A stretch of 64,000 bases of DNA from Aliikangiella marina (GTDB taxonomy: Bacteria > Pseudomonadota > Gammaproteobacteria > Enterobacterales > Kangiellaceae): assembly GCF_007004765.1 (NCBI RefSeq), contig NZ_VIKR01000003.1, positions 496,001 through 560,000 of the forward strand, given 5' to 3'. The notes under the pieces were generated by a model, which saw nothing but the letters and a program-made list of their open reading frames with translations, was not told the origin of the DNA and ran no database searches. The translations under genes and the position numbers were made by a program. Shown one piece after another: positions 1 through 64,000 of the stretch. Every line of letters begins with the position of its first letter. Position 1 is the first letter of the stretch.

Positions 1-117
1 ATAGATGTTGATTTGTCGTTTCAGGTTGATCTCTTGTGCGTTTGTCGTCTCCGTCAAACATAAAAGCAAAATAAGACTGTGAACACAGAATGCAAAAGTA
101 CTGCGTGATCGCGTCAT
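1..117 (-). CDS. Secreted protein, N-terminal part only (runs off left edge)
   Basis: Read on the minus strand, an ATG at 117 opens a frame that stays open for 39 codons to the window edge. The N-terminus has basic residues (MTRSRS), a hydrophobic core (LILLLCL) and a plausible cleavage site after TNA, so it looks like a Sec signal peptide. A GGGG purine run lies about 11 nt upstream. Only about 10 residues of the mature protein are visible, so no family can be named. Confidence 0.55.
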   Translation of the reverse strand, partial: MTRSRSTFAFCVHSLILLLCLTETTNAQEINLKRQINIY

Positions 118-375
118 TCGATAGTTATCCCCAATTAAAACTGCCCAGACTATAGTCAAAGAGTGTCTAAAACTGAAACGGAATATTGTTTCAGATTGTT
201 AGTATGTAAACCAATTGATAGAACACCAGTACGTAAAACCAAAGCGTCCAGATAGTGGCACCTAAAACATCGGACCACTTAAGCAAGTTCGGCTTTAGAA
301 ACCCAAAAAGGACTGCTACTATATGCGTCTCTAAGTATCATCCTGATGATAGTTAACCTTGCGAGTCTTCTTAAT

Positions 376-858
376 ATGAGCAACTTAAAAACTTTACGAG
401 CGTTTTTTCTCATCACTTCAATAATTGTTTTGCAAGCGTGCGAGCAACCAGTTCCAAACAATCAGTTGCAAAAATTAAAAGCGGAGGGGCAAGCGTATCT
501 TGCCAAAAACAAGTCAGTCAGCGGAGTAACTGTCACCGAGTCTGGACTGCAATACCAAGTATTAGTTAATGGTGATGGGATCAAGCCGAGCGCATCGGAT
601 ACTGTGGAAGTCCACTACGTGGGGACGCTTATTAATGGTGAGGAATTTGATAGCTCCTACAAAAGGGGCAATACGATTAGCTTTCCATTAAACCGAGTCA
701 TTAAAGGTTGGACTGAAGGGCTGCAATTAATGCCTGTCGGCAGTAAGTATAAGTTCACTATTCCTTATAATTTGGCGTATGGGGAGCGAGGAAAAGGTAG
801 CACTATCCCGCCTTATGCCACCCTAATTTTCGAAGTTGAATTGGTGGCAATTAAGTAG
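376..858 (+). CDS. FKBP-type peptidyl-prolyl isomerase lipoprotein
   Basis: This is an FKBP-fold prolyl isomerase predicted to be a lipoprotein. Starting at 376, the N-terminus MSNLKTLRAF is followed by a hydrophobic core and the lipobox LQAC (Cys22), giving 160 residues. An in-frame ATG at 346 would lengthen the signal by ten residues, and neither start has a strong ribosome site. The FKBP domain fills residues 45-160, with family landmarks VEVHYVGTL, GEEFDSS, VIKGWTEGL, IPYNLAYGERG and IPPYATLIFEVEL. Family knowledge suggests a protein-folding role in the envelope, as for FkpA/FklB-type proteins. It faces trmO convergently, with no clear terminator between. Confidence 0.88.
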   Translation: MSNLKTLRAFFLITSIIVLQACEQPVPNNQLQKLKAEGQAYLAKNKSVSGVTVTESGLQYQVLVNGDGIKPSASDTVEVHYVGTLINGEEFDSSYKRGNTISFPLNRVIKGWTEGLQLMPVGSKYKFTIPYNLAYGERGKGSTIPPYATLIFEVELVAIK

Positions 859-920
859 CCGAACAATAGGCGACAATAATAAAGCTACACCGATTGAGTC
901 AAACCGACAGCGTAGAGACT

Positions 921-1622
921 TTATAACTTGAGAATTTCCAGGACTTGGCAGGTGCTATTATCAACTTGCCAGCGGATATCAAAATCATACAATGAAACCG
1001 CATATACCTTATTATCAATCTTATCTTTCTTATAAGCCGGGCGTGGATCCTGGCTGAGTACTTGGTCAATTAACTTCCTCAGATCGGGGTATCGCTGTTC
1101 AAAACGGTCCAGTTGAGATTGTGCTTCAGCTGAAAAAATAACGGAAAGCAATGGACTCGGTGAATCATGAGCGAAGCCTCCGGTAGCATCGCTTAAGCTG
1201 TCGGCATAAGGAATATAGGGTTTGATATCGATGATTGGTGTTTGATCGAGCAAATCGACTCCCTCGATATCAATAAACAATTGTTCATCCGATTGTCTGA
1301 GCCGCTCAAATCTAACAACAGAGAGCCCAACCGGATTGGGGCGAAAGCTACTTCGTGTTGCGAAGACGCCGATTTTCTGATTGCCACCTAATCGTGGTGG
1401 ACGTACTAACGGAGACCAACCTTTGCTTATGTTTTGATGAAAAATAAAACTCAGCCAAAGGTGACTAAATTGTTCGATACCTAGCAGCGCTTGCGGGTCA
1501 TTATAAGGCGCTAACATCTCAATCGAGGCTTTCGCATTACTCAATCCGGGTTGCCGAGGGATTGCAAACTTTTGTTTAAAAGGGGAGTGAACGACTCCGA
1601 TAGTATCGAATTGAAAATGCAT
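921..1622 (-). CDS. trmO: tRNA (adenine(37)-N6)-methyltransferase TrmO
   Basis: At 233 residues this matches the TrmO/TsaA/YaeB family in length. In the family, SAM is used to N6-methylate A37 of threonyl tRNAs that already carry t6A. The N-terminal beta-barrel domain shows IGVVHSPFKQKFAIPRQPGL, then GIEQFSHLWLSFIFH, RPPRLGG, GVFATRSSFRPNPVGLS and GVDLLDQTPIIDIKPYIPY. All are TrmO signatures that line the SAM pocket. A C-terminal extension (from about residue 170, with DPRPAYKK) is also typical. It is divergent from the VOC gene. A perfect 13-nt palindrome (ctagagactctag, 1696-1708) sits between them. Confidence 0.93.
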   Translation of the reverse strand: MHFQFDTIGVVHSPFKQKFAIPRQPGLSNAKASIEMLAPYNDPQALLGIEQFSHLWLSFIFHQNISKGWSPLVRPPRLGGNQKIGVFATRSSFRPNPVGLSVVRFERLRQSDEQLFIDIEGVDLLDQTPIIDIKPYIPYADSLSDATGGFAHDSPSPLLSVIFSAEAQSQLDRFEQRYPDLRKLIDQVLSQDPRPAYKKDKIDNKVYAVSLYDFDIRWQVDNSTCQVLEILKL

Positions 1623-1763
1623 ACGAATTATTAATTTAAAAAAAAGTAGTCTACTTGTTTTGAGAATGTTTTAGTAGAGTTAGTTTTGGGTTAATCTAGA
1701 GACTCTAGGCAACCATCAGTTAAGCTTAAAACATGACTCATTTTATTCAAGGAGAAGGTGCTC

Positions 1764-2114
1764 ATGAGTAATCATAATAAAATAAATTATATTGAGTTTC
1801 AGGTGAGCAATATTGCCAAAACCAAAGCCTTTTTTGAGCAAGTGTTTGGTTGGAGTTTTACAGACTATGGCGAGGAGTATTGTGCGATTAACGACGCTGG
1901 TATTGATGCGGGCTTTTATATCAGTGACAACCAAATGCGAGCGGAAAGTGGCTCTGCGTTGATCGTTTTATATTCTGAGGATTTAGCCACAACCCAAACA
2001 AGAATCGAGCAAGCCGGCGGAGAAATCAGCAAGCCGATCTTTAGCTTTCCTGGTGGTCGAAGGTTTCATTTTCTTGACGTTAATGGCAATGAATTTGCTG
2101 TTTGGAGTGAATAA
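1764..2114 (+). CDS. VOC (glyoxalase/bleomycin-resistance fold) protein
   Basis: A 116-residue protein of the vicinal oxygen chelate superfamily with two beta-alpha-beta modules. Typical elements are IEFQVSNIAKTKAFFEQVFGW at the start, IVLYSEDLATT in the middle, and PGGRRFHFLDVNGNEFAVW at the end. The last follows the usual pattern of a metal-binding VOC strand. The substrate cannot be told from sequence. ATG 1764 is preceded by AAGGAG at good spacing; an upstream in-frame GTG (1758) is less likely. Its TAA overlaps by one base the proposed ATT start of the next gene, suggesting translational coupling. Confidence 0.85.
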   Translation: MSNHNKINYIEFQVSNIAKTKAFFEQVFGWSFTDYGEEYCAINDAGIDAGFYISDNQMRAESGSALIVLYSEDLATTQTRIEQAGGEISKPIFSFPGGRRFHFLDVNGNEFAVWSE

Positions 2115-3313
2115 TTATCGAGACACATAATTTTAAAATCTTTGATAATCCACCTGAGCGCGTCAATTCGGATTCAATTAAGTGGGATCGAAATATCATA
2201 AAATTCGGTCGTGCAGATGTAATACCATTATGGATTGCCGACATGGATTTCGCGATAGCAGAACCTATTTCAGAGGCACTTGCCAAGCGGCTTACTCATC
2301 CCGTTTTTGGGTACAGTTATCGCACCGAAGCATATACCAATGCCATAATTAACTGGCTGAACCAGCGTTATAATTGGACAGTCTCTCGCCGCGAATTGCT
2401 CTTTTACCCGCCGGGTACGGTGGCTGCTATTAATTGTTTGGTGAACTTATTTACTCAGCCAGATGACGAGATCATTGTTCATACTCCAGCATATCCGCCG
2501 CTGATGAATATCGTTAAACAAAATCAACGAAAGTTAGTGACGAGTCCATTAATAAAAATTGATAATCGCTTCGAAATAGATTGGGAAAATTTTGAGTCAT
2601 GCTTTAACAAGAAGACGAAAATGCTAATCTTCTGCAGTCCTCATAACCCGACCGGTCGAGTGTGGCGAGAAGATGAGTTACTGAGGATAGCAGAGTTATG
2701 TCGCCGACATAACGTTATGGTTATCAGTGATGAAGTCCATGCAGATTTAACATTACCTAAAATTACTCATTTTCATTTTAATCGATTACCGAAGTGTAAA
2801 CGGCCTTCAAGCGTCACCTTAATTTCTTCTTGCAAGACTTTTAACTTAGCTGCACTTTCCCAGTCAACCTTGATTTGCGACGAACCAGAACTGAGAACAA
2901 AAATTCAATGGGCAATCAATACCGCTCAACTTAACTTGGACAATGTGATGTCGGCAACTGCAATGCAGGCAGCCTATGAGTCAGCCCACGAATGGTTGGA
3001 TACACTCCGTAACTACTTGCAGAAAAATCGAGAAATGCTCGTCGATTTTGTAAACCAACAATTACCCGGCGTTACGGTGTGCGAAGCCGAGGGGACTTAT
3101 TTAGCGTGGTTGGACTTTAATGCGCTCAACGTTAATCATGAAGCGCTGGCTGAAATTTTTGTTAGAGATGCGGGCGTGGGTTTGTATGATGGAAAAATGT
3201 TTGGAGACGCGGGAAGTGGCTTTTTTCGAATAAACTTAGCGTGCTCTAGTCGTTTACTGCAAAAAGCGCTAGACCAGATTAGAGCGGCTTTTGTTCTTAA
3301 AAATCTCATTTAA
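2114..3313 (+). CDS. PatB/MalY-type PLP-dependent aminotransferase or C-S lyase
   Basis: A fold-type I PLP enzyme of the MalY/PatB branch, whose members cleave cystathionine or related C-S bonds, usually giving a thiol, pyruvate and ammonia. Signatures are PLWIADMDF, HNPTGRVWREDEL, VISDEVHADL and SSCKTFNLA, whose Lys would bind PLP. The first ATG in frame (2243) falls inside PLWIADMDF, so starting there would remove about 43 residues that belong to the family. The frame is open back to 2111 but has no ATG, GTG or TTG there. ATT at 2114 lies 6 nt after a GGAG (2104-2107) and overlaps the preceding TAA, giving 399 residues, close to the usual 390. The ATT start is inference; the conservative alternative is 2243-3313. 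Confidence 0.8.
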   Translation: MIETHNFKIFDNPPERVNSDSIKWDRNIIKFGRADVIPLWIADMDFAIAEPISEALAKRLTHPVFGYSYRTEAYTNAIINWLNQRYNWTVSRRELLFYPPGTVAAINCLVNLFTQPDDEIIVHTPAYPPLMNIVKQNQRKLVTSPLIKIDNRFEIDWENFESCFNKKTKMLIFCSPHNPTGRVWREDELLRIAELCRRHNVMVISDEVHADLTLPKITHFHFNRLPKCKRPSSVTLISSCKTFNLAALSQSTLICDEPELRTKIQWAINTAQLNLDNVMSATAMQAAYESAHEWLDTLRNYLQKNREMLVDFVNQQLPGVTVCEAEGTYLAWLDFNALNVNHEALAEIFVRDAGVGLYDGKMFGDAGSGFFRINLACSSRLLQKALDQIRAAFVLKNLI

Positions 3314-3407
3314 GCATTTCAAGATTGATCAAGGTTAAGTAGCTTGTGATTGATTTAAGGGTAAAATTAACTCATTGATTTTTTATACCTCACCAGCTGA
3401 AGAGACT

Positions 3408-4289
3408 ATGAAAGCCACGCATAGCGACAAAAAGAACAAAGTTTTAGTAGACAAGAAAGTACAACAAGTCATCTTGGTTGAGGGCAGTGCAAACGTTTTA
3501 GTATTAATTGCTAAGGTTATTGCAGGACTGAGCACTGGTTCTATGGCGATATTGAGCGATGCATTGCACTCTCTGACTGATGTGGCAAATAACTTTGTTG
3601 TTTGGGGAGTCGTAAAACACTCAACTAAACCTGCCGATAGAGAACACCCTTATGGCCATCGCAAATTTGAGACATTAGCCGTGCTCGGACTTGCGGTTTT
3701 GCTTATTTTATTGGCATTCGAATTAATTCTTCATTCTTTTCGCCGAGAGCACACCGACATTGTTAGCTCGCCAATCGAAATGATGCTGATGGCAGGCGTT
3801 TTAATCATAAATATCGGGTTAGCGAGTTGGCAGCGTATGTGGGCTAATCGGTTAGGCTCCCATCTACTTCAAGCAGACGCTAGTCATACATTTGCCGACG
3901 TGTTAACAACGATTATTGTCATTGTGGGATGGCAATTAGCATCAATGGGATATCTTTGGTTAGATCAACTTTGCGCAATTGGGGTTGGATTATTTATTTT
4001 ATATTTAGCTTACAACCTGTTAAAGAAAGTGACTCCGGTTCTAGTTGATGGTTATGCCATTGAACCAGAAGCGCTAATTGAGGTTGCCGTTGCTATCGAC
4101 GGCGTTGAGGCAGTAAGCAGAGTGCGTTCGCGTTGGATTGGTAATGATGCTTCGATTGATATGGTGATTCTAGTCAAGCCTGAATTAACCACCGAGCAAG
4201 CTCACCAAATCTGCGATCAAATAGAGTTGCTCGTTGAGCGAGAATTCGCTGTTTCTGATATATCAATTCACGTTGAACCCAACCAATAA
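3408..4289 (+). CDS. Cation diffusion facilitator (CDF) metal transporter
   Basis: A 293-residue inner-membrane protein of the CDF family (FieF/ZitB type), expected to export Zn2+, Fe2+ or similar divalent cations in exchange for protons. Membrane helices are clear from about residue 20. TM2 carries SDALHSLTDV and TM5 carries ASHTFADVLT; their Asp and His residues form the metal site in CDF proteins. A DREHPYGHRKFE loop and a C-terminal cytoplasmic ferredoxin-like domain (about 200-293, ending ISIHVEP) follow. ATG 3408 has GAAGAG just upstream; a TTG at 3375 in the same frame is judged too early. The metal cannot be assigned. Confidence 0.9.
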   Translation: MKATHSDKKNKVLVDKKVQQVILVEGSANVLVLIAKVIAGLSTGSMAILSDALHSLTDVANNFVVWGVVKHSTKPADREHPYGHRKFETLAVLGLAVLLILLAFELILHSFRREHTDIVSSPIEMMLMAGVLIINIGLASWQRMWANRLGSHLLQADASHTFADVLTTIIVIVGWQLASMGYLWLDQLCAIGVGLFILYLAYNLLKKVTPVLVDGYAIEPEALIEVAVAIDGVEAVSRVRSRWIGNDASIDMVILVKPELTTEQAHQICDQIELLVEREFAVSDISIHVEPNQ

Positions 4290-4337
4290 CGGCCTTAAAA
4301 TAGAGAGCTAATTGAGCGATACTATTAAGGTAAGAAT

Positions 4338-4949
4338 TTGAAAAAGATTTCCTATTTTTTCGGTCTCATTACTCTGGGCCTGTTCATGGGCGTTACATTG
4401 GCGCAGGAAGTAAACAAAGTCGGCGAGAACATTCAACCGGATAATTTGTTTCCTAAGATTAAGTTTGAAACTGCTGGTGGAACGATAATTGTTGAGTTGG
4501 ATAGGATAAAAGCACCGATTACAGTCAATAACTTTTTAGCTTACGCGTCCAAAGGCACCTATGACAATACGATCTTCCACCGTGTAGTAAAAGATTTTGT
4601 GGTCCAAGGTGGCGGTTATGACCTTTTCTACGCCGAGCGAGAACAATTGCCTCCGATCTATAATGAGTCTGGTAATGGATTAAAAAATCAACTTTATACT
4701 ATCGCAATGGCCAGAGAGAAAGAGCCACATTCAGCAACCAGTCAGTTTTATTTTAATATGGGAGATAACCCAGGGTTGGATCCCGGCAAAGATTGGGGTT
4801 ATACCGTATTTGGTGTAGTCATGGAGGGGACTGAGGTTCTCGATGCAATTTCCAACACTCAGACTCACGTTCATCCTGAGTTGGGTTGGGAAGATGTTCC
4901 TGTTAAAGAAGTATTGCTTAAAAAAGTGACGATAATGCCAGAGGAATAA
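4338..4949 (+). CDS. Secreted cyclophilin-type peptidyl-prolyl isomerase
   Basis: A 203-residue protein with an N-terminal signal peptide (MKKISYFFGL core, cleavage probably after TLAQ) and a cyclophilin domain from about residue 40. Cyclophilin landmarks are APITVNNFLAYA, FHRVVKDFVVQGG (catalytic Arg plus the Phe and Gln of the active site), ATSQFYFNMGDN and GYTVFGVVMEG. It most resembles the PpiA/PpiB group and is likely periplasmic. The start is a TTG with AAGG 7 nt upstream; no ATG fits. A second exported prolyl isomerase (FKBP, 376-858) lies 3.5 kb away. Confidence 0.9.
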   Translation: MKKISYFFGLITLGLFMGVTLAQEVNKVGENIQPDNLFPKIKFETAGGTIIVELDRIKAPITVNNFLAYASKGTYDNTIFHRVVKDFVVQGGGYDLFYAEREQLPPIYNESGNGLKNQLYTIAMAREKEPHSATSQFYFNMGDNPGLDPGKDWGYTVFGVVMEGTEVLDAISNTQTHVHPELGWEDVPVKEVLLKKVTIMPEE

Positions 4950-5021
4950 GCAACATCTCTGGCGGTTAATCGCTCGCTACTATTCTCTGATGTATAGCTT
5001 TTTTTCGATTGGCTTGTTTGC

Positions 5022-6146
5022 TTAGAGCTTGGCTATTTGCGATAGGTTTTTTGCAATATTTCTCATTTGTTCATCAACTTCTAGACCTTTTTCAAAATGC
5101 TCTAAAGATTCTTTGGAGCGCGCGGTTAAAAGATCCATGAGCATGTTTTCTTGCTCTTCAGTTAGTCCCATAGTAAAAAACTGTTCTTCAACGTCAATCA
5201 ACAGCTTATCCATAATTGATTGACTAGACTCTTTGTGGGTTGTTTGAAAGTCCTGAATTTCTTTGATGGTACCGAGCGCTTCACGTAACGACTCTCGAAT
5301 GCGAGTTGTTCGCTGATCAACTGCAATTGCCTCCTGTTCACATTTCATATTAAGGCCATGAGCACATTCCGCCATAATCAAAATATGGTCTAATAAACGG
5401 CCGCGTAATGAAGCATCATCTGGCATGTTTTTTACTAGAATCACCACACTTTCGAAGTGAGCGAACACCCGTCTTCCACAATCGAGTAACCTATCATTAG
5501 CATTGCGTGCCCGTTGCATGAGTTCAGTTTCAAGCGGGTTGACCGATTGTGCTTTGGATACGCTTACGCTCGACAGTGAGTTTTCAATCAATATGGTGCA
5601 GTTTAACTGCATGCTATCAGTCGCTTCGAGCAGTAGGTTGGCGAGTTCGTTGGACGTGTTAATAGTTACTGCTTTTTTCATAAAGTCGATAATTGTGCCC
5701 AGCTCGCCGGCGTTACGCAGAGCGTCCATGGCCATTTGAGAGGTTAGCTGCTTTTCTTCGACGACTGACTCATGTTTATCTCGCTGTTCAAGTAAAGTGA
5801 TAATTTTTTTAGGCAAAATAACAGGATCGATGGGCTTAACGAGATAATCAAATCCACCAACTTGGAAGCCTTTGAGGATTTCTTCTGTCGAGTTGTTGGA
5901 GGAGATAAATATGACCGGCAGTTCTTCATCGGTTTCGCGAATTTTTTCGCAGACTTCGTAACCGTCCATCGGCTCCATATTGACATCCAATAACACCAAA
6001 TCAGGTTTGTTTTCTTCGATTTTGGTGAGCGCTTCTTCTCCATTAGTTGTTGCAACGACCGCATAATCAGATTTTAAAACTTCCATAATGATTCTGATTT
6101 CACTGGGGGAGTCGTCGACGATCAATATGGATTTTTTATTTGTCAT
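5022..6146 (-). CDS. Response regulator with N-terminal receiver and long helical C-terminal region
   Basis: A 374-residue protein. Residues 1-125 form a receiver domain: acidic pair D11/D12, phosphoacceptor D54 in LVLLDVNM, switch residue S82 and K104 in YLVKP. The remaining 250 residues have no recognisable output domain (no HTH, GGDEF, EAL or HD-GYP) and look mostly helical, ending in a likely coiled coil. It follows the Hpt gene by 12 bp on the same strand, so the two are almost certainly co-transcribed and could form a phosphorelay. No histidine kinase is adjacent; the donor may be ChpA or a distant hybrid kinase (inference). Confidence 0.82.
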   Translation of the reverse strand: MTNKKSILIVDDSPSEIRIIMEVLKSDYAVVATTNGEEALTKIEENKPDLVLLDVNMEPMDGYEVCEKIRETDEELPVIFISSNNSTEEILKGFQVGGFDYLVKPIDPVILPKKIITLLEQRDKHESVVEEKQLTSQMAMDALRNAGELGTIIDFMKKAVTINTSNELANLLLEATDSMQLNCTILIENSLSSVSVSKAQSVNPLETELMQRARNANDRLLDCGRRVFAHFESVVILVKNMPDDASLRGRLLDHILIMAECAHGLNMKCEQEAIAVDQRTTRIRESLREALGTIKEIQDFQTTHKESSQSIMDKLLIDVEEQFFTMGLTEEQENMLMDLLTARSKESLEHFEKGLEVDEQMRNIAKNLSQIAKL

Positions 6147-6158
6147 TGATAATACCCA

Positions 6159-6827
6159 TTATGTATTTAGCCACTCGTTTAGCGATTCTCGCATTGTTGA
6201 CGTATCAAAGGTTTTCCAGCTGTTTTTAATCACCTTAAATTTTAGTAGAGATTCTTCGTCAAAATTAAATTCTTCAAGTAATTTGAGCGTTTCATCAACA
6301 ACGCTAAAGTCGCTGTCGATGTGCTGTTGCAACGTTTTAAGGTGGGTTGCCAGTTCTTCTGCAGTGTATGCGCGTTTTTCAGCGTCTGGCGCTTTAAATG
6401 TTTTAACCGTGTTAATCGTATTTTGAGCGATTTGCATAGCCGCCTTAAAGTCTGGTTGAAGATTACGGATTTCAATGTCATTTTGCTGTTTCGCTGCAGC
6501 CTCGATCTTGGCGGCTAAGTGAGATAACTCAAGGAGTCCTATGCCGGCACTAAGCCCTTTAATCGTGTGTGTTAGGGTTATTAGCGATTTTAATGCTAAT
6601 TCATTAGGCGCAGATAGATAGTCAAGTATTTGCTCTGGTGAATTTGTATAGTTGTCCGAAAAATCGATGAGTAAGTCTATGAGTAAGTTTTCGTTATTAT
6701 CGACACGGACTAGCGCCTTGTCGATATCGAGTCCTGGCAAATCAGTCGTTTTCAGTTGCGATGCGGTCATGAATACTTGTTGGTACTTCTTAAGGTGACG
6801 AATAAGCTGTGTTTGGGTGATGTTCAA
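6159..6827 (-). CDS. Histidine phosphotransfer (Hpt) domain protein
   Basis: A 222-residue soluble protein with an Hpt domain at about residues 35-125. The motif LTHTIKGLSAGIGL supplies the phosphorylatable His (H87) and the usual Lys-Gly after it. An N-terminal segment (1-30) and a C-terminal helical part (about 140-222) flank the domain, so it is longer than a simple Hpt shuttle of about 120 residues. It is the first gene of a two-gene operon with the response regulator at 5022-6146. Without a nearby kinase it probably acts as an intermediate in a multistep relay. Confidence 0.82.
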   Translation of the reverse strand: MNITQTQLIRHLKKYQQVFMTASQLKTTDLPGLDIDKALVRVDNNENLLIDLLIDFSDNYTNSPEQILDYLSAPNELALKSLITLTHTIKGLSAGIGLLELSHLAAKIEAAAKQQNDIEIRNLQPDFKAAMQIAQNTINTVKTFKAPDAEKRAYTAEELATHLKTLQQHIDSDFSVVDETLKLLEEFNFDEESLLKFKVIKNSWKTFDTSTMRESLNEWLNT

Positions 6828-6924
6828 CTGAGAAAGGCTTTATTACCCTTATCTCTATTGGTAGAAATTCGAACCTTACCCCTAATTAGCATAGCTTTAC
6901 TCGCTAAAATTACCAGCAATTAGG

Positions 6925-7338
6925 TTAATTATTTTCTGCGAACCATGACTCCAGAATTAATGCTGCAGCAATGCTGTCGATCTGTGATTTTTGAAGCTTT
7001 TTGTAGCCGCCATATTCGAAGATTTCTTCTCGAGCCGCGGCGCTCGACAGTCTTTCATCGACCAGTTCAATTTGAACACCAAATCGCCCATGTAACTGAT
7101 TGGCGAATTTACGGGCTCGCTCAGTAATCGTTTGATCACTACCGTCCATGTTGTACGGCTCACCGACGATTACTTTTTCGGGCTGCCATTGAGTTAACAG
7201 TTTCTCGACTAACTGCCAGTTAGGTGCTCCGTCTTTTGCCTTTAACGTTTCTAGCGGGGATGCAGTTTGGGTGATTGACTGTCCGACGGCAACACCTATT
7301 CGAGCTAGGCCAAAGTCGAACGCGAGGATTTGGCTCAT
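6925..7338 (-). CDS. ruvX: RuvX/YqgF Holliday junction resolvase-like nuclease
   Basis: A 137-residue RNase H-fold protein of the YqgF/RuvX family, implicated in pre-16S rRNA 5' processing and proposed as a Holliday junction resolvase. Visible motifs are [15 protein letters not shown] (first catalytic Asp), [11 protein letters not shown], and [10 protein letters not shown] (DERLS signature), ending in [12 protein letters not shown]. Its ATG overlaps the 3' end of yqgE by 4 bp (7335-7338), so the two are translationally coupled. Confidence 0.94.
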
Positions 7339-7895
7339 GAATGTCCAGAAAAGCTTGATAAGTTATTAATGTCGACACCGAGTAGCGCAGCCGACCGTTC
7401 CCACCGCTTATCAATATCAGTTTCAAAAATAATTGATGCATCAACCGGTACAGTTAACCAAGCATTTTCTAAAATTTCTTGCTCAAGTTGTCCTGCTTCC
7501 CAACCGGCATAGCCTAAGGCGACAAATGCTTCATCATCAATTTCATGGCGACCGATGGCATGCAAGATGTCCGACGAAGTCGTTACCGAAATGTTGTTGT
7601 CGAGTTTTATGCTCGACTTCCAAAGCTGTTCTGCTCGATGAATAACGAAACCACGGTCGACTTGCACTGGGCCACCAGCGAATACAGGATTAATATTGCG
7701 GTTGGCTTCACAGGGGATTTCCATGTGCTCAAGTAGCTCTGTGGTCGAAAAATCGAGCGGGTGGTTGATAACAATCCCCATGGCGCCGTCCTCATTGTGC
7801 TCACATAAGAGCGTGACACTGCGCGAAAAGTTCATGTCGTGCAGTGAGGGCATCGCGATCAATAAGTGATTTTTTAGACTGGGAAACTTACTCAT
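7335..7895 (-). CDS. YqgE/AlgH family protein
   Basis: A 186-residue protein of the UPF0301 family (YqgE in E. coli, AlgH in Pseudomonas). Family signatures are [52 protein letters not shown] and [16 protein letters not shown], ending with the usual [11 protein letters not shown]. Molecular function is not firmly established in the family. The gene is third in the minus-strand series gshB-tonB-yqgE-ruvX, an order widely conserved in gammaproteobacteria, and overlaps ruvX. Confidence 0.92.
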
Positions 7896-7967
7896 AGGTA
7901 TATTGTTGGTGCTAACACGCGGAAATACAAGTCAGCTTTACATCATTTTACAGGAAATAAGGGAATA

Positions 7968-8861
7968 CTAATTAGTTTGTAGGCTGTAATTAGGCTGAAA
8001 CTGCCAAACACGGATAATCTCCAATATATCCGTATCAACCGCCATTTCTCGAGTTAGCGGTTTAAAAGGGGCTGCCAAACGGACGATTCTTAGAGCTGCG
8101 TCATCGAGAACTTTGCTACCAGAAGACTCCATAATGGAAACTTTATTGATTGTACCGTCACGATTGATAGCGACTTTCATTGTGAGGTTGCCAAATATTT
8201 GTTGAATTTTTGCTTGTTCCGGGTAGTTGTTATTACCGACTCGTTCGATTTTTCGGCGCCAGCTATCCAAGTAAAGGGCATCACTTGCTCGATGAATTGA
8301 GGCGGATACCGCCCGTTTGCGACCTTTTCGCGCTTGGTTGACATTGCGGTTATCGAGATTAGCAATTAACCCACTAAGCTGGTAACTCTTGTCGATAAGC
8401 GAGGCCGCATCGGGGATTTTTTCCGACTCTTCCTGGTTTTTATCTGGAACAACTCGATTAACAAATTGGCCATCAGCCATCAGCACTTCCGGCGTGGGAA
8501 GTGTTTGTTGCGAACTGCTTTGTTTTTGCATTGGTTCAGACGAGACCTGGTTTGGATCATTAAATTGAGCCATTTCCGTAGCACTTGGAGCTAGTGATTG
8601 CTCACTTTCTCCACCGCCTTCTTGATCTGCCTGACCGATAAAGTCAGCTTTCTCAGGACGTTTTTCCGCTTCAAATTGGGCCAGTACAACACTAAATGTT
8701 TTTTCGTATTGACTGCTGGATAACTCGGGCAAGGTGAAACCAATGCCAAAGAGTAACATGCCATGAAACGCGATCGCCAAAAATGCACAAAACGCGACTT
8801 TGTCGTTTTGGCTAATTTTAGGTTGAGTATTGTCGTCAATAACACCTTGGGTATTTTGCAT
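7968..8861 (-). CDS. TonB family protein (energy transducer-like)
   Basis: A 297-residue protein with a cytoplasmic N-terminus, one membrane helix (about residues 24-46), a long polar periplasmic linker and a C-terminal TonB-type domain (about 205-290: FGNLTMKVAINRDGTINKV, SGSKVLDDAALRIV). The proline-rich stretch of classical TonB is weak; the linker is instead rich in Gln, Ser and Glu. In this conserved gene neighbourhood the protein is often called TonB2/TonB-like. No exbB/exbD lies in the window. The start is 12 bp after the gshB stop, so the genes share a transcript. Confidence 0.85.
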   Translation of the reverse strand: MQNTQGVIDDNTQPKISQNDKVAFCAFLAIAFHGMLLFGIGFTLPELSSSQYEKTFSVVLAQFEAEKRPEKADFIGQADQEGGGESEQSLAPSATEMAQFNDPNQVSSEPMQKQSSSQQTLPTPEVLMADGQFVNRVVPDKNQEESEKIPDAASLIDKSYQLSGLIANLDNRNVNQARKGRKRAVSASIHRASDALYLDSWRRKIERVGNNNYPEQAKIQQIFGNLTMKVAINRDGTINKVSIMESSGSKVLDDAALRIVRLAAPFKPLTREMAVDTDILEIIRVWQFQPNYSLQTN

Positions 8862-8873
8862 TGATGGATGGTC

Positions 8874-9833
8874 CTAACTACTGGCTATCGCTCGCTTATT
8901 TTCTATCGCAATGATTAATTTTTCTGCGATCTTAGTATCAAAAGCGGCATCAATTTCTTTTATACAGGTAGGGCTGGTGACGTTAATCTCAGTTAAGTAT
9001 TCGCCGATCACATCTAGCCCGACAAATATCAAGCCCTTTTCTTTTAGCGTTGGGCCAACTTGCGAGGCGATCCAAAGGTCTTTTTCTGTTAACGGTCTTG
9101 CCTCGCCGCGACCGCCTGCAGCGAGATTTCCTCGAGTTTCTCCTTGGGCTGGGATTCTCGCTAAGCAATAGGGAATTGGTTCACCATCCACCATCAAAAT
9201 GCGTTTGTCCCCGGTGGTTATCTCAGGAATAAAACGCTGCGCCATTGCGGTTTGATGACCATATTGGGTTAAGGTCTCGATGATAACGCCGATATTGGGA
9301 TCATTTTCTTGGACGCGAAAAATTGACGAGCCACCCATGCCATCAAGTGGTTTGAGAATAATGTCGCCATGTTCGCCAAGAAAGTCACGAAAGTCTTGCT
9401 CATTTCTACTAACAAGCGTCGGCGGACAGCACTGGGGAAACCAAGCCGTAAATAGCTTTTCGTTTGCATCACGAATGCTTTGAGGGTTATTGACGACTAG
9501 AACGCCACGCTCTTGTAAAAGTTGCAGTAAATAGGTGGAGTAGACGAACTCCATGTCAAAGGGAGGATCTTTGCGCATCAACACGACATCCAGCTCTGCT
9601 CCATCGAATGTCTCTGTGTCGGCTAATTGAAACCAGTTTTGTGAATTATCTTCCACAACCAGTTTTTTGGCATGGACTTTTACAGTGTTATGAGATAAAA
9701 ACAGGTCTCCTTGTTCCAGATAGTAAAGCTCGTGGTTTCTGGCCTGAGCAGCTAAAAGCATGGCAAAACTGCTATCTTTTTTGATGTTTATCTGGCTGAT
9801 AGGGTCCATGATTATCGCAATTTTCAACGACAT
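8874..9833 (-). CDS. gshB: Glutathione synthetase
   Basis: A 319-residue ATP-grasp enzyme joining gamma-glutamylcysteine and glycine to make glutathione, close to the 316 residues of E. coli GshB. Visible are MDPISQINIKKDSSFAML at the start, VLMRKDPPFDMEFVYSTYLL, LKPLDGMGGSSIFRV (nucleotide-binding loop), and GLDVIGEYLTEINVTSPTC (metal and substrate region). It is the first gene of the minus-strand operon and divergent from pilG, the same arrangement of gshB next to pil-chp genes known from Pseudomonas. Confidence 0.97.
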   Translation of the reverse strand: MSLKIAIIMDPISQINIKKDSSFAMLLAAQARNHELYYLEQGDLFLSHNTVKVHAKKLVVEDNSQNWFQLADTETFDGAELDVVLMRKDPPFDMEFVYSTYLLQLLQERGVLVVNNPQSIRDANEKLFTAWFPQCCPPTLVSRNEQDFRDFLGEHGDIILKPLDGMGGSSIFRVQENDPNIGVIIETLTQYGHQTAMAQRFIPEITTGDKRILMVDGEPIPYCLARIPAQGETRGNLAAGGRGEARPLTEKDLWIASQVGPTLKEKGLIFVGLDVIGEYLTEINVTSPTCIKEIDAAFDTKIAEKLIIAIENKRAIASS

Positions 9834-10171
9834 TTGATTTCTCGTCTATACTAGGGATTACCGGAAGAGTACTATTGTTGCGTCATTATAGATAGTTGAA
9901 TAACAAAATCAAGCAAATATCTATGAATATCAATGGTTTAGGTTGTTTTTTTAAAGTTAAGTAGTTATCTTGTCTTACAAAAGCTTGATTCTTATAGTTT
10001 TCTTTTTTAAGCTACCATGATAATAAAAGCCTTGGCGACAGACATGCATTTAGTACAGAACTCAGTGGAATAGCGTTGTTTTTTGTGTTAAAAGTGGTTC
10101 GAGTTTTAGTCCAATTTTAATATCAATTTGAATCGATGGCGCCCAATTTGCGCCGCATGAGGATAAGATTA
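9834..10171. promoter_or_regulatory. Divergent promoter region between gshB and pilG
   Basis: This 338-bp AT-rich stretch holds no gene and must contain the start signals for both gshB (minus) and the pil-chp cluster (plus). I could not fix a convincing -35/-10 pair. No inverted repeat stands out. Confidence 0.5.
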
Positions 10172-10558
10172 ATGGAAAATAGCTTTCAGGGTCTCAAAGC
10201 AATGGTGATCGACGATAGTAAGACGATTCGTCGGACTGCTGAAACGTTACTGAAGAAGGTTGGCTGCGAAGTCGTAACCGCAGTTGACGGCTTTGATGCA
10301 CTCGCCAAGATTGCGGATCACAAACCCAATATCATTTTTGTTGATATCATGATGCCTCGCCTGGACGGTTACCAAACCTGCGCGTTAATCAAGAACAACA
10401 AAGACTTCCAAGATACACCGGTCATAATGCTGTCGAGTAAAGATGGTTTATTTGACCGAGCGAAAGGACGAATTGTCGGTTCCGATCAATATCTTACTAA
10501 ACCTTTTAGCCGAGACGAATTATTAGGCGCGATTACACAACATGTAACCGCTGCTTAG
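10172..10558 (+). CDS. pilG: Twitching-motility response regulator PilG
   Basis: A 128-residue stand-alone receiver with acidic pair D14/D15, phosphoacceptor D58 in FVDIMMPRLDG, and the conserved Lys in YLTKPFS. Sequence and position (gshB-pilG-pilH) match PilG, the regulator that in Pseudomonas receives phosphate from ChpA and promotes pilus extension. ATG 10172 has GAGG 9 nt upstream. An in-frame ATG at 10136 would add 12 Arg-rich residues with no good ribosome site and is not favoured. Confidence 0.95.
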   Translation: MENSFQGLKAMVIDDSKTIRRTAETLLKKVGCEVVTAVDGFDALAKIADHKPNIIFVDIMMPRLDGYQTCALIKNNKDFQDTPVIMLSSKDGLFDRAKGRIVGSDQYLTKPFSRDELLGAITQHVTAA

Positions 10559-10586
10559 TGATTCATTATACTAAGATTTACAAGTC

Positions 10587-10618
10587 TAGCTTTGTCGCTA
10601 ACGACTAAGACAAAGCTA
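10587..10618 (+). other. Perfect 10-bp inverted repeat between pilG and pilH
   Basis: tagctttgtc (10587-10596) and gacaaagcta (10609-10618) are perfect reverse complements separated by 12 nt. No T-run follows, so it is not a standard terminator. It could be an RNA-processing or stability hairpin setting the pilG:pilH ratio, or an operator. Confidence 0.6.
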
Positions 10619-10637
10619 CACGGGGGAAATAAAAAAA

Positions 10638-11003
10638 ATGTCTAAAATTTTAATTGTTGATGATTCGCCAACAGAAATTCACGTTTTATCAACTATCCTA
10701 GAGTCTAATGGTTATCAAATTGTCACAGCTGATAGCGGAGAGTCTGGTGTTGAAGTCGCAAAGGCAGAGTTGCCTGACCTAATTTTGATGGATGTGGTTA
10801 TGCCAGGACTAAACGGTTTCCAAGCGACTCGTCAATTGAAGAAAGAGCCGACGACTTCTCACATCCCGGTTGTGATAGTAACGACCAAAGATCAAGAGAC
10901 CGACAAAATATGGGGGATGCGCCAAGGCGCAAAAGACTACCTCACTAAGCCCGTCGATGAAGGAAACTTGATTAACACTATCCAAGCGATATTAGGACGC
11001 TAG
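10638..11003 (+). CDS. pilH: Twitching-motility response regulator PilH
   Basis: A 121-residue single-domain receiver with D8/D9, phosphoacceptor D52 in LILMDVVMPG, the switch Thr in VVIVTTKDQ, and Lys in YLTKPVD. Together with PilG it forms the two-regulator output of the Pil-Chp system; PilH in Pseudomonas favours pilus retraction or acts as a phosphate sink. A strong purine run (GGGGG) precedes the ATG. pilI follows after 6 bp. Confidence 0.95.
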   Translation: MSKILIVDDSPTEIHVLSTILESNGYQIVTADSGESGVEVAKAELPDLILMDVVMPGLNGFQATRQLKKEPTTSHIPVVIVTTKDQETDKIWGMRQGAKDYLTKPVDEGNLINTIQAILGR

Positions 11004-11009
11004 GCATTT

Positions 11010-11555
11010 ATGAGCGACAATACCGACTTACAAGCATTCGAATTTCTCCAAAGTATTGAGAAGCGCAGTTTTGAAAGTGCTTCCATGTCACCTCGCGAGG
11101 AAGACCTCAGTCGATTGTGGACCGGAGTCGGTTTTCGTATGGCTGGCAATGACTATATCGTTAGACTTAATGAGGTCGCAGAAATTATCTCTATTCCGCC
11201 CTATACCAAGGTGCCTGGTGCAAAAAGCTGGGTACGTGGTTTAGCGAATATCCGCGGAACGCTATTACCAATTATGGATCTTCATGGTTTTCTTGGACGA
11301 AAGGCGCCTCCAGCGCTTAGACGTCAGCGTCTGCTCGTTGTTAATCACAATGACATTCATTGTGGCGTCGTAGTCGATGAAGTTCTCGGGTTGAATCACT
11401 ATGAAGATGAAGAGTGGGTCCAGGATGTCCCCTTGCATGATGAAGTCATGCAACCCTACCTCAAAGGTGGGTTTTATTCAGGCGAAAAACTGTGGAGTGT
11501 TTTTAGCTTGAAAGCGTTGGCAGAAACTCCGTCGTTTCGCCAGGTAGCGTTGTAA
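11010..11555 (+). CDS. pilI: CheW-like adaptor PilI
   Basis: A 181-residue protein with a CheW domain at about 40-175: FRMAGNDYIVRLNEVAEII, VPGAKSWVRGLANIRGTLLPIMDLHGFLG and LLVVNHNDIHCGVVVDEVLGL. In Pil-Chp systems PilI couples the receptor PilJ to the kinase ChpA. The N-terminal 40 residues, acidic and likely flexible, are typical of PilI. It starts 6 bp after pilH and lies 49 bp before pilJ. Confidence 0.94.
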   Translation: MSDNTDLQAFEFLQSIEKRSFESASMSPREEDLSRLWTGVGFRMAGNDYIVRLNEVAEIISIPPYTKVPGAKSWVRGLANIRGTLLPIMDLHGFLGRKAPPALRRQRLLVVNHNDIHCGVVVDEVLGLNHYEDEEWVQDVPLHDEVMQPYLKGGFYSGEKLWSVFSLKALAETPSFRQVAL

Positions 11556-11604
11556 TTTGAGCGACGGATTTTTCGGAACATATTATGCATTCAGGAATTG
11601 AACT

Positions 11605-13668
11605 ATGAGCGCAGACGACAAGAAAAACCAAATAGGCGACGATACTTCCAATACTGGCAGTATTATCTGGATTTTATTCTTTATGATTTTTGCTGGTGGT
11701 GCGAACCTGTATTGGGGCCAAAAAACCAGCACTGATAATCAGGAAAGGTTGACTAAAGCAGGTAACCTGCGAGTACTTTCTCAGCAGGTTGCAAAGAACG
11801 CTTCAGAGGCATCGCAAGGTAACTCTGCAGCGTTTAGCGCGCTGGTTGATTCGACCAAAGAATTCCAAGCGCAATTTAACCACCTGGACTTCGGTGACGA
11901 CTCGTCAGGTCTGCCGCCTTCTCCGACGGCTATTCGCAATGATCAGGTTGCTAAAGTGGGTAACCTTTGGAATAAGATGAACGCCGATGCGGACATCGTA
12001 ACTCGGGGTCAGGAAACGGTCGTTGGATTATTCGACATTGCAAGGTTGCTCTCTGAAAACCTGCCACAGATGCAGTTTTTATTTGAGAAGGTACAGGACA
12101 TCTTGCTTGACTCTGGCGCGTCCGCACAACAGGTTATGTATGCAACTCGTCAGTTAACTTACGCAGAAAGAATCAATCGCTCATTCCAAGAGGTTCTCTC
12201 TGGTGGTGATGGTGCTAGCCTAGCGGCCGAGAACTTCGGTCAGGACGTGGATATTTTCGGTGAGATTTTAACCGGGATGCTTGAGGGAGATGAAATGCTT
12301 GGTATCTCTCGAGTAACTAACGCAGAGGCTCGTCAAGCGCTCGACGAAATCGCTGCTAAGTATGTCGATGTAAAACAAAACGTAGAATTCGTAATCAGCA
12401 ACACTGAGCAGCTGTTTGAAGTTCACAGAGCATCAGACGAAATTTTCGCGGACGCAATCAGCATGCTGGTACTCACTCAGAACTTGCAAGATGCCTATGG
12501 TCGTCAAGGCGAAGACTTCAAACAGATTGGTCACCCGATATGGTCTGGAGTTGCTGGTGGATTCATCGTTATGCTGATTATCATTTTGTATATTCGCCAA
12601 CGTAAAGATGACCGTGGTCGTACTGAAAGAGCACGTAGCGCTCGTGACCAAGAGAAATTACAAAACGAAAGAAACCAACAGGCAATCATCCGACTCCTTG
12701 ACGAAATGGAAGGATTGGCAGATGGTGACCTGACCACGAATGCAACGGTAACCGAGGACTTCACTGGAGCGATTGCCGATGCGATGAACTTTACCATTGA
12801 CCAATTGAGAAACTTGGTATCGACGATCAAAGACTCGGTTGTCAAACTCGCCAATGCGACAGATGCTACCCAGAACATTTCGATGGAATTAGCCCAAGCA
12901 TCTCGCAATCAAGCACAAGAAATTACCGGAGCTTCGGCAGCGATCAATGAGATGGCGGTGTCCATCGAGCAGGTATCTGCGAACGCATCAGAATCAGCAA
13001 CGGTTGCGGAAAAGTCGGTTGATATCGCGAAAAAAGGTGGTGAGGTTGTACGAAATACAATTACCGGTATGGATACAATCCGTGAGCAAATTCAAGAAAC
13101 ATCGAAACGTATCAAGCGACTGGGTGAATCATCTCAAGAAATCGGTGATATCGTATCGCTGATCAACGACATCTCTGACCAAACGAACATTCTGGCACTT
13201 AACGCTGCTATCCAGGCATCGATGGCGGGTGAAGCCGGTCGTGGTTTCGCGGTTGTTGCGGATGAGGTACAGCGACTGGCGGAACGTTCCGGTAACGCGA
13301 CTAAGCAGATTGAAGCCCTGGTAAAAACCATCCAAACAGATACAAACGAAGCGGTTATTTCGATGGAAGCATCGACTGCAGAGGTGGTACACGGAGCCCG
13401 TCTAGCACAAGACGCGGGTGTTGCACTGGAAGAAATTGAACGAGTATCGAAAAGTTTGGCGGACTTGATCCAAAACATTTCGAATGCTGCGCGTCAACAA
13501 GCAGCGTCTGCAGGCCATGTATCCAATACGATGAACGTCATCCAGGAAATCACAAACCAAACCTCTGAGGGTACGCAAAATACGGCGAACTCTATCGGTA
13601 AATTAGCAGAGCTAGCTGACGAGCTGAATAACTCAATTGCTGGTTTCAAATTACCTGAGGAAGCGTAG
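11605..13668 (+). CDS. pilJ: Methyl-accepting chemotaxis receptor PilJ
   Basis: A 687-residue transmembrane receptor. Helix 1 is at about 17-37 ([19 protein letters not shown]). A helical periplasmic sensor follows to about 308, with the type IV pili methyl-accepting N-terminal character expected of PilJ. Helix 2 is at about 309-331 ([13 protein letters not shown]), followed by a HAMP-like segment and a long cytoplasmic coiled coil. The hairpin tip is [15 protein letters not shown] preceded by [18 protein letters not shown]. The tip binds PilI/ChpA and Gln/Glu sites on the flanking helices would be methylated by PilK. Confidence 0.95.
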
Positions 13669-13678
13669 TAAGTATTTC

Positions 13679-14557
13679 ATGACGGCTTTTAATATGCCCG
13701 ATATGGATTCGGAGCAGTTTGTCCTTTGGCAAGCACTCTTAGAAAAACGTACCGGGCTTTGGTTACCAGAAAGCCGAAAGGCGTTCCTCATAGCTGCGTT
13801 ATCGCGGCATATGAGAGATAAAGAGATAAGCGATTACAACGAGCTATATACGAAGTTAGCCTCGGGAGCTGTATCGGTACTTGATTGGGCATCGCTGGTC
13901 GATTCGCTCACAGTTCACGAAACTTGTTTTTACAGGGAAACACCTTCACTCAAAGTTGTAACGAGTTATTGTCGAAACAGGGCATTAGAAAAATTCCAAA
14001 GTGCGCCCGATAAACCACAACACTTTCAAATTTGGAGTGTAGGTTGCTCGACTGGTGAAGAAGCGTACACCTTGGCCATTGAAATGGACAAGTTAAATCT
14101 GGGGCTCAAAGAAGCATGTGGTAAAACGGTTTACTTTGGGGTTGCAGGTGTAGATATCAGCTATCCGTCTTTGGCAGTAGCCAGAGAAGGAATTTATGCG
14201 GCAAGACAGCTCGATTTTGTTCCGCAAGTGACAAAGAATGTTTACTTTAATCGATTGGCCGATGAGCACTATCAGATTAAAGACAATATTAGACAAAGAA
14301 CCTGTTTTATTCAGAGCAATATATTAGAGCTCAACTCAAAATTAAAACAGGAGTACGACGTTATCTATTGTCAGAATGTATTGATTTATTTCAAGCAGGA
14401 CCGGAAGCAAAAGGTGGTTGAGCAACTAGCAACGCGGTTAAAACCCGGCGGGCTACTTGTATTAGGACATGGAGAAGTCACACATTTTGAAAACCACGAG
14501 CTGACCAGGGTAGATAATAAACATTGTTTGGCGTATTTGCGCAAAGACAATACATAA
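13679..14557 (+). CDS. pilK: CheR-type receptor methyltransferase PilK
   Basis: A 292-residue SAM-dependent glutamate methyltransferase. The helical N-terminal CheR domain (FVLWQALLEKRTGLWL) is followed by the Rossmann domain with HETCFYRETPSL, IWSVGCSTGEEAYTLA (SAM loop), FGVAGVDIS, VIYCQNVLIYF and LKPGGLLVLGHGE. It should methylate PilJ for adaptation. The start was placed at 13679, 10 bp after the pilJ stop; the frame is open upstream to 13637, inside pilJ. Another in-frame ATG at 13694 is possible because no strong ribosome site marks 13679. Confidence 0.92.
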   Translation: MTAFNMPDMDSEQFVLWQALLEKRTGLWLPESRKAFLIAALSRHMRDKEISDYNELYTKLASGAVSVLDWASLVDSLTVHETCFYRETPSLKVVTSYCRNRALEKFQSAPDKPQHFQIWSVGCSTGEEAYTLAIEMDKLNLGLKEACGKTVYFGVAGVDISYPSLAVAREGIYAARQLDFVPQVTKNVYFNRLADEHYQIKDNIRQRTCFIQSNILELNSKLKQEYDVIYCQNVLIYFKQDRKQKVVEQLATRLKPGGLLVLGHGEVTHFENHELTRVDNKHCLAYLRKDNT

Positions 14558-14575
14558 CACTACGACGGAGTAGTC

Positions 14576-17500
14576 ATGACAGACAATTATGACCAATTGG
14601 CTTTGAGCTGGGTCAGAAAAGAAATCAATAATACTCTCGACCAAGCACGTCAGGGGCTGGAGAATTTTGCGGAAGATACGCAAGACCAGACTCAAATTCA
14701 GTTTTGTATCAATTGTTTGCATCAAGTACAAGGTACGTTGCAAATGTTGGAGTTTTCTGGTGCCGCGAGACTTGCGCAAGAAATGGAATATCTTGCGGAC
14801 AAAATGTCGAATGATACTGGAGTTGCCGTTGAGTCTTCTTTTGAAGTTTTGATGCGCGCTTTACTACAAATGCCCGGGTATTTGCAACGCGTTGAAGAGG
14901 GACAAAAAGATATCCCTGTCGTATTGCTTCCGTTAATTAATGAATTACGTTCAGCCAGTGGGCTGACTGCATTAGAAGAAAGAGAATTATTTAGCGCTGG
15001 TAGTATGGATGTACTGCCGCCGAAAGCTGTTGAAAAAGTTTCGGAACAAGATAAAACTTCAGCGTTTCAAGAGAATGCAAAGAAACTGAGAGCGCATTAT
15101 CAGAAAGGTTTGACCGGGTTAATTCGAGGTCAATCGGTTAAAGAATGCTTATCGAGAATCCACAAGGTTTTATTACGCCTGGAAGCGCTAACTGAGGGAC
15201 ACTCTGTTGCCCGTCTTTGGTGGGTGGCCGATGGCTTTATTTTCTCGATTGCCGAAGGTGGTCAGTACAAGAAAAAAGAAGTACACCAATTACTGGCCCA
15301 AGTCGACAAGCAAATCAAGCGACTGTCTGACCAAGGTTCAAGTGCACTCGAAGATAAAATTCCTGAATCTTTGTTGTCACAACTCTTATATTATGTTGCC
15401 CGTTCAAAGTCTCGCAATGAGCGTGTACAAGCTTTAAAAAGCGAGTTCGATCTTGAATCAAATCTTGTCGACAGTGAACAGGTTCAAGAAAGCCAACAAC
15501 GATTGGCCCGTCCAGATTCAACGGCGGTTACTAATGTTGTCGATGCGATAAATGAAGAAATTGCAAGTCTTAAAGACCAGCTTGATTTATTTGTCCGTGC
15601 TCAAGCCAAGGATCCCTCGTCATTACAAAATTTAGTCGATAGTCTAAACCGTATTTCGGATACATTGACACTCCTTGAACTTGCCATCCCTCGTGATGTG
15701 GTTCGCCAACAAATCCGCAGTATCCAGAAACTTATTGATCTAAATAGTTTGCCTGATGATGCGGTAGTAATGGACATTGCTGGCGCATTATTGTTTGTCG
15801 AAGCAAACCTTAAAAATGTCAACCTCGAAATGAAAGAAGAGGCGGCAGATGAAGCTGAGTCAAGTGAGCGAAGCGAAGACATGGCGAAAGAGTCGCAGGT
15901 AGATGAAGCGACCTTTGCGTTGATTAAAGTTGCTCGTAAGTCGATGCAGTCGGCAAAAGATAGCATGATCAATTACATAGCATCAGGTTTCGACCGTTCA
16001 GCGTTAGAAGACGTACCCAAATTGCTCGATGAAGTGCTAGGCGGCGTTAGAATTGTTCAGTTTGATAAGGCTGCGGAAATTCTGCAAACCGCTAAAGAGT
16101 TTATTGAGCAAAGAATTATTGCAATTGATATTCAACCTAAAGAAGAACTCTTAGATGCGCTTGCTGATGTTGTCACAAGTGTCGAGTATTACTTAGAAGC
16201 TTCTGAAGAAGGCTCTCATCGCGGAGTCGGTTCGATATTGAAAGGCGCTCAAAAAAGTATTGATACGTTGACCGCTGCGCTGAGAGAAATGCCGGTAGTT
16301 GAGAAGGCTGCGGAAGTCATTGCGCCAGCAGAAAATATTCCAAGTTTAGAAGAAGTTGAGCAAACATTAGCACAGCAGGAAGCAAGTGAAGCTCATCAAG
16401 AGCAAGCGCCAGCTGAGGTCGTGACCCAAGAAACGGCAGAAGTTATACCCATTATGACTCCTGCTGCGGAAAAAGAAGTCGACGAAACTTTAATTGATGA
16501 TGAAGTGCTCGAGATCTTCTTGGAGGAAGCGGAAGAAGAAATTGAAACGATTGAAGAAATGTTACCTCGCTGGATCAACAACCCGCAAGACGAGGACGCA
16601 TTAACAACCATCCGCCGCTCATTCCACACTTTGAAAGGCAGCGGCCGGTTAGTTGGCGCGAGTACGATAGGTGAATTTAGTTGGGCAATTGAAAATATGC
16701 TCAATAAGGTCATAGAGGAATCGGTACCGGCGGAAACGCCAGTCACCTCAACGCTTAATGAAGCTTTCTCGTTGCTTCCTGCAATGGTCGATGCATTTTC
16801 AAAACAACAACCGATTGAAGTTGATTATCAACAAGTTATCGCGAAAGCAGAACACATTTCTGCGGGTAAACCAATATCTGAATTTGTGTATCAGACTGCA
16901 GCAGAAACGACCCAAGCTCCAGAAGTCGAAGAGAGTGCTCAGGAAGAATCAATTGATCCAGTATTGCTGGAAATCTTTACTGCAGAAGCGGATGGACATT
17001 TAGAGTCGATCACTGAGTTTTTAGCGGCAGCGCCTGCAGAAGGTTCAATTGGTGTTACTGACGAACTGATTCGCGCTTTACATACGCTCAAAGGTAGCGC
17101 GCATATGGCAGGCGTTGATTCAATCGCCGCCTTGACCGGACCCTGGGAAAAACATGCCCGTTTAGTCAAAGGCAGTAATCAACGATTTGAACAGCCAGCT
17201 ATCAGTTTATTAAGAGATACTCAAAGTTATTTAGGTGAGACGCTTGCTAAGTTAAAAGCCGGAGAAACGCCGGATGTTGCACAATCTTCCGCGCTACAGC
17301 AACGCGTATTGGATTTAAAAGCGGTTGCTGGAGATTCTGGTGCCGATGTCAAACAGCGTGATCAACAGTTTGTCTCAATATTCCTTACCGAAGGTTTAGA
17401 TATCCTTCATGAGGTTAGTAAGCTCAACGAATCATTGGGTGAGCAATTAGATAATCAGACATTAAAAGACTCAATCAGCAAAGAGCTTCAAGCGTTTTGG

Positions 17501-20500
17501 CAAGGCGCCAAAATGTTGGCTATCGATGAGCTAGAATCGCTCGCGAAGTTAGGGGTTGATTTAGCCAATTTTGTTGCCGGTCATGGAAACTTAAGTGGCG
17601 AGGTCAATGACCTGTTCAACGAAGTCGTTGACGGGCTGAACAGTATGCTTAATCGCCTCGCGTCAGAAGAAAACTTACAGTCACCACAAGCATTAGTCGA
17701 CAAAGTTTCTCAATGGATAGAGTCTGCTGGTATGGCTTCTGCGCCGGAGGATATGGATGTTGAACTGGTAGAGCTTTTTGTAGAAGAGGGCGAAGAGCTT
17801 ATCGAAATGGCGCGAGATCTGTTGGCGCGCTGGAAAGATAACCTCAACAGCAAAGAGATCAACGGTGAGCTCCGTCGTATTTATCATACCCTAAAAGGTA
17901 GTTCGAGAATGGCCGGTGCGATGAGTATTGGTGAACTCGGATATGCTGCGGAGGATATGTTCAATACAGTTGTCGATTTCGGTCGTGAAGTGTCGGAAAA
18001 AGATTATGGCATCGTGTCGAAAACAACGGACAAATTGGATTCAATGATTGCAGAGTTGAAGACTCTCCGTTGGCCCTTAGAGCCAACCAGAGAAATCCAA
18101 GAAATCCGTCACTTCTTATCACCAGATACTGTGCCTGCACCTGAGCCTGAGTCTGCTCCATCTGTAGTCGAAGTAGCTGAGCCAGAGTTAGAGTTAGAGT
18201 CACTTGAAACGGATACTTTAGCCGCTGAAGAGTCTATGGCTTTACCAGAGGTTGAGTCCGACGAGTTCGAATTGGCCGACGAAGCAACTGATACCGAAGA
18301 ATTTGTAGAAATGGGACTTGATGAGTCGGCACTGGTTGAAGACGAATATGAAATTCCGGTACTGGAAGACTCGCTTGAATTAGAGCAACAACCTCAATCT
18401 GATACAGAGGGCGAAATTCCTTTCCTTGATGAAGAGTCCATAGTCGAAGGTATTCCTGAGTCAGCAGAAGAAATTCAAATTCAATTACCGGAAGAATTGA
18501 CGGAAGAAGAAATTCCTACGATTGATGAAACCGTAACTGAAGAGACCGTCGCCGATTTACCAGAAATTACTTTTGATGAGCCCTCAGTAGAAACGAGCGA
18601 GGAGATTCCTGAGTTCGTCGCTGAGACTGAGTCGTTAGAAGTGAGCGAGATTGAGGCCGCTCAACCAGAGGAAGAAGAAGCATTTGAATTCGGAACGCCA
18701 GACGAAGAACTCCTGTCAGAGTCTGAAACGGCGGAAGAAATAGAAGCATTAGAAACCACAGATGCGACAGATCAAGAATCGCTCTTAGAGTCGCATGAGG
18801 ACAGTGAAGAAGCCTCAATTGAAACCGCAGATGAAGAAGCGATGACGGCTGAATTTGCGGAAGAGTCGGTTGCAGAAGAGCCTCTTGAACAAGAACTCGT
18901 CGCGGAAGAGCCTTACATTGAGGAATCATTCGCAGAAGAGTCGGTTGTTGAAGATTCAATGCCGGAAGAGCCTCGAGTTGAAACTGAAGAGATGTCCGCG
19001 CCAATGATAAGCGAGGTTGCGGAGGACTCTGACTATCAGGCAGAGTTGGTCGCGCAAGCTGAGGCTGACTCTACTACTGAGGTCGTTGTTGAAGATACGA
19101 TCGCGCCTGCCGCGCCAGTCGTTGTTACCGGTGATGTTCATCAAGTTGAGCTGGATGAAGATGGCGAAGAAGTACTAGAAATATATTTAGAAGAAGCGGA
19201 CGAATTATTGGTCGCTTTGGATGAATCTCTCCACGACTGGTCAGAGTCTCATGATAACAAGGACGCAATCGATTTACTCCAAAGAACACTGCATACTTTC
19301 AAAGGTGGTGCGCGTCTTTCTGACTTAGTCATTCTCGGGGATTTAACCCATGAAATGGAAACCTACTTCGAGAAAGTCAATAGCGGAGAGTTTAAACCCA
19401 ATCAACAAAGTGTTGATTTCATGCTGCAAGGCTACGATGTCATTGAAAATCTGGTTAATGAAGTACGTAACCAACGTCAAATGACAAAACCGACACAGTT
19501 TATGCAGCAACTCGAGTCACTCATTAAAAACGGAACATTGGGAGATGTCTCAGAACAAGAAGCTGTTGCAGATAAACCCGTTGAAGAGATAGTCGAGACG
19601 TTACTCGAACAAGAAACAGCTGAGACAGAAACTAAAAAATCTGCAGATGTTGTTTCTTTTGAAGCCAAGAAACAACAGCAAGAAGAAGCTAAGCAAAAAG
19701 CGCCAGCAACACAAGATGTGGTTCGTGTAACCTCTAATCAACTTGAAAATCTGGTAAACCTAGCGGGCGAAACGTCAATATTTAGAGCGCGTCTCGAGCA
19801 GCAAATGTCTGTATTACGATACAACCTCGAAGAGATGACGTCGACGGTTGAGCGTTTGCGTGAGCAGTTACGTAATCTCGACATTGAGACAGATGCGCAA
19901 ATTTCCTATCGCCGAGAAATATCGGGTGGTGTTGATTACGAAGACTTTGATCCTTTGGAGATGGACCGATATACGCGTCAGCAGGAATTAACACGAGGCC
20001 TCAGTGAATCCGCAGTCGACTTGTTAAGCTTAAAAGAAACACTCGATATGTTAACCGCTGATTCGGAAACACTATTGCTTCAACAAGGACGCGTAGCGAC
20101 CGAAATGCAAGAGAGCTTAATGCGTACTCGGATGATTCCGTTTGAGAGTTTGGTACCTCGATTACGCCGAATGGTTCGTCAGATCAGCACCGAGTTGGGG
20201 AAAACCATCGAACTTTCCATCAGTGCAGATGGTGAGATGGATAGAACCGTACTCGAGAGAATGATTGCGCCGTTAGAACACATGCTGCGTAACGCGATGG
20301 ACCATGGTGTTGAGCCTCCCGAAGAGCGAGTGGCAGCGCAAAAGCCTGAAACAGGTAGCGTGAAGATTTCGATGTACCGTGAAGGGAATGAAGTATTTAT
20401 TAAGATCCAAGACGATGGTCGTGGGTTAAATTTACAAGCTATTCGCCATAAAGCGATTGAAAAAGGGTTAATTAACGATCAGTCAGTACTGAGCGATCAT

Positions 20501-21532
20501 GAGTTACAACAATTGATTTTGGAAGCAGGCTTTAGTACCGCCGAAAAGGTCACGCAAATTTCTGGCCGTGGGGTTGGAATGGACGTTGTGGCGAGTGAAA
20601 TCAAACAGCTCGGTGGAATTATTGAAATTGATTCGATTCAAGGATCGGGTACAACGTTTACCGTTAAGTTACCGTTTACCATGTCGGTAAACCATGCATT
20701 GATGGTACAAATCAGTGATGATGTTTATGCGATACCGCTATCCAATATTGAAGGTATTGTGAGAGTTAGTCCGTTTGAACTAGAAGAATATTACAACAAT
20801 CCAGGATCTGCGTTTGAGTATGCAGGTATCGATTATTCAATGTATTACTTAGGGCAAATATTGGACCATCAATCATCTGCTAACTTACAGGGGGTAACAC
20901 AACCTTTACCTGTTTTGTTACTGCATGGCGCGGATCATCCAACTGCCTTGCAAGTTGATGACTTGTTGGGTAGTCGTGAGATTGTTGTAAAATCAATTGG
21001 TAGTCAGCTCAGTTCCATTAGTGGACTGTCTGGTGCAACGATTCTTGGTGATGGTCGGGTTGTTCTAATTCTTGATATGCCTGCCTTGATACGCCGAATT
21101 GATGTTACAACGACAGCAGAGGCGGGAGATGTTTCTGTTGTTGAAGTTGAAGATATTGGTGTACCAAAAGTGATGGTGGTCGATGACTCGATTACGGTGA
21201 GAAAAGTTACTACGCGTTTGCTAGAGCGGCATGATTTTGAAGTAATTACCGCGAAAGACGGTGTCGATGCGTTAACCGTTTTGGGTGAACAAAAACCGGA
21301 TGTAATGTTACTGGATATCGAAATGCCGCGTATGGATGGTTTCGAATTAGCAACAATTATCCGACATGACCAGGCGCTTAAAGACTTGCCGATCATTATG
21401 ATTACATCACGTACAGGTGAGAAACATAGAGAGCGAGCCGAACAAATCGGGGTCAATCAGTATATGGGTAAACCTTATAATGAAGTAGACCTTCTAGAAT
21501 CGATTTCAGCCTTATTGCCTAAACGATCCTGA
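14576..21532 (+). CDS. chpA: Multi-Hpt hybrid chemotaxis kinase ChpA (CheA/PilL type)
   Basis: A 2318-residue hub kinase of the Pil-Chp system. Four clear Hpt domains carry the phosphorylatable His in HTLKGS/HTFKGG motifs: H684, H836, H1104 and H1573. The N-terminal region has a degenerate Hpt-like motif (H49, LHQVQG). An acidic low-complexity linker spans about residues 1185-1520. The CheA core follows: dimer helices from about 1720, ATPase N-box HMLRNAMDHG near 1902-1911, DDGRGL near 1946, GRGVGMDVV near 2000, a CheW-like domain (about 2030-2170) and a C-terminal receiver (VVDDSITVRK, phosphoacceptor D2247, YMGKPYN). P. aeruginosa ChpA is about 2470 residues with more Hpt-like units, so this version is somewhat reduced. 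Confidence 0.96.
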   Translation: MTDNYDQLALSWVRKEINNTLDQARQGLENFAEDTQDQTQIQFCINCLHQVQGTLQMLEFSGAARLAQEMEYLADKMSNDTGVAVESSFEVLMRALLQMPGYLQRVEEGQKDIPVVLLPLINELRSASGLTALEERELFSAGSMDVLPPKAVEKVSEQDKTSAFQENAKKLRAHYQKGLTGLIRGQSVKECLSRIHKVLLRLEALTEGHSVARLWWVADGFIFSIAEGGQYKKKEVHQLLAQVDKQIKRLSDQGSSALEDKIPESLLSQLLYYVARSKSRNERVQALKSEFDLESNLVDSEQVQESQQRLARPDSTAVTNVVDAINEEIASLKDQLDLFVRAQAKDPSSLQNLVDSLNRISDTLTLLELAIPRDVVRQQIRSIQKLIDLNSLPDDAVVMDIAGALLFVEANLKNVNLEMKEEAADEAESSERSEDMAKESQVDEATFALIKVARKSMQSAKDSMINYIASGFDRSALEDVPKLLDEVLGGVRIVQFDKAAEILQTAKEFIEQRIIAIDIQPKEELLDALADVVTSVEYYLEASEEGSHRGVGSILKGAQKSIDTLTAALREMPVVEKAAEVIAPAENIPSLEEVEQTLAQQEASEAHQEQAPAEVVTQETAEVIPIMTPAAEKEVDETLIDDEVLEIFLEEAEEEIETIEEMLPRWINNPQDEDALTTIRRSFHTLKGSGRLVGASTIGEFSWAIENMLNKVIEESVPAETPVTSTLNEAFSLLPAMVDAFSKQQPIEVDYQQVIAKAEHISAGKPISEFVYQTAAETTQAPEVEESAQEESIDPVLLEIFTAEADGHLESITEFLAAAPAEGSIGVTDELIRALHTLKGSAHMAGVDSIAALTGPWEKHARLVKGSNQRFEQPAISLLRDTQSYLGETLAKLKAGETPDVAQSSALQQRVLDLKAVAGDSGADVKQRDQQFVSIFLTEGLDILHEVSKLNESLGEQLDNQTLKDSISKELQAFWQGAKMLAIDELESLAKLGVDLANFVAGHGNLSGEVNDLFNEVVDGLNSMLNRLASEENLQSPQALVDKVSQWIESAGMASAPEDMDVELVELFVEEGEELIEMARDLLARWKDNLNSKEINGELRRIYHTLKGSSRMAGAMSIGELGYAAEDMFNTVVDFGREVSEKDYGIVSKTTDKLDSMIAELKTLRWPLEPTREIQEIRHFLSPDTVPAPEPESAPSVVEVAEPELELESLETDTLAAEESMALPEVESDEFELADEATDTEEFVEMGLDESALVEDEYEIPVLEDSLELEQQPQSDTEGEIPFLDEESIVEGIPESAEEIQIQLPEELTEEEIPTIDETVTEETVADLPEITFDEPSVETSEEIPEFVAETESLEVSEIEAAQPEEEEAFEFGTPDEELLSESETAEEIEALETTDATDQESLLESHEDSEEASIETADEEAMTAEFAEESVAEEPLEQELVAEEPYIEESFAEESVVEDSMPEEPRVETEEMSAPMISEVAEDSDYQAELVAQAEADSTTEVVVEDTIAPAAPVVVTGDVHQVELDEDGEEVLEIYLEEADELLVALDESLHDWSESHDNKDAIDLLQRTLHTFKGGARLSDLVILGDLTHEMETYFEKVNSGEFKPNQQSVDFMLQGYDVIENLVNEVRNQRQMTKPTQFMQQLESLIKNGTLGDVSEQEAVADKPVEEIVETLLEQETAETETKKSADVVSFEAKKQQQEEAKQKAPATQDVVRVTSNQLENLVNLAGETSIFRARLEQQMSVLRYNLEEMTSTVERLREQLRNLDIETDAQISYRREISGGVDYEDFDPLEMDRYTRQQELTRGLSESAVDLLSLKETLDMLTADSETLLLQQGRVATEMQESLMRTRMIPFESLVPRLRRMVRQISTELGKTIELSISADGEMDRTVLERMIAPLEHMLRNAMDHGVEPPEERVAAQKPETGSVKISMYREGNEVFIKIQDDGRGLNLQAIRHKAIEKGLINDQSVLSDHELQQLILEAGFSTAEKVTQISGRGVGMDVVASEIKQLGGIIEIDSIQGSGTTFTVKLPFTMSVNHALMVQISDDVYAIPLSNIEGIVRVSPFELEEYYNNPGSAFEYAGIDYSMYYLGQILDHQSSANLQGVTQPLPVLLLHGADHPTALQVDDLLGSREIVVKSIGSQLSSISGLSGATILGDGRVVLILDMPALIRRIDVTTTAEAGDVSVVEVEDIGVPKVMVVDDSITVRKVTTRLLERHDFEVITAKDGVDALTVLGEQKPDVMLLDIEMPRMDGFELATIIRHDQALKDLPIIMITSRTGEKHRERAEQIGVNQYMGKPYNEVDLLESISALLPKRS

Positions 21533-21540
21533 GGAAGAAA

Positions 21541-24621
<3,081 letters not shown>

Positions 24622-24658
24622 TGCGTGAAAGTCAGTTAAACGAAAGTGAGAGAAAATT

Positions 24659-25129
24659 ATGGCTGAAGAGTTACAAGAAGTATATAGCTTGATGATTCCA
24701 ACGGTTCAAGGCAACATTTTATTGCCTAACTCTAATGTGGCCGAAATCGTTCCCTTTAGTAACGTTGAGTTGTTTCAAAATATGCAAGACAAACCCGCTT
24801 GGTTTTTGGGGCATTTGTATTGGCGAGGGCAAGAGATCCCATTGATTTCAATCGATGTTATTCGCGGCGAAGAAGATCCTCAAGCAAACAAACGATCTCG
24901 TGTTGCTGTTGCACATACGCTGAATCAAAATCGAGATCTACCTTATATTGCGATCGTTGTACAAGGAATCCCTCGACTGTCCCATGTTAATCCTGAAAAC
25001 ATTAAGATCGAAGATCGACCTGTGTCTGCGGCTGAAAAAATGCATGTCACAGTGGATAACATCAGTGCCGCTATACCTGATTTAGATTCTTTAGAAGAGA
25101 TGATTGTCTCCGCGCGCCGTGAAGCCTAA
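24659..25129 (+). CDS. chpC: CheW-like protein ChpC
   Basis: A 156-residue protein with a single CheW-like domain: YSLMIPTVQGNILLPNSNVAEIV, WFLGHLYWRGQEIPLISIDVIRG and LPYIAIVVQGIPRL. It closes the canonical pil-chp order and probably links additional receptors to ChpA, as proposed for ChpC in Pseudomonas. ATG 24659 follows a purine-rich GTGAGAGAAA stretch, 37 bp after chpB. Confidence 0.92.
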   Translation: MAEELQEVYSLMIPTVQGNILLPNSNVAEIVPFSNVELFQNMQDKPAWFLGHLYWRGQEIPLISIDVIRGEEDPQANKRSRVAVAHTLNQNRDLPYIAIVVQGIPRLSHVNPENIKIEDRPVSAAEKMHVTVDNISAAIPDLDSLEEMIVSARREA

Positions 25130-25236
25130 AAGTAGATTGACCAATCGACACCAATACCCCTGATTCACAGCTAAAACTGTTCTGGCCAATTATTGCAATT
25201 GGCACAGGACTTGGATTTTTTCTTTCTTGGAGTGTC

Positions 25237-26283
25237 TTGAGCGGCGATGCACAAGGGCGCGTTAATTTACTCTATTTACTTCTCATCTATTTGCTGTTGC
25301 CTATTGTGAGCCTGCTTGTTTCTTTGTTGTCGTTAATTAAGGGTAAAGGAATAAATTTGGCAAGGCTCGCTTTGGCCGCGCCATTGTGGGGGCACAGTAT
25401 TCAGCAACGGCTCCATCGACTTGCACAATGTAGTTTGGACAAACATTGGTTATTTTTTCAAAGTCAGGCGGCGGCATTGGGGTTTTCGTTGGCGAGTTTA
25501 GCCACCTTTTTTATGCTTCTGATCGCGACTGATATAAATTTCGTTTGGCGAAGTACCATTTTAGATGCTGCCGATATGTTACCCGTTTTGGAATTTTGGG
25601 CATCACCTTGGAGCTTTTGGCAAAGCGCTCAGCCATCATTGGAACTTTTGCAGATGACTCAAGACAGTAGAATCAATGGTAGTCATTCGTCAGCAAATTT
25701 ATATGCTGCTTGGTGGCCTTTTGTTCTCGCCACTCAGCTATTTTATTGTGTCGTTTTACGAACTGGGTTGTTGATTGTTGTGTTTCAGCTCTACAAAGTC
25801 AAACAACGTAGTGATTTTACCAATCAGCTTTCTTCTGAAATATTTTCTAGCACCGTAAGGCAAGAAAACTTAGAGTATGCACCTTTAGTTCATGAAATTC
25901 CTCATTGGCTTGCCGTCAATAACTGGGCTGGTGCAGAATTAGAATTACTAACTTCCGTCAATCATGGCATGAGAATGGATAATTTGATGAATGCTGGTCC
26001 GCTCGCAAGTGAGCAAGAAAGAGGCTTCGCAGCAAGATGGCAAGGTGAGCAGGTTATCCTAGTCAAAGCCTGGGAACCTCCGCTTGGAGAATTGTCGGAT
26101 TTCATGATAAACGGCTCGGGTTTTATTTGGCCATTAGATTGGAAACAAAATCAATTAACAAAGGTAAATCAAAACCACCTAGACGAATGGCGTCGCTTTG
26201 TTGCCAAGCATAAAAATTGGCAAGTATATTTGCCGAATTCTTTACTACCTACAGATTATGTTCACTCGGAGACGTCCTCGTGA
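25237..26283 (+). CDS. DUF2868 family membrane protein
   Basis: An inner-membrane protein with several hydrophobic helices and a soluble C-terminal half, recognised as the DUF2868 partner of the downstream DUF3482 GTPase. It is 348 residues from TTG 25237 (GGAG 4 nt upstream). The open frame continues upstream to 25141 without ATG, GTG or TTG. It would encode a further hydrophobic helix (LFWPIIAIGTGLGFFLSW), so the true N-terminus is probably earlier, through a rare start (ATC 25144, CTG 25177) or a frameshift. Function of the family is not known to me. The 3' end overlaps the GTPase start by 4 bp. Confidence 0.75.
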   Translation: MSGDAQGRVNLLYLLLIYLLLPIVSLLVSLLSLIKGKGINLARLALAAPLWGHSIQQRLHRLAQCSLDKHWLFFQSQAAALGFSLASLATFFMLLIATDINFVWRSTILDAADMLPVLEFWASPWSFWQSAQPSLELLQMTQDSRINGSHSSANLYAAWWPFVLATQLFYCVVLRTGLLIVVFQLYKVKQRSDFTNQLSSEIFSSTVRQENLEYAPLVHEIPHWLAVNNWAGAELELLTSVNHGMRMDNLMNAGPLASEQERGFAARWQGEQVILVKAWEPPLGELSDFMINGSGFIWPLDWKQNQLTKVNQNHLDEWRRFVAKHKNWQVYLPNSLLPTDYVHSETSS

Positions 26284-27641
26284 AGCGCGCTGCATTTGCC
26301 GTAATTGGTCATCCCAATAAAGGTAAGTCTTCGATTGTTTCTACACTCGCAAGAAATGATGAAATTTTGATTTCACCACAAAGCGGAACAACCGTTGAAG
26401 CCAATCGTGTTCGAATTGAAACCGAAAATGCTGGTTATGAGCTAATTGATACGCCTGGCTTTCAGCGGCCGACTCAAGTATTAAAATGGTTAAAACAAAG
26501 AGCTAACAGTGCGGACCAAAGAGCTGCGGCGGTTGCCGAATTTGTATCAGATTCAAACTGCCAGGAGAATTTTCCTGATGAAGTACAGCTACTCAAACCC
26601 GTTATTGACGGTGCGGCAATTTTATATGTTGTCGATGGTTCACGACCTTATGGCGCTGAATATGAATCTGAAATGGAAATCTTACGATGGACGGGGCGAC
26701 CCAGTATGGCGCTCATCAATCCAATTGAAGGGAATGATTATGTGGATGAATGGAGTAGTGCACTAGCGCAATATTTTAAAACTGTCAGGGTGTTTAATCC
26801 GATGCTCGCCGAGTTTGCAGCGCAAATTGAGTTGTTAACAACTTTTGCTCACCTAAATCCCGAATGGTCGAACAATATTGAAAATCTCACTGCCGATCTT
26901 AAACGCGCAAGGCAAACTCAGCGCCAAAGAGCTGCGATTATTTTAGCGCGTTTATTGCAAGATTTGTGTGACTTTAGAGCGTCGCAAAAAGTGTTGGATC
27001 AAGCACAAGCCGAGACAATTCAACCGATATTGGTTGAAACTTATCAAAACTGGATGAAAGCGACAGAGCGCAAAGCCATCGAAAAGTTGTTTGCCTTGTA
27101 CCAGCATTTCCATACGCCATTAGAAATTGATCAGTTAGAACTTCCTCCCGACTTATTCGATTGTGAACAATGGTACGCTTGGGGACTCAACAAAAAGCAA
27201 TTAGTCGCAGCAGCTGCGGTGGCGGGAATGGCAGCAGGGGCTGCCGCTGATTTGGTGGTGGCTGGGTCGAGTTTCATGCTAGGGGCTATAGGCGGCGGAA
27301 TTCTGGGCGGCGGTACCGCTTGGTTTGGCGCAGACAAGCTACTTGAAATAAAGCTAAAAGGATTACCGCTTGGCGGGTATGAGGCTTCATATGGGCCAAT
27401 CAGCAATCGCAACTTTCCTTATGTGATAATTGGGCGTTTTTTGTTTTTGTATCAACAAATTAGTCGAAGAAATCATGCCGTTAGAGACACTCTAACGGTT
27501 AATCCTAAAGCGTTACAATTACAAATTGATCAGCTGGAAAGCTCACAAAAAAAAGCCATACATCAAGTATGCGAAAAGCTATCGAAGCAAAAAGTTGTTG
27601 AAGACTTAGACAAAACGCTAGCGCCACTATTTAGTGAGTGA
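26280..27641 (+). CDS. Era/MnmE-like GTPase with DUF3482 domain
   Basis: A 453-residue protein with an N-terminal GTPase domain: P-loop GHPNKGKS (residues 10-17), Thr-rich switch SGTTVEANRV, and DTPGF (G3). The C-terminal DUF3482 region has a small Gly/Ala-rich hydrophobic segment (about residues 305-350) that may insert in or touch the membrane. The GTG start at 26280 forms a GTGA overlap with the upstream stop and has GGAG 8 nt before it, a sign of translational coupling to the DUF2868 protein. The pair probably forms one membrane-associated GTPase complex (inference). Confidence 0.88.
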   Translation: MKRAAFAVIGHPNKGKSSIVSTLARNDEILISPQSGTTVEANRVRIETENAGYELIDTPGFQRPTQVLKWLKQRANSADQRAAAVAEFVSDSNCQENFPDEVQLLKPVIDGAAILYVVDGSRPYGAEYESEMEILRWTGRPSMALINPIEGNDYVDEWSSALAQYFKTVRVFNPMLAEFAAQIELLTTFAHLNPEWSNNIENLTADLKRARQTQRQRAAIILARLLQDLCDFRASQKVLDQAQAETIQPILVETYQNWMKATERKAIEKLFALYQHFHTPLEIDQLELPPDLFDCEQWYAWGLNKKQLVAAAAVAGMAAGAAADLVVAGSSFMLGAIGGGILGGGTAWFGADKLLEIKLKGLPLGGYEASYGPISNRNFPYVIIGRFLFLYQQISRRNHAVRDTLTVNPKALQLQIDQLESSQKKAIHQVCEKLSKQKVVEDLDKTLAPLFSE

Positions 27642-27779
27642 ATCATTAAAGAGTGTTTGGTTTTTTATTGCAAGCCGAAGGATTCCGTTACAATTAATCA
27701 GTCGACGAACTTGTATCGATTGCCTAGTCTATGTGAATGATATCGTTCCGACAGTCGCGTTAGTTGTTAACCGCAAAAC

Positions 27780-29267
27780 ATGCCATACCATTCCACAATC
27801 AGTAAACTCATACTGGCTTTGCTTGCTAGCTTTGTTGTGATTTATTCAGTTCCCGCTGAGTCAAAAGCGGTGCGCACTCACACCTATCAAATTAAAATTA
27901 ACCCAGAATTGACTTATGCTGCTGTCAACATCTGCTTTGATGGCAAGGTGCCGGAGTATTTGATTGTTGATTATCGTAAAGCGACAAAAAATCTCATACA
28001 AATTCCAGAAACAAAGGATGGTTATATTGAATTTGAAGGGCGTTATTGGAAAACTAAGTCGCTCGCTGATAACGCTTGTATAGACTATAAAGTTAATATC
28101 AGTGATCACAAACGCAAACGCAGAGCCAATGTAAAAAATGAAGCGCTGAGTTATTTTTCGGAAAATACCTGGTTATGGTTACCGGAGAAAATTAAGTCAG
28201 ACGAAGAAGTTGAAATAAAATTTGATTTACCGGAAAGTTACCGAGTGTCAGCGCCATGGAAGATGATGGATACAAAGGGTAAACACTTTGTTGTTGGCAA
28301 ACTTCCTCAAGATTGGGGTTTTACCGTGGTTATTGGAGAATTTGATCTCAGACAAGTTTCTCTACAAAGCGGCGGTAAGCTCAATATTGCCATTATGGAC
28401 AATGTAAAACAAAAAGATAACTTGGTTCAATGGGTCAAAGATACCGGTGAATCTTTGGGGCGTTATTTAGGTAAGTTTCCACTGGATCAATTGCAAGTTG
28501 TGATGCTCCAAAGTCGCAAAAGTTATCGAAGCCCTGTGCCTTGGGGAGAAGTGAAGCGTGGGAGCGGATTTGGTATCATTTTGGTTGTTGCCAGCGAGCG
28601 TAAAATCGAAGATTTTTATCGCGACTGGACAGTGACACACGAGTTCGGTCACCTGTTGATTCCTAATGTAAAATACAGAGATATATGGCTGTCTGAAGGG
28701 CTTGCTTCTTACTTACAATATGTTCTGATGGCGCAAGACAACCATCTCACTCATAAGCAAACCTGGCAGCGTTTATACGAGGGCTTTGAGCGTGGACTCC
28801 GCGGCACAGTGTCAACTTCAAAAGAGCAGCTGGTCGACACTGTCAAAAACCGACGGCGCGGTGGTGGTAGCGGACGTACCAAGCGGATTTACTGGAGTGG
28901 TGCCGTTTACTTCTTTTTGGCGGATATACAATTGCGAGAAAAAACCAATGGGGAGATGGACTTGCCCAAGCTATTGGCCAAATTGAACCAATGTTGTATT
29001 CAGTCCACCCAAGAATGGACAGGAGTTCAACTTTCAAAGAAACTTGATGAGTTATCCGACTCGCAAATTTTTAGTCAACTCTATTCTCAAATTGCTTACA
29101 GTTATGAGTTTCCGGATTTTGAATCAGCTTATGCGAAACTGGGTATAACAGCGAAAGAAGGACAAGTGAAAATCGAAACTCAAACCGGTCAAGCATTACG
29201 AGAATCAATTCTGCTAAACCCTAAAATGGTTGATAGCACTCGACAAGAACAAGTCGGCGAACGCTAG
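27780..29267 (+). CDS. Secreted gluzincin metallopeptidase-like protein
   Basis: A 495-residue exported protein. An N-terminal signal sequence (LILALLASFVVIYSVPAESKA) precedes a beta-rich region and a zinc-peptidase domain with HEFGH (287-291) and, 14 residues on, WLSEGLASYL, whose E306 is the likely third ligand. This HExxH-X14-E layout resembles the MA-clan (Peptidase_MA-like) proteins rather than classical M1, where the spacing is 18. It follows the GTPase gene in the same direction after 138 bp and faces rsmE. Substrate unknown. Confidence 0.8.
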   Translation: MPYHSTISKLILALLASFVVIYSVPAESKAVRTHTYQIKINPELTYAAVNICFDGKVPEYLIVDYRKATKNLIQIPETKDGYIEFEGRYWKTKSLADNACIDYKVNISDHKRKRRANVKNEALSYFSENTWLWLPEKIKSDEEVEIKFDLPESYRVSAPWKMMDTKGKHFVVGKLPQDWGFTVVIGEFDLRQVSLQSGGKLNIAIMDNVKQKDNLVQWVKDTGESLGRYLGKFPLDQLQVVMLQSRKSYRSPVPWGEVKRGSGFGIILVVASERKIEDFYRDWTVTHEFGHLLIPNVKYRDIWLSEGLASYLQYVLMAQDNHLTHKQTWQRLYEGFERGLRGTVSTSKEQLVDTVKNRRRGGGSGRTKRIYWSGAVYFFLADIQLREKTNGEMDLPKLLAKLNQCCIQSTQEWTGVQLSKKLDELSDSQIFSQLYSQIAYSYEFPDFESAYAKLGITAKEGQVKIETQTGQALRESILLNPKMVDSTRQEQVGER

Positions 29268-29305
29268 TCACTTGTCAACTTAAGAATAGTTAAACAACGC
29301 GATAT

Positions 29306-30037
29306 TTAACTTAAATCTCCGAAAGTGGTTTGAAGGATCGCAATGGTGGCGAGCCCAGCTGTTTCTGTCCTTAAAACTCTTGGGCCTAATCTAATTCCGA
29401 GCGCGCCGATTGATTTCAGTTTGTCCAAGTCAGAAGGTGAAAAACCGCCTTCTGGACCAATGTAAACTGCGATGTTTTTTGTTTTTGGGAGATCGGTAAT
29501 ACGCGAGGTTGCAGTAGGCTCGAGTATGAGGTGCAGTGTATTTTCATCCCCCGGCAAATTCTTGATTTGCACCGGAGGGTTTATCTTGGGAACGATCGCT
29601 CGACCCGATTGCTCACAAGCACTGATTGCAATATTTTGCCAATGCACTAATTTCTTTTCTTGTCGTTTGTTATCGAGTTTAACATTACTTCTTTCGGTGA
29701 AAATGGGTGTGAAATACTTCACGCCGAGTTCCACGCTTTTTTGAATAATTAAATCCATTTTGTCTCCACGCGCAATACCCTGAAACAAGTGAATATTGAT
29801 GGGTGACTCGTTTTCCAGATTAATTTTTTCAGTGATAGTAACCGCGCAACTTTTCTTTTCAATCGCTGTGATTTCTGCAATATAGTCAAAACCGTCGCCG
29901 TTAAAAAGTATCAGTGAATCACCAACACTATACCGGAGCACCTGAATACAATGATGGCTTGCTTCTTTTGGAAGTGGAAGCTCGTTCCTTACGGCGAGAG
30001 TAATTGGGGCATAAAATCGATGGATTCGCATGTTCAA
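29306..30037 (-). CDS. rsmE: 16S rRNA (uracil(1498)-N3)-methyltransferase RsmE
   Basis: A 243-residue SPOUT-class enzyme that methylates N3 of U1498 in 16S rRNA using SAM. Landmarks are the PUA-like N-terminal domain (MRIHRFYAP preceded by MN), LFQGIARGDKMDLIIQKSVELGV, and the C-terminal knot with VYIGPEGGFSPSDL and LGPRVLRTETAGLATIAIL. It lies downstream of ahcY beyond that gene's terminator. In many relatives rsmE neighbours gshB; here it is about 20 kb away, beyond the pil-chp cluster. Confidence 0.95.
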   Translation of the reverse strand: MNMRIHRFYAPITLAVRNELPLPKEASHHCIQVLRYSVGDSLILFNGDGFDYIAEITAIEKKSCAVTITEKINLENESPINIHLFQGIARGDKMDLIIQKSVELGVKYFTPIFTERSNVKLDNKRQEKKLVHWQNIAISACEQSGRAIVPKINPPVQIKNLPGDENTLHLILEPTATSRITDLPKTKNIAVYIGPEGGFSPSDLDKLKSIGALGIRLGPRVLRTETAGLATIAILQTTFGDLS

Positions 30038-30068
30038 ACTGATCTGTTGATTACAACTTAATAATAAG

Positions 30069-30099
30069 CAAAAAAAAGGCGGAAATAAATTCCGCCTTT
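30069..30099 (-). terminator. Rho-independent terminator of ahcY
   Basis: On the minus strand, CAAAGGCGGA pairs with TCCGCCTTTT around a short loop (stems 30091-30099 and 30075-30083) and is followed by a T-run. It lies about 20 bp past the ahcY stop. Confidence 0.9.
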
Positions 30100-30117
30100 G
30101 AGTGACTCAAACCTTTT

Positions 30118-31518
30118 TTAGTAGCGGTAATGGTCAGGCTTGTATGGACCATTCACATCCACATTGATATAGTCAGCTTGCTCTTGACTTAACACGGTCA
30201 GTTTGGCACCGATTTTTGTCAAGTGTAAACGGGCGACTTTTTCATCAAGGTGTTTTGGTAATACATAAACTTCTGTAGTGTAGTCATCACCATTATTCCA
30301 GAGTTCCATTTGTGCAATTACCTGGTTGGTAAATGAAGCTGACATAACAAAGCTTGGATGCCCTGTTGCACAGCCAAGATTAACCAAACGGCCTTCTGCA
30401 AGTAAGATGATTTTTTTACCATCGGGGAAAATAACATGGTCGACTTGCGGCTTGATATTTTCCCATTGTAAGTCTTTGATCTCTGCAACTTGGATTTCAT
30501 TGTCAAAATGGCCAATGTTACAAACGATTGCTTGGTCTTTCATTTCTGCCATATGCTCTTTTCGGATAACATCAAAGTTACCGGTTGTTGTGACAAAAAT
30601 ATCGGCTTGATTGACAACATCTTCAACGGTTACGACACGGTAACCTTCCATTGCAGCTTGTAGAGCGCAGATCGGATCAATTTCAGTAACAAAAACTGTC
30701 GCGCCTTGTCCGCGTAATGATTGCGCGCAGCCTTTACCGACGTCGCCATAGCCACAAACAACCGCTATTTTTCCGGCGATCATTACATCGGTTGCGCGTT
30801 TGATACCATCAAGCAATGATTCACGACAGCCGTATAAATTATCAAACTTCGATTTAGTCACAGAGTCGTTTACGTTAATCGCAGGGAACGGCAAGGTTCC
30901 TTCTTTAGCCATTTGATTAAGACGGTTAACGCCGGTGGTTGTCTCCTCGGTAACACCTTGGATATTGGCGCTCGCACGTTCATAGAAAGTGGCGTCTTTC
31001 TCTAGCTGTTTTTTGATCGATGCATAAAGGAAGGTTTCTTCTTCGCTGCCTGGGTTATCTAAAACACTGATGTCTTTGGCAGCTTTTTGGCCAAGAATCA
31101 CGGCTAAAGTAGCATCGCCACCGTCATCCAAAATCATGTTGGCGGTTTCGCCATTGCCCCAATCAAGAATATTGTGGGTAAATTGCCAGTATTCCTCTAA
31201 TGTTTCGCCTTTGTAAGCAAAAACCGGGATACCTTTAGCCGCGATAGCCGCTGCCGCATGGTCTTGAGTAGAGTAAATGTTACACGAAGCCCAGCGAACA
31301 TCTGCACCGAGTTCAACTAAGGTTTCGATTAGCACGGCAGTTTGAATCGTCATGTGAAGTGAACCTGCAATTCGAGCACCTTTTAGTGGTTTACTCGCAG
31401 CAAACTCTTCACGCATAGCCATTAAGCCCGGCATTTCGGTCTCAGCGATAGCTATCTCTTTTCGACCCCATTCTGCTAAAGATAGATCTTTGACGTAAAA
31501 GTCATTGGTAGTTGACAT
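30118..31518 (-). CDS. ahcY: Adenosylhomocysteinase (SAH hydrolase)
   Basis: A 466-residue NAD-dependent enzyme that splits S-adenosylhomocysteine to homocysteine and adenosine, removing the product inhibitor of SAM-dependent methylation. Visible motifs are [53 protein letters not shown], the Rossmann loop GYGDVGKG, and the C-terminal KPDHYRY that reaches the neighbouring active site. The leader carries an SAH riboswitch (31540-31616). metK lies just upstream on the same strand, so SAM synthesis and SAH recycling are clustered. Confidence 0.98.
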
Positions 31519-31523
31519 TTTAT

Positions 31524-31616
31524 GCTCTCCAGTTGAATAGAGCGCCCTTGAATAGTTTTTGGCTGGCTAATTGAGCGTGACGGAAGAACCCGCTGCAGCG
31601 CCCCTCAATTAGCCAG
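31524..31616 (-). promoter_or_regulatory. SAH riboswitch in the ahcY leader
   Basis: Read on the minus strand, a 13-bp P1 helix (31604-31616 with 31563-31575) encloses the conserved core GAGGGGCGCTGCAGC and a GTCACGCTC return strand. Downstream, GGGCGCTC (31540-31547) can pair with the core to form the pseudoknot of this riboswitch class. GCTCT (31539-31543) can alternatively pair with AGAGC (31524-31528), covering the ahcY ribosome site GGAGAG. Pseudoknot and sequestering stem share bases, fitting an ON switch in which SAH frees translation. Confidence 0.88.
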
Positions 31617-31649
31617 TTGGCCGTAACTGCCATTAGCAAGTACGGCCAA
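31617..31649 (-). other. Inverted repeat between metK and the SAH riboswitch
   Basis: ttggccgta and tacggccaa form a 9-bp stem immediately upstream of the riboswitch P1 helix. No T-run follows in either direction, so it is not a clear terminator. It may insulate the riboswitch fold from metK read-through RNA. Confidence 0.55.
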
Positions 31650-31667
31650 AGGTAATCTGTAGATCAA

Positions 31668-32828
31668 TTATAACCCAGCATCGGCACGAAGTGCTTCTGC
31701 TCTGTCGGTTTTTTCCCAAGAAAAGTCTGAGTCTTCTCGTCCAAAATGACCATAAGCGGCGGTTTTTTTGTAGATAGGGCGTATTAGGTCAAGCATTTGG
31801 ATAATTCCAAATGGCGTTAGATCGAAATGTTTGGCGACTAATTGCGACAGTTTTTCTTCACTGACTTTGCCGGTGCCAAAAGTGTTTAGACTGATGCTAG
31901 TGGGCTCGGCGACACCAATTGCGTAAGAAACTTGAATTTCGCAGCGATCAGCTAGACCTGCTGCAACGATGTTTTTCGCAACATATCGTCCGGCGTAAGC
32001 AGCAGAACGATCAACTTTTGATGGGTCTTTTCCTGAAAATGCGCCGCCACCATGGTGGGCAGAACCACCATAGGTATCAACAATGATCTTTCGGCCGGTG
32101 AGTCCGCAGTCTCCGACAGGGCCACCGATTACAAAATTTCCGGTTGGATTGATATGAAACTTAGTATCGGCATGAATAAGAGCTTCGGGCAAAACCGGTT
32201 TGATAATCAGCTCTCTCACGGCCTCTTGAAGATCAGAGAGGCTCACATCAGGATTATGTTGAGTCGAGAGGACGACGGCATCAATTGCAGCAGGCTTGCC
32301 ATTCTCATAGCGAAGCGTGACCTGACTTTTCGCATCGGGTCTCAACCAAGAAAGAGTACCATTTTTCCTTACTTCTGCTTGGCGCTCGACCAATTGATGT
32401 GACCAGGTAATCGCCGCTGGCATCAATACCGATGTTTCGTTGGTGGCGTAGCCAAACATCAGGCCTTGGTCGCCCGCACCTTGTTTTTCTTTACTTTCTC
32501 GGTCAACGCCTTGGTTGATGTCAGGAGATTGCTTGCCAATGGCATTGATGACTGCACAGGTTTGCCCGTCGAAGCCCATTTCCGAACTGGTATAGCCAAT
32601 ATCGCAGATGGTTTGACGAACGACATCTTCTAAATCAACCCAAGCACTGGTGGTAACCTCTCCCGCCACAATCGCCATGCCTGTTTTTACCATTGTCTCT
32701 ACAGCAACACGAGCTGAGGGATCTTGACGAATAATTTCATCGAGAACGGCGTCGGATATTTGATCGGCGATTTTATCAGGGTGGCCTTCTGAAACTGATT
32801 CAGAAGTAAACAAGGAGTATTCAGCCAT
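31668..32828 (-). CDS. metK: S-adenosylmethionine synthetase
   Basis: A 386-residue enzyme making SAM from methionine and ATP. Landmarks are [47 protein letters not shown] (ATP motif), [41 protein letters not shown] and a final [17 protein letters not shown] 32828 has GAGG at 9 nt spacing; a TTG two codons earlier is not preferred. A MetJ-box-like palindrome lies about 65 bp upstream. Confidence 0.98.
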
Positions 32829-32890
32829 TCGCAAAAACCTCTGGTGGGAATCGTTTATATTCAGTAATTTAGCAATTAGAATGTCCGTAT

Positions 32891-32898
32891 AGACGTCT
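32891..32898. promoter_or_regulatory. MetJ box (AGACGTCT) upstream of metK
   Basis: The sequence AGACGTCT is identical to the 8-bp MetJ consensus and centred about 66 bp upstream of the metK ATG. The 8-mers either side match poorly (about 4/8 and 2-3/8), whereas MetJ usually binds two or more tandem boxes. The assignment is therefore probable but not certain. Confidence 0.6.
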
Positions 32899-32961
32899 AT
32901 TAGCTACCATTTGAGCGCAATTGTACAGATAAAACAGCGGTATTTCACGGATTTTAAACGT

Positions 32962-32986
32962 AAAAAGATATTGCATTGGCAATATC
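32962..32986 (-). terminator. Rho-independent terminator of the 110-residue membrane protein gene
   Basis: On the minus strand, GATATTGC pairs with GCAATATC around a 4-nt loop (32979-32986 with 32967-32974) and is followed by TTTTT. It lies about 85 bp past the stop at 33072 and upstream of the metK promoter. Confidence 0.75.
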
Positions 32987-33071
32987 AATGAAATCATCGC
33001 TTTTTATCAATGTTTATTCGAGTCATTGAGCAAAAGTTTTTACGCAATAAGTGATAAATTGGTTCGCTGCA

Positions 33072-33404
33072 CTATATTGCTGAATAGCACTTTTTTGCGC
33101 GTCGTTTGTGCAACAGTCCCGTAAAACTGGTGACGCCAGTGTATATGATCAGTGCCATTGAAGAACTGAGGGACTGGCCGTTTTCGAGTATCGCGATATA
33201 GGATTGATATAGGCTCGCTAGCATTCCAACTGCACTGACAACAGTCATTGCGGATAGCGCTTTATCATAGGTAACTGATAAACTATTGAGATAAAAGAAC
33301 AAGCCCACGAACAAAAATGCGATGTGCATGTTTAAGTTCAAGGGTTCGTAGACTGCTAAGTAGAGTTCTTTTGAACAAACGGTTAATGTAATAAAGCCGA
33401 ACAT
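33072..33404 (-). CDS. Small hypothetical membrane protein
   Basis: A 110-residue protein with probably three hydrophobic segments (MFGFITLTVC; IAFLFVGLFFYLNSL; MTVVSAVGMLASLYQ, plus a weaker one near 85-98) and a basic C-terminus (HKRRAKKC). I recognise no family. The frame is open for about 11 codons upstream of the ATG (encoding ELHIYRSLWIG) without a standard start, so the true N-terminus is uncertain. It ends before a good terminator, which supports it being expressed. Confidence 0.6.
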   Translation of the reverse strand: MFGFITLTVCSKELYLAVYEPLNLNMHIAFLFVGLFFYLNSLSVTYDKALSAMTVVSAVGMLASLYQSYIAILENGQSLSSSMALIIYTGVTSFTGLLHKRRAKKCYSAI

Positions 33405-33654
33405 ACCGATCCATAAGCTACGATAGATGTGTAATTCTCATTGAAAGAATAAACTAAGGCGAGAGTAAATAAGTCGAGTTTGCTTCATCGCGCTCTTTAA
33501 AATTAAAGTTGAATATCAGTATAACGAGTAATGCCTGATAATATTCGTCAGGTTTAAATGGAGATTTTTAATTCGATACACCAGAATGTCTGACCTCGAA
33601 TATAGGAAAGCCTATAAAAATTAAGCGAATACAAAAATAAACAAAAGTGACGTG

Positions 33655-34362
33655 ATGAATTTTTCAAAACCACTAGAATCAACAAAACTAATAAAGCGAT
33701 ATAAAAGATTTTTAACTGATGTTATACATCCTGAACTAGGCGAAATGACTGTGCACTGTCCGAATACCGGGTCAATGAAAAATTGCTGGCAAGAAGGTTG
33801 GACTGCATGGGTTCTAGACAGTGAAAACCCCAAAAGAAAGTATCGGTATACTTGGGTGCTCAGCGAAAATTTACGAGGAGAGTTTATTGGCATTAACACA
33901 CATTTTGCCAATGATATTGTTTTTGAGGGAATTTCAGATGGCAAAGTAGCCGAACTCGGCGAGTTTATAGAAATAAAAAAAGAAGTAAAGTACGGTGAAG
34001 AAAATAGTCGAATCGATATTTTATTAACGGATAAAAATAATCAAAAAGTATTTGTAGAAGTGAAAAATGTGACATTACTGGAAGAAGATGGGGTGGGGTA
34101 TTTCCCAGACGCAGTAACGACAAGAGGACAAAAGCACATTCGGGAGCTTCAAAAAATGAAACAAGCGGGCCACCGAGCGGTTTTATTTTTTTTGGTTCAA
34201 CATTCTGGAATTGACTCGGTTAAACCGGCTAAACATATTGATACAAAATATGCGGAGTTATTGGCTGAAGCAATGGACTCTGGTGTTGAAGTTTTAGCTT
34301 ATAACACTAAAATCACGCCCCGGTCGATTGAGTTAGCCAAAAGGGTAGTATTTCGGGTATAA
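33655..34362 (+). CDS. sfsA: SfsA family protein (DNA-binding/nuclease-like)
   Basis: A protein of about 235 residues matching SfsA in length and motifs: MTVHCPNTGSM (OB-fold N-terminal domain), SRIDILLT and VFVEVKNVTLL (the D and ExK of a PD-(D/E)xK-like core), FPDAVTTRGQKHIREL, and RAVLFFLVQHSGIDSV. The family was named for stimulation of maltose genes in E. coli; its biochemical role is not settled. ATG 33655 directly follows an in-frame GTG (33652), and either could start. Confidence 0.93.
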   Translation: MNFSKPLESTKLIKRYKRFLTDVIHPELGEMTVHCPNTGSMKNCWQEGWTAWVLDSENPKRKYRYTWVLSENLRGEFIGINTHFANDIVFEGISDGKVAELGEFIEIKKEVKYGEENSRIDILLTDKNNQKVFVEVKNVTLLEEDGVGYFPDAVTTRGQKHIRELQKMKQAGHRAVLFFLVQHSGIDSVKPAKHIDTKYAELLAEAMDSGVEVLAYNTKITPRSIELAKRVVFRV

Positions 34363-34713
34363 AATATTTCTCGTTTGGTTATAATTTCGAGCTTACTGTT
34401 TAAGTACAATACAAAAATTAAAAGCGAAGAAACGAAAAGCCTAAATCTCCAAATGAGATTTGGGTGTTTTTATTCAATTATGAAAATAAAAGGGTGTTTT
34501 AGAGAGTCAAGGCTGACCTCTAAAACAAATTAATTGCGGGCGAAAAGCTTCAACTTATGCTGTTGAGGCTTAAATACTATAAAAAGATTGCATAAGCATC
34601 AATATAACTAATCAATGAGATAATATGACTTCTAATTACTAATTTTGTTTAGTAAGATGTTTATCTTGATTTGTTATATTTGTAGTTAGCAATTCTTTTT
34701 TGAAGGGTAGTAC
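34363..34713. other. Intergenic stretch between sfsA and the winged-helix regulator
   Basis: A 351-bp AT-rich region without a gene. It holds the sfsA terminator (34440-34471) and, beyond it, presumably the promoter of the regulator gene. No -35/-10 pair with normal spacing could be fixed. Confidence 0.5.
34440..34471 (+). terminator. Rho-independent terminator after sfsA
   Basis: An aaatctc/gagattt stem extended by CC/GG pairs, with loop caaat, is followed by gtttttatt. It lies about 80 bp downstream of the sfsA stop. Confidence 0.75.
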
Positions 34714-36750
34714 GTGGAAAAAAGTTCACACATGCTGAAGGTTGGAGAGTTTGTTCTCAATACTGACAGCCGTAAACTCTACGACAAAGATAAAAAAGAA
34801 GTTGCGCTCGCCCCAACTCTATTTTCCCTACTCAAGTTTTTTATTGATCACCAAAATCAAACCTGCTCCAAAGACATGATTATCGACAACGTCTGGAAAG
34901 GAAAGATCGTTGTTGAAGCAAATGTTAATCAAAATATTAAAAAACTTCGTGATGTGCTTGGTGACTCGGCTAATGATCCGCGTTATATAGAAACTGTCAC
35001 AGGTGAAGGGTTTCGGTTTGTTGCTAATTCGGAAGAGTACAAATCTTCGCCAGTAGAAAAAATTCGAACAAATACGCTTCTTGTTATCGCCTCAATGACT
35101 TTGCTCTTGGTTGTCGTTTTACTTTCTAATTTTTTTGACGACTCTGATGATAATTTAGCTGAAATAAAAGACTTGTTTCCGCTTACTACCTTGAAGGGGA
35201 TAGAAAATTACCCTGATTTGAGCGACGATAAGAAATATTTACTTTTTAATCATAAGAGAGGCGAGTCTGGCTCATGGGATATCTATATTAAGCCCATTGA
35301 TAAAGAGTCATATCACGTTTTGCTCGAATCCAGTGATAACGAGCTATTTCCGGTTTTTTCTCCTTCACAAGATAAGTTAATGTATTTCGCTAAAAACAAA
35401 AGCGAATGTGGAATATTTATTAGAGCACTCGACATAAATAATTACACTGTTGGCGAGCCTTCACTTGTTAAACGGTGTGATTCAGTTGCGCAGAGGATGA
35501 AGGCCGACTGGTTAGATGAAAGTAATATTTTTATTAGTATAAATGAGAATAACACGGCGCCATCGAGCATCTACCAAATTGATCTCGCTACTAATGAGCA
35601 GATACTCATATCGAAGCCTAATGAGAAGGGGTTTGGTGATTATACTTTTCAGTATTCCAAGTCTGAAGAAAAATTAGCGTACGTAAGAAATATTGGGTGG
35701 TCCTCTTCTGAAGTGTGGGTCTACGATTTGCGTGAGCGAACTCACAGTAAAGTAATAACAACTCCACTTTTGCTGCATGATGTAGGCTGGACGCATGATG
35801 GAAAACTACTATTTCAATCTGGGTACAAGCAAGTGTCGACCCTCGATATATCTAATAATACAGAGACTGTCGTAGCAAGGTTTCTTTCAAAGGTTTTTAT
35901 ACCATTTGAAATAAACGCTAATACAATTGGGGTGATGACTGGTGCTTATAACGTAATCGATATTGGAATGTTCGATATGGAAAGTGGGTCAACTAAGTCC
36001 ATAGTAAGTTCTAGTTTTAATGATTACTCTGCATCGCTAGGAGCTAATTTTATAGCTTTTATTTCAAACCGTTCTGGCGAACCACAAATTTGGATCAAAG
36101 ATTCAGAGGATAATTTTAAGCAAATTACATTTTTTAAGAACACTTTTGAGCTAGCCGAAGTTTATGCAACTAAAGAGGACAATCTAATTGCGTTTAATAA
36201 AAGCGGTCATATAAATATTTATGACACTAACGGTAACGAAATATATAACTCAGAAAACTACTCTAGTTATTCTTACATGAATCCGATAATCGATACCGCT
36301 CGTCAACGAATTCTTGCCGCAGTTCAACAAAATGGAGAGTGGCAAATAGAGTCCCGTTCACTGAAAGACTTGTCAGATAGAAAAGTTTTGTTCGAAGGGG
36401 TTTCTGCGAGACCTTGTCTTGAAGATGATTGTATTTTGTTCTTCAAGGATTCTGACCCATTTATCTATAGTTTTTCTCCAAAGAATAACTACAGCGAGCA
36501 AGTTGCCAAAGTTGAATATCTCAGAAATATACAGCAGTGGGATATTGTCGATGAGGAGCATATTTTGTTTGTTGAGCAAGGAGACTCGGATAATAATTTT
36601 GTAAAATTTAATATCAAAACAGGTGAGCGTCTCGAGATCTACAAATCATCAGGAAATAGGTTTTCGTTAGACTACACAGAGGGCAAGATCAAGTTATACA
36701 TAAACATCGCTTCTAGCGGCAACACTGATCTAAAAGTATTTGAATACTAG
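34714..36750 (+). CDS. Transmembrane winged-helix regulator with periplasmic beta-propeller-like domain
   Basis: A 678-residue ToxR/CadC-like protein. Residues 8-104 form an OmpR-type winged helix (LAPTLFSLLKFFIDH, VEANVNQNIKKLRDVLGD, YIETVTGEGFRFV). One membrane helix lies at 120-141, and about 535 periplasmic residues have repeated TolB/WD40-like blades (SGSWDIYIKP, SEVWVYDLRE, GEPQIWIKDS). Such proteins bind DNA while sensing outside the cytoplasm, without phosphorylation. The ligand is unknown. GTG start has AAGGG upstream. An 8-bp hairpin (36751-36769) directly follows the stop. The small secreted protein gene downstream may be a target (inference). Confidence 0.88.
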   Translation: MEKSSHMLKVGEFVLNTDSRKLYDKDKKEVALAPTLFSLLKFFIDHQNQTCSKDMIIDNVWKGKIVVEANVNQNIKKLRDVLGDSANDPRYIETVTGEGFRFVANSEEYKSSPVEKIRTNTLLVIASMTLLLVVVLLSNFFDDSDDNLAEIKDLFPLTTLKGIENYPDLSDDKKYLLFNHKRGESGSWDIYIKPIDKESYHVLLESSDNELFPVFSPSQDKLMYFAKNKSECGIFIRALDINNYTVGEPSLVKRCDSVAQRMKADWLDESNIFISINENNTAPSSIYQIDLATNEQILISKPNEKGFGDYTFQYSKSEEKLAYVRNIGWSSSEVWVYDLRERTHSKVITTPLLLHDVGWTHDGKLLFQSGYKQVSTLDISNNTETVVARFLSKVFIPFEINANTIGVMTGAYNVIDIGMFDMESGSTKSIVSSSFNDYSASLGANFIAFISNRSGEPQIWIKDSEDNFKQITFFKNTFELAEVYATKEDNLIAFNKSGHINIYDTNGNEIYNSENYSSYSYMNPIIDTARQRILAAVQQNGEWQIESRSLKDLSDRKVLFEGVSARPCLEDDCILFFKDSDPFIYSFSPKNNYSEQVAKVEYLRNIQQWDIVDEEHILFVEQGDSDNNFVKFNIKTGERLEIYKSSGNRFSLDYTEGKIKLYINIASSGNTDLKVFEY

Positions 36751-36769
36751 TCGCTTTAAACTAAAGCGA
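36751..36769 (+). other. Hairpin immediately after the regulator stop codon
   Basis: tcgcttta and taaagcga form a perfect 8-bp stem with a 3-nt loop, starting one base after the stop. No T-run follows, so termination is uncertain. Confidence 0.5.
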
Positions 36770-36915
36770 ACGCAGTGGGATAGCCTTATTTCAAATCACA
36801 TCCAGAGATTTATCTGTTAGTTATCTTAATTTATACATGATTTATTTGTTTTTGAACTATCTGAATGGTCATTATTAAGAGGCAATCCAGTGTAATATTA
36901 AACGAGGAATAAATT

Positions 36916-37155
36916 ATGTATAAGTTGTTGGCTGTATTATTTCTAACTTTTTCACTCTCTGCTGCATCGAGTGAGAATCCATCAGAAGCAAAAGAAGAGT
37001 CCAGTTTAATGGATGATCTTTTCAATACGTTGCTCACCGTTCCGGGGTGCGATACTTTCCCTGAGTGCGATGAAGATGATTCATCGGAGCAAGCACAAAT
37101 GGAACTTTTAGAAGACCTAGAGAAACAAGCTCCACCGTCAGAAGATAAGAAGTAG
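36916..37155 (+). CDS. Small secreted acidic protein
   Basis: A 79-residue protein with a signal peptide (MYKLLAVLFLTFSLSAASS) and a mature part of about 60 residues, very acidic and with two Cys (PGCDTFPECDED) that could form a disulfide. GAGG lies 8 nt before the ATG, a convincing ribosome site. No family recognised. It lies 165 bp downstream of the transmembrane regulator in the same direction. Confidence 0.65.
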   Translation: MYKLLAVLFLTFSLSAASSENPSEAKEESSLMDDLFNTLLTVPGCDTFPECDEDDSSEQAQMELLEDLEKQAPPSEDKK

Positions 37156-37566
37156 TTAAACTTGTGTTATCGAACACAAAGGCACTTTAGAGCAGTGCTC
37201 GAAACGCAGGGGAAAATGGAAACCTACTAGATTAGGTAACCGAATGGATTCATAAATAAGTAATAAAAAATCGATTTTTCGGGTACTTTGTATACTAAGT
37301 CACTCTCTGCGGAGGGTGACTTTGACACTTTAAGTCAAGCCACCCATATTTATCCAAATTCATACCAATATCTCACATATTTATCTCAATTTATATCCTT
37401 TTAAATCAATGGGTTAATGAAATTTATCTCAATTTATGTGCTTTTCGAATCTCACCTGGGTATCTTGAGGTTGTGGCCAGCGAAATCGGTTAATGAGATT
37501 AAAAATTAACGCGTTATTGCAACTGGCACCTTTAAATCAATATGAAGTTTGTTTGGAGAATTTACG
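37156..37566. promoter_or_regulatory. higBA upstream region with three iterated AT-rich repeats
   Basis: This 411-bp gene-free region holds a 10-bp G:U-containing hairpin (37298-37321). It also has three related 18-20-nt repeats at 37346-37363, 37377-37396 and 37420-37439; the last two share TTTATCTCAATTTAT. They lie 130-220 bp before higB and may be operator sites for HigA or HigBA. Confidence 0.6.
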
Positions 37567-37830
37567 TTGAAAGTTGTTGCTACTAATAAAATCACAGAAG
37601 CCCAATCAAGATATCCAGCTGCAGATAATCATCTATGCGCTTGGTACCTGATTATGAGCCGAGGCAACTTCCATTCGGAACAGGACTTACGTGCCACCTT
37701 TGGTGACATGCGCGGATTTAACTATCAGTACAAGTTCCCTATTCCGGAAACAACCTTACTTGTTCACACTTTAATCAACTTTGAGTCGCAGGTGGCTTAT
37801 ATCGATGAGATTAAGCCAGGAAATCACTAG
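37567..37830 (+). CDS. higB: HigB-type mRNA interferase toxin
   Basis: An 87-residue RelE-superfamily toxin of the HigB branch, which cleaves mRNA on the ribosome. Family elements are LKVVATNKITEAQSRYPAA, LCAWYLIMSRGNFHSEQDL, GFNYQYKFPIP, LLVHTLINFESQVAYIDEI. Start is a TTG at 37567, placed because GGAG lies 8 nt upstream; an earlier in-frame TTG (37549) overlaps that site. The toxin gene precedes the antitoxin gene, the order typical of higBA, with a 12-bp gap. Confidence 0.88.
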   Translation: MKVVATNKITEAQSRYPAADNHLCAWYLIMSRGNFHSEQDLRATFGDMRGFNYQYKFPIPETTLLVHTLINFESQVAYIDEIKPGNH

Positions 37831-37842
37831 AGGAATGAAACG

Positions 37843-38250
37843 ATGCAAGAGACACTAGAAAGAGCAGTTATACACTGGAATATGGTGGCACCAGTGGTCG
37901 ATACGCCTAAGTGCCAAGAAGACTATGAGACTTTAATCGGTAACCTGAAAGAGACCATTGAGCTGGTTCAAAACCGACCGAATAGTCCACTAGCTGGGTT
38001 GATCAAGGCAATGTCTCGTGCAGCTCAGGAATACGAGAGCACCCACATGCTCAAGCAACAAGGTGGCGCGCTGTTAGCATTACGTTACTTAATCAAGTTG
38101 CATGGTGTGAAACAGTCGGATTTAAAAGAAATTGGAAGTCAAGGCGTGGTTTCAGAAGTTCTTAATGGTAAGCGCTCGCTAACCTTAAGACACGTGCGGT
38201 CACTATCACGTCGATTTAATGTTTCACCAAATACGTTTATTGACGCTTAA
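37843..38250 (+). CDS. higA: HigA-type antitoxin with HTH domain
   Basis: A 135-residue protein: an N-terminal toxin-neutralising region and a C-terminal XRE-type helix-turn-helix (about residues 82-130: LIKLHGVKQSDLKEIGSQGVVS, RHVRSLSRRFNVSPNTF). It should bind HigB and repress the operon. A good AGGAATGAAACG leader precedes its ATG. It ends just before a GC-rich hairpin. Confidence 0.88.
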   Translation: MQETLERAVIHWNMVAPVVDTPKCQEDYETLIGNLKETIELVQNRPNSPLAGLIKAMSRAAQEYESTHMLKQQGGALLALRYLIKLHGVKQSDLKEIGSQGVVSEVLNGKRSLTLRHVRSLSRRFNVSPNTFIDA

Positions 38251-38269
38251 TACTTCGTTCTTCTCAAAG

Positions 38270-38288
38270 CGAGGGGCATTGCCCCTCG
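38270..38288 (+). terminator. Hairpin terminator candidate after higA
   Basis: cgaggggc and gcccctcg make a perfect 8-bp GC-rich stem with loop att, 20 bp past the higA stop, followed only by atttg. The minus side has no long T-run either. Confidence 0.6.
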
Positions 38289-38312
38289 ATTTGAAAGATG
38301 TTGTCGCTATTA

Positions 38313-38579
38313 TTATTGATTAACAATTTGTTTGTTAACCTGCGCTTTTAGTGCAGTAAGTTGTTGAGAGACAGCATAAAGCTCCATCTTCAACTGTGCG
38401 ACTTGGGCATTAACCGGATCTGGTTTAGCCGTCTTCTTACTGGTCGCTTGATTACCTTTAAGCCACCGATATACCTGTCGATTGGATACTCCGAAATCTT
38501 GGGCAACTTCCGCAATAAGACGTCCGCGTTCACCGATCTGTTTGATTACTTCGTGTTTCATTTTTTCGCTAGAATTCAT
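38313..38579 (-). CDS. Small HTH protein resembling an IS3-type transposase OrfA
   Basis: An 88-residue protein starting at ATG 38579 (GGAG 7 nt upstream). Residues 7-42 form a helix-turn-helix (IGERGRLIAEVAQDFGVSNRQVYRWLKG) like that of IS3/IS911 OrfA or homeodomain-like transposases. The tail from about 60 (AQVAQLKMELYAVSQQLTALKAQV) is a leucine-rich coiled coil, as OrfA proteins use to multimerise. No OrfB or terminal repeats are nearby, so it is a solitary relic or a domesticated regulator. A 7-bp palindrome (gatttac-cgcta-gtaaatc, 38650-38668) lies upstream. Confidence 0.7.
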   Translation of the reverse strand: MNSSEKMKHEVIKQIGERGRLIAEVAQDFGVSNRQVYRWLKGNQATSKKTAKPDPVNAQVAQLKMELYAVSQQLTALKAQVNKQIVNQ

Positions 38580-38861
38580 GATGGCACTCCAAATTATCGT
38601 TTGAACCACTGTTATTCTTATCAACATTGGTGCCAACTTTTTTCCCACAGATTTACCGCTAGTAAATCGCGAAATATAAATATTTTGAAGAAAAACACCC
38701 CTAAATAGTTGATACGGGGCTATTGATGAGGTCAAGTTTGGTGCAATGCGTCAGTGAGTTGCACCGAAACTAAACAAAAAGCGTGTAGTAACACAGTGGA
38801 TACAACACGCGAAGGAGAAATTGGTGCTTTGATAGACAAGACTGTCGGTTGAAAGCGTTGG

Positions 38862-39191
38862 TTAACGCGCTTTAGGACGCTTTTGCACGTCGTGTTTGTT
38901 ACGATAAATTTTCGCTGATTCTTTATTAGCCTTGTGTTGTAAGCGAGCTTTTTCTTTTTTAGTCACTACACCATCAGCTTTGGCTCGGTTTTCCATTCGC
39001 TGCAGTTGGGCTTGCCCGCGAACCATTCGAGCAGTTTCTTTTTTAGTCAGTTCGCCACTCTTTATGCCTTGAGCAATTCTCGCTTTTTGATTGGCCTGGC
39101 GTTCATTCAGGACTGGTGTTTCGGCGAGTATTTGACCATTAAAAGTGAACATTAATGTCGCTGCGATAGTTATTTTGAATAAGTATTTCAT
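38862..39191 (-). CDS. Small secreted basic helical protein
   Basis: A 109-residue protein with a signal peptide (MKYLFKITIAATLMF, cleavage probably after LAE) and a strongly basic helical mature part. Two related segments can be seen, IKSGELTKKETARMV and AKADGVVTKKEKARL, each followed by Gln/Lys-rich helix. I recall similar uncharacterised small periplasmic proteins in many proteobacteria but no assigned function. A clear AGGAG precedes the start. Confidence 0.72.
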   Translation of the reverse strand: MKYLFKITIAATLMFTFNGQILAETPVLNERQANQKARIAQGIKSGELTKKETARMVRGQAQLQRMENRAKADGVVTKKEKARLQHKANKESAKIYRNKHDVQKRPKAR

Positions 39192-39563
39192 AATGAACTC
39201 CTAAGTTATTAGTTTCGTTTTATGCTCATAACTCTCATAACGAAGCAAATTGCCATTGGTTGACACTTAGCCTTCGATTTATCAAAAAAGACCTATTCGC
39301 TTTTAGTGGGTTAATGGTTAGTCAGGCAAGCAGGTATTTTGCCGGTGGAGTAGCAGCAGCAGGGAGCTGGGAGAAGGAGGCTGGAGCCTGGAGTAGGGAG
39401 TCTGGGGTAAGGAGTCTGTAGCCTGGAGCAGGGAATCTGGAGCCGGGTCAATAGTCATCGATTAGTGATACACCTTACCGCCGGCAGAGCAGAGTGCATA
39501 AGGAGCCTTCCGTCATTGTAAGGCTCGATAAACAAGCTGCTAAAGTTTGGTTGAGGCGGAATA
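39192..39563. other. Intergenic stretch with purine-rich repeat
   Basis: A 372-bp region without a gene, dominated by the degenerate GGAG/CTGGAG repeat at 39348-39450. The rest shows nothing I can assign. Confidence 0.5.
39348..39450 (+). repeat. Degenerate purine-rich minisatellite
   Basis: About 100 bp of irregular units of 10-13 nt such as gcctggagta, gggagtctgg and gcctggagca. It is strongly G/A-biased on this strand and unlike the AT-leaning surroundings. Confidence 0.75.
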
Positions 39564-40115
39564 TTAGTTGCGGTCGAACTTCAGATGAGAGCGGGCGTTT
39601 GAGCAGTTGGTTTTTATTTTAGTTCCCGTCTGGTTACACGATTTTTTGTCTTGTTCAGCTTGTTCCATCTTGGTGATTATAATTGGAGATAAAATCCGCT
39701 TACCACTTTCGTATTGTTGCAAGAAATTAGCAGCGAGTAATTCGGCTTGTTTCAGTTTGTCCTCTCCGAGCGCTTTTTTAATAGAGCGGATTGCGCTTTT
39801 TCTGCCGATGCCATTGCGTTTGGAAGTACTTAGAATCATCCATGCATAAGCTTTGACGTAATCGGGCTCGATGTGTTTTGGAATACCGTTGGCATAGGCT
39901 GCGCCGACAATGAATTGTGCACGATCGTCACCTTTTTGGGCCATCAGATAAGCAACATTAAATGCGCCTACTTTATTACCTGACTCTTCTAGCTCCGAAT
40001 ATTTCGCCAGTGAAATTTCCAACCCTTGAGTGGGTTTTTCCTCTGCAAGAAGCTGCGGTTGCATAGTAATCAAAAAGCTAAATGTAAGACCCAAAAGTGA
40101 ATTTTTTAATTTCAT
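39564..40115 (-). CDS. Secreted Sel1-like repeat protein
   Basis: A 183-residue protein with an N-terminal signal peptide (LLGLTFSFLITMQPQLLAEE) and one to two Sel1-like helical repeats (GAFNVAYLMAQKGDDRAQFI, GAAYANGIPKHIEPDYVKAYAW). Sel1 repeats mediate protein-protein contacts. The C-terminus is Lys/Asn-rich with two Cys. It is divergent from the hemerythrin cluster. A second, larger Sel1 protein lies at 54238-55101. Confidence 0.78.
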   Translation of the reverse strand: MKLKNSLLGLTFSFLITMQPQLLAEEKPTQGLEISLAKYSELEESGNKVGAFNVAYLMAQKGDDRAQFIVGAAYANGIPKHIEPDYVKAYAWMILSTSKRNGIGRKSAIRSIKKALGEDKLKQAELLAANFLQQYESGKRILSPIIITKMEQAEQDKKSCNQTGTKIKTNCSNARSHLKFDRN

Positions 40116-40553
40116 GTAAACAACTCTGTAATAAACCAGCGCTGATTATAACGTGACTTTTTGTTGAGAGATAACCATTAATATTACCCTGGTTGCGCGC
40201 CGCTAAGAATGTCTCCTTCACGTCTGTCACTGTGCAATTTTTAATCGCGATTTTATTTGTTGCTATTTCATACGATGTCAAAAAAAACCTTATAACTCAA
40301 CGAGATACGTGAGAATCTCGATGAGTAGATAGTCATCTCCTATTGTAATTAGATGATTGAAAATTTTGTGAACCATTTCTCGTTATTCTCTCCAGAGATG
40401 AGTCCCTAAATAAGTTAGGGATATTTTTGAAGGGTCGGATTGAAAAAATTGTTCAATTTTCGACCCAGTTCGACAGGGTGTTGGAGGTATGTAAAACGTG
40501 AAACGTGCCACTATCAAAATCAAAAGTCACACAGTGTAGTTAGAGGTGTCAAA
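40116..40553 (+). promoter_or_regulatory. Structured leader upstream of the hemerythrin/multihaem cluster
   Basis: A 438-bp region with three hairpins in succession. At 40295-40326 is a 12-bp inverted repeat with one mismatch. At 40403-40428 is a tccctaa/ttaggga stem followed by a T-rich tail, like an intrinsic terminator. At 40433-40466 gggtcg/cgaccc encloses an attgaa/ttcaat inner stem. The arrangement suggests transcription attenuation or another RNA switch, but it matches no riboswitch class I know. Confidence 0.55.
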
Positions 40554-41072
40554 GTGTTAAATTTTATAGGCAACTATTTTAAACAAAAAAAAGATAAAAA
40601 ATCGAAACCTGCAGTGGTGGTGAGTCATCCAAAAAGTAGTCAGTACACGATTAATTATGATCCGCATTTAATTAATGAGTTAGAGGGTGATCATGGAAAA
40701 TTAGTGGAACTATACGGACAAATTTGGTCAGAAGGCTTTGAAAAAAATGACTACGCGAAAACCGCGTCTTTGATCAGTCAATTTAAAAGTGACTTTCAAG
40801 CGCATCTGTTGACCGAGAACGTCAAATTCTATGTTTATTTAGAGCAGTCACTATCAAAAGATAAACACAATCTTGAGATAGTAAGAGAGTTCCGTACTGA
40901 TATGAATGAGATTGCCAATGCGGTGGTTAAATTTTGCAAGAAGTACTCAGGAAATTTCAATATCGCTCTGATACAGCAATTCAAGGATGATTACGCTACC
41001 GTTGGTGAGGTGCTTACGCGTCGCGTTAGTTTAGAGGAAAACTCACTCTACGTTTTATATCAGCCACATTGA
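40554..41072 (+). CDS. Hemerythrin-like four-helix protein
   Basis: A 172-residue soluble protein. Helix A has DHGKLVELY (H47), helix B AHLLTENVKFYVYLE (H84, E88), helix C REFRTDMNEI, and helix D RRVSLEENSLYVLY (E161/E162). This follows the hemerythrin HHE pattern, but the His normally found in helices C and D appear as Phe/Arg, so the diiron site may be incomplete; resemblance to the Rsd fold is also possible. GTG 40554 has GAGG 7 nt upstream; an in-frame TTG at 40440 falls inside a hairpin. First gene of the cluster with the flavocytochrome and haem proteins. Confidence 0.72.
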   Translation: MLNFIGNYFKQKKDKKSKPAVVVSHPKSSQYTINYDPHLINELEGDHGKLVELYGQIWSEGFEKNDYAKTASLISQFKSDFQAHLLTENVKFYVYLEQSLSKDKHNLEIVREFRTDMNEIANAVVKFCKKYSGNFNIALIQQFKDDYATVGEVLTRRVSLEENSLYVLYQPH

Positions 41073-41094
41073 GACTAATACGATGGGGTTGTAA

Positions 41095-43077
41095 GTGAGC
41101 GGTAATAATTTAGCCGAACCGTTACATGCCTATTTCAACGATCCGCTGGAAGCAGACCCGGTAGTTATCGTTGGTAATGGGCCGGTCGGCATCAAGGCTG
41201 CTCAACTTCTCGTTGCGAAATCGCAAGATAGCAAAATTGTTATATTTGGCGAGGAAAGAGAAGCACCTTACAACCGTGTTCAACTCTCCCAATACCTTGC
41301 GGGGAAAGTATCCGAAGCCGAACTCGATAATCCCCTCAAAATAGAAGACCATTCTCGCGTCGAGCAGAAACTCGGTCATAAAATTATCGCGGTAGATCGA
41401 CAGTTAAAAACCGTTACCGATGATCAAGGTAATGTAACCCCATATTCAAAATTAATTTTGGCAACCGGCTCTCAACCGGTAGTCCCTGCAATTGCTAATG
41501 TCGACCTAGAAGGTGTCTATACTTTTCGAACTTTGAATGACACTAAATCCCTTATCAATGAGCGAAGCTCTGCCTCAAAGCTTTATGTGATTGGTAGTGG
41601 CCCCTTGGGCCTTGAAACAGCGGTTGCCATGAAGCAGCCTAATAACGAAGTTAAACTCGAGGTTAGAAGTAACCTATTGAATCGTGACTTAGGTGAGCAA
41701 GCGCAAGAGGTGTTGAGCGATTATGTAAAAGCCTCTGGTATTGAAATTGTTCATCACAATCCTTTAGCTGCGATTATCGGTGACTCTCATATTGAGCAGA
41801 TCGAGTTACAAAATGGTGAGCGGATTGATTGTGACTGCTTGATTATTTGTGCGGGGGTTAAACCATCAACGTTTCTCGCTGAAAAAATCGGTTTAGAAAC
41901 TCGCAAGGGGATTGTCGTTGACGAAAAAATGCGTACCAGCGATCCCGATGTGTATGCGATTGGTGAGTGTTGTGAATTTGATGATATGACTTTCGGCATC
42001 GTGTCACCAGGATTTAGCCAAGCTAAGACGTGTGTTGAACATATTACCGGTAATTTCCATAGTTACTTTAATGAGAATATCCACGTTCAGGTTAAGTTTA
42101 ACGATTACACGACAGGATACTTTGGCGAACTTCTAGCGGAAGGAAGTCTTAATTATACCTATGTAAACCGATTAAAAGGGGTTTATCGAAAACTCGTTGT
42201 AAAAAACAACTTGCTGATTGGCGCTATCATAATCGGCAACTGGGATGAAGAAAACGAAATCAAGATTGCCGTTAAACAAAAAAAGAAACTCACTGAGAAA
42301 GCATTAAGAGAGTTTGAAATAACCGGGCTTATTCATCAGAAACCAAAGCAAAAGCTCGTCGAGCACTTACCCAGGGACTATATTGTTTGCTTGTGTGAAG
42401 GTGTAACTCGTGGAGAGCTTAGTCGAGCAATTACTTCCGGCTGCAGAACAGTTGAATCGCTCGGCGAGAAAACTTGTGCCGGAACAGTCTGTGGCTCTTG
42501 TAAACCGATGCTAATGAACTTACTTGATGCACCTGCACCCAACTTAGTGATGCGTCACCAAAAGTCGATTCTCTCGGCATCAATTCTATCGATCATTCTG
42601 ATCATTGCGACCGTCTTTTTCCAACCTTTGTCGATTGCCGAGTCCGTCCAGTTTAGCTGGCATATTGAAAAACTCTGGTTTGATAACTTTTGGAAACAAG
42701 TGAGCGGTTATAGCTTGCTCGGTTTATGTGTTTTTGCGAGCGCGCTAGCAATTCGCAAACGCTTTAAGAAGTTCAGAGTAGGACATGTCGATTCTTGGCG
42801 GTATGCACACTCAATCGTGGGTATCTTAGCTTTGGTGATGCTAATGGTGCATACCGGAATGCGTTTGGGAGACAACCTTAACTTTGCACTGATGGCCGTT
42901 TTTTTGGGGGCAACGCTTACCGGATCATTGGTTGGTGTTTTTATGGCGCGCAATCATCATTGGAGCGATTTTAAATTACGCAAACATAGGCTCTGGTGGT
43001 CACGGATTCATCATACCTTGCTGTGGATGCTACCGCCTTTATTAGGCTTCCATATTTTATCGGTTTATTACTTCTAA
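41095..43077 (+). CDS. Fused NirB-like FAD oxidoreductase, [2Fe-2S] BFD domain and di-haem b membrane domain
   Basis: A 660-residue fusion. Residues 20-320 form a NirB/rubredoxin-reductase-like FAD/NAD module (VVIVGNGPVGIKAAQLL, APYNRVQLSQYL, YVIGSGPLGLETAVAM, DVYAIGEC). C432, C434, C466 and C469 give the CxC-X31-CxxC of a BFD-like [2Fe-2S] domain. Five membrane helices follow (about 491-509, 537-553, 568-590, 597-618, 634-658). TM3 has H572/H586 and TM5 H639/H653, two HX13H pairs like the bis-haem ferric reductase/NOX family. Loops at 554-566 and 619-633 are basic, placing the flavin module inside. No sirohaem domain. Electrons would pass from NAD(P)H across the membrane. Confidence 0.85.
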   Translation: MSGNNLAEPLHAYFNDPLEADPVVIVGNGPVGIKAAQLLVAKSQDSKIVIFGEEREAPYNRVQLSQYLAGKVSEAELDNPLKIEDHSRVEQKLGHKIIAVDRQLKTVTDDQGNVTPYSKLILATGSQPVVPAIANVDLEGVYTFRTLNDTKSLINERSSASKLYVIGSGPLGLETAVAMKQPNNEVKLEVRSNLLNRDLGEQAQEVLSDYVKASGIEIVHHNPLAAIIGDSHIEQIELQNGERIDCDCLIICAGVKPSTFLAEKIGLETRKGIVVDEKMRTSDPDVYAIGECCEFDDMTFGIVSPGFSQAKTCVEHITGNFHSYFNENIHVQVKFNDYTTGYFGELLAEGSLNYTYVNRLKGVYRKLVVKNNLLIGAIIIGNWDEENEIKIAVKQKKKLTEKALREFEITGLIHQKPKQKLVEHLPRDYIVCLCEGVTRGELSRAITSGCRTVESLGEKTCAGTVCGSCKPMLMNLLDAPAPNLVMRHQKSILSASILSIILIIATVFFQPLSIAESVQFSWHIEKLWFDNFWKQVSGYSLLGLCVFASALAIRKRFKKFRVGHVDSWRYAHSIVGILALVMLMVHTGMRLGDNLNFALMAVFLGATLTGSLVGVFMARNHHWSDFKLRKHRLWWSRIHHTLLWMLPPLLGFHILSVYYF

Positions 43078-43084
43078 AATAATA

Positions 43085-44458
43085 ATGATTAAAGAAAAAG
43101 AGCAACGCATTAAAGTTGGCGTAATGCCGATAGGAATTGCCTTAACACTTATTATAGGGGCTTATCTTGGCTACAACTTATTTGAAGGTGATAAAAGTTT
43201 ATTTTTGGGTGGCGAAACTTCTCACGGGCACTATCAAATCGAGTTAGAGTGTCAAGCTTGTCATACGACCCCTTTTGCTTCGCAGGAAAAAATGCAACAA
43301 GCGTGTGAATCTTGCCATGCAGAAGAGCTTGACCGGGTTAACGATAGTCATCCAAAAAAAGTTTTTCTTGATCCGAGAAATGCTGACTTGCTCGCAACAC
43401 TCGATGCTAGACTCTGTGTTTCCTGCCATCGAGAGCACAAGCCTGAGATTACTCGTGACTTTGGGGTGACGCTTGCCGCAGATTTTTGTTTCCACTGTCA
43501 TCAAGATATTAAAGAAGAACGACCCAGTCATGCGGAATTTGAGTTTAAAACTTGTGCAACTTCTGGCTGTCATAATTTTCATGATAACAGTATGTTGTAC
43601 GAAAAATTTATTGCCAAACATTTGGATGAACCGGCAATAAAAGATCCTGCACGACTACCTGAAAAAACGGGGTTAAAACGTTGGTTAAAGAAAAATAAAA
43701 AAAAGCTGCCGCTTGATGTTGCAGAACCTCAAATGGATAGTTTTTCTTTTGAAGCAACTAATCAAGCGACCGTTGATTTGAGTCGAGTGGTTGAAGATTG
43801 GAAGTCAAGTATACATGCCCGCACCGATGCGAACTGTACGAGTTGTCACACCCAGAATGTTAGTCAAAACCATAACTCGTTTACCATAGCCTCAGTTGCA
43901 CCAGTCTGCGAATCTTGTCATAAACGGCAACACAAAGCGTTTCTTGAGAGCAAGCATGGTATGCGGTTAGCATTAGAACTCAGTCCCATGTCGACCGATA
44001 AAGCTCGACTAGAAGTCGATAAATCCCATAGTAAATCGTTAGACTGCAATAGTTGTCATAATCCTCATAGTTTAAATGTTGTCGAAGCGGCCATGGATTC
44101 ATGCTTGGGGTGTCACCAGGATACTCATAGTCAAAATTATAAAAATAGTAAACACTACCAATTATGGGCCCAGGAGATTCTTGGAGAAGCACCCAGTGGT
44201 AGTGGCGTTAGTTGTGCGACTTGTCACCTGCCTAAAGTTAAAAAAGGTCGCCGAGTTACGGTGATACATAATCAAAATTTAAACCTTCGACCCAATACAA
44301 AAATGTTGCGAAGCGTTTGTATGAATTGCCATGGTTTGGAGTTTTCAGTTAGTGCGCTGGCTGATGAAGCGCTGATCGAAAATAACTTTATCGGAATACC
44401 AACAAAGAAACATCAAACCTTTGAGTTGGTTAAGCAAAGGATGAAAAGTCGTCAATAA
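43085..44458 (+). CDS. Membrane-anchored 11-haem cytochrome c
   Basis: A 457-residue protein with one N-terminal membrane helix (about 13-30) and a periplasmic part. It carries ten CXXCH motifs (Cys56, 74, 111, 135, 251, 275, 321, 340, 377, 412) and one CX4CH (CATSGCH, Cys157-His163), so up to 11 covalent haems. A Lys/Pro-rich linker without haems (about 190-240) divides a 5-haem from a 6-haem half. It lies 7 bp after the flavocytochrome gene and is the likely next electron carrier. I cannot match it to a named enzyme such as NrfA, OTR or HAO. Confidence 0.9.
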   Translation: MIKEKEQRIKVGVMPIGIALTLIIGAYLGYNLFEGDKSLFLGGETSHGHYQIELECQACHTTPFASQEKMQQACESCHAEELDRVNDSHPKKVFLDPRNADLLATLDARLCVSCHREHKPEITRDFGVTLAADFCFHCHQDIKEERPSHAEFEFKTCATSGCHNFHDNSMLYEKFIAKHLDEPAIKDPARLPEKTGLKRWLKKNKKKLPLDVAEPQMDSFSFEATNQATVDLSRVVEDWKSSIHARTDANCTSCHTQNVSQNHNSFTIASVAPVCESCHKRQHKAFLESKHGMRLALELSPMSTDKARLEVDKSHSKSLDCNSCHNPHSLNVVEAAMDSCLGCHQDTHSQNYKNSKHYQLWAQEILGEAPSGSGVSCATCHLPKVKKGRRVTVIHNQNLNLRPNTKMLRSVCMNCHGLEFSVSALADEALIENNFIGIPTKKHQTFELVKQRMKSRQ

Positions 44459-44485
44459 TTTTTTAATCGTCTGGAGAATAGAGAA

Positions 44486-45046
44486 ATGAATAAACGCCAA
44501 TTAATCCGCAGTATTTGTGCTACCTCGATAGCATTATCGTCATTCAATGTTTTTGCAGGAGAGATCACTGCACAAAAAATGGCAGATGCAATTTTTGCAG
44601 TCATTGAAGCTGACCGAGCAACGTATACCCAAAAGGTTGTCCAGCGTTTGCAAAACGAAGAGGAAGTGATAACTGCAGAGGAACGTTGGAAAGAAGAGAG
44701 CGCGCTGCCACTGCCTGCGCAAATGTTGAGAATGGGGGCAGAAAGAGTCAGTGAGTCAAATGCAGGATTTAGTTATGCATTACTATCATTGTGGCCGATT
44801 AACAAACAGAACAAACCGAAAACGGCGCTCGAAACTAAAGGGCTGAAAATGGCTGCAGAAAAGTTGCAGAATTTTTATGGTGAAGAAACTCTCGGAGGCA
44901 AAACCTATTTTACCGCTGTTTATCCTGATATCGCAGTTTCTGAAGCGTGTGTAACTTGCCATAACGATCATATTGACACACCTAAGACGGATTTTAAAAT
45001 TGGTGATGTGATGGGCGGTGTGGTGATCAGGATTCCGCTCAACTGA
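44486..45046 (+). CDS. Periplasmic DUF3365 (Tll0287-like) monohaem protein
   Basis: A 186-residue exported protein with signal peptide (IRSICATSIALSSFNVFAG) and a DUF3365/Tll0287-like domain, PAS-related and found in haem sensors and small c-type cytochromes. It has one haem motif, CVTCH at Cys155, followed by the usual NDH. A good GGAGAA ribosome site precedes ATG 44486, 27 bp after the multihaem gene, so it is co-transcribed. It could be an electron acceptor or redox/NO sensor for the cluster. Confidence 0.86.
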   Translation: MNKRQLIRSICATSIALSSFNVFAGEITAQKMADAIFAVIEADRATYTQKVVQRLQNEEEVITAEERWKEESALPLPAQMLRMGAERVSESNAGFSYALLSLWPINKQNKPKTALETKGLKMAAEKLQNFYGEETLGGKTYFTAVYPDIAVSEACVTCHNDHIDTPKTDFKIGDVMGGVVIRIPLN

Positions 45047-45192
45047 TCATGCTGTTTTCGTCTCTTAGAGGTTAGCGTTATCAAAAATTGAACTTTTCAA
45101 TCAGTCAATTATATGTGGTGAGACTCCGCTAATATTTAAACTCAAAGCGATATAATGACTTTGTTTTAAATTGGTGAATTGTCGGAGTCTAC

Positions 45193-45963
45193 ATGCTATT
45201 CAGAAGGCGATGGAAACCTAGTAGTGCTTTGTTTCTTGTCGGTTTGGTGTTATTTGTAGGCTTATTACTGGTCGACTCTTCGAGTTTGGCCAAAAATGAT
45301 ATTGATTATGTTCAAATGCAACAACTGATGCTAAAGCGAATCCAGGAAGATACTCGTGCCACGCAAGGATCGACTGGCGTGGCGCAAATATCCCCATCGG
45401 TGATGATGGCAATGGAGAAGGTGCAGCGACACCGTTTTGTCCCGCAGCGTTACGATGAGTATAGCTATGACAATAGGCCTCTGCCCATCGGTAACGGACA
45501 AACAATATCGCAGCCATTTATTGTTGCCTTAATGACTGAACTTCTAAATTTAGAAAAAACCGACAAGGTATTAGAAGTCGGGACAGGCTCTGGGTATCAA
45601 GCTGCGATATTGGCCGAGCTTGTCGGGCAAGTTTATACTATCGAGATTATTCAAACGCTTGCCGACCAAGCGGCGGAGACGCTCGCTAATCTGAATTACG
45701 AAAACGTCAAGGTGAAGTTAGGTGATGGTTACCGAGGCTGGCCAAGTGAAGCTCCATTTGATGCGATTATCGTCACTGCCGCGGCTACAGAAATTCCGCC
45801 TCCACTGCTTCAGCAATTAAAAGCTGGTGGGCGGATGATAATACCGTTAGGAGAACAGAATGAGGTACAGCAACTGAAACTAATCACTAAAGCTGAGTCG
45901 GGGGAAATAACCATTTCAGAGGTTCTAGCCGTTCGATTTGTACCATTGACTGGCGATCACTAA
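45193..45963 (+). CDS. Exported or membrane-anchored protein-L-isoaspartate O-methyltransferase
   Basis: A 256-residue PCMT-family protein. The catalytic domain (from about residue 45) has HRFVPQRYDEYSYDNRPLP, IGNGQTISQPFIVALM, VLEVGTGSGYQAAILAEL (SAM loop) and FDAIIVTAAATEIPPPL. Unlike cytosolic Pcm (about 210 residues), it begins with an Arg-rich N-terminus and a hydrophobic segment (residues 12-31, LFLVGLVLFVGLLLVDSSS), a signal peptide or anchor. SAM is not expected in the periplasm, so location and activity are open. Confidence 0.88.
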   Translation: MLFRRRWKPSSALFLVGLVLFVGLLLVDSSSLAKNDIDYVQMQQLMLKRIQEDTRATQGSTGVAQISPSVMMAMEKVQRHRFVPQRYDEYSYDNRPLPIGNGQTISQPFIVALMTELLNLEKTDKVLEVGTGSGYQAAILAELVGQVYTIEIIQTLADQAAETLANLNYENVKVKLGDGYRGWPSEAPFDAIIVTAAATEIPPPLLQQLKAGGRMIIPLGEQNEVQQLKLITKAESGEITISEVLAVRFVPLTGDH

Positions 45964-46110
45964 CCAATGACTGTACCGATGACGCACTCTTGTCTATTTT
46001 AATTGCTGATTGGCTGTCACATAATCAGCATGGTTTTGAGACAAGGAGAGTAAGAAGGAATATAATCAAGAAGATATGCTAAGCATCAATTGATACTCGA
46101 GGGCGCTCAA

Positions 46111-46368
46111 ATGAACATTTCAGTAAAACTAAAGTTAATAACAGTATTTAGTTTTTTTCTGTTATTAACCGGTTGCATTGGTGGACATTACGGTCTTGAG
46201 GAAAGCGAATGGAGCAAGCTGTCTCCTGAGCAACAAGAACAGGTTAAGAAAGATTACGAGCTGCTTGTAAGTAAAAAGAATAGAATGGCTCATCTCAACA
46301 AGATTGGTAAAGCGACTACTGAAATTTATAACAAAGAAGAAGAAGTCGACAAGGAACCTGAGAACTAA
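46111..46368 (+). CDS. Small lipoprotein
   Basis: An 85-residue protein with a lipoprotein signal ending LLTGC (Cys22) and a charged, helical mature part (SPEQQEQVKKDYELLVSKK). ATG 46111 has GAGGGC upstream; an in-frame ATG seven codons earlier (46090) would overlap that site. No family recognised. Confidence 0.68.
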   Translation: MNISVKLKLITVFSFFLLLTGCIGGHYGLEESEWSKLSPEQQEQVKKDYELLVSKKNRMAHLNKIGKATTEIYNKEEEVDKEPEN

Positions 46369-46712
46369 AATCGTCTAGTCTTAATTCGGCTTTATACAGT
46401 TAAATTCAAAAATACAGTTAAATTCAAAATCGATTTACAACCTAACCTATCTTCATTGAAATGCACCGTTGACATCGACAAAATAGGCGAACGGAGCCCG
46501 TAGTTTCCAATGACACTGCAATTTCACACTGTAACCCACCAATCTCGCATTCGCTCTATAAAAATCAAATAAGGGTTTTCCAAATAGTAGTTTTATAAAT
46601 TGGCAAACAGCGAGTAGTAGGGAGAACTGAGCGGTACAAATTGTCATATTTAGGACGGTCAGAATCTAAATATTTTAGGCTTTTAAGCTTCTTCTAACTG
46701 GACACTCAAAAC
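46369..46712. other. Intergenic stretch after the small lipoprotein gene
   Basis: A 344-bp region with an exact 18-bp tandem duplication (46394-46429). A 64-codon minus-strand open frame (46453-46647) has no ribosome site and no recognisable domain and is not called as a gene. Confidence 0.45.
46394..46429 (+). repeat. Exact 18-bp tandem duplication
   Basis: atacagttaaattcaaaa occurs twice in direct succession (46394-46411 and 46412-46429) with no mismatch, in non-coding DNA just after the small lipoprotein gene. Confidence 0.95.
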
Positions 46713-47024
46713 TCACCCGTCATCTCGACCGTAGCGGAGAGATCCCCCACAGGTTTGCAAGTCCTCCCAAGTTGGATTAGCCGCCTCTATCAATTTGATT
46801 TTCTTTTCTCTTCGCCACTTCTTAATTTGTTTTTCCCTTTGGATTGCATCGAGACTATTAAAACATTCCTCAAAATAAACGAGTTTAATTATATTGTATC
46901 GTCGGCAAAAACTATTGTATTGAGCGTTTGAATGCTCAAAAATCCTCCTCTCTAAGTTATTACTTACACCAACATAAAACACATTATTGTGAGTGCTAGT
47001 TAAAATATAGACATAGTAACTCAT
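46713..47024 (-). CDS. GIY-YIG family small endonuclease-like protein
   Basis: A 103-residue single-domain GIY-YIG protein of the UvrC/YhbQ-like group. Visible are YYVYILTSTHNNVFYVGVSN (the GIY...YIG strands appear as VYI...YVG), LERRIFEHSN (catalytic Arg) and LVYFEECFNSLDAIQREKQ (catalytic Glu), then a basic helix KKWRREKKIKLI. Nuclease activity is inferred from the family. The last residues (about GGSLRYGRDDG) are encoded by an inverted repeat with a partner upstream of the gene (see 46717-47134). Confidence 0.88.
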   Translation of the reverse strand: MSYYVYILTSTHNNVFYVGVSNNLERRIFEHSNAQYNSFCRRYNIIKLVYFEECFNSLDAIQREKQIKKWRREKKIKLIEAANPTWEDLQTCGGSLRYGRDDG

Positions 47025-47134
47025 TGATCACCAAGATTCCTTTAGCATCAATATAACTAAGTCTTCAGCAGAGCAGATATGGTTGATATCTCCTATGTCT
47101 GTAGGAGATCTCTCCACTACGGTCGAGATGACGG
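46717..47134. mobile_element. 418-bp GIY-YIG unit bounded by 36-nt inverted repeats
   Basis: The stretch 46717-46752 and the reverse complement of 47099-47134 match at 33 of 36 positions. Together they bracket the GIY-YIG gene almost exactly. Each arm contains GTCATCTCGACCGTAG. The tight fit of repeats to one nuclease gene suggests a small mobilisable unit, though no target duplication was established. Confidence 0.6.
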
Positions 47135-47208
47135 ATTAGACTTGAGGTTTAGTAATTTTGACTGACTCGATTGTGATGGCTTGAGCCTCTCCGTAGTGCC
47201 AATTATTA

Positions 47209-47556
47209 CTATGAGTGAGTTTCATTCCTATACTCGTTTACACACGTAACGAATTCTCCTAGTTTCTCATCAAACTTTCCTTTCACCATAGACATCACGC
47301 AGATACTGCCTTCTAATGGGCGTTCACTAGGAATTTCTTCATATGCTCCAACAGCCCAAACAGCGCTTCCTTTATTCTGTCCAACGTACATTGGATCAAC
47401 TAAGAACAATACGTAAAACGCCAAGCCATAATTCTGTTTTACGGATTTTACTTTCCAATATGACTCTAACCACCAATCCGTATTATCATCTACCTCAAGA
47501 AGCTCCCACCCATCGTTTGAAAGTTTCTTCAATAGCTGTTCTTTATAGTAGTTCAC
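47209..47556 (-). CDS. Hypothetical small soluble protein
   Basis: A 115-residue protein, acidic and rich in Trp and Tyr (DGWELLEVDDNTDWWLESYWKV, VDPMYVGQNKGSAVWAVGAYEE), without signal or membrane segments. The size and composition recall single-domain immunity or cargo-type proteins, but I do not recognise a family. It sits upstream of the GIY-YIG unit in the same orientation. The whole 46.4-48.1 kb stretch looks like accessory DNA. Confidence 0.55.
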   Translation of the reverse strand: MNYYKEQLLKKLSNDGWELLEVDDNTDWWLESYWKVKSVKQNYGLAFYVLFLVDPMYVGQNKGSAVWAVGAYEEIPSERPLEGSICVMSMVKGKFDEKLGEFVTCVNEYRNETHS

Positions 47557-47686
47557 TTAAACCTATCTTATATGCGTTAGTATTTTCAGTGTCTGCTTTT
47601 CATTTTTTGTTAAGAAGGACTGACTCTGGTATTGCGAAGATAATATTTTAGTAAGCTTATTTTTGAGGCTTTGTACGAGATTTTTA

Positions 47687-48130
47687 TCAACTATCTTGCT
47701 CAGGTAAACAATAACCTTTAATTCGGTATTGGTAATTTTTATATTCCTCGCTCTCGTAAGCAATTTCATTTGAGCAATAATCGATTGCTTCGAGCCTGTC
47801 AGTTAGCTTTTCATGAGCCATTTCTTCCATTCTAAACTTGATGCTAACTTTAGCGTCTTCAGGGTTTTCCGGACGAGGAACTTCCTGCTTGATACTCCGT
47901 TTACCTGCTGAACCTCTGCCAGAACGTCTTCCTGCAACTCGCTCGTAGACGACTTTGTCACTGACACTGGTCATGCCTTTCAATTTTAAGATAAAAGAGA
48001 AATATTTTTTTCCCTCGTCATCCTGGTAAGTGAAGAAGCTTTCATCAAACCGTTCAGTGGGTGCGCTGAGGCAGGCACTGAGCGTAACGAGTAATAGCAA
48101 CAATGTGGTTAGTTTCAGTTTATAACTCAT
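47687..48130 (-). CDS. Hypothetical lipoprotein
   Basis: A 147-residue protein with a lipoprotein signal (MSYKLKLTTLLLLL, lipobox LSAC, Cys20). The mature part has an RRSGRGSAGKRS basic loop and two Cys near the end (DYCSNEIAYES, GYCLPEQDS) that could pair. No family recognised. It is divergent from the thiamine operon. Confidence 0.68.
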   Translation of the reverse strand: MSYKLKLTTLLLLLVTLSACLSAPTERFDESFFTYQDDEGKKYFSFILKLKGMTSVSDKVVYERVAGRRSGRGSAGKRSIKQEVPRPENPEDAKVSIKFRMEEMAHEKLTDRLEAIDYCSNEIAYESEEYKNYQYRIKGYCLPEQDS

Positions 48131-48257
48131 TGAATATTAGATTGTTTATCGAATTCGATGTCTGATGATACCTACAGCATAGATAGCCTTAGCTTAAACT
48201 TCAATCGTTCAGCGCTGGTAGATCCAGTTAAATTAAGCTTTCAAGCACTCGCTAGGC

Positions 48258-48286
48258 TTTAACTTTGAGGCTATCTTGCCTATAAT
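48258..48286 (+). promoter_or_regulatory. Probable promoter of the thi operon
   Basis: A perfect TATAAT -10 box (48281-48286) has a weak TTTAAC -35 candidate (48258-48263) at 17 bp. The expected start of transcription falls just before the TPP riboswitch. Confidence 0.5.
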
Positions 48287-48295
48287 TCTTCCATC

Positions 48296-48441
48296 TTGCT
48301 CTCGGGGTGCCTGAAATGTCGATTTGACATTTTGTTTTGCTGAGACGCGGGAATGCTTAGGAATCAAAGGTTTTCTAATTCTTTAAGTCATCCGCGAACC
48401 CGTAGTACCTGATCCGATTAGTATCGGCGTAGGGATGAGCC
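48296..48441 (+). promoter_or_regulatory. TPP riboswitch (THI element)
   Basis: The region has the conserved blocks of the thiamine pyrophosphate riboswitch in order: ctcggggtgcc, gctgaga, aaccc, tacctgatc and ggcgtagggatgag. An extended P3 arm lies between gctgaga and aacccg. It lies 110 bp before thiC and should reduce operon expression when TPP is plentiful. Confidence 0.95.
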
Positions 48442-48546
48442 AAACTCGAAAAATGTCACATCATTCGATCGACGCCTCTCTTACTCGATACCTTGTAAAA
48501 ATAATATCGAAGCGCATTTTATTGCATCGCGATATAGCCAAACTAA

Positions 48547-50418
<1,872 letters not shown>

Positions 50419-50460
50419 TAAGTTCTTTCAAATGAGATTGAAGTAAAGAGGCAGAGAAGT

Positions 50461-51564
50461 TTGACTGTTGTTAAGCAAAAGATAGCAATTGTAGGCGCTG
50501 GCATTATGGGGCGTTTGCTGGCTTGGCAGTTAATGCATCAAGGTCACGATATCGCTATTTTTGACAAAGACCCGATAGAGTTCGGTGACGCGGCAGCATA
50601 CACTGCCGCTGGAATGTTGACACCTTATTCTGAAATTGAGTCCGCAGAAATGCTGATTTATCACATGGGGATGCGTTCACTCGATTTATGGCCGAACATT
50701 GTTGAAAGACTCTCGTCGGATGTTGGTTTTTATCAACTCGGGAGTTTAGTGGTTAGTCATCAAGCCGACAAACCCGATCTCGAACGCTTTAATCAGCAGT
50801 TACAATTCAAATTAGGCAACTTGCGTTTTGATGATGACTCACTCATTCCACAAGAAGTCGATTCGAGTCAACTGCTCGACCTCGAACCTGAGATTGCAGG
50901 TCAATTTAACCAGGCAACCTATCTGCCGAATGAAGCCTGGTTAAATACCAGTTGTGTGATGCGCGTGTTGGCGGAACAGTTACTTTCAAGTGGTGTCACT
51001 TGGCATGCCAATACTTTGATTGAGCAACTCGGTCCTCATTTTGTTCAAGCTAAAAATCAACGCCACTCTTTCGACTGGGTCGTTGATTGTCGAGGTTTAG
51101 GTGCCAAGATCGATTGGCCAGAACTGCGAGGCGTTCGAGGAGAATTATTTGTGCTGCAAGCACCTGAAGTCAAAATTAATCGCCTCGTTAGGTTGATGCA
51201 TCCGCGGTATCGAATTTACATCGTACCGCGTAAACGCGACGATGTTTATATCATTGGCGCGACCCAAATCGAGAGCAATGATACGGGATCGATAACGGTA
51301 CGTTCAGCGTTAGAGCTTTTGTCTGCGGCTTATTCCGTTCATCCGGGGTTTGCTGAAGCAAGAATACTTGAGTCACGAACTAATTGCCGCCCAGCTTTAG
51401 CCAACAATTTACCAAAAATTGAAACATCCTCAGGCCTTATTCGGGTGAACGGATTGTATCGACATGGATTTTTATTAGCGCCATCGTTATGTGAAGAAGT
51501 GATCAATTACCTTCACGATGGGGCGACCTCTGAATTTATGAGCTTGATGAGTAAAACGGGATAA
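50461..51564 (+). CDS. thiO: Glycine oxidase ThiO (FAD-dependent)
   Basis: A 367-residue DAAO-family flavoenzyme, with IAIVGAGIMGRLLAWQLMHQGH (FAD-binding Rossmann loop), AAAYTAAGMLTPYSE, VDCRGLGAK and the C-terminal NGLYRHGFLLAPSLCE. Within thi operons ThiO makes dehydroglycine with oxygen for the thiazole ring, replacing the anaerobic tyrosine lyase ThiH. Start is TTG 50461 after a purine-rich AGAGGCAGAGAAG. Confidence 0.93.
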   Translation: MTVVKQKIAIVGAGIMGRLLAWQLMHQGHDIAIFDKDPIEFGDAAAYTAAGMLTPYSEIESAEMLIYHMGMRSLDLWPNIVERLSSDVGFYQLGSLVVSHQADKPDLERFNQQLQFKLGNLRFDDDSLIPQEVDSSQLLDLEPEIAGQFNQATYLPNEAWLNTSCVMRVLAEQLLSSGVTWHANTLIEQLGPHFVQAKNQRHSFDWVVDCRGLGAKIDWPELRGVRGELFVLQAPEVKINRLVRLMHPRYRIYIVPRKRDDVYIIGATQIESNDTGSITVRSALELLSAAYSVHPGFAEARILESRTNCRPALANNLPKIETSSGLIRVNGLYRHGFLLAPSLCEEVINYLHDGATSEFMSLMSKTG

Positions 51565-51587
51565 GTGCTAAGAAAGTGGAGAGTCAT

Positions 51588-51788
51588 TTGTTAGAAGTTG
51601 TGTTAAATGGGGAAAAAGTTACCGTTGAAGTTGATACGCTCAACCAACTGCTAACGTCATTGGTCAAGCAAACGGACAAATATGCGGTTGCGGTGAATGA
51701 AGAGTTCGTTCCTAAGGCGAGTTATGCCGATTTTAAACTCAACAATGGCGATAGGGTTGAGTTGGTAATGCCCATGTCGGGCGGCTGA
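51588..51788 (+). CDS. thiS: Sulfur carrier protein ThiS
   Basis: A 66-residue ubiquitin-fold carrier ending in the essential Gly-Gly (MPMSGG), where sulfur is loaded as thiocarboxylate. TTG 51588 has GGAG 6 nt upstream and gives the usual LEVVLNGE start; a GTG at 51576 in frame overlaps that ribosome site. Confidence 0.93.
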   Translation: MLEVVLNGEKVTVEVDTLNQLLTSLVKQTDKYAVAVNEEFVPKASYADFKLNNGDRVELVMPMSGG

Positions 51789-51813
51789 CCTGAAAGTTTT
51801 TAACCTGTGGTAG

Positions 51814-51890
51814 ATGGTTAAGCTGAGAGGCTAAGGGTTAAGAGCTTAGGGCTAAGAGCTAAACGCAGATAACGAGCGGCTTAAAAACTA
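51814..51890 (+). repeat. Degenerate AGCTAAGGG-type repeat between thiS and thiG
   Basis: Irregular units such as gaggctaaggg, ttaagagctta and gggctaagagct fill the thiS-thiG gap. The strand is purine-rich, and the pattern recalls the repeat at 39348-39450. Confidence 0.6.
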
Positions 51891-51917
51891 GAATCGAGTA
51901 TTAATAGAATCAGAATC

Positions 51918-52697
51918 ATGTGGCAATTATTAGATCAACAAATTGAGAGTAGGCTGTTTATTGGTACTGCACTCTATCCTTCGCCGGATATTATGTGTCG
52001 CTCAATAAAAGCGGCTCATTCCGATGTCGTTACCGTCTCATTACGTCGACAAAATCCTGCCGCTGCTGATGGTCAAGATTTTTGGCAGTTGATTCGTTCA
52101 TTAGAGGTCAAAGTATTGCCGAATACTGCGGGATGCCAGTCTGTCAAAGAGGCCGTGACCACTGCCCAGATGGCGAGAGAATTATTTGATACCAAGTGGA
52201 TTAAACTGGAGGTGATAGGCGATGAATACAACTTACAGCCCGATCCTTTTGGTTTATTAGAGGCCACTAAAGAGCTTATAAACCAAGGCTTTGACGTATT
52301 TCCTTATTGTACCGATGACCTTGTCTTGTGCGAGAAATTAGTCGAAGCGGGGTGCCAGGTGTTGATGCCTTGGGGAGCGCCAATCGGCACCGGAAAAGGG
52401 TTAATGAACCCTTATGCCTTGAAGACAATTCGAGAGCGTTTTAAACATATTGTCATGGTCGTAGATGCGGGTATAGGCGCGCCATCGCATGCCACGGAGG
52501 CCATGCAGATGGGATATGATGCGGTTTTGCTCAATACAGCAGTGGCGCAAAGCAGTGATCCTGTTACAATGGCTGGCGCTTTTAAACTAGCCGTAGAAGC
52601 TGGCAGGCTAGGGTTTGAAGCAGGAGTGATGCCGGAAAGAGATTTAGCGCAACCTAGTACACCAACTTTAGGTAAGCCTTTTTGGCATCAAAATTAG
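51918..52697 (+). CDS. thiG: Thiazole synthase ThiG
   Basis: A 259-residue TIM-barrel enzyme forming the thiazole phosphate from deoxyxylulose phosphate, dehydroglycine and ThiS thiocarboxylate. Landmarks are [43 protein letters not shown] (Schiff-base Lys), [17 protein letters not shown] and [19 protein letters not shown]. It follows thiS after 129 bp of repeat-containing sequence. Confidence 0.97.
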
Positions 52698-52756
52698 TGC
52701 AATAACAAGTAGTTAAAATTAATAGCCCTCAGAGTTGTGGGCATTCAGTAGCAGTC

Positions 52757-54220
52757 ATGTCACACACCAATAAGCCAATTATATTAACCATTGCCGCAAA
52801 CGATTCTGCTGGTTTAGCAGGAATCGCCACTGACATCAAAACGCAAACCGCGTTTGGTATTCATTCAATGGCAGCTGTTACCGCAAATACCGCTCAAAAT
52901 AACTTTGAGGTAATTGCCATTAACGCGGTTGATGTCATTGCGCTCAAGGAACAATTAGAAGCGGTGAAGTCGTTACCAATTGCTGTGGTCAAAGTAGGCC
53001 TTGTGTGTAATATCGAACAGGCGAGAGCTATCGCAAGCTTCATTATCGCAACTGAGATACCTTTGGTGCTTGATCCAGTACTATCCTCCTCAAGTGGTTT
53101 TGAGTTTTTTAAGAAAAAAGATATCGCCGCATATGTGGATTTGTTGTTGCCTCTCTGTGCACTGGTCACGCCTAACCTGGAAGAAGCATGCCTACTCACT
53201 AACTTATCCGTTTCAACGCCGGAAGAAATCGAACTGGCCGCAGAATCAATGTTACTTTTTGGAGCCAAGAACATTTTAATTAAAGGTGGTCATGGCAAAG
53301 GGCGGGTCTGTCAGGATTATTTTGCAAATGACATGGAAAACTTTTGGCTTTCGAGCAAAAAGAGTCTAAAGAAAAATACTCGAGGGACAGGGTGTGCTAT
53401 GGCATCCGCGATAGCCAGTTGTTTAGCGTTGGGTTATCCCATCAATGATGCCGTTGTCATCGGTAAAATGGCGATTAATCAGGGAATTCGAGAAGGCTAT
53501 TCGGTTGGCGACGCTAAAGGTCCGGTTATGGTCAATCGATTCCCTGATCAAGAAGTGGATTTACCAATACTGACCAGAAGCGCTGATGTGAATTTGACGC
53601 GTGAAAGTTTTCCAGAGTGTAATCAGACGCGGTTAGGTTTATATCCGGTAGTCGACAGTGCCGAATGGCTAGAGTTCTTGCTTCCCGCAGGCGTATCGAC
53701 TATTCAACTGCGGGTCAAAGATTTACGAGGCGCAGACCTAGAAAACGAAATTAAACAAGCGGTAGAAATTGCCCAGCAGTATGAGTGTCGATTGTTTATC
53801 AATGATTATTGGAAGCTTGCAATTAAGTATGGCGCTTATGGTGTTCACTTAGGCCAAGAGGACCTTGATTCCGCAGATGTTGATGCGATTCTTAAAGCTG
53901 GTTTAAGGCTCGGCATCAGTACCCATTGTCATTTTGAAGTTGCACGGGCGATCCAATACAAACCTTCCTATATTGCCTGCGGCCCTGTTTATCATACTAA
54001 TACCAAGCAGATGCCTTGGATACCTCATGGTCTCGATGGGTTAACCTATTGGCGCAAGGTTTTGAATTACCCACTCGTTGCAATCGGCGGGATTAACCAC
54101 GAGCGGATCGAGGGAGTGACAAAAACTGGGGTAGACAGCGTTGCGATGATCACGGCGATTACCGAAGCTGACGATCCCGAAGCCGCCACTAAAACGTTTT
54201 TAGAAATCGTCGGAAATTAG
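52757..54220 (+). CDS. thiDE: Bifunctional HMP(-P) kinase / thiamine phosphate synthase (ThiD-ThiE fusion)
   Basis: A 487-residue fusion. Residues 1-270 are ThiD (ILTIAANDSAGLAGIATDIK, TPNLEEACLL, KGGHGKG, TRGTGCAMASAIA), phosphorylating HMP and HMP phosphate. Residues 290-487 are ThiE (GLYPVVDSAEW, TIQLRVKDLRG, LFINDYWKLAIKYGAYGVHLGQED, GISTHCHFE, VAIGGINHERI), joining thiazole phosphate to HMP-PP. ThiD shows SAG where many enzymes have SGG in SGGAG. The operon ends here, with neither thiF nor thiH. Confidence 0.95.
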   Translation: MSHTNKPIILTIAANDSAGLAGIATDIKTQTAFGIHSMAAVTANTAQNNFEVIAINAVDVIALKEQLEAVKSLPIAVVKVGLVCNIEQARAIASFIIATEIPLVLDPVLSSSSGFEFFKKKDIAAYVDLLLPLCALVTPNLEEACLLTNLSVSTPEEIELAAESMLLFGAKNILIKGGHGKGRVCQDYFANDMENFWLSSKKSLKKNTRGTGCAMASAIASCLALGYPINDAVVIGKMAINQGIREGYSVGDAKGPVMVNRFPDQEVDLPILTRSADVNLTRESFPECNQTRLGLYPVVDSAEWLEFLLPAGVSTIQLRVKDLRGADLENEIKQAVEIAQQYECRLFINDYWKLAIKYGAYGVHLGQEDLDSADVDAILKAGLRLGISTHCHFEVARAIQYKPSYIACGPVYHTNTKQMPWIPHGLDGLTYWRKVLNYPLVAIGGINHERIEGVTKTGVDSVAMITAITEADDPEAATKTFLEIVGN

Positions 54221-54237
54221 ATTTTTCTGACGCTTGC

Positions 54238-55101
54238 TTAAACATCTTCGAGTTCTAGGATTTCTCTGATCGCTTTGAGTTTATCGACTTTTTGATTTTT
54301 TGCTTTTTCTTTCTCGACGTCGACAAACCACTGGTCAACGTTTTTTTCTAGCTCAATGACTTCTTCGTCTTCAAGTTTGACTTGAGCTCGTTCTCGGTTC
54401 TTAACTGCCTCGGCTGAGTCGATTTTTTCGGCGATTCGAAACCAGAAAAATGCCTTCTTAAAATCTTGTTTTACATCGATGCCGTTGAAATGGAATTTGC
54501 CCAGCAGGTTCGCCGCCTCAGCGTTACCATTTTTTGCAGCAATGGTATACCACTTACGCGCTAGATGATAATCACGATTTTTATATTGATAGTAGTGGCC
54601 CATTAAATACTCTGCATGCTTATTGTTTTGAAAAGCAGCTTTTTGAGCGAAGCGAAAGCCTCGGTCGAGATCATTGGGAATCTCTTCGTTAAACATGTAA
54701 ATACCGGCTAAATTGGCTTGCGCTGGCGCATAACCTTGATCCGCTGATTTTCGATACCAGTCGATTGCGCTATGAATATTTTTCTCAACGTAAATGCCAT
54801 TTTCATGCAAATAGCCCACCATATGTTGAGCACTTTTATGACCTTGTTTTGCCGCTTTCAACGACCAGGTGTAAGTGTATGAATCGCTACGGAATGTGCC
54901 TCGACCCCAAAAATACATCACACCAACTTTTGCTTGAGCTTCAGCATTGCCGGCTTTTGCTTCAATCAGATACGCATCAAAAGCCGTTTTGTAATCTTCT
55001 TTTTTGTAGGCTTCTTCGGCGGTTTTCATGTCAGCTAGAAGAGTTGGACTGAACAGTAGAATTAGTATAAAAAAAGTCAAAAAAGGGCTTCTTATAGACA
55101 C
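54238..55101 (-). CDS. Secreted Sel1-repeat protein
   Basis: A 287-residue exported protein (signal LTFFILILLFSPTLLADM) with about five Sel1-like repeats from residue 50 to 215, for example AEAQAKVGVMYFWGRG, SAQHMVGYLHENGIYVEKN, APAQANLAGIYMFNEE and AEAANLLGKFHFNGIDVKQD. The C-terminal 60 residues are a charged helix. Presumably a protein-interaction scaffold in the envelope. Convergent with thiDE with only 17 bp between. Confidence 0.88.
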   Translation of the reverse strand: MSIRSPFLTFFILILLFSPTLLADMKTAEEAYKKEDYKTAFDAYLIEAKAGNAEAQAKVGVMYFWGRGTFRSDSYTYTWSLKAAKQGHKSAQHMVGYLHENGIYVEKNIHSAIDWYRKSADQGYAPAQANLAGIYMFNEEIPNDLDRGFRFAQKAAFQNNKHAEYLMGHYYQYKNRDYHLARKWYTIAAKNGNAEAANLLGKFHFNGIDVKQDFKKAFFWFRIAEKIDSAEAVKNRERAQVKLEDEEVIELEKNVDQWFVDVEKEKAKNQKVDKLKAIREILELEDV

Positions 55102-55230
55102 TTTAAAACCTCATTAAGTCGGCTTGTTGTGATTGCAGCTTATTAACGGATTTTAATTTAATAAGAGGCTAAAAAGAAGAGAGGAGCAACATTCAGGTGT
55201 AAGAATTGGTAACTTGGATGAGATTAAACC

Positions 55231-55258
55231 TGAAAAAGCGACGTCATGCCGCTTTTTT
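55231..55258 (-). terminator. Terminator of the transaldolase gene
   Basis: An aaaagcg/cgctttt-type stem with a central loop has A- and T-runs on its two sides, so it can act on both strands. It lies about 17 bp past the tal stop. Confidence 0.75.
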
Positions 55259-55274
55259 GTCTACATTACTCAGG

Positions 55275-56228
55275 CTAGAGTTTCTCGGCAATCATCGCCT
55301 CAAGTTTTTCTTGATCCGCGGCAAATGCTCGAATGCCCTCGGCGGTTTTTTCGGTGGCCATCGCATCTTGATTGAGTTGCCAGCGAAACTCAGCTTCCGT
55401 AAGCGGTGAAGGACGGTCTTCAAATTGTGTTACGGGAGTGAGTTTTCTTTCAACTTTTTCGGTGCTTTGACTAAGCTCATCCATCAGTGCAGGACTAATG
55501 GTCAGTCTATCACAACCTGCAAGCTCAATAATTTCGTCGGTATTTCTAAAACTGGCTCCCATTACGACGGTGGCATAGTTTAACTTTTTGTAGTAGTTGT
55601 AGATTTGGGTCACTGATGCAACGCCAGGATCTTCGTTAGCGGGAATCGACTCTTTACCGGTCGCTTTTTTATACCAGTCCAAAATCCGGCCAACAAAAGG
55701 TGAAATTAAATACACTCCAGCCTCCGCGCAAGCTCGCGCTTGGGCAAAGCTAAACAGAAGCGTGAGGTTACATTGAATACCTTTCTTTTCCAATATTTCA
55801 GCGGCTTTAATTCCCTCCCAAGTCGAGGCAATTTTAATGAGAATTCGCTCTTTAGCGATTCCCTGTGACTCATAAAGGTCAATTAGCTTTTCTGCTTTAG
55901 CAACTGTTGCTTCAGTGTCAAATGATAATCTCGCATCGACTTCTGTTGATACTCGTCCCGGGATTAAAGTGAGTAACTTTTTGCCAATAAGCACGGCGAG
56001 GAAATCCGCTGCATCTAAAACTTGTTGCTTGTTATCTTGCGAGTTTTGCTGAGCGAATTCGATAGCCGTTTCAATCAGTTGCTGATAATCCGGTAAACTG
56101 GCGGCTTTTAACAACAACGAAGGATTTGTTGTCGCATCTTCAGGGGCGAAATCTGCGATTGCGGTAAAATCGCCGGTATCGGCAACGACTGTTGTCATTG
56201 ATTTGAGTTGTTCAAGTTGATTTGTCAT
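55275..56228 (-). CDS. tal: Transaldolase
   Basis: A 317-residue enzyme, the same length as E. coli TalB, moving a dihydroxyacetone unit between sugar phosphates in the non-oxidative pentose phosphate pathway. Motifs are [44 protein letters not shown] (Schiff-base Lys), [15 protein letters not shown] and [13 protein letters not shown]. Downstream of gnd on the same strand (118-bp gap), grouping two pentose phosphate genes. Confidence 0.97.
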
Positions 56229-56346
56229 CCAATATTTCCATTACTGCTGATCAAAAAAAATAATCATTACATTAAAAACAAAGCCTACCATCAGTCAATG
56301 TCATCTTAATGACGATAAGCTATATCTAATTCGTGTCGAAATGCGA

Positions 56347-57870
56347 TTAAGCTTTAACAATCGGTCGATCCGGTTTCGCCCATTCAACATGATACTTTTT
56401 GCCTGCTGTCTTATCTTTACGTTCAAAAGTATGTGCGCCAAAATAATCGCGCTGACCTTGTAATAAATTTGCAGGCAAGGTTTCACATCGATAAGAGTCG
56501 TAGTAAGCGAGTGCTGTACTGAAAGCACCATTAGGGATTCCCATCAAAGTTGCTGTTGAAATCGCTTTTCGCCAATTGCTTTGGTAAGTATTAATTTGCT
56601 CCGCAAAGAACGGATCGAGGAGCAAATTGTGGAGTTCTTCATTTAATTGGTAGGCGTCGGTGATTTTTTGAAGAAAAGCGGCTCTGATAATACAGCCTGC
56701 GCGCCATATTTTTGCGATACTTGCAAAGTCTAACGACCAATCGTGTTCATCAGATGCCATTTGCATTAATTGAAATCCTTGCGCATAAGCACAAATTTTA
56801 GAGCAATAGAGCGCGTCATGGAGGCTTTCTATGACAGCTGTTTTATCGGCAATTAAATGAGGATCGATTTCTGGTCCTTTCAACTGGCTTGAAGCTGAAA
56901 CCCTGTCGCCTTTTAAAGTCGACAGGGAGCGCGCATAAACTGCTTGAGCGATGGTTGGTGCTGGGCTTCCTATTTCAAGACTGCTTACGGCTGTCCACAG
57001 GCCGGTACCTTTCTGACCCGCTTTATCGAGGATGATATCGACCAATGGTGTTTTGGTTTCGCTGTCGACTTCTAATAGCACTTCCGCAGAAATTTCTATC
57101 AAGTAGCTTTCGAGAACACCCTGATTCCACTGCTGAAAGATCTTGCCGATTTCAGACGGAGACATCGACAGGCCTTCACGCATAATATGGTAGGCCTCGC
57201 AAATGAGCTGCATGTCGGCATACTCGATACCATTGTGAACCATTTTGACATAATGTCCTGCGCCGCTTGGACCGATGTAAGTGGTGCAAGGTTCACCTTC
57301 TTTCACGGGGTTACCTGGTTCAAATCGTTCGATGGCTTTCCCGGTATTGGGATCGACTTTGGCGGCAATGGCTTGAAATACCGGCTCCACGCGAGTCCAA
57401 GCATATCGGTCACCACTAGGCATTAACGAGGGGCCAAACCGTGCACCAATTTCTCCACCGGAGACCGCAGTAGAAAAGAAATAAAACTTACCTAGATACT
57501 TTTTCTCGCGGCGTACCGTATCTGTCCAGAGACTGTTACCTGTATCAATCACGATGTCATCGGCTTTAATGCCTGCGTCCACTAATTTGTGGCATACATC
57601 GTCGACAATGTCGCCCGCCGGAATCGATAAAATAATTAAGTGAGGCTCTTTAAGGATTGACAATAATTCAGTATAGGACGAGCAGCCAATAATTCGGCCA
57701 CCCGAACCAGACTCAGCTTTGTCTTGCGCCATAGCGTCTTCGATTTTTTGATGTTCGAGGTCGAAGGCGGCGATTTTATAGCCGTTATCGGCTAAATTTA
57801 AGGTAAGGTTTTTGCCCATGACACCTAAGCCGATAAAGCCAATGTCACAAAGGACGCTATTTTCAGACAT
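56347..57870 (-). CDS. gnd: 6-phosphogluconate dehydrogenase (decarboxylating)
   Basis: A 507-residue enzyme oxidising 6-phosphogluconate to ribulose 5-phosphate with NADP+. Visible are IGFIGLGVMGKNLTLNLADNGY, DTGNSLWTDT, FFSTAVSGGEIGARFGPSLMPSG, GAGHYVKMVHNGIEYADMQL and LDKAGQKGTGLWTAVSSLEIG. It is about 40 residues longer than E. coli Gnd, with an extended C-terminus. Confidence 0.97.
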   Translation of the reverse strand: MSENSVLCDIGFIGLGVMGKNLTLNLADNGYKIAAFDLEHQKIEDAMAQDKAESGSGGRIIGCSSYTELLSILKEPHLIILSIPAGDIVDDVCHKLVDAGIKADDIVIDTGNSLWTDTVRREKKYLGKFYFFSTAVSGGEIGARFGPSLMPSGDRYAWTRVEPVFQAIAAKVDPNTGKAIERFEPGNPVKEGEPCTTYIGPSGAGHYVKMVHNGIEYADMQLICEAYHIMREGLSMSPSEIGKIFQQWNQGVLESYLIEISAEVLLEVDSETKTPLVDIILDKAGQKGTGLWTAVSSLEIGSPAPTIAQAVYARSLSTLKGDRVSASSQLKGPEIDPHLIADKTAVIESLHDALYCSKICAYAQGFQLMQMASDEHDWSLDFASIAKIWRAGCIIRAAFLQKITDAYQLNEELHNLLLDPFFAEQINTYQSNWRKAISTATLMGIPNGAFSTALAYYDSYRCETLPANLLQGQRDYFGAHTFERKDKTAGKKYHVEWAKPDRPIVKA

Positions 57871-58067
57871 ATTAATCCCTTAGTTATAGTTACTAAATTT
57901 CTCGATTGTCGAGCTTTGGGTAGTGTAAGGATATGTCGCTGCGGCGTATTTTATCGAATATCAGTTATTAAGTCATTAGACGAAATTCACCTAAAGGTAG
58001 TATCCTGAGTACAAAATTTTGTCTATTCCGTTAAAAGACAGCGACCGGATAAATATAGGAGAATTCA

Positions 58068-58415
58068 ATGAGAATTGACGATATTCGGGTATTTATTCCT
58101 GCAAAAGACTACCCTCAATCCCAGGCATTTTATCAGTCTCTCGGATTTAACATGGAATATGTGAGTGAAGCCTTGAGTTTATTCGATAACGGTGACTGTT
58201 ATTTTTTCTTGCAAAGGTTTTATAACCAAGCGCTTGCTGAGAATTTAGTTCTCCAAATTTCGGTTATCGATATCGATGAGGCTTGGCAAAAAATTATCCA
58301 ACTCGAAGGCTTTGATATCCGTTACCAGCCGATAAAACAAGAGCGATGGGGTAAGGTTATTTATTTGTGGGGGCCTTCTGGAGAGTTGCTTCAACTAACT
58401 GAATTTAAACAATAA
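58068..58415 (+). CDS. VOC family protein
   Basis: A 115-residue vicinal-oxygen-chelate protein: IRVFIPAKDYPQSQAFYQSLGF, LFDNGDCYFFLQRFYN and VIYLWGPSGELLQLTEF. The usual metal-binding His residues are not obvious, so it may be a binding rather than catalytic member. AGGAG lies 5-10 nt before the ATG. Substrate unknown. Confidence 0.82.
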   Translation: MRIDDIRVFIPAKDYPQSQAFYQSLGFNMEYVSEALSLFDNGDCYFFLQRFYNQALAENLVLQISVIDIDEAWQKIIQLEGFDIRYQPIKQERWGKVIYLWGPSGELLQLTEFKQ

Positions 58416-58521
58416 AGTATAATTATTAGGTCGCTGTCGGGTGATTGTCGGGAGGCTTTCGTGTTAGTCAGGCAGCATTTTTTGAGAGAATCTCCGCAAA
58501 CAGATTCAAGGTAATTAAGAA

Positions 58522-58935
58522 ATGATAGTTAAAAAACTGCGCAAACAAAACAACTGGTCGCAAGAGCAGCTTGCAACCATGAGTGGGCTCAATGTTAGAA
58601 CAATTCAGCGAGTCGAAAGTGGTCAAAAAGCCAGTTTAGAAACGCTTAAATGTCTTGCCTCTGTTTTTAATGTCGATATTGAACGATTAACAGAGGAGAT
58701 TGTAGTGATTGATAAAGATTCTGCAGCTTGGAAAAAGCAACCATGGTGGTTTCGAGTGAACTTCATAGGTATTAAATCCAAGAAGCCAGTATTAGTACTG
58801 GAGCTGATAATGCTATTCCTAGCATTGATGAGTTGGATCTTTGATCCCCATTTGTTTATTACACCAACATTGTTTCTGTCTGCTTACACGACTGGTTGGT
58901 TGCTACGCTATGGTGATTCTAAAAATGCATGGTAA
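58522..58935 (+). CDS. XRE-type HTH protein with C-terminal two-helix membrane domain
   Basis: A 137-residue protein. Residues 3-56 are a clear XRE helix-turn-helix (LRKQNNWSQEQLATMSGL, RTIQRVESGQKASLETLKCLA). Residues 90-130 form two hydrophobic helices (VLVLELIMLFLALMSWIF, LFITPTLFLSAYTTGWLL), like the 2TM domain attached to small HTH proteins. It is likely a membrane-tethered DNA-binding protein; targets unknown. Confidence 0.8.
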   Translation: MIVKKLRKQNNWSQEQLATMSGLNVRTIQRVESGQKASLETLKCLASVFNVDIERLTEEIVVIDKDSAAWKKQPWWFRVNFIGIKSKKPVLVLELIMLFLALMSWIFDPHLFITPTLFLSAYTTGWLLRYGDSKNAW

Positions 58936-58947
58936 TTGAATCAAAGG

Positions 58948-58978
58948 ACATCCGATACGGGAATCACGTATCGGATGT
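58948..58978. terminator. Shared terminator hairpin between convergent HTH and amylase genes
   Basis: acatccgatacg (58948-58959) and cgtatcggatgt (58967-58978) form a perfect 12-bp stem with a 7-nt loop, between two convergent stop codons. T-runs are short on both sides. Confidence 0.75.
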
Positions 58979-58985
58979 TTCTCAG

Positions 58986-60869
58986 CTAAAACGACCCCGA
59001 GGTAGAGCCATTGTTGCTGGAAGTGGTATATTGGTTATTGGCGCCGTTTTGCCATTCGACGCTACTCCCTGCTTTTTTGATACATTTCCACTCGATCGAC
59101 GTATTTTTAGGGAGGTTAATAGCTTTTGACCAAGTTGGGTAGTTCTTGGCATCAAGCTTGATGGCGGAGTTCGCGTCCCAACTACCGAGCAACGAATGGT
59201 TCCCTACCACATAGACATTTTGCCCCCAATAGGTGTAGCCATTCTCACAGCTGAATTGAACGGACACATTTTGGTCAGTCGAACCGGTTTGCTCAACCCA
59301 AACAGAATAAGAGCCACCATTGACAGGAAAGTTAGCCCAACCATCCTGATTACTGGTTACAGTATCGCTGCGATTACCGGTGATATCGATGAAAGTTTTA
59401 TTAGCTCGATCGACATTCATCCATTTACTCCCCCCGGATCCGTCACTCATAATGACTGCCATTGCTTGAGGATGGGTAGCATCACCTAAGCGGGTCCAAC
59501 CAATAACATCCCAATGATCCAAATAATCAATTTGTGGTCCGTAAGCGTAATTTTTTCGCGCGGCGAGCAATTGATCGATAGCGACCTTATGAGAGGCTAA
59601 ATTGATGGTGGTGTTATTACAGTTATTGTCTGATGTTGTGTAGCTTGCACCGTAATAGTCAGCGTGAAAAACATTAGGATAGCCTTGTTCTCTTAACAAA
59701 ATGAATGCGTAGGCAAGTGGCTTGAACCAGTCTTGCACGGGGGATTCTAATGCTTGGCAAGGTTGCGTGTCATGATTGTCAACTAGCGTCACAGCAAGCC
59801 CCGGTTGATCTTTCATCAAGGTATTATTCCAAATGTTACGCATATCATAACTTCCACCAGCAGTTGATGCCTGATGAAAATTTAAATGAAGCGGCGCATC
59901 GAACAATGACATGCGTCCTTCTGTTTTACTGATGTAGTTATGAAGCCTGCTAGTGTCATAACTCCAAAACTCACCGACAGTAAAAAGTGATTTGCCAGTA
60001 TTGACGCGCAGGTGATCAAGCCACTCATTAAAAAAGTCATAGCGAATGTGCTTTATCGCGTCAATTCTAAACCCATCGACTTGAGTAAAATTGATATACC
60101 ACTCTCCCCAATCTTTGAGTTCTTGAACGACTTCAGGGTGATCCATATCGACATCAGCGAACATTAAATAATCATAATTAACATTCTCAGTATCGACTTC
60201 CCAATCCCAGCCTTTACCAGCACCGCGAAATTTGAAAATATTACTTTCTTGTAAATTTTGTGCCCAGTCGACGCCATCAAAATGAAACCAGCGCCACTTA
60301 AAATCAGAGTAAGTATTGCCACGAGCCGTGAAATCAAACTGGGTCCATGCATCAATTTGCAAATCACCGCCAAATTCATAGTCACGGTTGTTTCTGGCAA
60401 CTCTGACGGCAGTCACTGATTCTGTTGCATCAGCTCCGCCACGATGGTTGAAAACAACGTCACCATAAATTTGAATACCGTTATTATGCGCTGTGTTAAT
60501 TGCATTGAGATATTGTGACTTTGTCCCATACTTTGTTCGAATAGAACCTTTTTGGTTAAATTCTCCGAGGTCATACATATCGTAAACACCATACCCGACA
60601 TCGGCGCTTCCCGAGTTTCCTTTGTATGCTGGCGGTAACCAAAGTGCAGTAATTCCTGCATTTGAAAGTGCTTCGGCATTGTTAGATACTTCATTCCATA
60701 AACTACCATCAGCCGGCAAATACCAATGAAAGTATTGCATCATTACACCGTTGTTTGCATTGGCTTTGTGACCTGAAAAAATAGTTACAAACAGCAATAA
60801 AAAAACAAAAGCACTCAAGTTTCGAGTACTTCTTACGACACTGACTAGATGAGATTTTGATTGAATCAT
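58986..60869 (-). CDS. Secreted alpha-amylase (GH13) with CBM20 starch-binding domain
   Basis: A 627-residue extracellular enzyme. It has a signal peptide (core LSAFVFLLLFVTIFSG, cleavage near KANAN), a GH13 barrel and a C-terminal starch-binding domain. Conserved regions are GDVVFNH (about 136), GFRIDAIKH with nucleophile D270, VGEFW with acid/base E300, and DNHDT with D367. YFHWYLPADGSLW is typical of the liquefying bacterial amylase subfamily. Residues about 525-627 resemble CBM20 (YVVGNHSLLGSWDANSAIKL). It should cut internal alpha-1,4 links of starch or glycogen. Two palindromic sites lie upstream. Confidence 0.95.
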   Translation of the reverse strand: MIQSKSHLVSVVRSTRNLSAFVFLLLFVTIFSGHKANANNGVMMQYFHWYLPADGSLWNEVSNNAEALSNAGITALWLPPAYKGNSGSADVGYGVYDMYDLGEFNQKGSIRTKYGTKSQYLNAINTAHNNGIQIYGDVVFNHRGGADATESVTAVRVARNNRDYEFGGDLQIDAWTQFDFTARGNTYSDFKWRWFHFDGVDWAQNLQESNIFKFRGAGKGWDWEVDTENVNYDYLMFADVDMDHPEVVQELKDWGEWYINFTQVDGFRIDAIKHIRYDFFNEWLDHLRVNTGKSLFTVGEFWSYDTSRLHNYISKTEGRMSLFDAPLHLNFHQASTAGGSYDMRNIWNNTLMKDQPGLAVTLVDNHDTQPCQALESPVQDWFKPLAYAFILLREQGYPNVFHADYYGASYTTSDNNCNNTTINLASHKVAIDQLLAARKNYAYGPQIDYLDHWDVIGWTRLGDATHPQAMAVIMSDGSGGSKWMNVDRANKTFIDITGNRSDTVTSNQDGWANFPVNGGSYSVWVEQTGSTDQNVSVQFSCENGYTYWGQNVYVVGNHSLLGSWDANSAIKLDAKNYPTWSKAINLPKNTSIEWKCIKKAGSSVEWQNGANNQYTTSSNNGSTSGSF

Positions 60870-61046
60870 TATCGTTCCTTCAAAAATTCGTCTCAGTAAA
60901 ACGTAAGCTAAAAAATAGCGATCAATCTGAGAAATATTGGTTAGTTTTTTTCAGTGTTTTAGCGATTAAAATCATCCAATGCTCGAATCGTTAATACAAT
61001 GAAATTCCCGTTGTTCCGCTGCAGAAGTCGAATCAAACTAGCACAA

Positions 61047-61100
61047 TGAAATCGTATGCAAAGCGAGAAGTTGCAGTTTTGTGACATGAATACGTATGCA
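61047..61100. promoter_or_regulatory. Two palindromic operator-like sites upstream of the amylase gene
   Basis: tgaatacgtatgca (61087-61100) is a 14-bp palindrome with one mismatched pair and a central CG. tgaaatcgtatgca (61047-61060) differs at two positions and lies exactly 40 bp away. Central-CG palindromes of this form are typical LacI-family operators. They lie about 180-230 bp upstream of the amylase start. Confidence 0.5.
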
Positions 61101-61187
61101 AAAAAATAAGCTGATTATTTGAGGCTGTTAAGTTTTCTTTGTGAGATGCAAATTACTTTTTTGTATATAGATTAAAGAGATAAAAAA

Positions 61188-61219
61188 TAAAAAAAGGCAC
61201 TTGAAAAGTACCTTTTTTA
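61188..61219 (-). terminator. Rho-independent terminator of purC
   Basis: In minus-strand RNA, AAAAGGUACUU pairs with AAGUGCCUUUU, including one U:G wobble, and is followed by further U residues, about 25 bp past the purC stop. Confidence 0.85.
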
Positions 61220-61243
61220 GTTGCGCGGATTATCGAGTCGCAC

Positions 61244-62377
61244 TCAATCGATCAGACCATAATTATCCCGCAAAATACTCACGATTTCTGTTTTGGGATT
61301 TTCTGAGAGTTGAATTTTTTCACCGGTAATTTTTTCCGCGATATCGATATAAGTTCTCGATACTTCCATGAGCAGCTCAACAGGTAAAACATTATCTGTT
61401 GCCAGAGCAGTTCTTTCTTGCATTCGATCTTTATTCAATAAAATATCGGGATCAGGAAAATGATTAAGCAGTTGTTGTCTAAACGCTTCTTTTGACTTCT
61501 CAACAATTCTTCCGGCTCGTTGTGAAGGTCCGTCCCAAATACGAGAAGAGTCAGGCGTGCCCACTTCATCCATATAGATGAGTTTTTCTTGACCTGAACG
61601 ATCGGTTACATAGCCAAACTCAAATTTGGTATCAACGAATATTTGATCAATTTTCTCAAGCTGGTCGCTAATGACTTTGAAACCGTCTTTTAAAAGTTTT
61701 TCATACAAATTGATATCATCCACCGATTTAAAATTAAAATCGGCAAAATTGTCTTCAATGTTTTGTCGAGTAATATTCGCATCGTCTTGCTCAGGCACAC
61801 CAGGAATTCCGGTTAAAATACCTTTTGTTGACGGGGTGATCAGGAGTTCCGGTAACTTTTGGTCTTTACTTAAACCATCGGCTATCTTAATCCCACAAAA
61901 CTCTCTTTCACCATTCGCGTAAGCTCTCCACATCGAGCCTGTAATGTATTGACGCGCAATCGCTTCAATTTTGACTGGTTTGGCTTTTTGGACAATCCAG
62001 ACAAAAGGGTGGGGAATATCGAGAATATGACTATCGGCCAAGCCTTTTTCTTTGAACAACTTGAACCAATGATTAGAAACAGCGTTAAGCGCTGCGCCTT
62101 TGCCAGGAACGCCATTCATACCGCCTTCGCCACGCCAAATACAGTCAAAAGCAGAAATTCGATCACTGATGACCATGATCGCTAACGGTGAATCGGCGGG
62201 GACATCATAGCCTTTTTCGCTAATCAAGCGTTTACTGTCGGCCTCAGTTAACCAATAAACTGAGCGAACCTTGCCACTGTGCACAGGCTTATCGGTTCGG
62301 ATAGGTAAATCGTCGTTCACCGCCAATACTTTATTTGCTAGCGTATTATTTACATCTGGGTTGTTGGAGTGACCCAT
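61244..62377 (-). CDS. purC: Phosphoribosylaminoimidazole-succinocarboxamide synthase
   Basis: A 377-residue SAICAR synthetase of purine biosynthesis, which joins CAIR and aspartate using ATP. Motifs are [74 protein letters not shown] and [25 protein letters not shown]. It belongs to the long form (about 370 residues) seen in several marine gammaproteobacteria, not the 237-residue E. coli type. No PurR-like box was recognised upstream. Confidence 0.96.
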
Positions 62378-62646
62378 ATTTGATTGTCCTCATGCTCTCT
62401 CTAAAACTACTAAACTTCAATCGAGTTTAGATTTAAACACCACTTCCTCGCTTTTCACTATTTGTCCGGTCATGGCGCTCAATTTTGAGTACACCAGGCT
62501 GCTGCTGATTGCTCAGTGCCAGCATTAGTGGCGAATGGTTTATCGCGCGATTATACCGTAATCAGTGTAAGTCGCCACCAGAATCCCTTCTTAACACCCA
62601 CTACAGAAAATCTAATTGAAATAAGCAAGAATTCGTTAATCAGAAA

Positions 62647-63525
62647 CTAGTAGATGAAGATCAGCGAAACGCCTGCTATTGCGATAAAACTGCCGATTAC
62701 CGCCTTTGGAGTAACTGGTTGTCCCTGAAGCTTAGCGATAAGCAGAGAAAAGATAATACAGGTCGCAAATAACGATTGAACAATTGCTGCTTGAGTTTGT
62801 GAGAAAGCGTACATCTGCAATATTAGGGCGAGGAAAGTGCCAATAAAGGTTGCTAAAACCAGCAATCGCCACACATTAGCGTCAGCTGGCTTTTTGGGTA
62901 ACCATGATTTACGCGTCACCAGTAATACAAAAATAACGACAGCTATTCCGCCAATCAGGCGAATTAAACTCGCCGTCGCAGGGTCAATATCACTGCGAGT
63001 TAGCACGAATCTGCCGATGACTGCGCCACTGGCTTGGCATAAAGCCGCGATAGCGGCCAAACTCAATCCCGTTAGGCTTATTGGTTGCGAAGGAGAACGG
63101 CTTTTCTTGCATCGCAAAACGATATCAACGCCCAGCAATACCACAGCGATTGCCAGCCACTGAATTGGCGTCAACCACTCGTTGATCCAAATTATTGCGA
63201 GCAACGCAGTAAAGATAGGGGCGAGTGTTTCAGCGACTAATAAGGTGTTTCGTTCCCCGAGCCGATTTAAAGCGGCGAAAAAAGCAGTATCTCCAATACC
63301 TATTCCAATTACACCACTAATGAGCAACCAATACACGTATTTGAGTTCAGGCAGCGATGGTGAAAACCCTATTAGAACAAAACTCAAACACACAATGGAA
63401 AGAATACCTTTCCATAAGTTTAATGTTAATGGTGAAAAAGCGTGACCTAACTGGCGAAAGTAAACTGTGGCTAAAGCCCAACAAAAAGCAGTCGTTAAAG
63501 CGGCAATTTCACCTGAAAATAGCAT
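62647..63525 (-). CDS. EamA/DMT family transporter
   Basis: A 292-residue inner-membrane protein with ten predicted helices arranged as two EamA repeats. Typical features are ALTTAFCWALATVYFRQLG at the start, GIGDTAFFAALNRLGERNTLL, LAPIFTALLAIIWINEWLTPIQW (end of repeat 1) and IIFSLLIAKLQGQPVTPKAVIGSFIAIAGV (end of repeat 2). Members export amino acids or other metabolites; the substrate is not deducible. Confidence 0.9.
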   Translation of the reverse strand: MLFSGEIAALTTAFCWALATVYFRQLGHAFSPLTLNLWKGILSIVCLSFVLIGFSPSLPELKYVYWLLISGVIGIGIGDTAFFAALNRLGERNTLLVAETLAPIFTALLAIIWINEWLTPIQWLAIAVVLLGVDIVLRCKKSRSPSQPISLTGLSLAAIAALCQASGAVIGRFVLTRSDIDPATASLIRLIGGIAVVIFVLLVTRKSWLPKKPADANVWRLLVLATFIGTFLALILQMYAFSQTQAAIVQSLFATCIIFSLLIAKLQGQPVTPKAVIGSFIAIAGVSLIFIY

Positions 63526-63774
63526 TGTTTTTTTAGCGTTGTTTTAATTGAGGAGGTAATACTAGGGCGGACAATAAATTTTTACAAACTAAAAGCCCAG
63601 AAAGATAAAATTTGCTCGCCGTTAGAGAGCATAACTCAATCGAGTTAGATAGAATCTAGACTTACGTAAATATTCACAACTAAAGCCAATTATGGTTTGC
63701 AGGCTCGTGCAGTTAAGGTAATTTAGCGGGTCGCAAAAGATATCAATTGAGATTAAAAAGTTAGGTAACCATTT

Positions 63775-64000
63775 TTGAAGTTTTCGAAACGACAGGCCAC
63801 GATTTCAGCTAGACAAAAAAGTGTGAAAATGATTCGGTGGACAGGGGGAGCATTAGCGGTAATGCTCACTTATATTGCTTCTGTGAATAGTCAAACAAGG
63901 AATGATTCGACTCAAGATATTCAATCATCGGAATTTGAATCATCTGAGACTCAATCTCCGTTTGTCATCAACACGGGTATTGCTCACTCTTTTGCGGAAG
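63775..64000 (+). CDS. Membrane or secreted protein, N-terminal part only (runs off right edge)
   Basis: From TTG 63775 (AGG 9 nt upstream, stop codon TAA just before it in frame) the frame is open to the window end. The N-terminus is basic (KFSKRQATISARQKSVK), then comes a hydrophobic segment (GGALAVMLTYIASV) suggesting a signal or anchor, then a Ser/Glu-rich region. GTG 63823 and ATG 63829 are alternative starts. Too little is present to name it. Confidence 0.55.
   Translation, partial: MKFSKRQATISARQKSVKMIRWTGGALAVMLTYIASVNSQTRNDSTQDIQSSEFESSETQSPFVINTGIAHSFAE

Follow-up and report, generated by a model that had tools for sequence, protein, structure and literature searches.

A flavin-[2Fe-2S]-membrane fusion, an 11-haem cytochrome c and a DUF3365 protein of Aliikangiella marina as a predicted electron conduit from NAD(P)H to the periplasm

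Three adjacent genes of Aliikangiella marina, which encode a fusion of FAD/NAD(P), [2Fe-2S], and membrane domains (P0002), an anchored multihaem cytochrome c (P0003), and a DUF3365 protein (P0004), very probably specify a trans-membrane conduit that delivers electrons of NAD(P)H to the periplasm. Such a conduit had been proposed in a preliminary description of the locus, and the proposal is supported by the presence of the cytochrome with every full fusion examined. The parts of the cassette, their order, its topology as indicated by charge, its conservation, and in relatives its linkage to nitrate genes are read from the sequence, and its gene neighbourhood in relatives suggests a task involving nitric oxide or nitrogen compounds related to it.

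The analyzed window, a stretch of 64,000 nucleotides, contains four tightly spaced open reading frames on the forward strand at the positions described before, separated by gaps of 22, 7, and 27 bp. The first one, P0001 (40554..41072; 172 aa), is a hemerythrin-like (HHE) protein devoid of a signal or membrane helix and is the accessory of the branch to which the window belongs. It is followed by P0002 (41095..43077; 660 aa), in which the membrane part presumably is a cytochrome b, by P0003 (43085..44458; 457 aa) with an N-terminal anchor helix, and by the presumably exported P0004 (44486..45046; 186 aa), which is related to Tll0287 and the sCache_heme proteins. The leader of P0001 (fold z -2.05) contains a terminator-like hairpin on the forward strand (40402..40422), 132 bp 5' of the gene; eight such sites were found in the region and 4.5 were expected. 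A search for anti-phage defence genes with PADLOC gave no match, and a TPP riboswitch was the sole Rfam match at the gathering score. A thiC-like ORF is located about 8 kb downstream, and the adjacency of Rsd and thiC looks like a coincidence. An assignment of P0001 to Rsd/AlgQ was rejected (22.7 bits at a cut-off of 35), a true Rsd being encoded elsewhere.

P0002 is a modular protein composed of a Pyr_redox_2 domain (residues 23-310; 41161..42024, forward strand), a Rubredoxin_C domain (residues 352-397), a BFD-like [2Fe-2S] domain (Fer2_BFD, PF04324, 8.1e-13; residues 430-478; 42382..42528), and a C-terminal membrane part of five helices (approximately residues 489-658; 42559..43068). The NirB-like FAD/NAD module noted earlier was recovered as a match to TIGR02374 (NirB), which aligns over model positions 1-492 of 794 only and with 334.1 bits, below the family cut-off of 578.35. 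The BFD cysteines (C432, C434, C466, C469) are invariant in 14 aligned sequences, and all 48 full-length fusions, including that of the window, contain a CxC-X29-33-CxxC motif and two HX13H pairs (H572/H586 and H639/H653 in P0002) within the last 130 residues, which agrees with the motifs described previously. The loops carry 5 and 5 lysine plus arginine residues on the inside and 2 and 1 on the outside, which indicates an N-in/C-out topology and agrees with the suggested orientation, flavin inside and helices ending outside. With two histidine pairs on helices and, by charge, a cytoplasmic flavin, P0002 would have the features of a flavocytochrome b. The AlphaFold model, which contains no haem, is good for the flavin part and weak for the membrane part (pLDDT mostly 50-70), and the fold search covered residues 19-416. 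A DUF4405 match of this type of membrane domain was weak and obtained for 7 of 14 sequences.

The claim of an anchored 11-haem cytochrome was borne out by P0003, which contains ten CxxCH motifs and one CX4CH motif; the same set is present in 46 of 47 proteins of this type (the window's included), the exception running into a stretch of N. The family profile matches the eight-haem nitrite reductase (6e-11), and residues 269-419 (43889..44341, forward strand; haems 7-11) align with residues 152-321 of E. coli NrfA (hhalign 84.6%, E 6.8e-6), by which the second half of P0003 resembles NrfA haems 2-5. In one alignment, the invariant H357 faces the stretch of NrfA that carries its distal histidine. 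These likenesses, together with the NirB front half fused to a membrane domain and the linkage to nitrate assimilation described below, would fit a reductase of nitrite (or hydroxylamine) in the periplasm that draws its electrons from NAD(P)H, an outward-directed NirB with P0004 as electron or regulatory partner. We consider this unlikely, since no CxxCK motif of a catalytic haem was found among the motifs of P0003, since twelve histidines outside the haem motifs are invariant, so that all eleven haems could be bis-His- and thus six-coordinate and the protein a mere wire, and since most genomes with the unit already possess NirB. The AlphaFold model of P0003 is uninformative (pLDDT 44). Extracellular electron transfer to metals or electrodes has a match of P0003 to an MtrC/MtrF domain (35.9 bits, cut-off 30) in its favour, as well as a single genome in which a DUF3365 gene of the cassette type, standing alone, is about 3 kb away from genes for an MtrA-like decahaem cytochrome and an MtrB/PioB porin. 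It is nevertheless a highly unlikely function, because no MtrB-type porin was recognized among the neighbours that were clustered and read (a part of the neighbours was scanned), and the porin near four loci belongs to the Alginate_exp kind also present in the genome's own nas operon.

P0004 is the most conserved member of the cassette (57-71% identity) and, as described previously, a monohaem DUF3365 protein (PF11845, E 2.1e-22) with one CxxCH motif (C155-H159; 44948..44962, forward strand) and no other cysteine in the mature domain. No extra cysteine is found in any of 51 cassette-type proteins (50 with the cassette and 1 lone), including an axial one about 83 residues before CxxCH, which marks the redox-type stand-alone sCache_heme proteins; among the best-scoring 30 other DUF3365 loci, it occurs in 9/9 short stand-alone and 0/20 longer proteins, one locus being unread. 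A CxxCH motif without axial cysteine is characteristic of the NO-binding class of sCache_heme proteins, the fusion of which to membrane or signalling parts is missing in P0004, as its 186 residues include only an N-terminal hydrophobic stretch. According to a report on this family, the tested cysteine-less protein binds NO tightly and a Cys/His stand-alone one weakly, and for the stand-alone proteins as a class redox roles are proposed rather than NO binding (PMC12889525). Tight Fe(II)-NO binding without a stable oxy complex is a further mark of the NO-binding class. No sequence relatives of P0004 or of its family profile were found in the PDB. The closer relation of P0004 to the longer, signalling-type DUF3365 proteins than to the short redox ones could point to redox-coupled NO sensing, with P0004 as the reporter of NO and the chain serving to hold the haem of P0004 in the ferrous state. 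Eleven haems plus an NAD(P)H enzyme seem more than a sensor needs, and a receptor gene was not recognized among the conserved neighbours, which makes this reading most improbable.

The conduit is favoured by the cohesion of its genes. Fusion, cytochrome, and DUF3365 gene occur together in all 24 named relatives and at 21 of 23 loci of the class, the other two being cut off by a stretch of N or by the end of a contig. Fusions that routinely lack the cytochromes, which would argue against a single conduit, were not encountered: the cytochrome is present in every genome with the full fusion, 24 of them named and 24 from the class, and it adjoins the fusion wherever the assembly shows it. The whole fusion is present in 24 of 369 sampled gammaproteobacterial genomes (about 7%), and at least the membrane domain precedes the cytochrome in 26 of them. 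As the first survey of the class scored three candidates per genome, a fusion could be missed; a search with the cytochrome added G048, whose contig breaks off immediately before the membrane domain, G286, and G284, in which a relative of the cytochrome stands on its own. In G286, about 440 bases up to the contig end and the front part of the ORF contain no flavin module in any frame, and this genome is therefore not counted as a proven whole fusion. The class set of 25 loci comprises L079-L101 (23 loci), L126, and L128, genome G268 being represented by L098 and L131 together, so that the globin assigned to L098 comes from L131; L029 was left out of the named set, as it matches in the flavin part only. 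No flavin part is visible in two genomes that retain the membrane domain, the cytochrome, and the DUF3365 protein; a variant with these three has a GPP34 domain in its place.

The hemerythrin-like gene lies outside this core, as an accessory that can be exchanged. A relative of P0001 is located near the trio at 24/24 named loci (3.2 kb upstream in L016), and the accessory at the 25 class loci is a globin (14), a truncated globin (2), a hemerythrin-like protein (2), or none that was found (7), the globins and truncated globins usually lying just downstream of the trio, not upstream. The preliminary description was right about the family of P0001 (PF01814, E 9.7e-9; 16 of 16 homologues match, and the GTG start agrees with them). 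Its inclusion in the chain as a constant component is not supported; the protein belongs to one branch. The di-iron site of O2-carrying hemerythrins is formed by five histidines and two carboxylates. Among the histidines of P0001, only H47, H84, and H105 are invariant in 16 homologues, and P0001 lacks the full ligand set; "hemerythrin-like" is therefore apt, and a claim of an O2-binding di-iron hemerythrin is unsupported. The comparison with E. coli YtfE gave an hhalign probability of 0.3%, and two globins that were scanned matched the globin part of NO-inducible flavohemoprotein below the cut-off. Globins as well as hemerythrins are also O2 binders. This property and the small cytochrome c that follows at 9 of the 23 class loci would suit an oxygen or redox valve which oxidizes NAD(P)H at low oxygen and hands the electrons to O2, to peroxide, or to a repair enzyme of the periplasm, an explanation that is distinctly unlikely because nasT, nrtA, and the leaders of ANTAR type speak for nitrate and nitrite. 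The proximity of the accessory could also mean that the FAD-[2Fe-2S] part mainly reduces a cytoplasmic globin or hemerythrin-like protein (an NO dioxygenase or denitrosylase), the cytochromes serving as an overflow or sensing arm. As a precedent, a globin and a flavoprotein encoded in a NasT-controlled nitrate operon of Bradyrhizobium detoxify NO, and the flavoprotein Flp is proposed to reduce the globin Bjgb (PMC4724949). A mainly cytoplasmic target is very unlikely, however, as the core genes stay together both with different accessories and where none was found, and as the GPP34 variant keeps the other core parts without the flavin part.

The linkage to nitrate metabolism comes from relatives. 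Genes similar to nasT or nrtA are located near the trio at 12 of 23 class loci (the nasT-like call in L084 being a weak match, 1e-6). Tandem ANTAR-type hexaloop hairpins with A1/G4, an element described in PMC3369931, precede the fusion at 4 of the 6 loci where nasT lies immediately upstream (0.11 expected), in a test of 18 of the 23 class loci (without L079, L080, L092, L098, and L101) with groups formed after a first look at the data. No such leader was found upstream of 12 loci of the hemerythrin branch, an absence that carries little weight since the scan also missed the genome's own nas leader. The flanks of 27 loci in the branch of the window yielded no gene resembling nasT, nrtA, or a globin gene, and the nitrate operon of the window's genome lies elsewhere and does not contain the cassette. 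Of the 26 genomes that have the unit, 21 possess NirB above the cut-off, compared with 18 of 53 without it (all those of G001-G060; Fisher p 1e-4), an enrichment that may reflect genome size or ancestry. Consensus scans without shuffle control revealed no common NsrR, FNR, or NorR site upstream; an FNR-like site (9 of 10) occurs only in L083 and L088. Nitrite, NO, metal, or oxygen had been considered as acceptors, and we narrow these to nitrogen oxides by reasoning from relatives, on the basis of the nasT/nrtA linkage, the ANTAR-type leaders, the globins, the NrfA-like half of P0003, and the sCache_heme protein without axial cysteine. Reduction or detoxification of NO (or nitrite) is thus put forward tentatively, at slightly under an even chance.

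Haem binding, electron path, substrate, and reaction site are those we infer from the sequences. In the proposed mechanism, the cassette would act as a trans-inner-membrane NAD(P)H oxidoreductase: cytoplasmic NAD(P)H would be oxidized at the FAD of P0002, and the electrons would pass via its [2Fe-2S] cluster to two stacked b haems at the HX13H pairs and from there to the eleven haems of P0003, anchored at the outer face. P0003 would pass electrons to P0004, to a nitrogen oxide (with NO the likeliest), or to both; the nitrogen oxide may be bound at P0004's open haem or within the NrfA-like half of P0003. A cytoplasmic partner (the hemerythrin-like protein, elsewhere a globin or truncated globin) could handle or sense NO or O2 on the inner side. 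The service would be the removal of NO, or of NO-yielding nitrite, arising from nitrate and nitrite metabolism. This electron path leading to nitrogen oxide removal is, taken as a whole, the best explanation and one we hold with somewhat less than even confidence. Weighing against it are the missing nitrate link in the branch of the window, the lack of a common regulator site, the chance that P0003 is a mere wire, the redox roles proposed for stand-alone sCache_heme proteins, the incomplete ligand set of P0001, and the two genomes in which no flavin part is visible. It is doubtful whether the cassette is a novel, partly NasT-controlled machine that uses NAD(P)H across the inner membrane for periplasmic NO or nitrite turnover, with a cysteine-less sCache_heme protein as capturing or catalytic component and hence a sensor fold as enzyme. 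If the explanation is true, about 7% of the sampled gammaproteobacterial genomes have an uncharacterised outward NAD(P)H electron route, partly tied to nitrate assimilation; it would provide another fate for NO or nitrite, illustrate the re-use of the front half of NirB in a membrane-bound enzyme, assign a function to one kind of stand-alone sCache_heme protein, and account for the interchange of globin and hemerythrin-like genes beside one gene set. The fusion and its combination had not been recognized as a described system before, and no account was found in the freely accessible literature searched; PMC9230427 and PMC13322032 deal with other subjects.

Single-chain flavocytochromes b such as ferric reductases and NOX enzymes oxidize cytoplasmic NAD(P)H at a flavin and pass electrons outward over two b haems held by helix histidine pairs. 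P0002 is similar with its flavin inside and two helix histidine pairs, presumably for b haems, but has another flavin fold, an additional [2Fe-2S] domain, and a fixed partner cytochrome c. With the large subunit of NirB, the NADH-dependent assimilatory nitrite reductase, it shares the FAD/NAD and BFD [2Fe-2S] domains, whereas the sirohaem/[4Fe-4S] catalytic half is replaced by a membrane domain with two histidine pairs. P0003 tracks NrfA haems 2-5 at residues 269-419 and hence recalls the superfamily of NrfA, eight-haem nitrite reductase, and HAO, but it lacks CxxCK, is anchored, and has six more haems in front, one of them at CX4CH. MtrCAB and other porin-cytochrome systems are likewise multihaem conduits; the cassette differs in receiving its electrons from NAD(P)H through a fused enzyme and in that an outer-membrane porin partner was not recognized among the clustered neighbours. 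P0004 is a PF11845 protein with CxxCH and stands alone like the redox class of sCache_heme proteins, from which it differs by lacking the axial cysteine, as does the NO-binding signalling class (PMC12889525). The Bjgb-Flp pair resembles the cassette in the globin adjoining an NAD(P)H flavoprotein and in NasT control, and differs from it in being cytoplasmic, with neither membrane haems nor a multihaem cytochrome (PMC4724949).

The core of the cassette consists of three genes, which encode the flavin-[2Fe-2S]-membrane fusion (P0002), the 11-haem cytochrome (P0003), and the DUF3365 protein (P0004). The scan of the named genomes yielded 25 loci, 24 of which contain the whole fusion (19 from Microbulbifer, one from Simiduia, two from Pleionea, and two from MAGs), and the order fusion-cytochrome-DUF3365 is kept in all 24. 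The full fusion was found in 24 of 369 genomes of the Gammaproteobacteria, with three candidates scored per genome only; the cytochrome is present in each of these and in three further genomes (G048, G286, and G284), and the three genes adjoin one another in 21 of the 23 loci fetched from the class. Fusions are therefore not routinely found without cytochromes, and the view of the preliminary description that these genes constitute one conduit stands in this respect.

A DUF3365 match above 190 bits was obtained in 26 genomes of the class, namely the 24 with a full fusion except G285, plus G048, G286, and G301. In G285, which is 72% complete, the sequence (locus L084) enters a run of N within the cytochrome, and a cassette-type DUF3365 match is absent; the second of the two class loci without a complete adjoining trio, L098, stops at a contig end, the remainder of the cassette being located on another contig. 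The fusion of G048 is interrupted by a contig end. In G286 (L128:7348-8663), a membrane domain is followed by the cytochrome and the DUF3365 protein, and no flavin module is visible upstream as far as the contig end, the locus being either a variant or a broken frame. G284 (L127:6415-8281) contains a solitary 11-CxxCH relative of P0003 without an adjoining fusion or DUF3365 gene; the ORF upstream of it presumably encodes a rhodanese-like protein. Phylum-wide, the cytochrome was detected in three of 398 genomes: that of the window, one more of the same class, and one of another class. Two loci differ in the modules of the fusion. In a second cassette of G180 (L129:5723-9100), a GPP34 (Golgi phosphoprotein 3-like) domain replaces the flavin part ahead of a five-helix domain with both HX13H pairs, a multihaem cytochrome, and a DUF3365 protein. 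In G532, from another class of the phylum (L170:1-3723), an FAD_binding_6/NAD_binding_1 reductase is inserted between the BFD and membrane domains; the front of this fusion is missing at the contig end, and its cytochrome contains 11 CxxCH motifs. The membrane domain, the cytochrome, and the DUF3365 protein look like the constant unit.

The accessory gene beside the trio varies between branches. A hemerythrin-like gene, upstream of the fusion, is close by in all 24 named loci (on the opposite strand in L027 and 3.2 kb away in L016), whereas the 25 class loci comprise 14 with a globin, two with a truncated globin, two with a hemerythrin-like gene, and seven in which none was found, including L084 and L101 with incomplete sequence. 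Globin genes follow the DUF3365 gene; the one exception, L097, has its globin upstream of the fusion. The tree built from 48 fusions groups the hemerythrin-like loci in one clade (support 100/100) and the two truncated-globin loci as a pair (100/100), with 13 globin loci in the other part (86/96); the accessory labels, with L016 entered under a wrong one, require 8 changes versus 19.7 in shuffles. The neighbours taken as examples were confirmed by Pfam: globins (two), truncated globins (two), an ANTAR regulator, and a protein of the nitrate-binding type. Actual or supposed binding of NO or O2 is the property common to the accessories; in the hemerythrin-like P0001 only three histidines are invariant, which makes its metal site uncertain. 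Two Microbulbifer loci carry a second hemerythrin-like copy downstream of the cassette (L017:14118-14642 and L019:14165-14689).

P0004 is the most conserved protein of the cassette (57-71% identity versus 39-63% for the fusion). Among the best-scoring 30 DUF3365 loci from 185 genomes, an axial cysteine 83-84 residues ahead of CxxCH is present in 9/9 short stand-alone proteins and in 0/20 longer ones, one being unreadable; it occurs in none of 51 cassette-type proteins, including that of the lone gene in G301. According to a preprint (PMC12889525), a tested sCache_heme protein lacking this cysteine binds NO tightly and a Cys/His stand-alone protein weakly, and its authors propose redox roles for the stand-alone proteins. 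P0004 therefore has the build of the stand-alone proteins but a ligand of the NO type. The solitary cassette-type gene of G301 lies close to an MtrA-like decahaem cytochrome and an MtrB/PioB porin (L130:6956-14090).

In relatives, the cassette is linked to nitrate genes. Within the class, nasT-like genes occur near 10 of 23 loci, nrtA-like genes near eight, and either near 12, and NirB scored above the cut-off in 21 of the 26 unit-bearing genomes, against 18 of the 53 that lack the unit. Tandem hairpins with six-base loops (A first, G fourth), an element described for ANTAR proteins in PMC3369931, lie between nasT and the fusion in four of six loci (0.11 expected from shuffles) and at one of 12 other class loci (0.10 expected), where nasT is about 2 kb upstream, the grouping having been chosen after a first look. 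For three of these leaders, folding gave z values between -2.5 and -4.1, the six-base loop not being retained in every drawn structure. No nasT/nrtA-type linkage was seen across 27 loci of the window's own branch, so that the substrate assignment is borrowed from relatives. The nitrate assimilation operon of the window's genome is located on a different contig (L172, G000:C1:546000-565999) and comprises a NIT-ANTAR regulator, nrtABC-like ORFs, an Alginate_exp porin, nirB, a nirD-like ORF, a nasA-type reductase with a BFD domain, and a cysG-like ORF. Elsewhere in the window, a TPP riboswitch (RF00059, 59.1 bits) precedes a thiC-like ORF (48293-50418), and two adjoining short ORFs (37549-38250) resemble a HigB/HigA toxin-antitoxin pair.

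From the predicted parts and topology, electrons would most likely pass from NAD(P)H via FAD to the [2Fe-2S] cluster of P0002, then to an inner b haem (H572/H639) and an outer b haem (H586/H653), and further to P0003 and to P0004 or the substrate. The haem binding and path are suggested by motifs, and an outward direction is indicated by the presence of an NAD(P)H module together with the trans-membrane charge distribution; the neighbouring genes in relatives argue for NO as the first candidate substrate and nitrite as the second. The cytochrome family profile matches the eight-haem nitrite reductase (6e-11), and residues 269-419 of P0003 align to residues 152-321 of Escherichia coli NrfA (haems 2 to 5); P0003 lacks the CxxCK haem. 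A search of the open-access literature yielded no published description of the cassette; its modules are already known, and neither the fusion nor the conserved trio nor the NO/nitrate link appears to have been described in that literature. The nearest working precedent is Bjgb-Flp of Bradyrhizobium, which is cytoplasmic (PMC4724949). The cassette belongs with the trans-membrane flavocytochrome conduits, a known kind, and could well prove to be a separate system.
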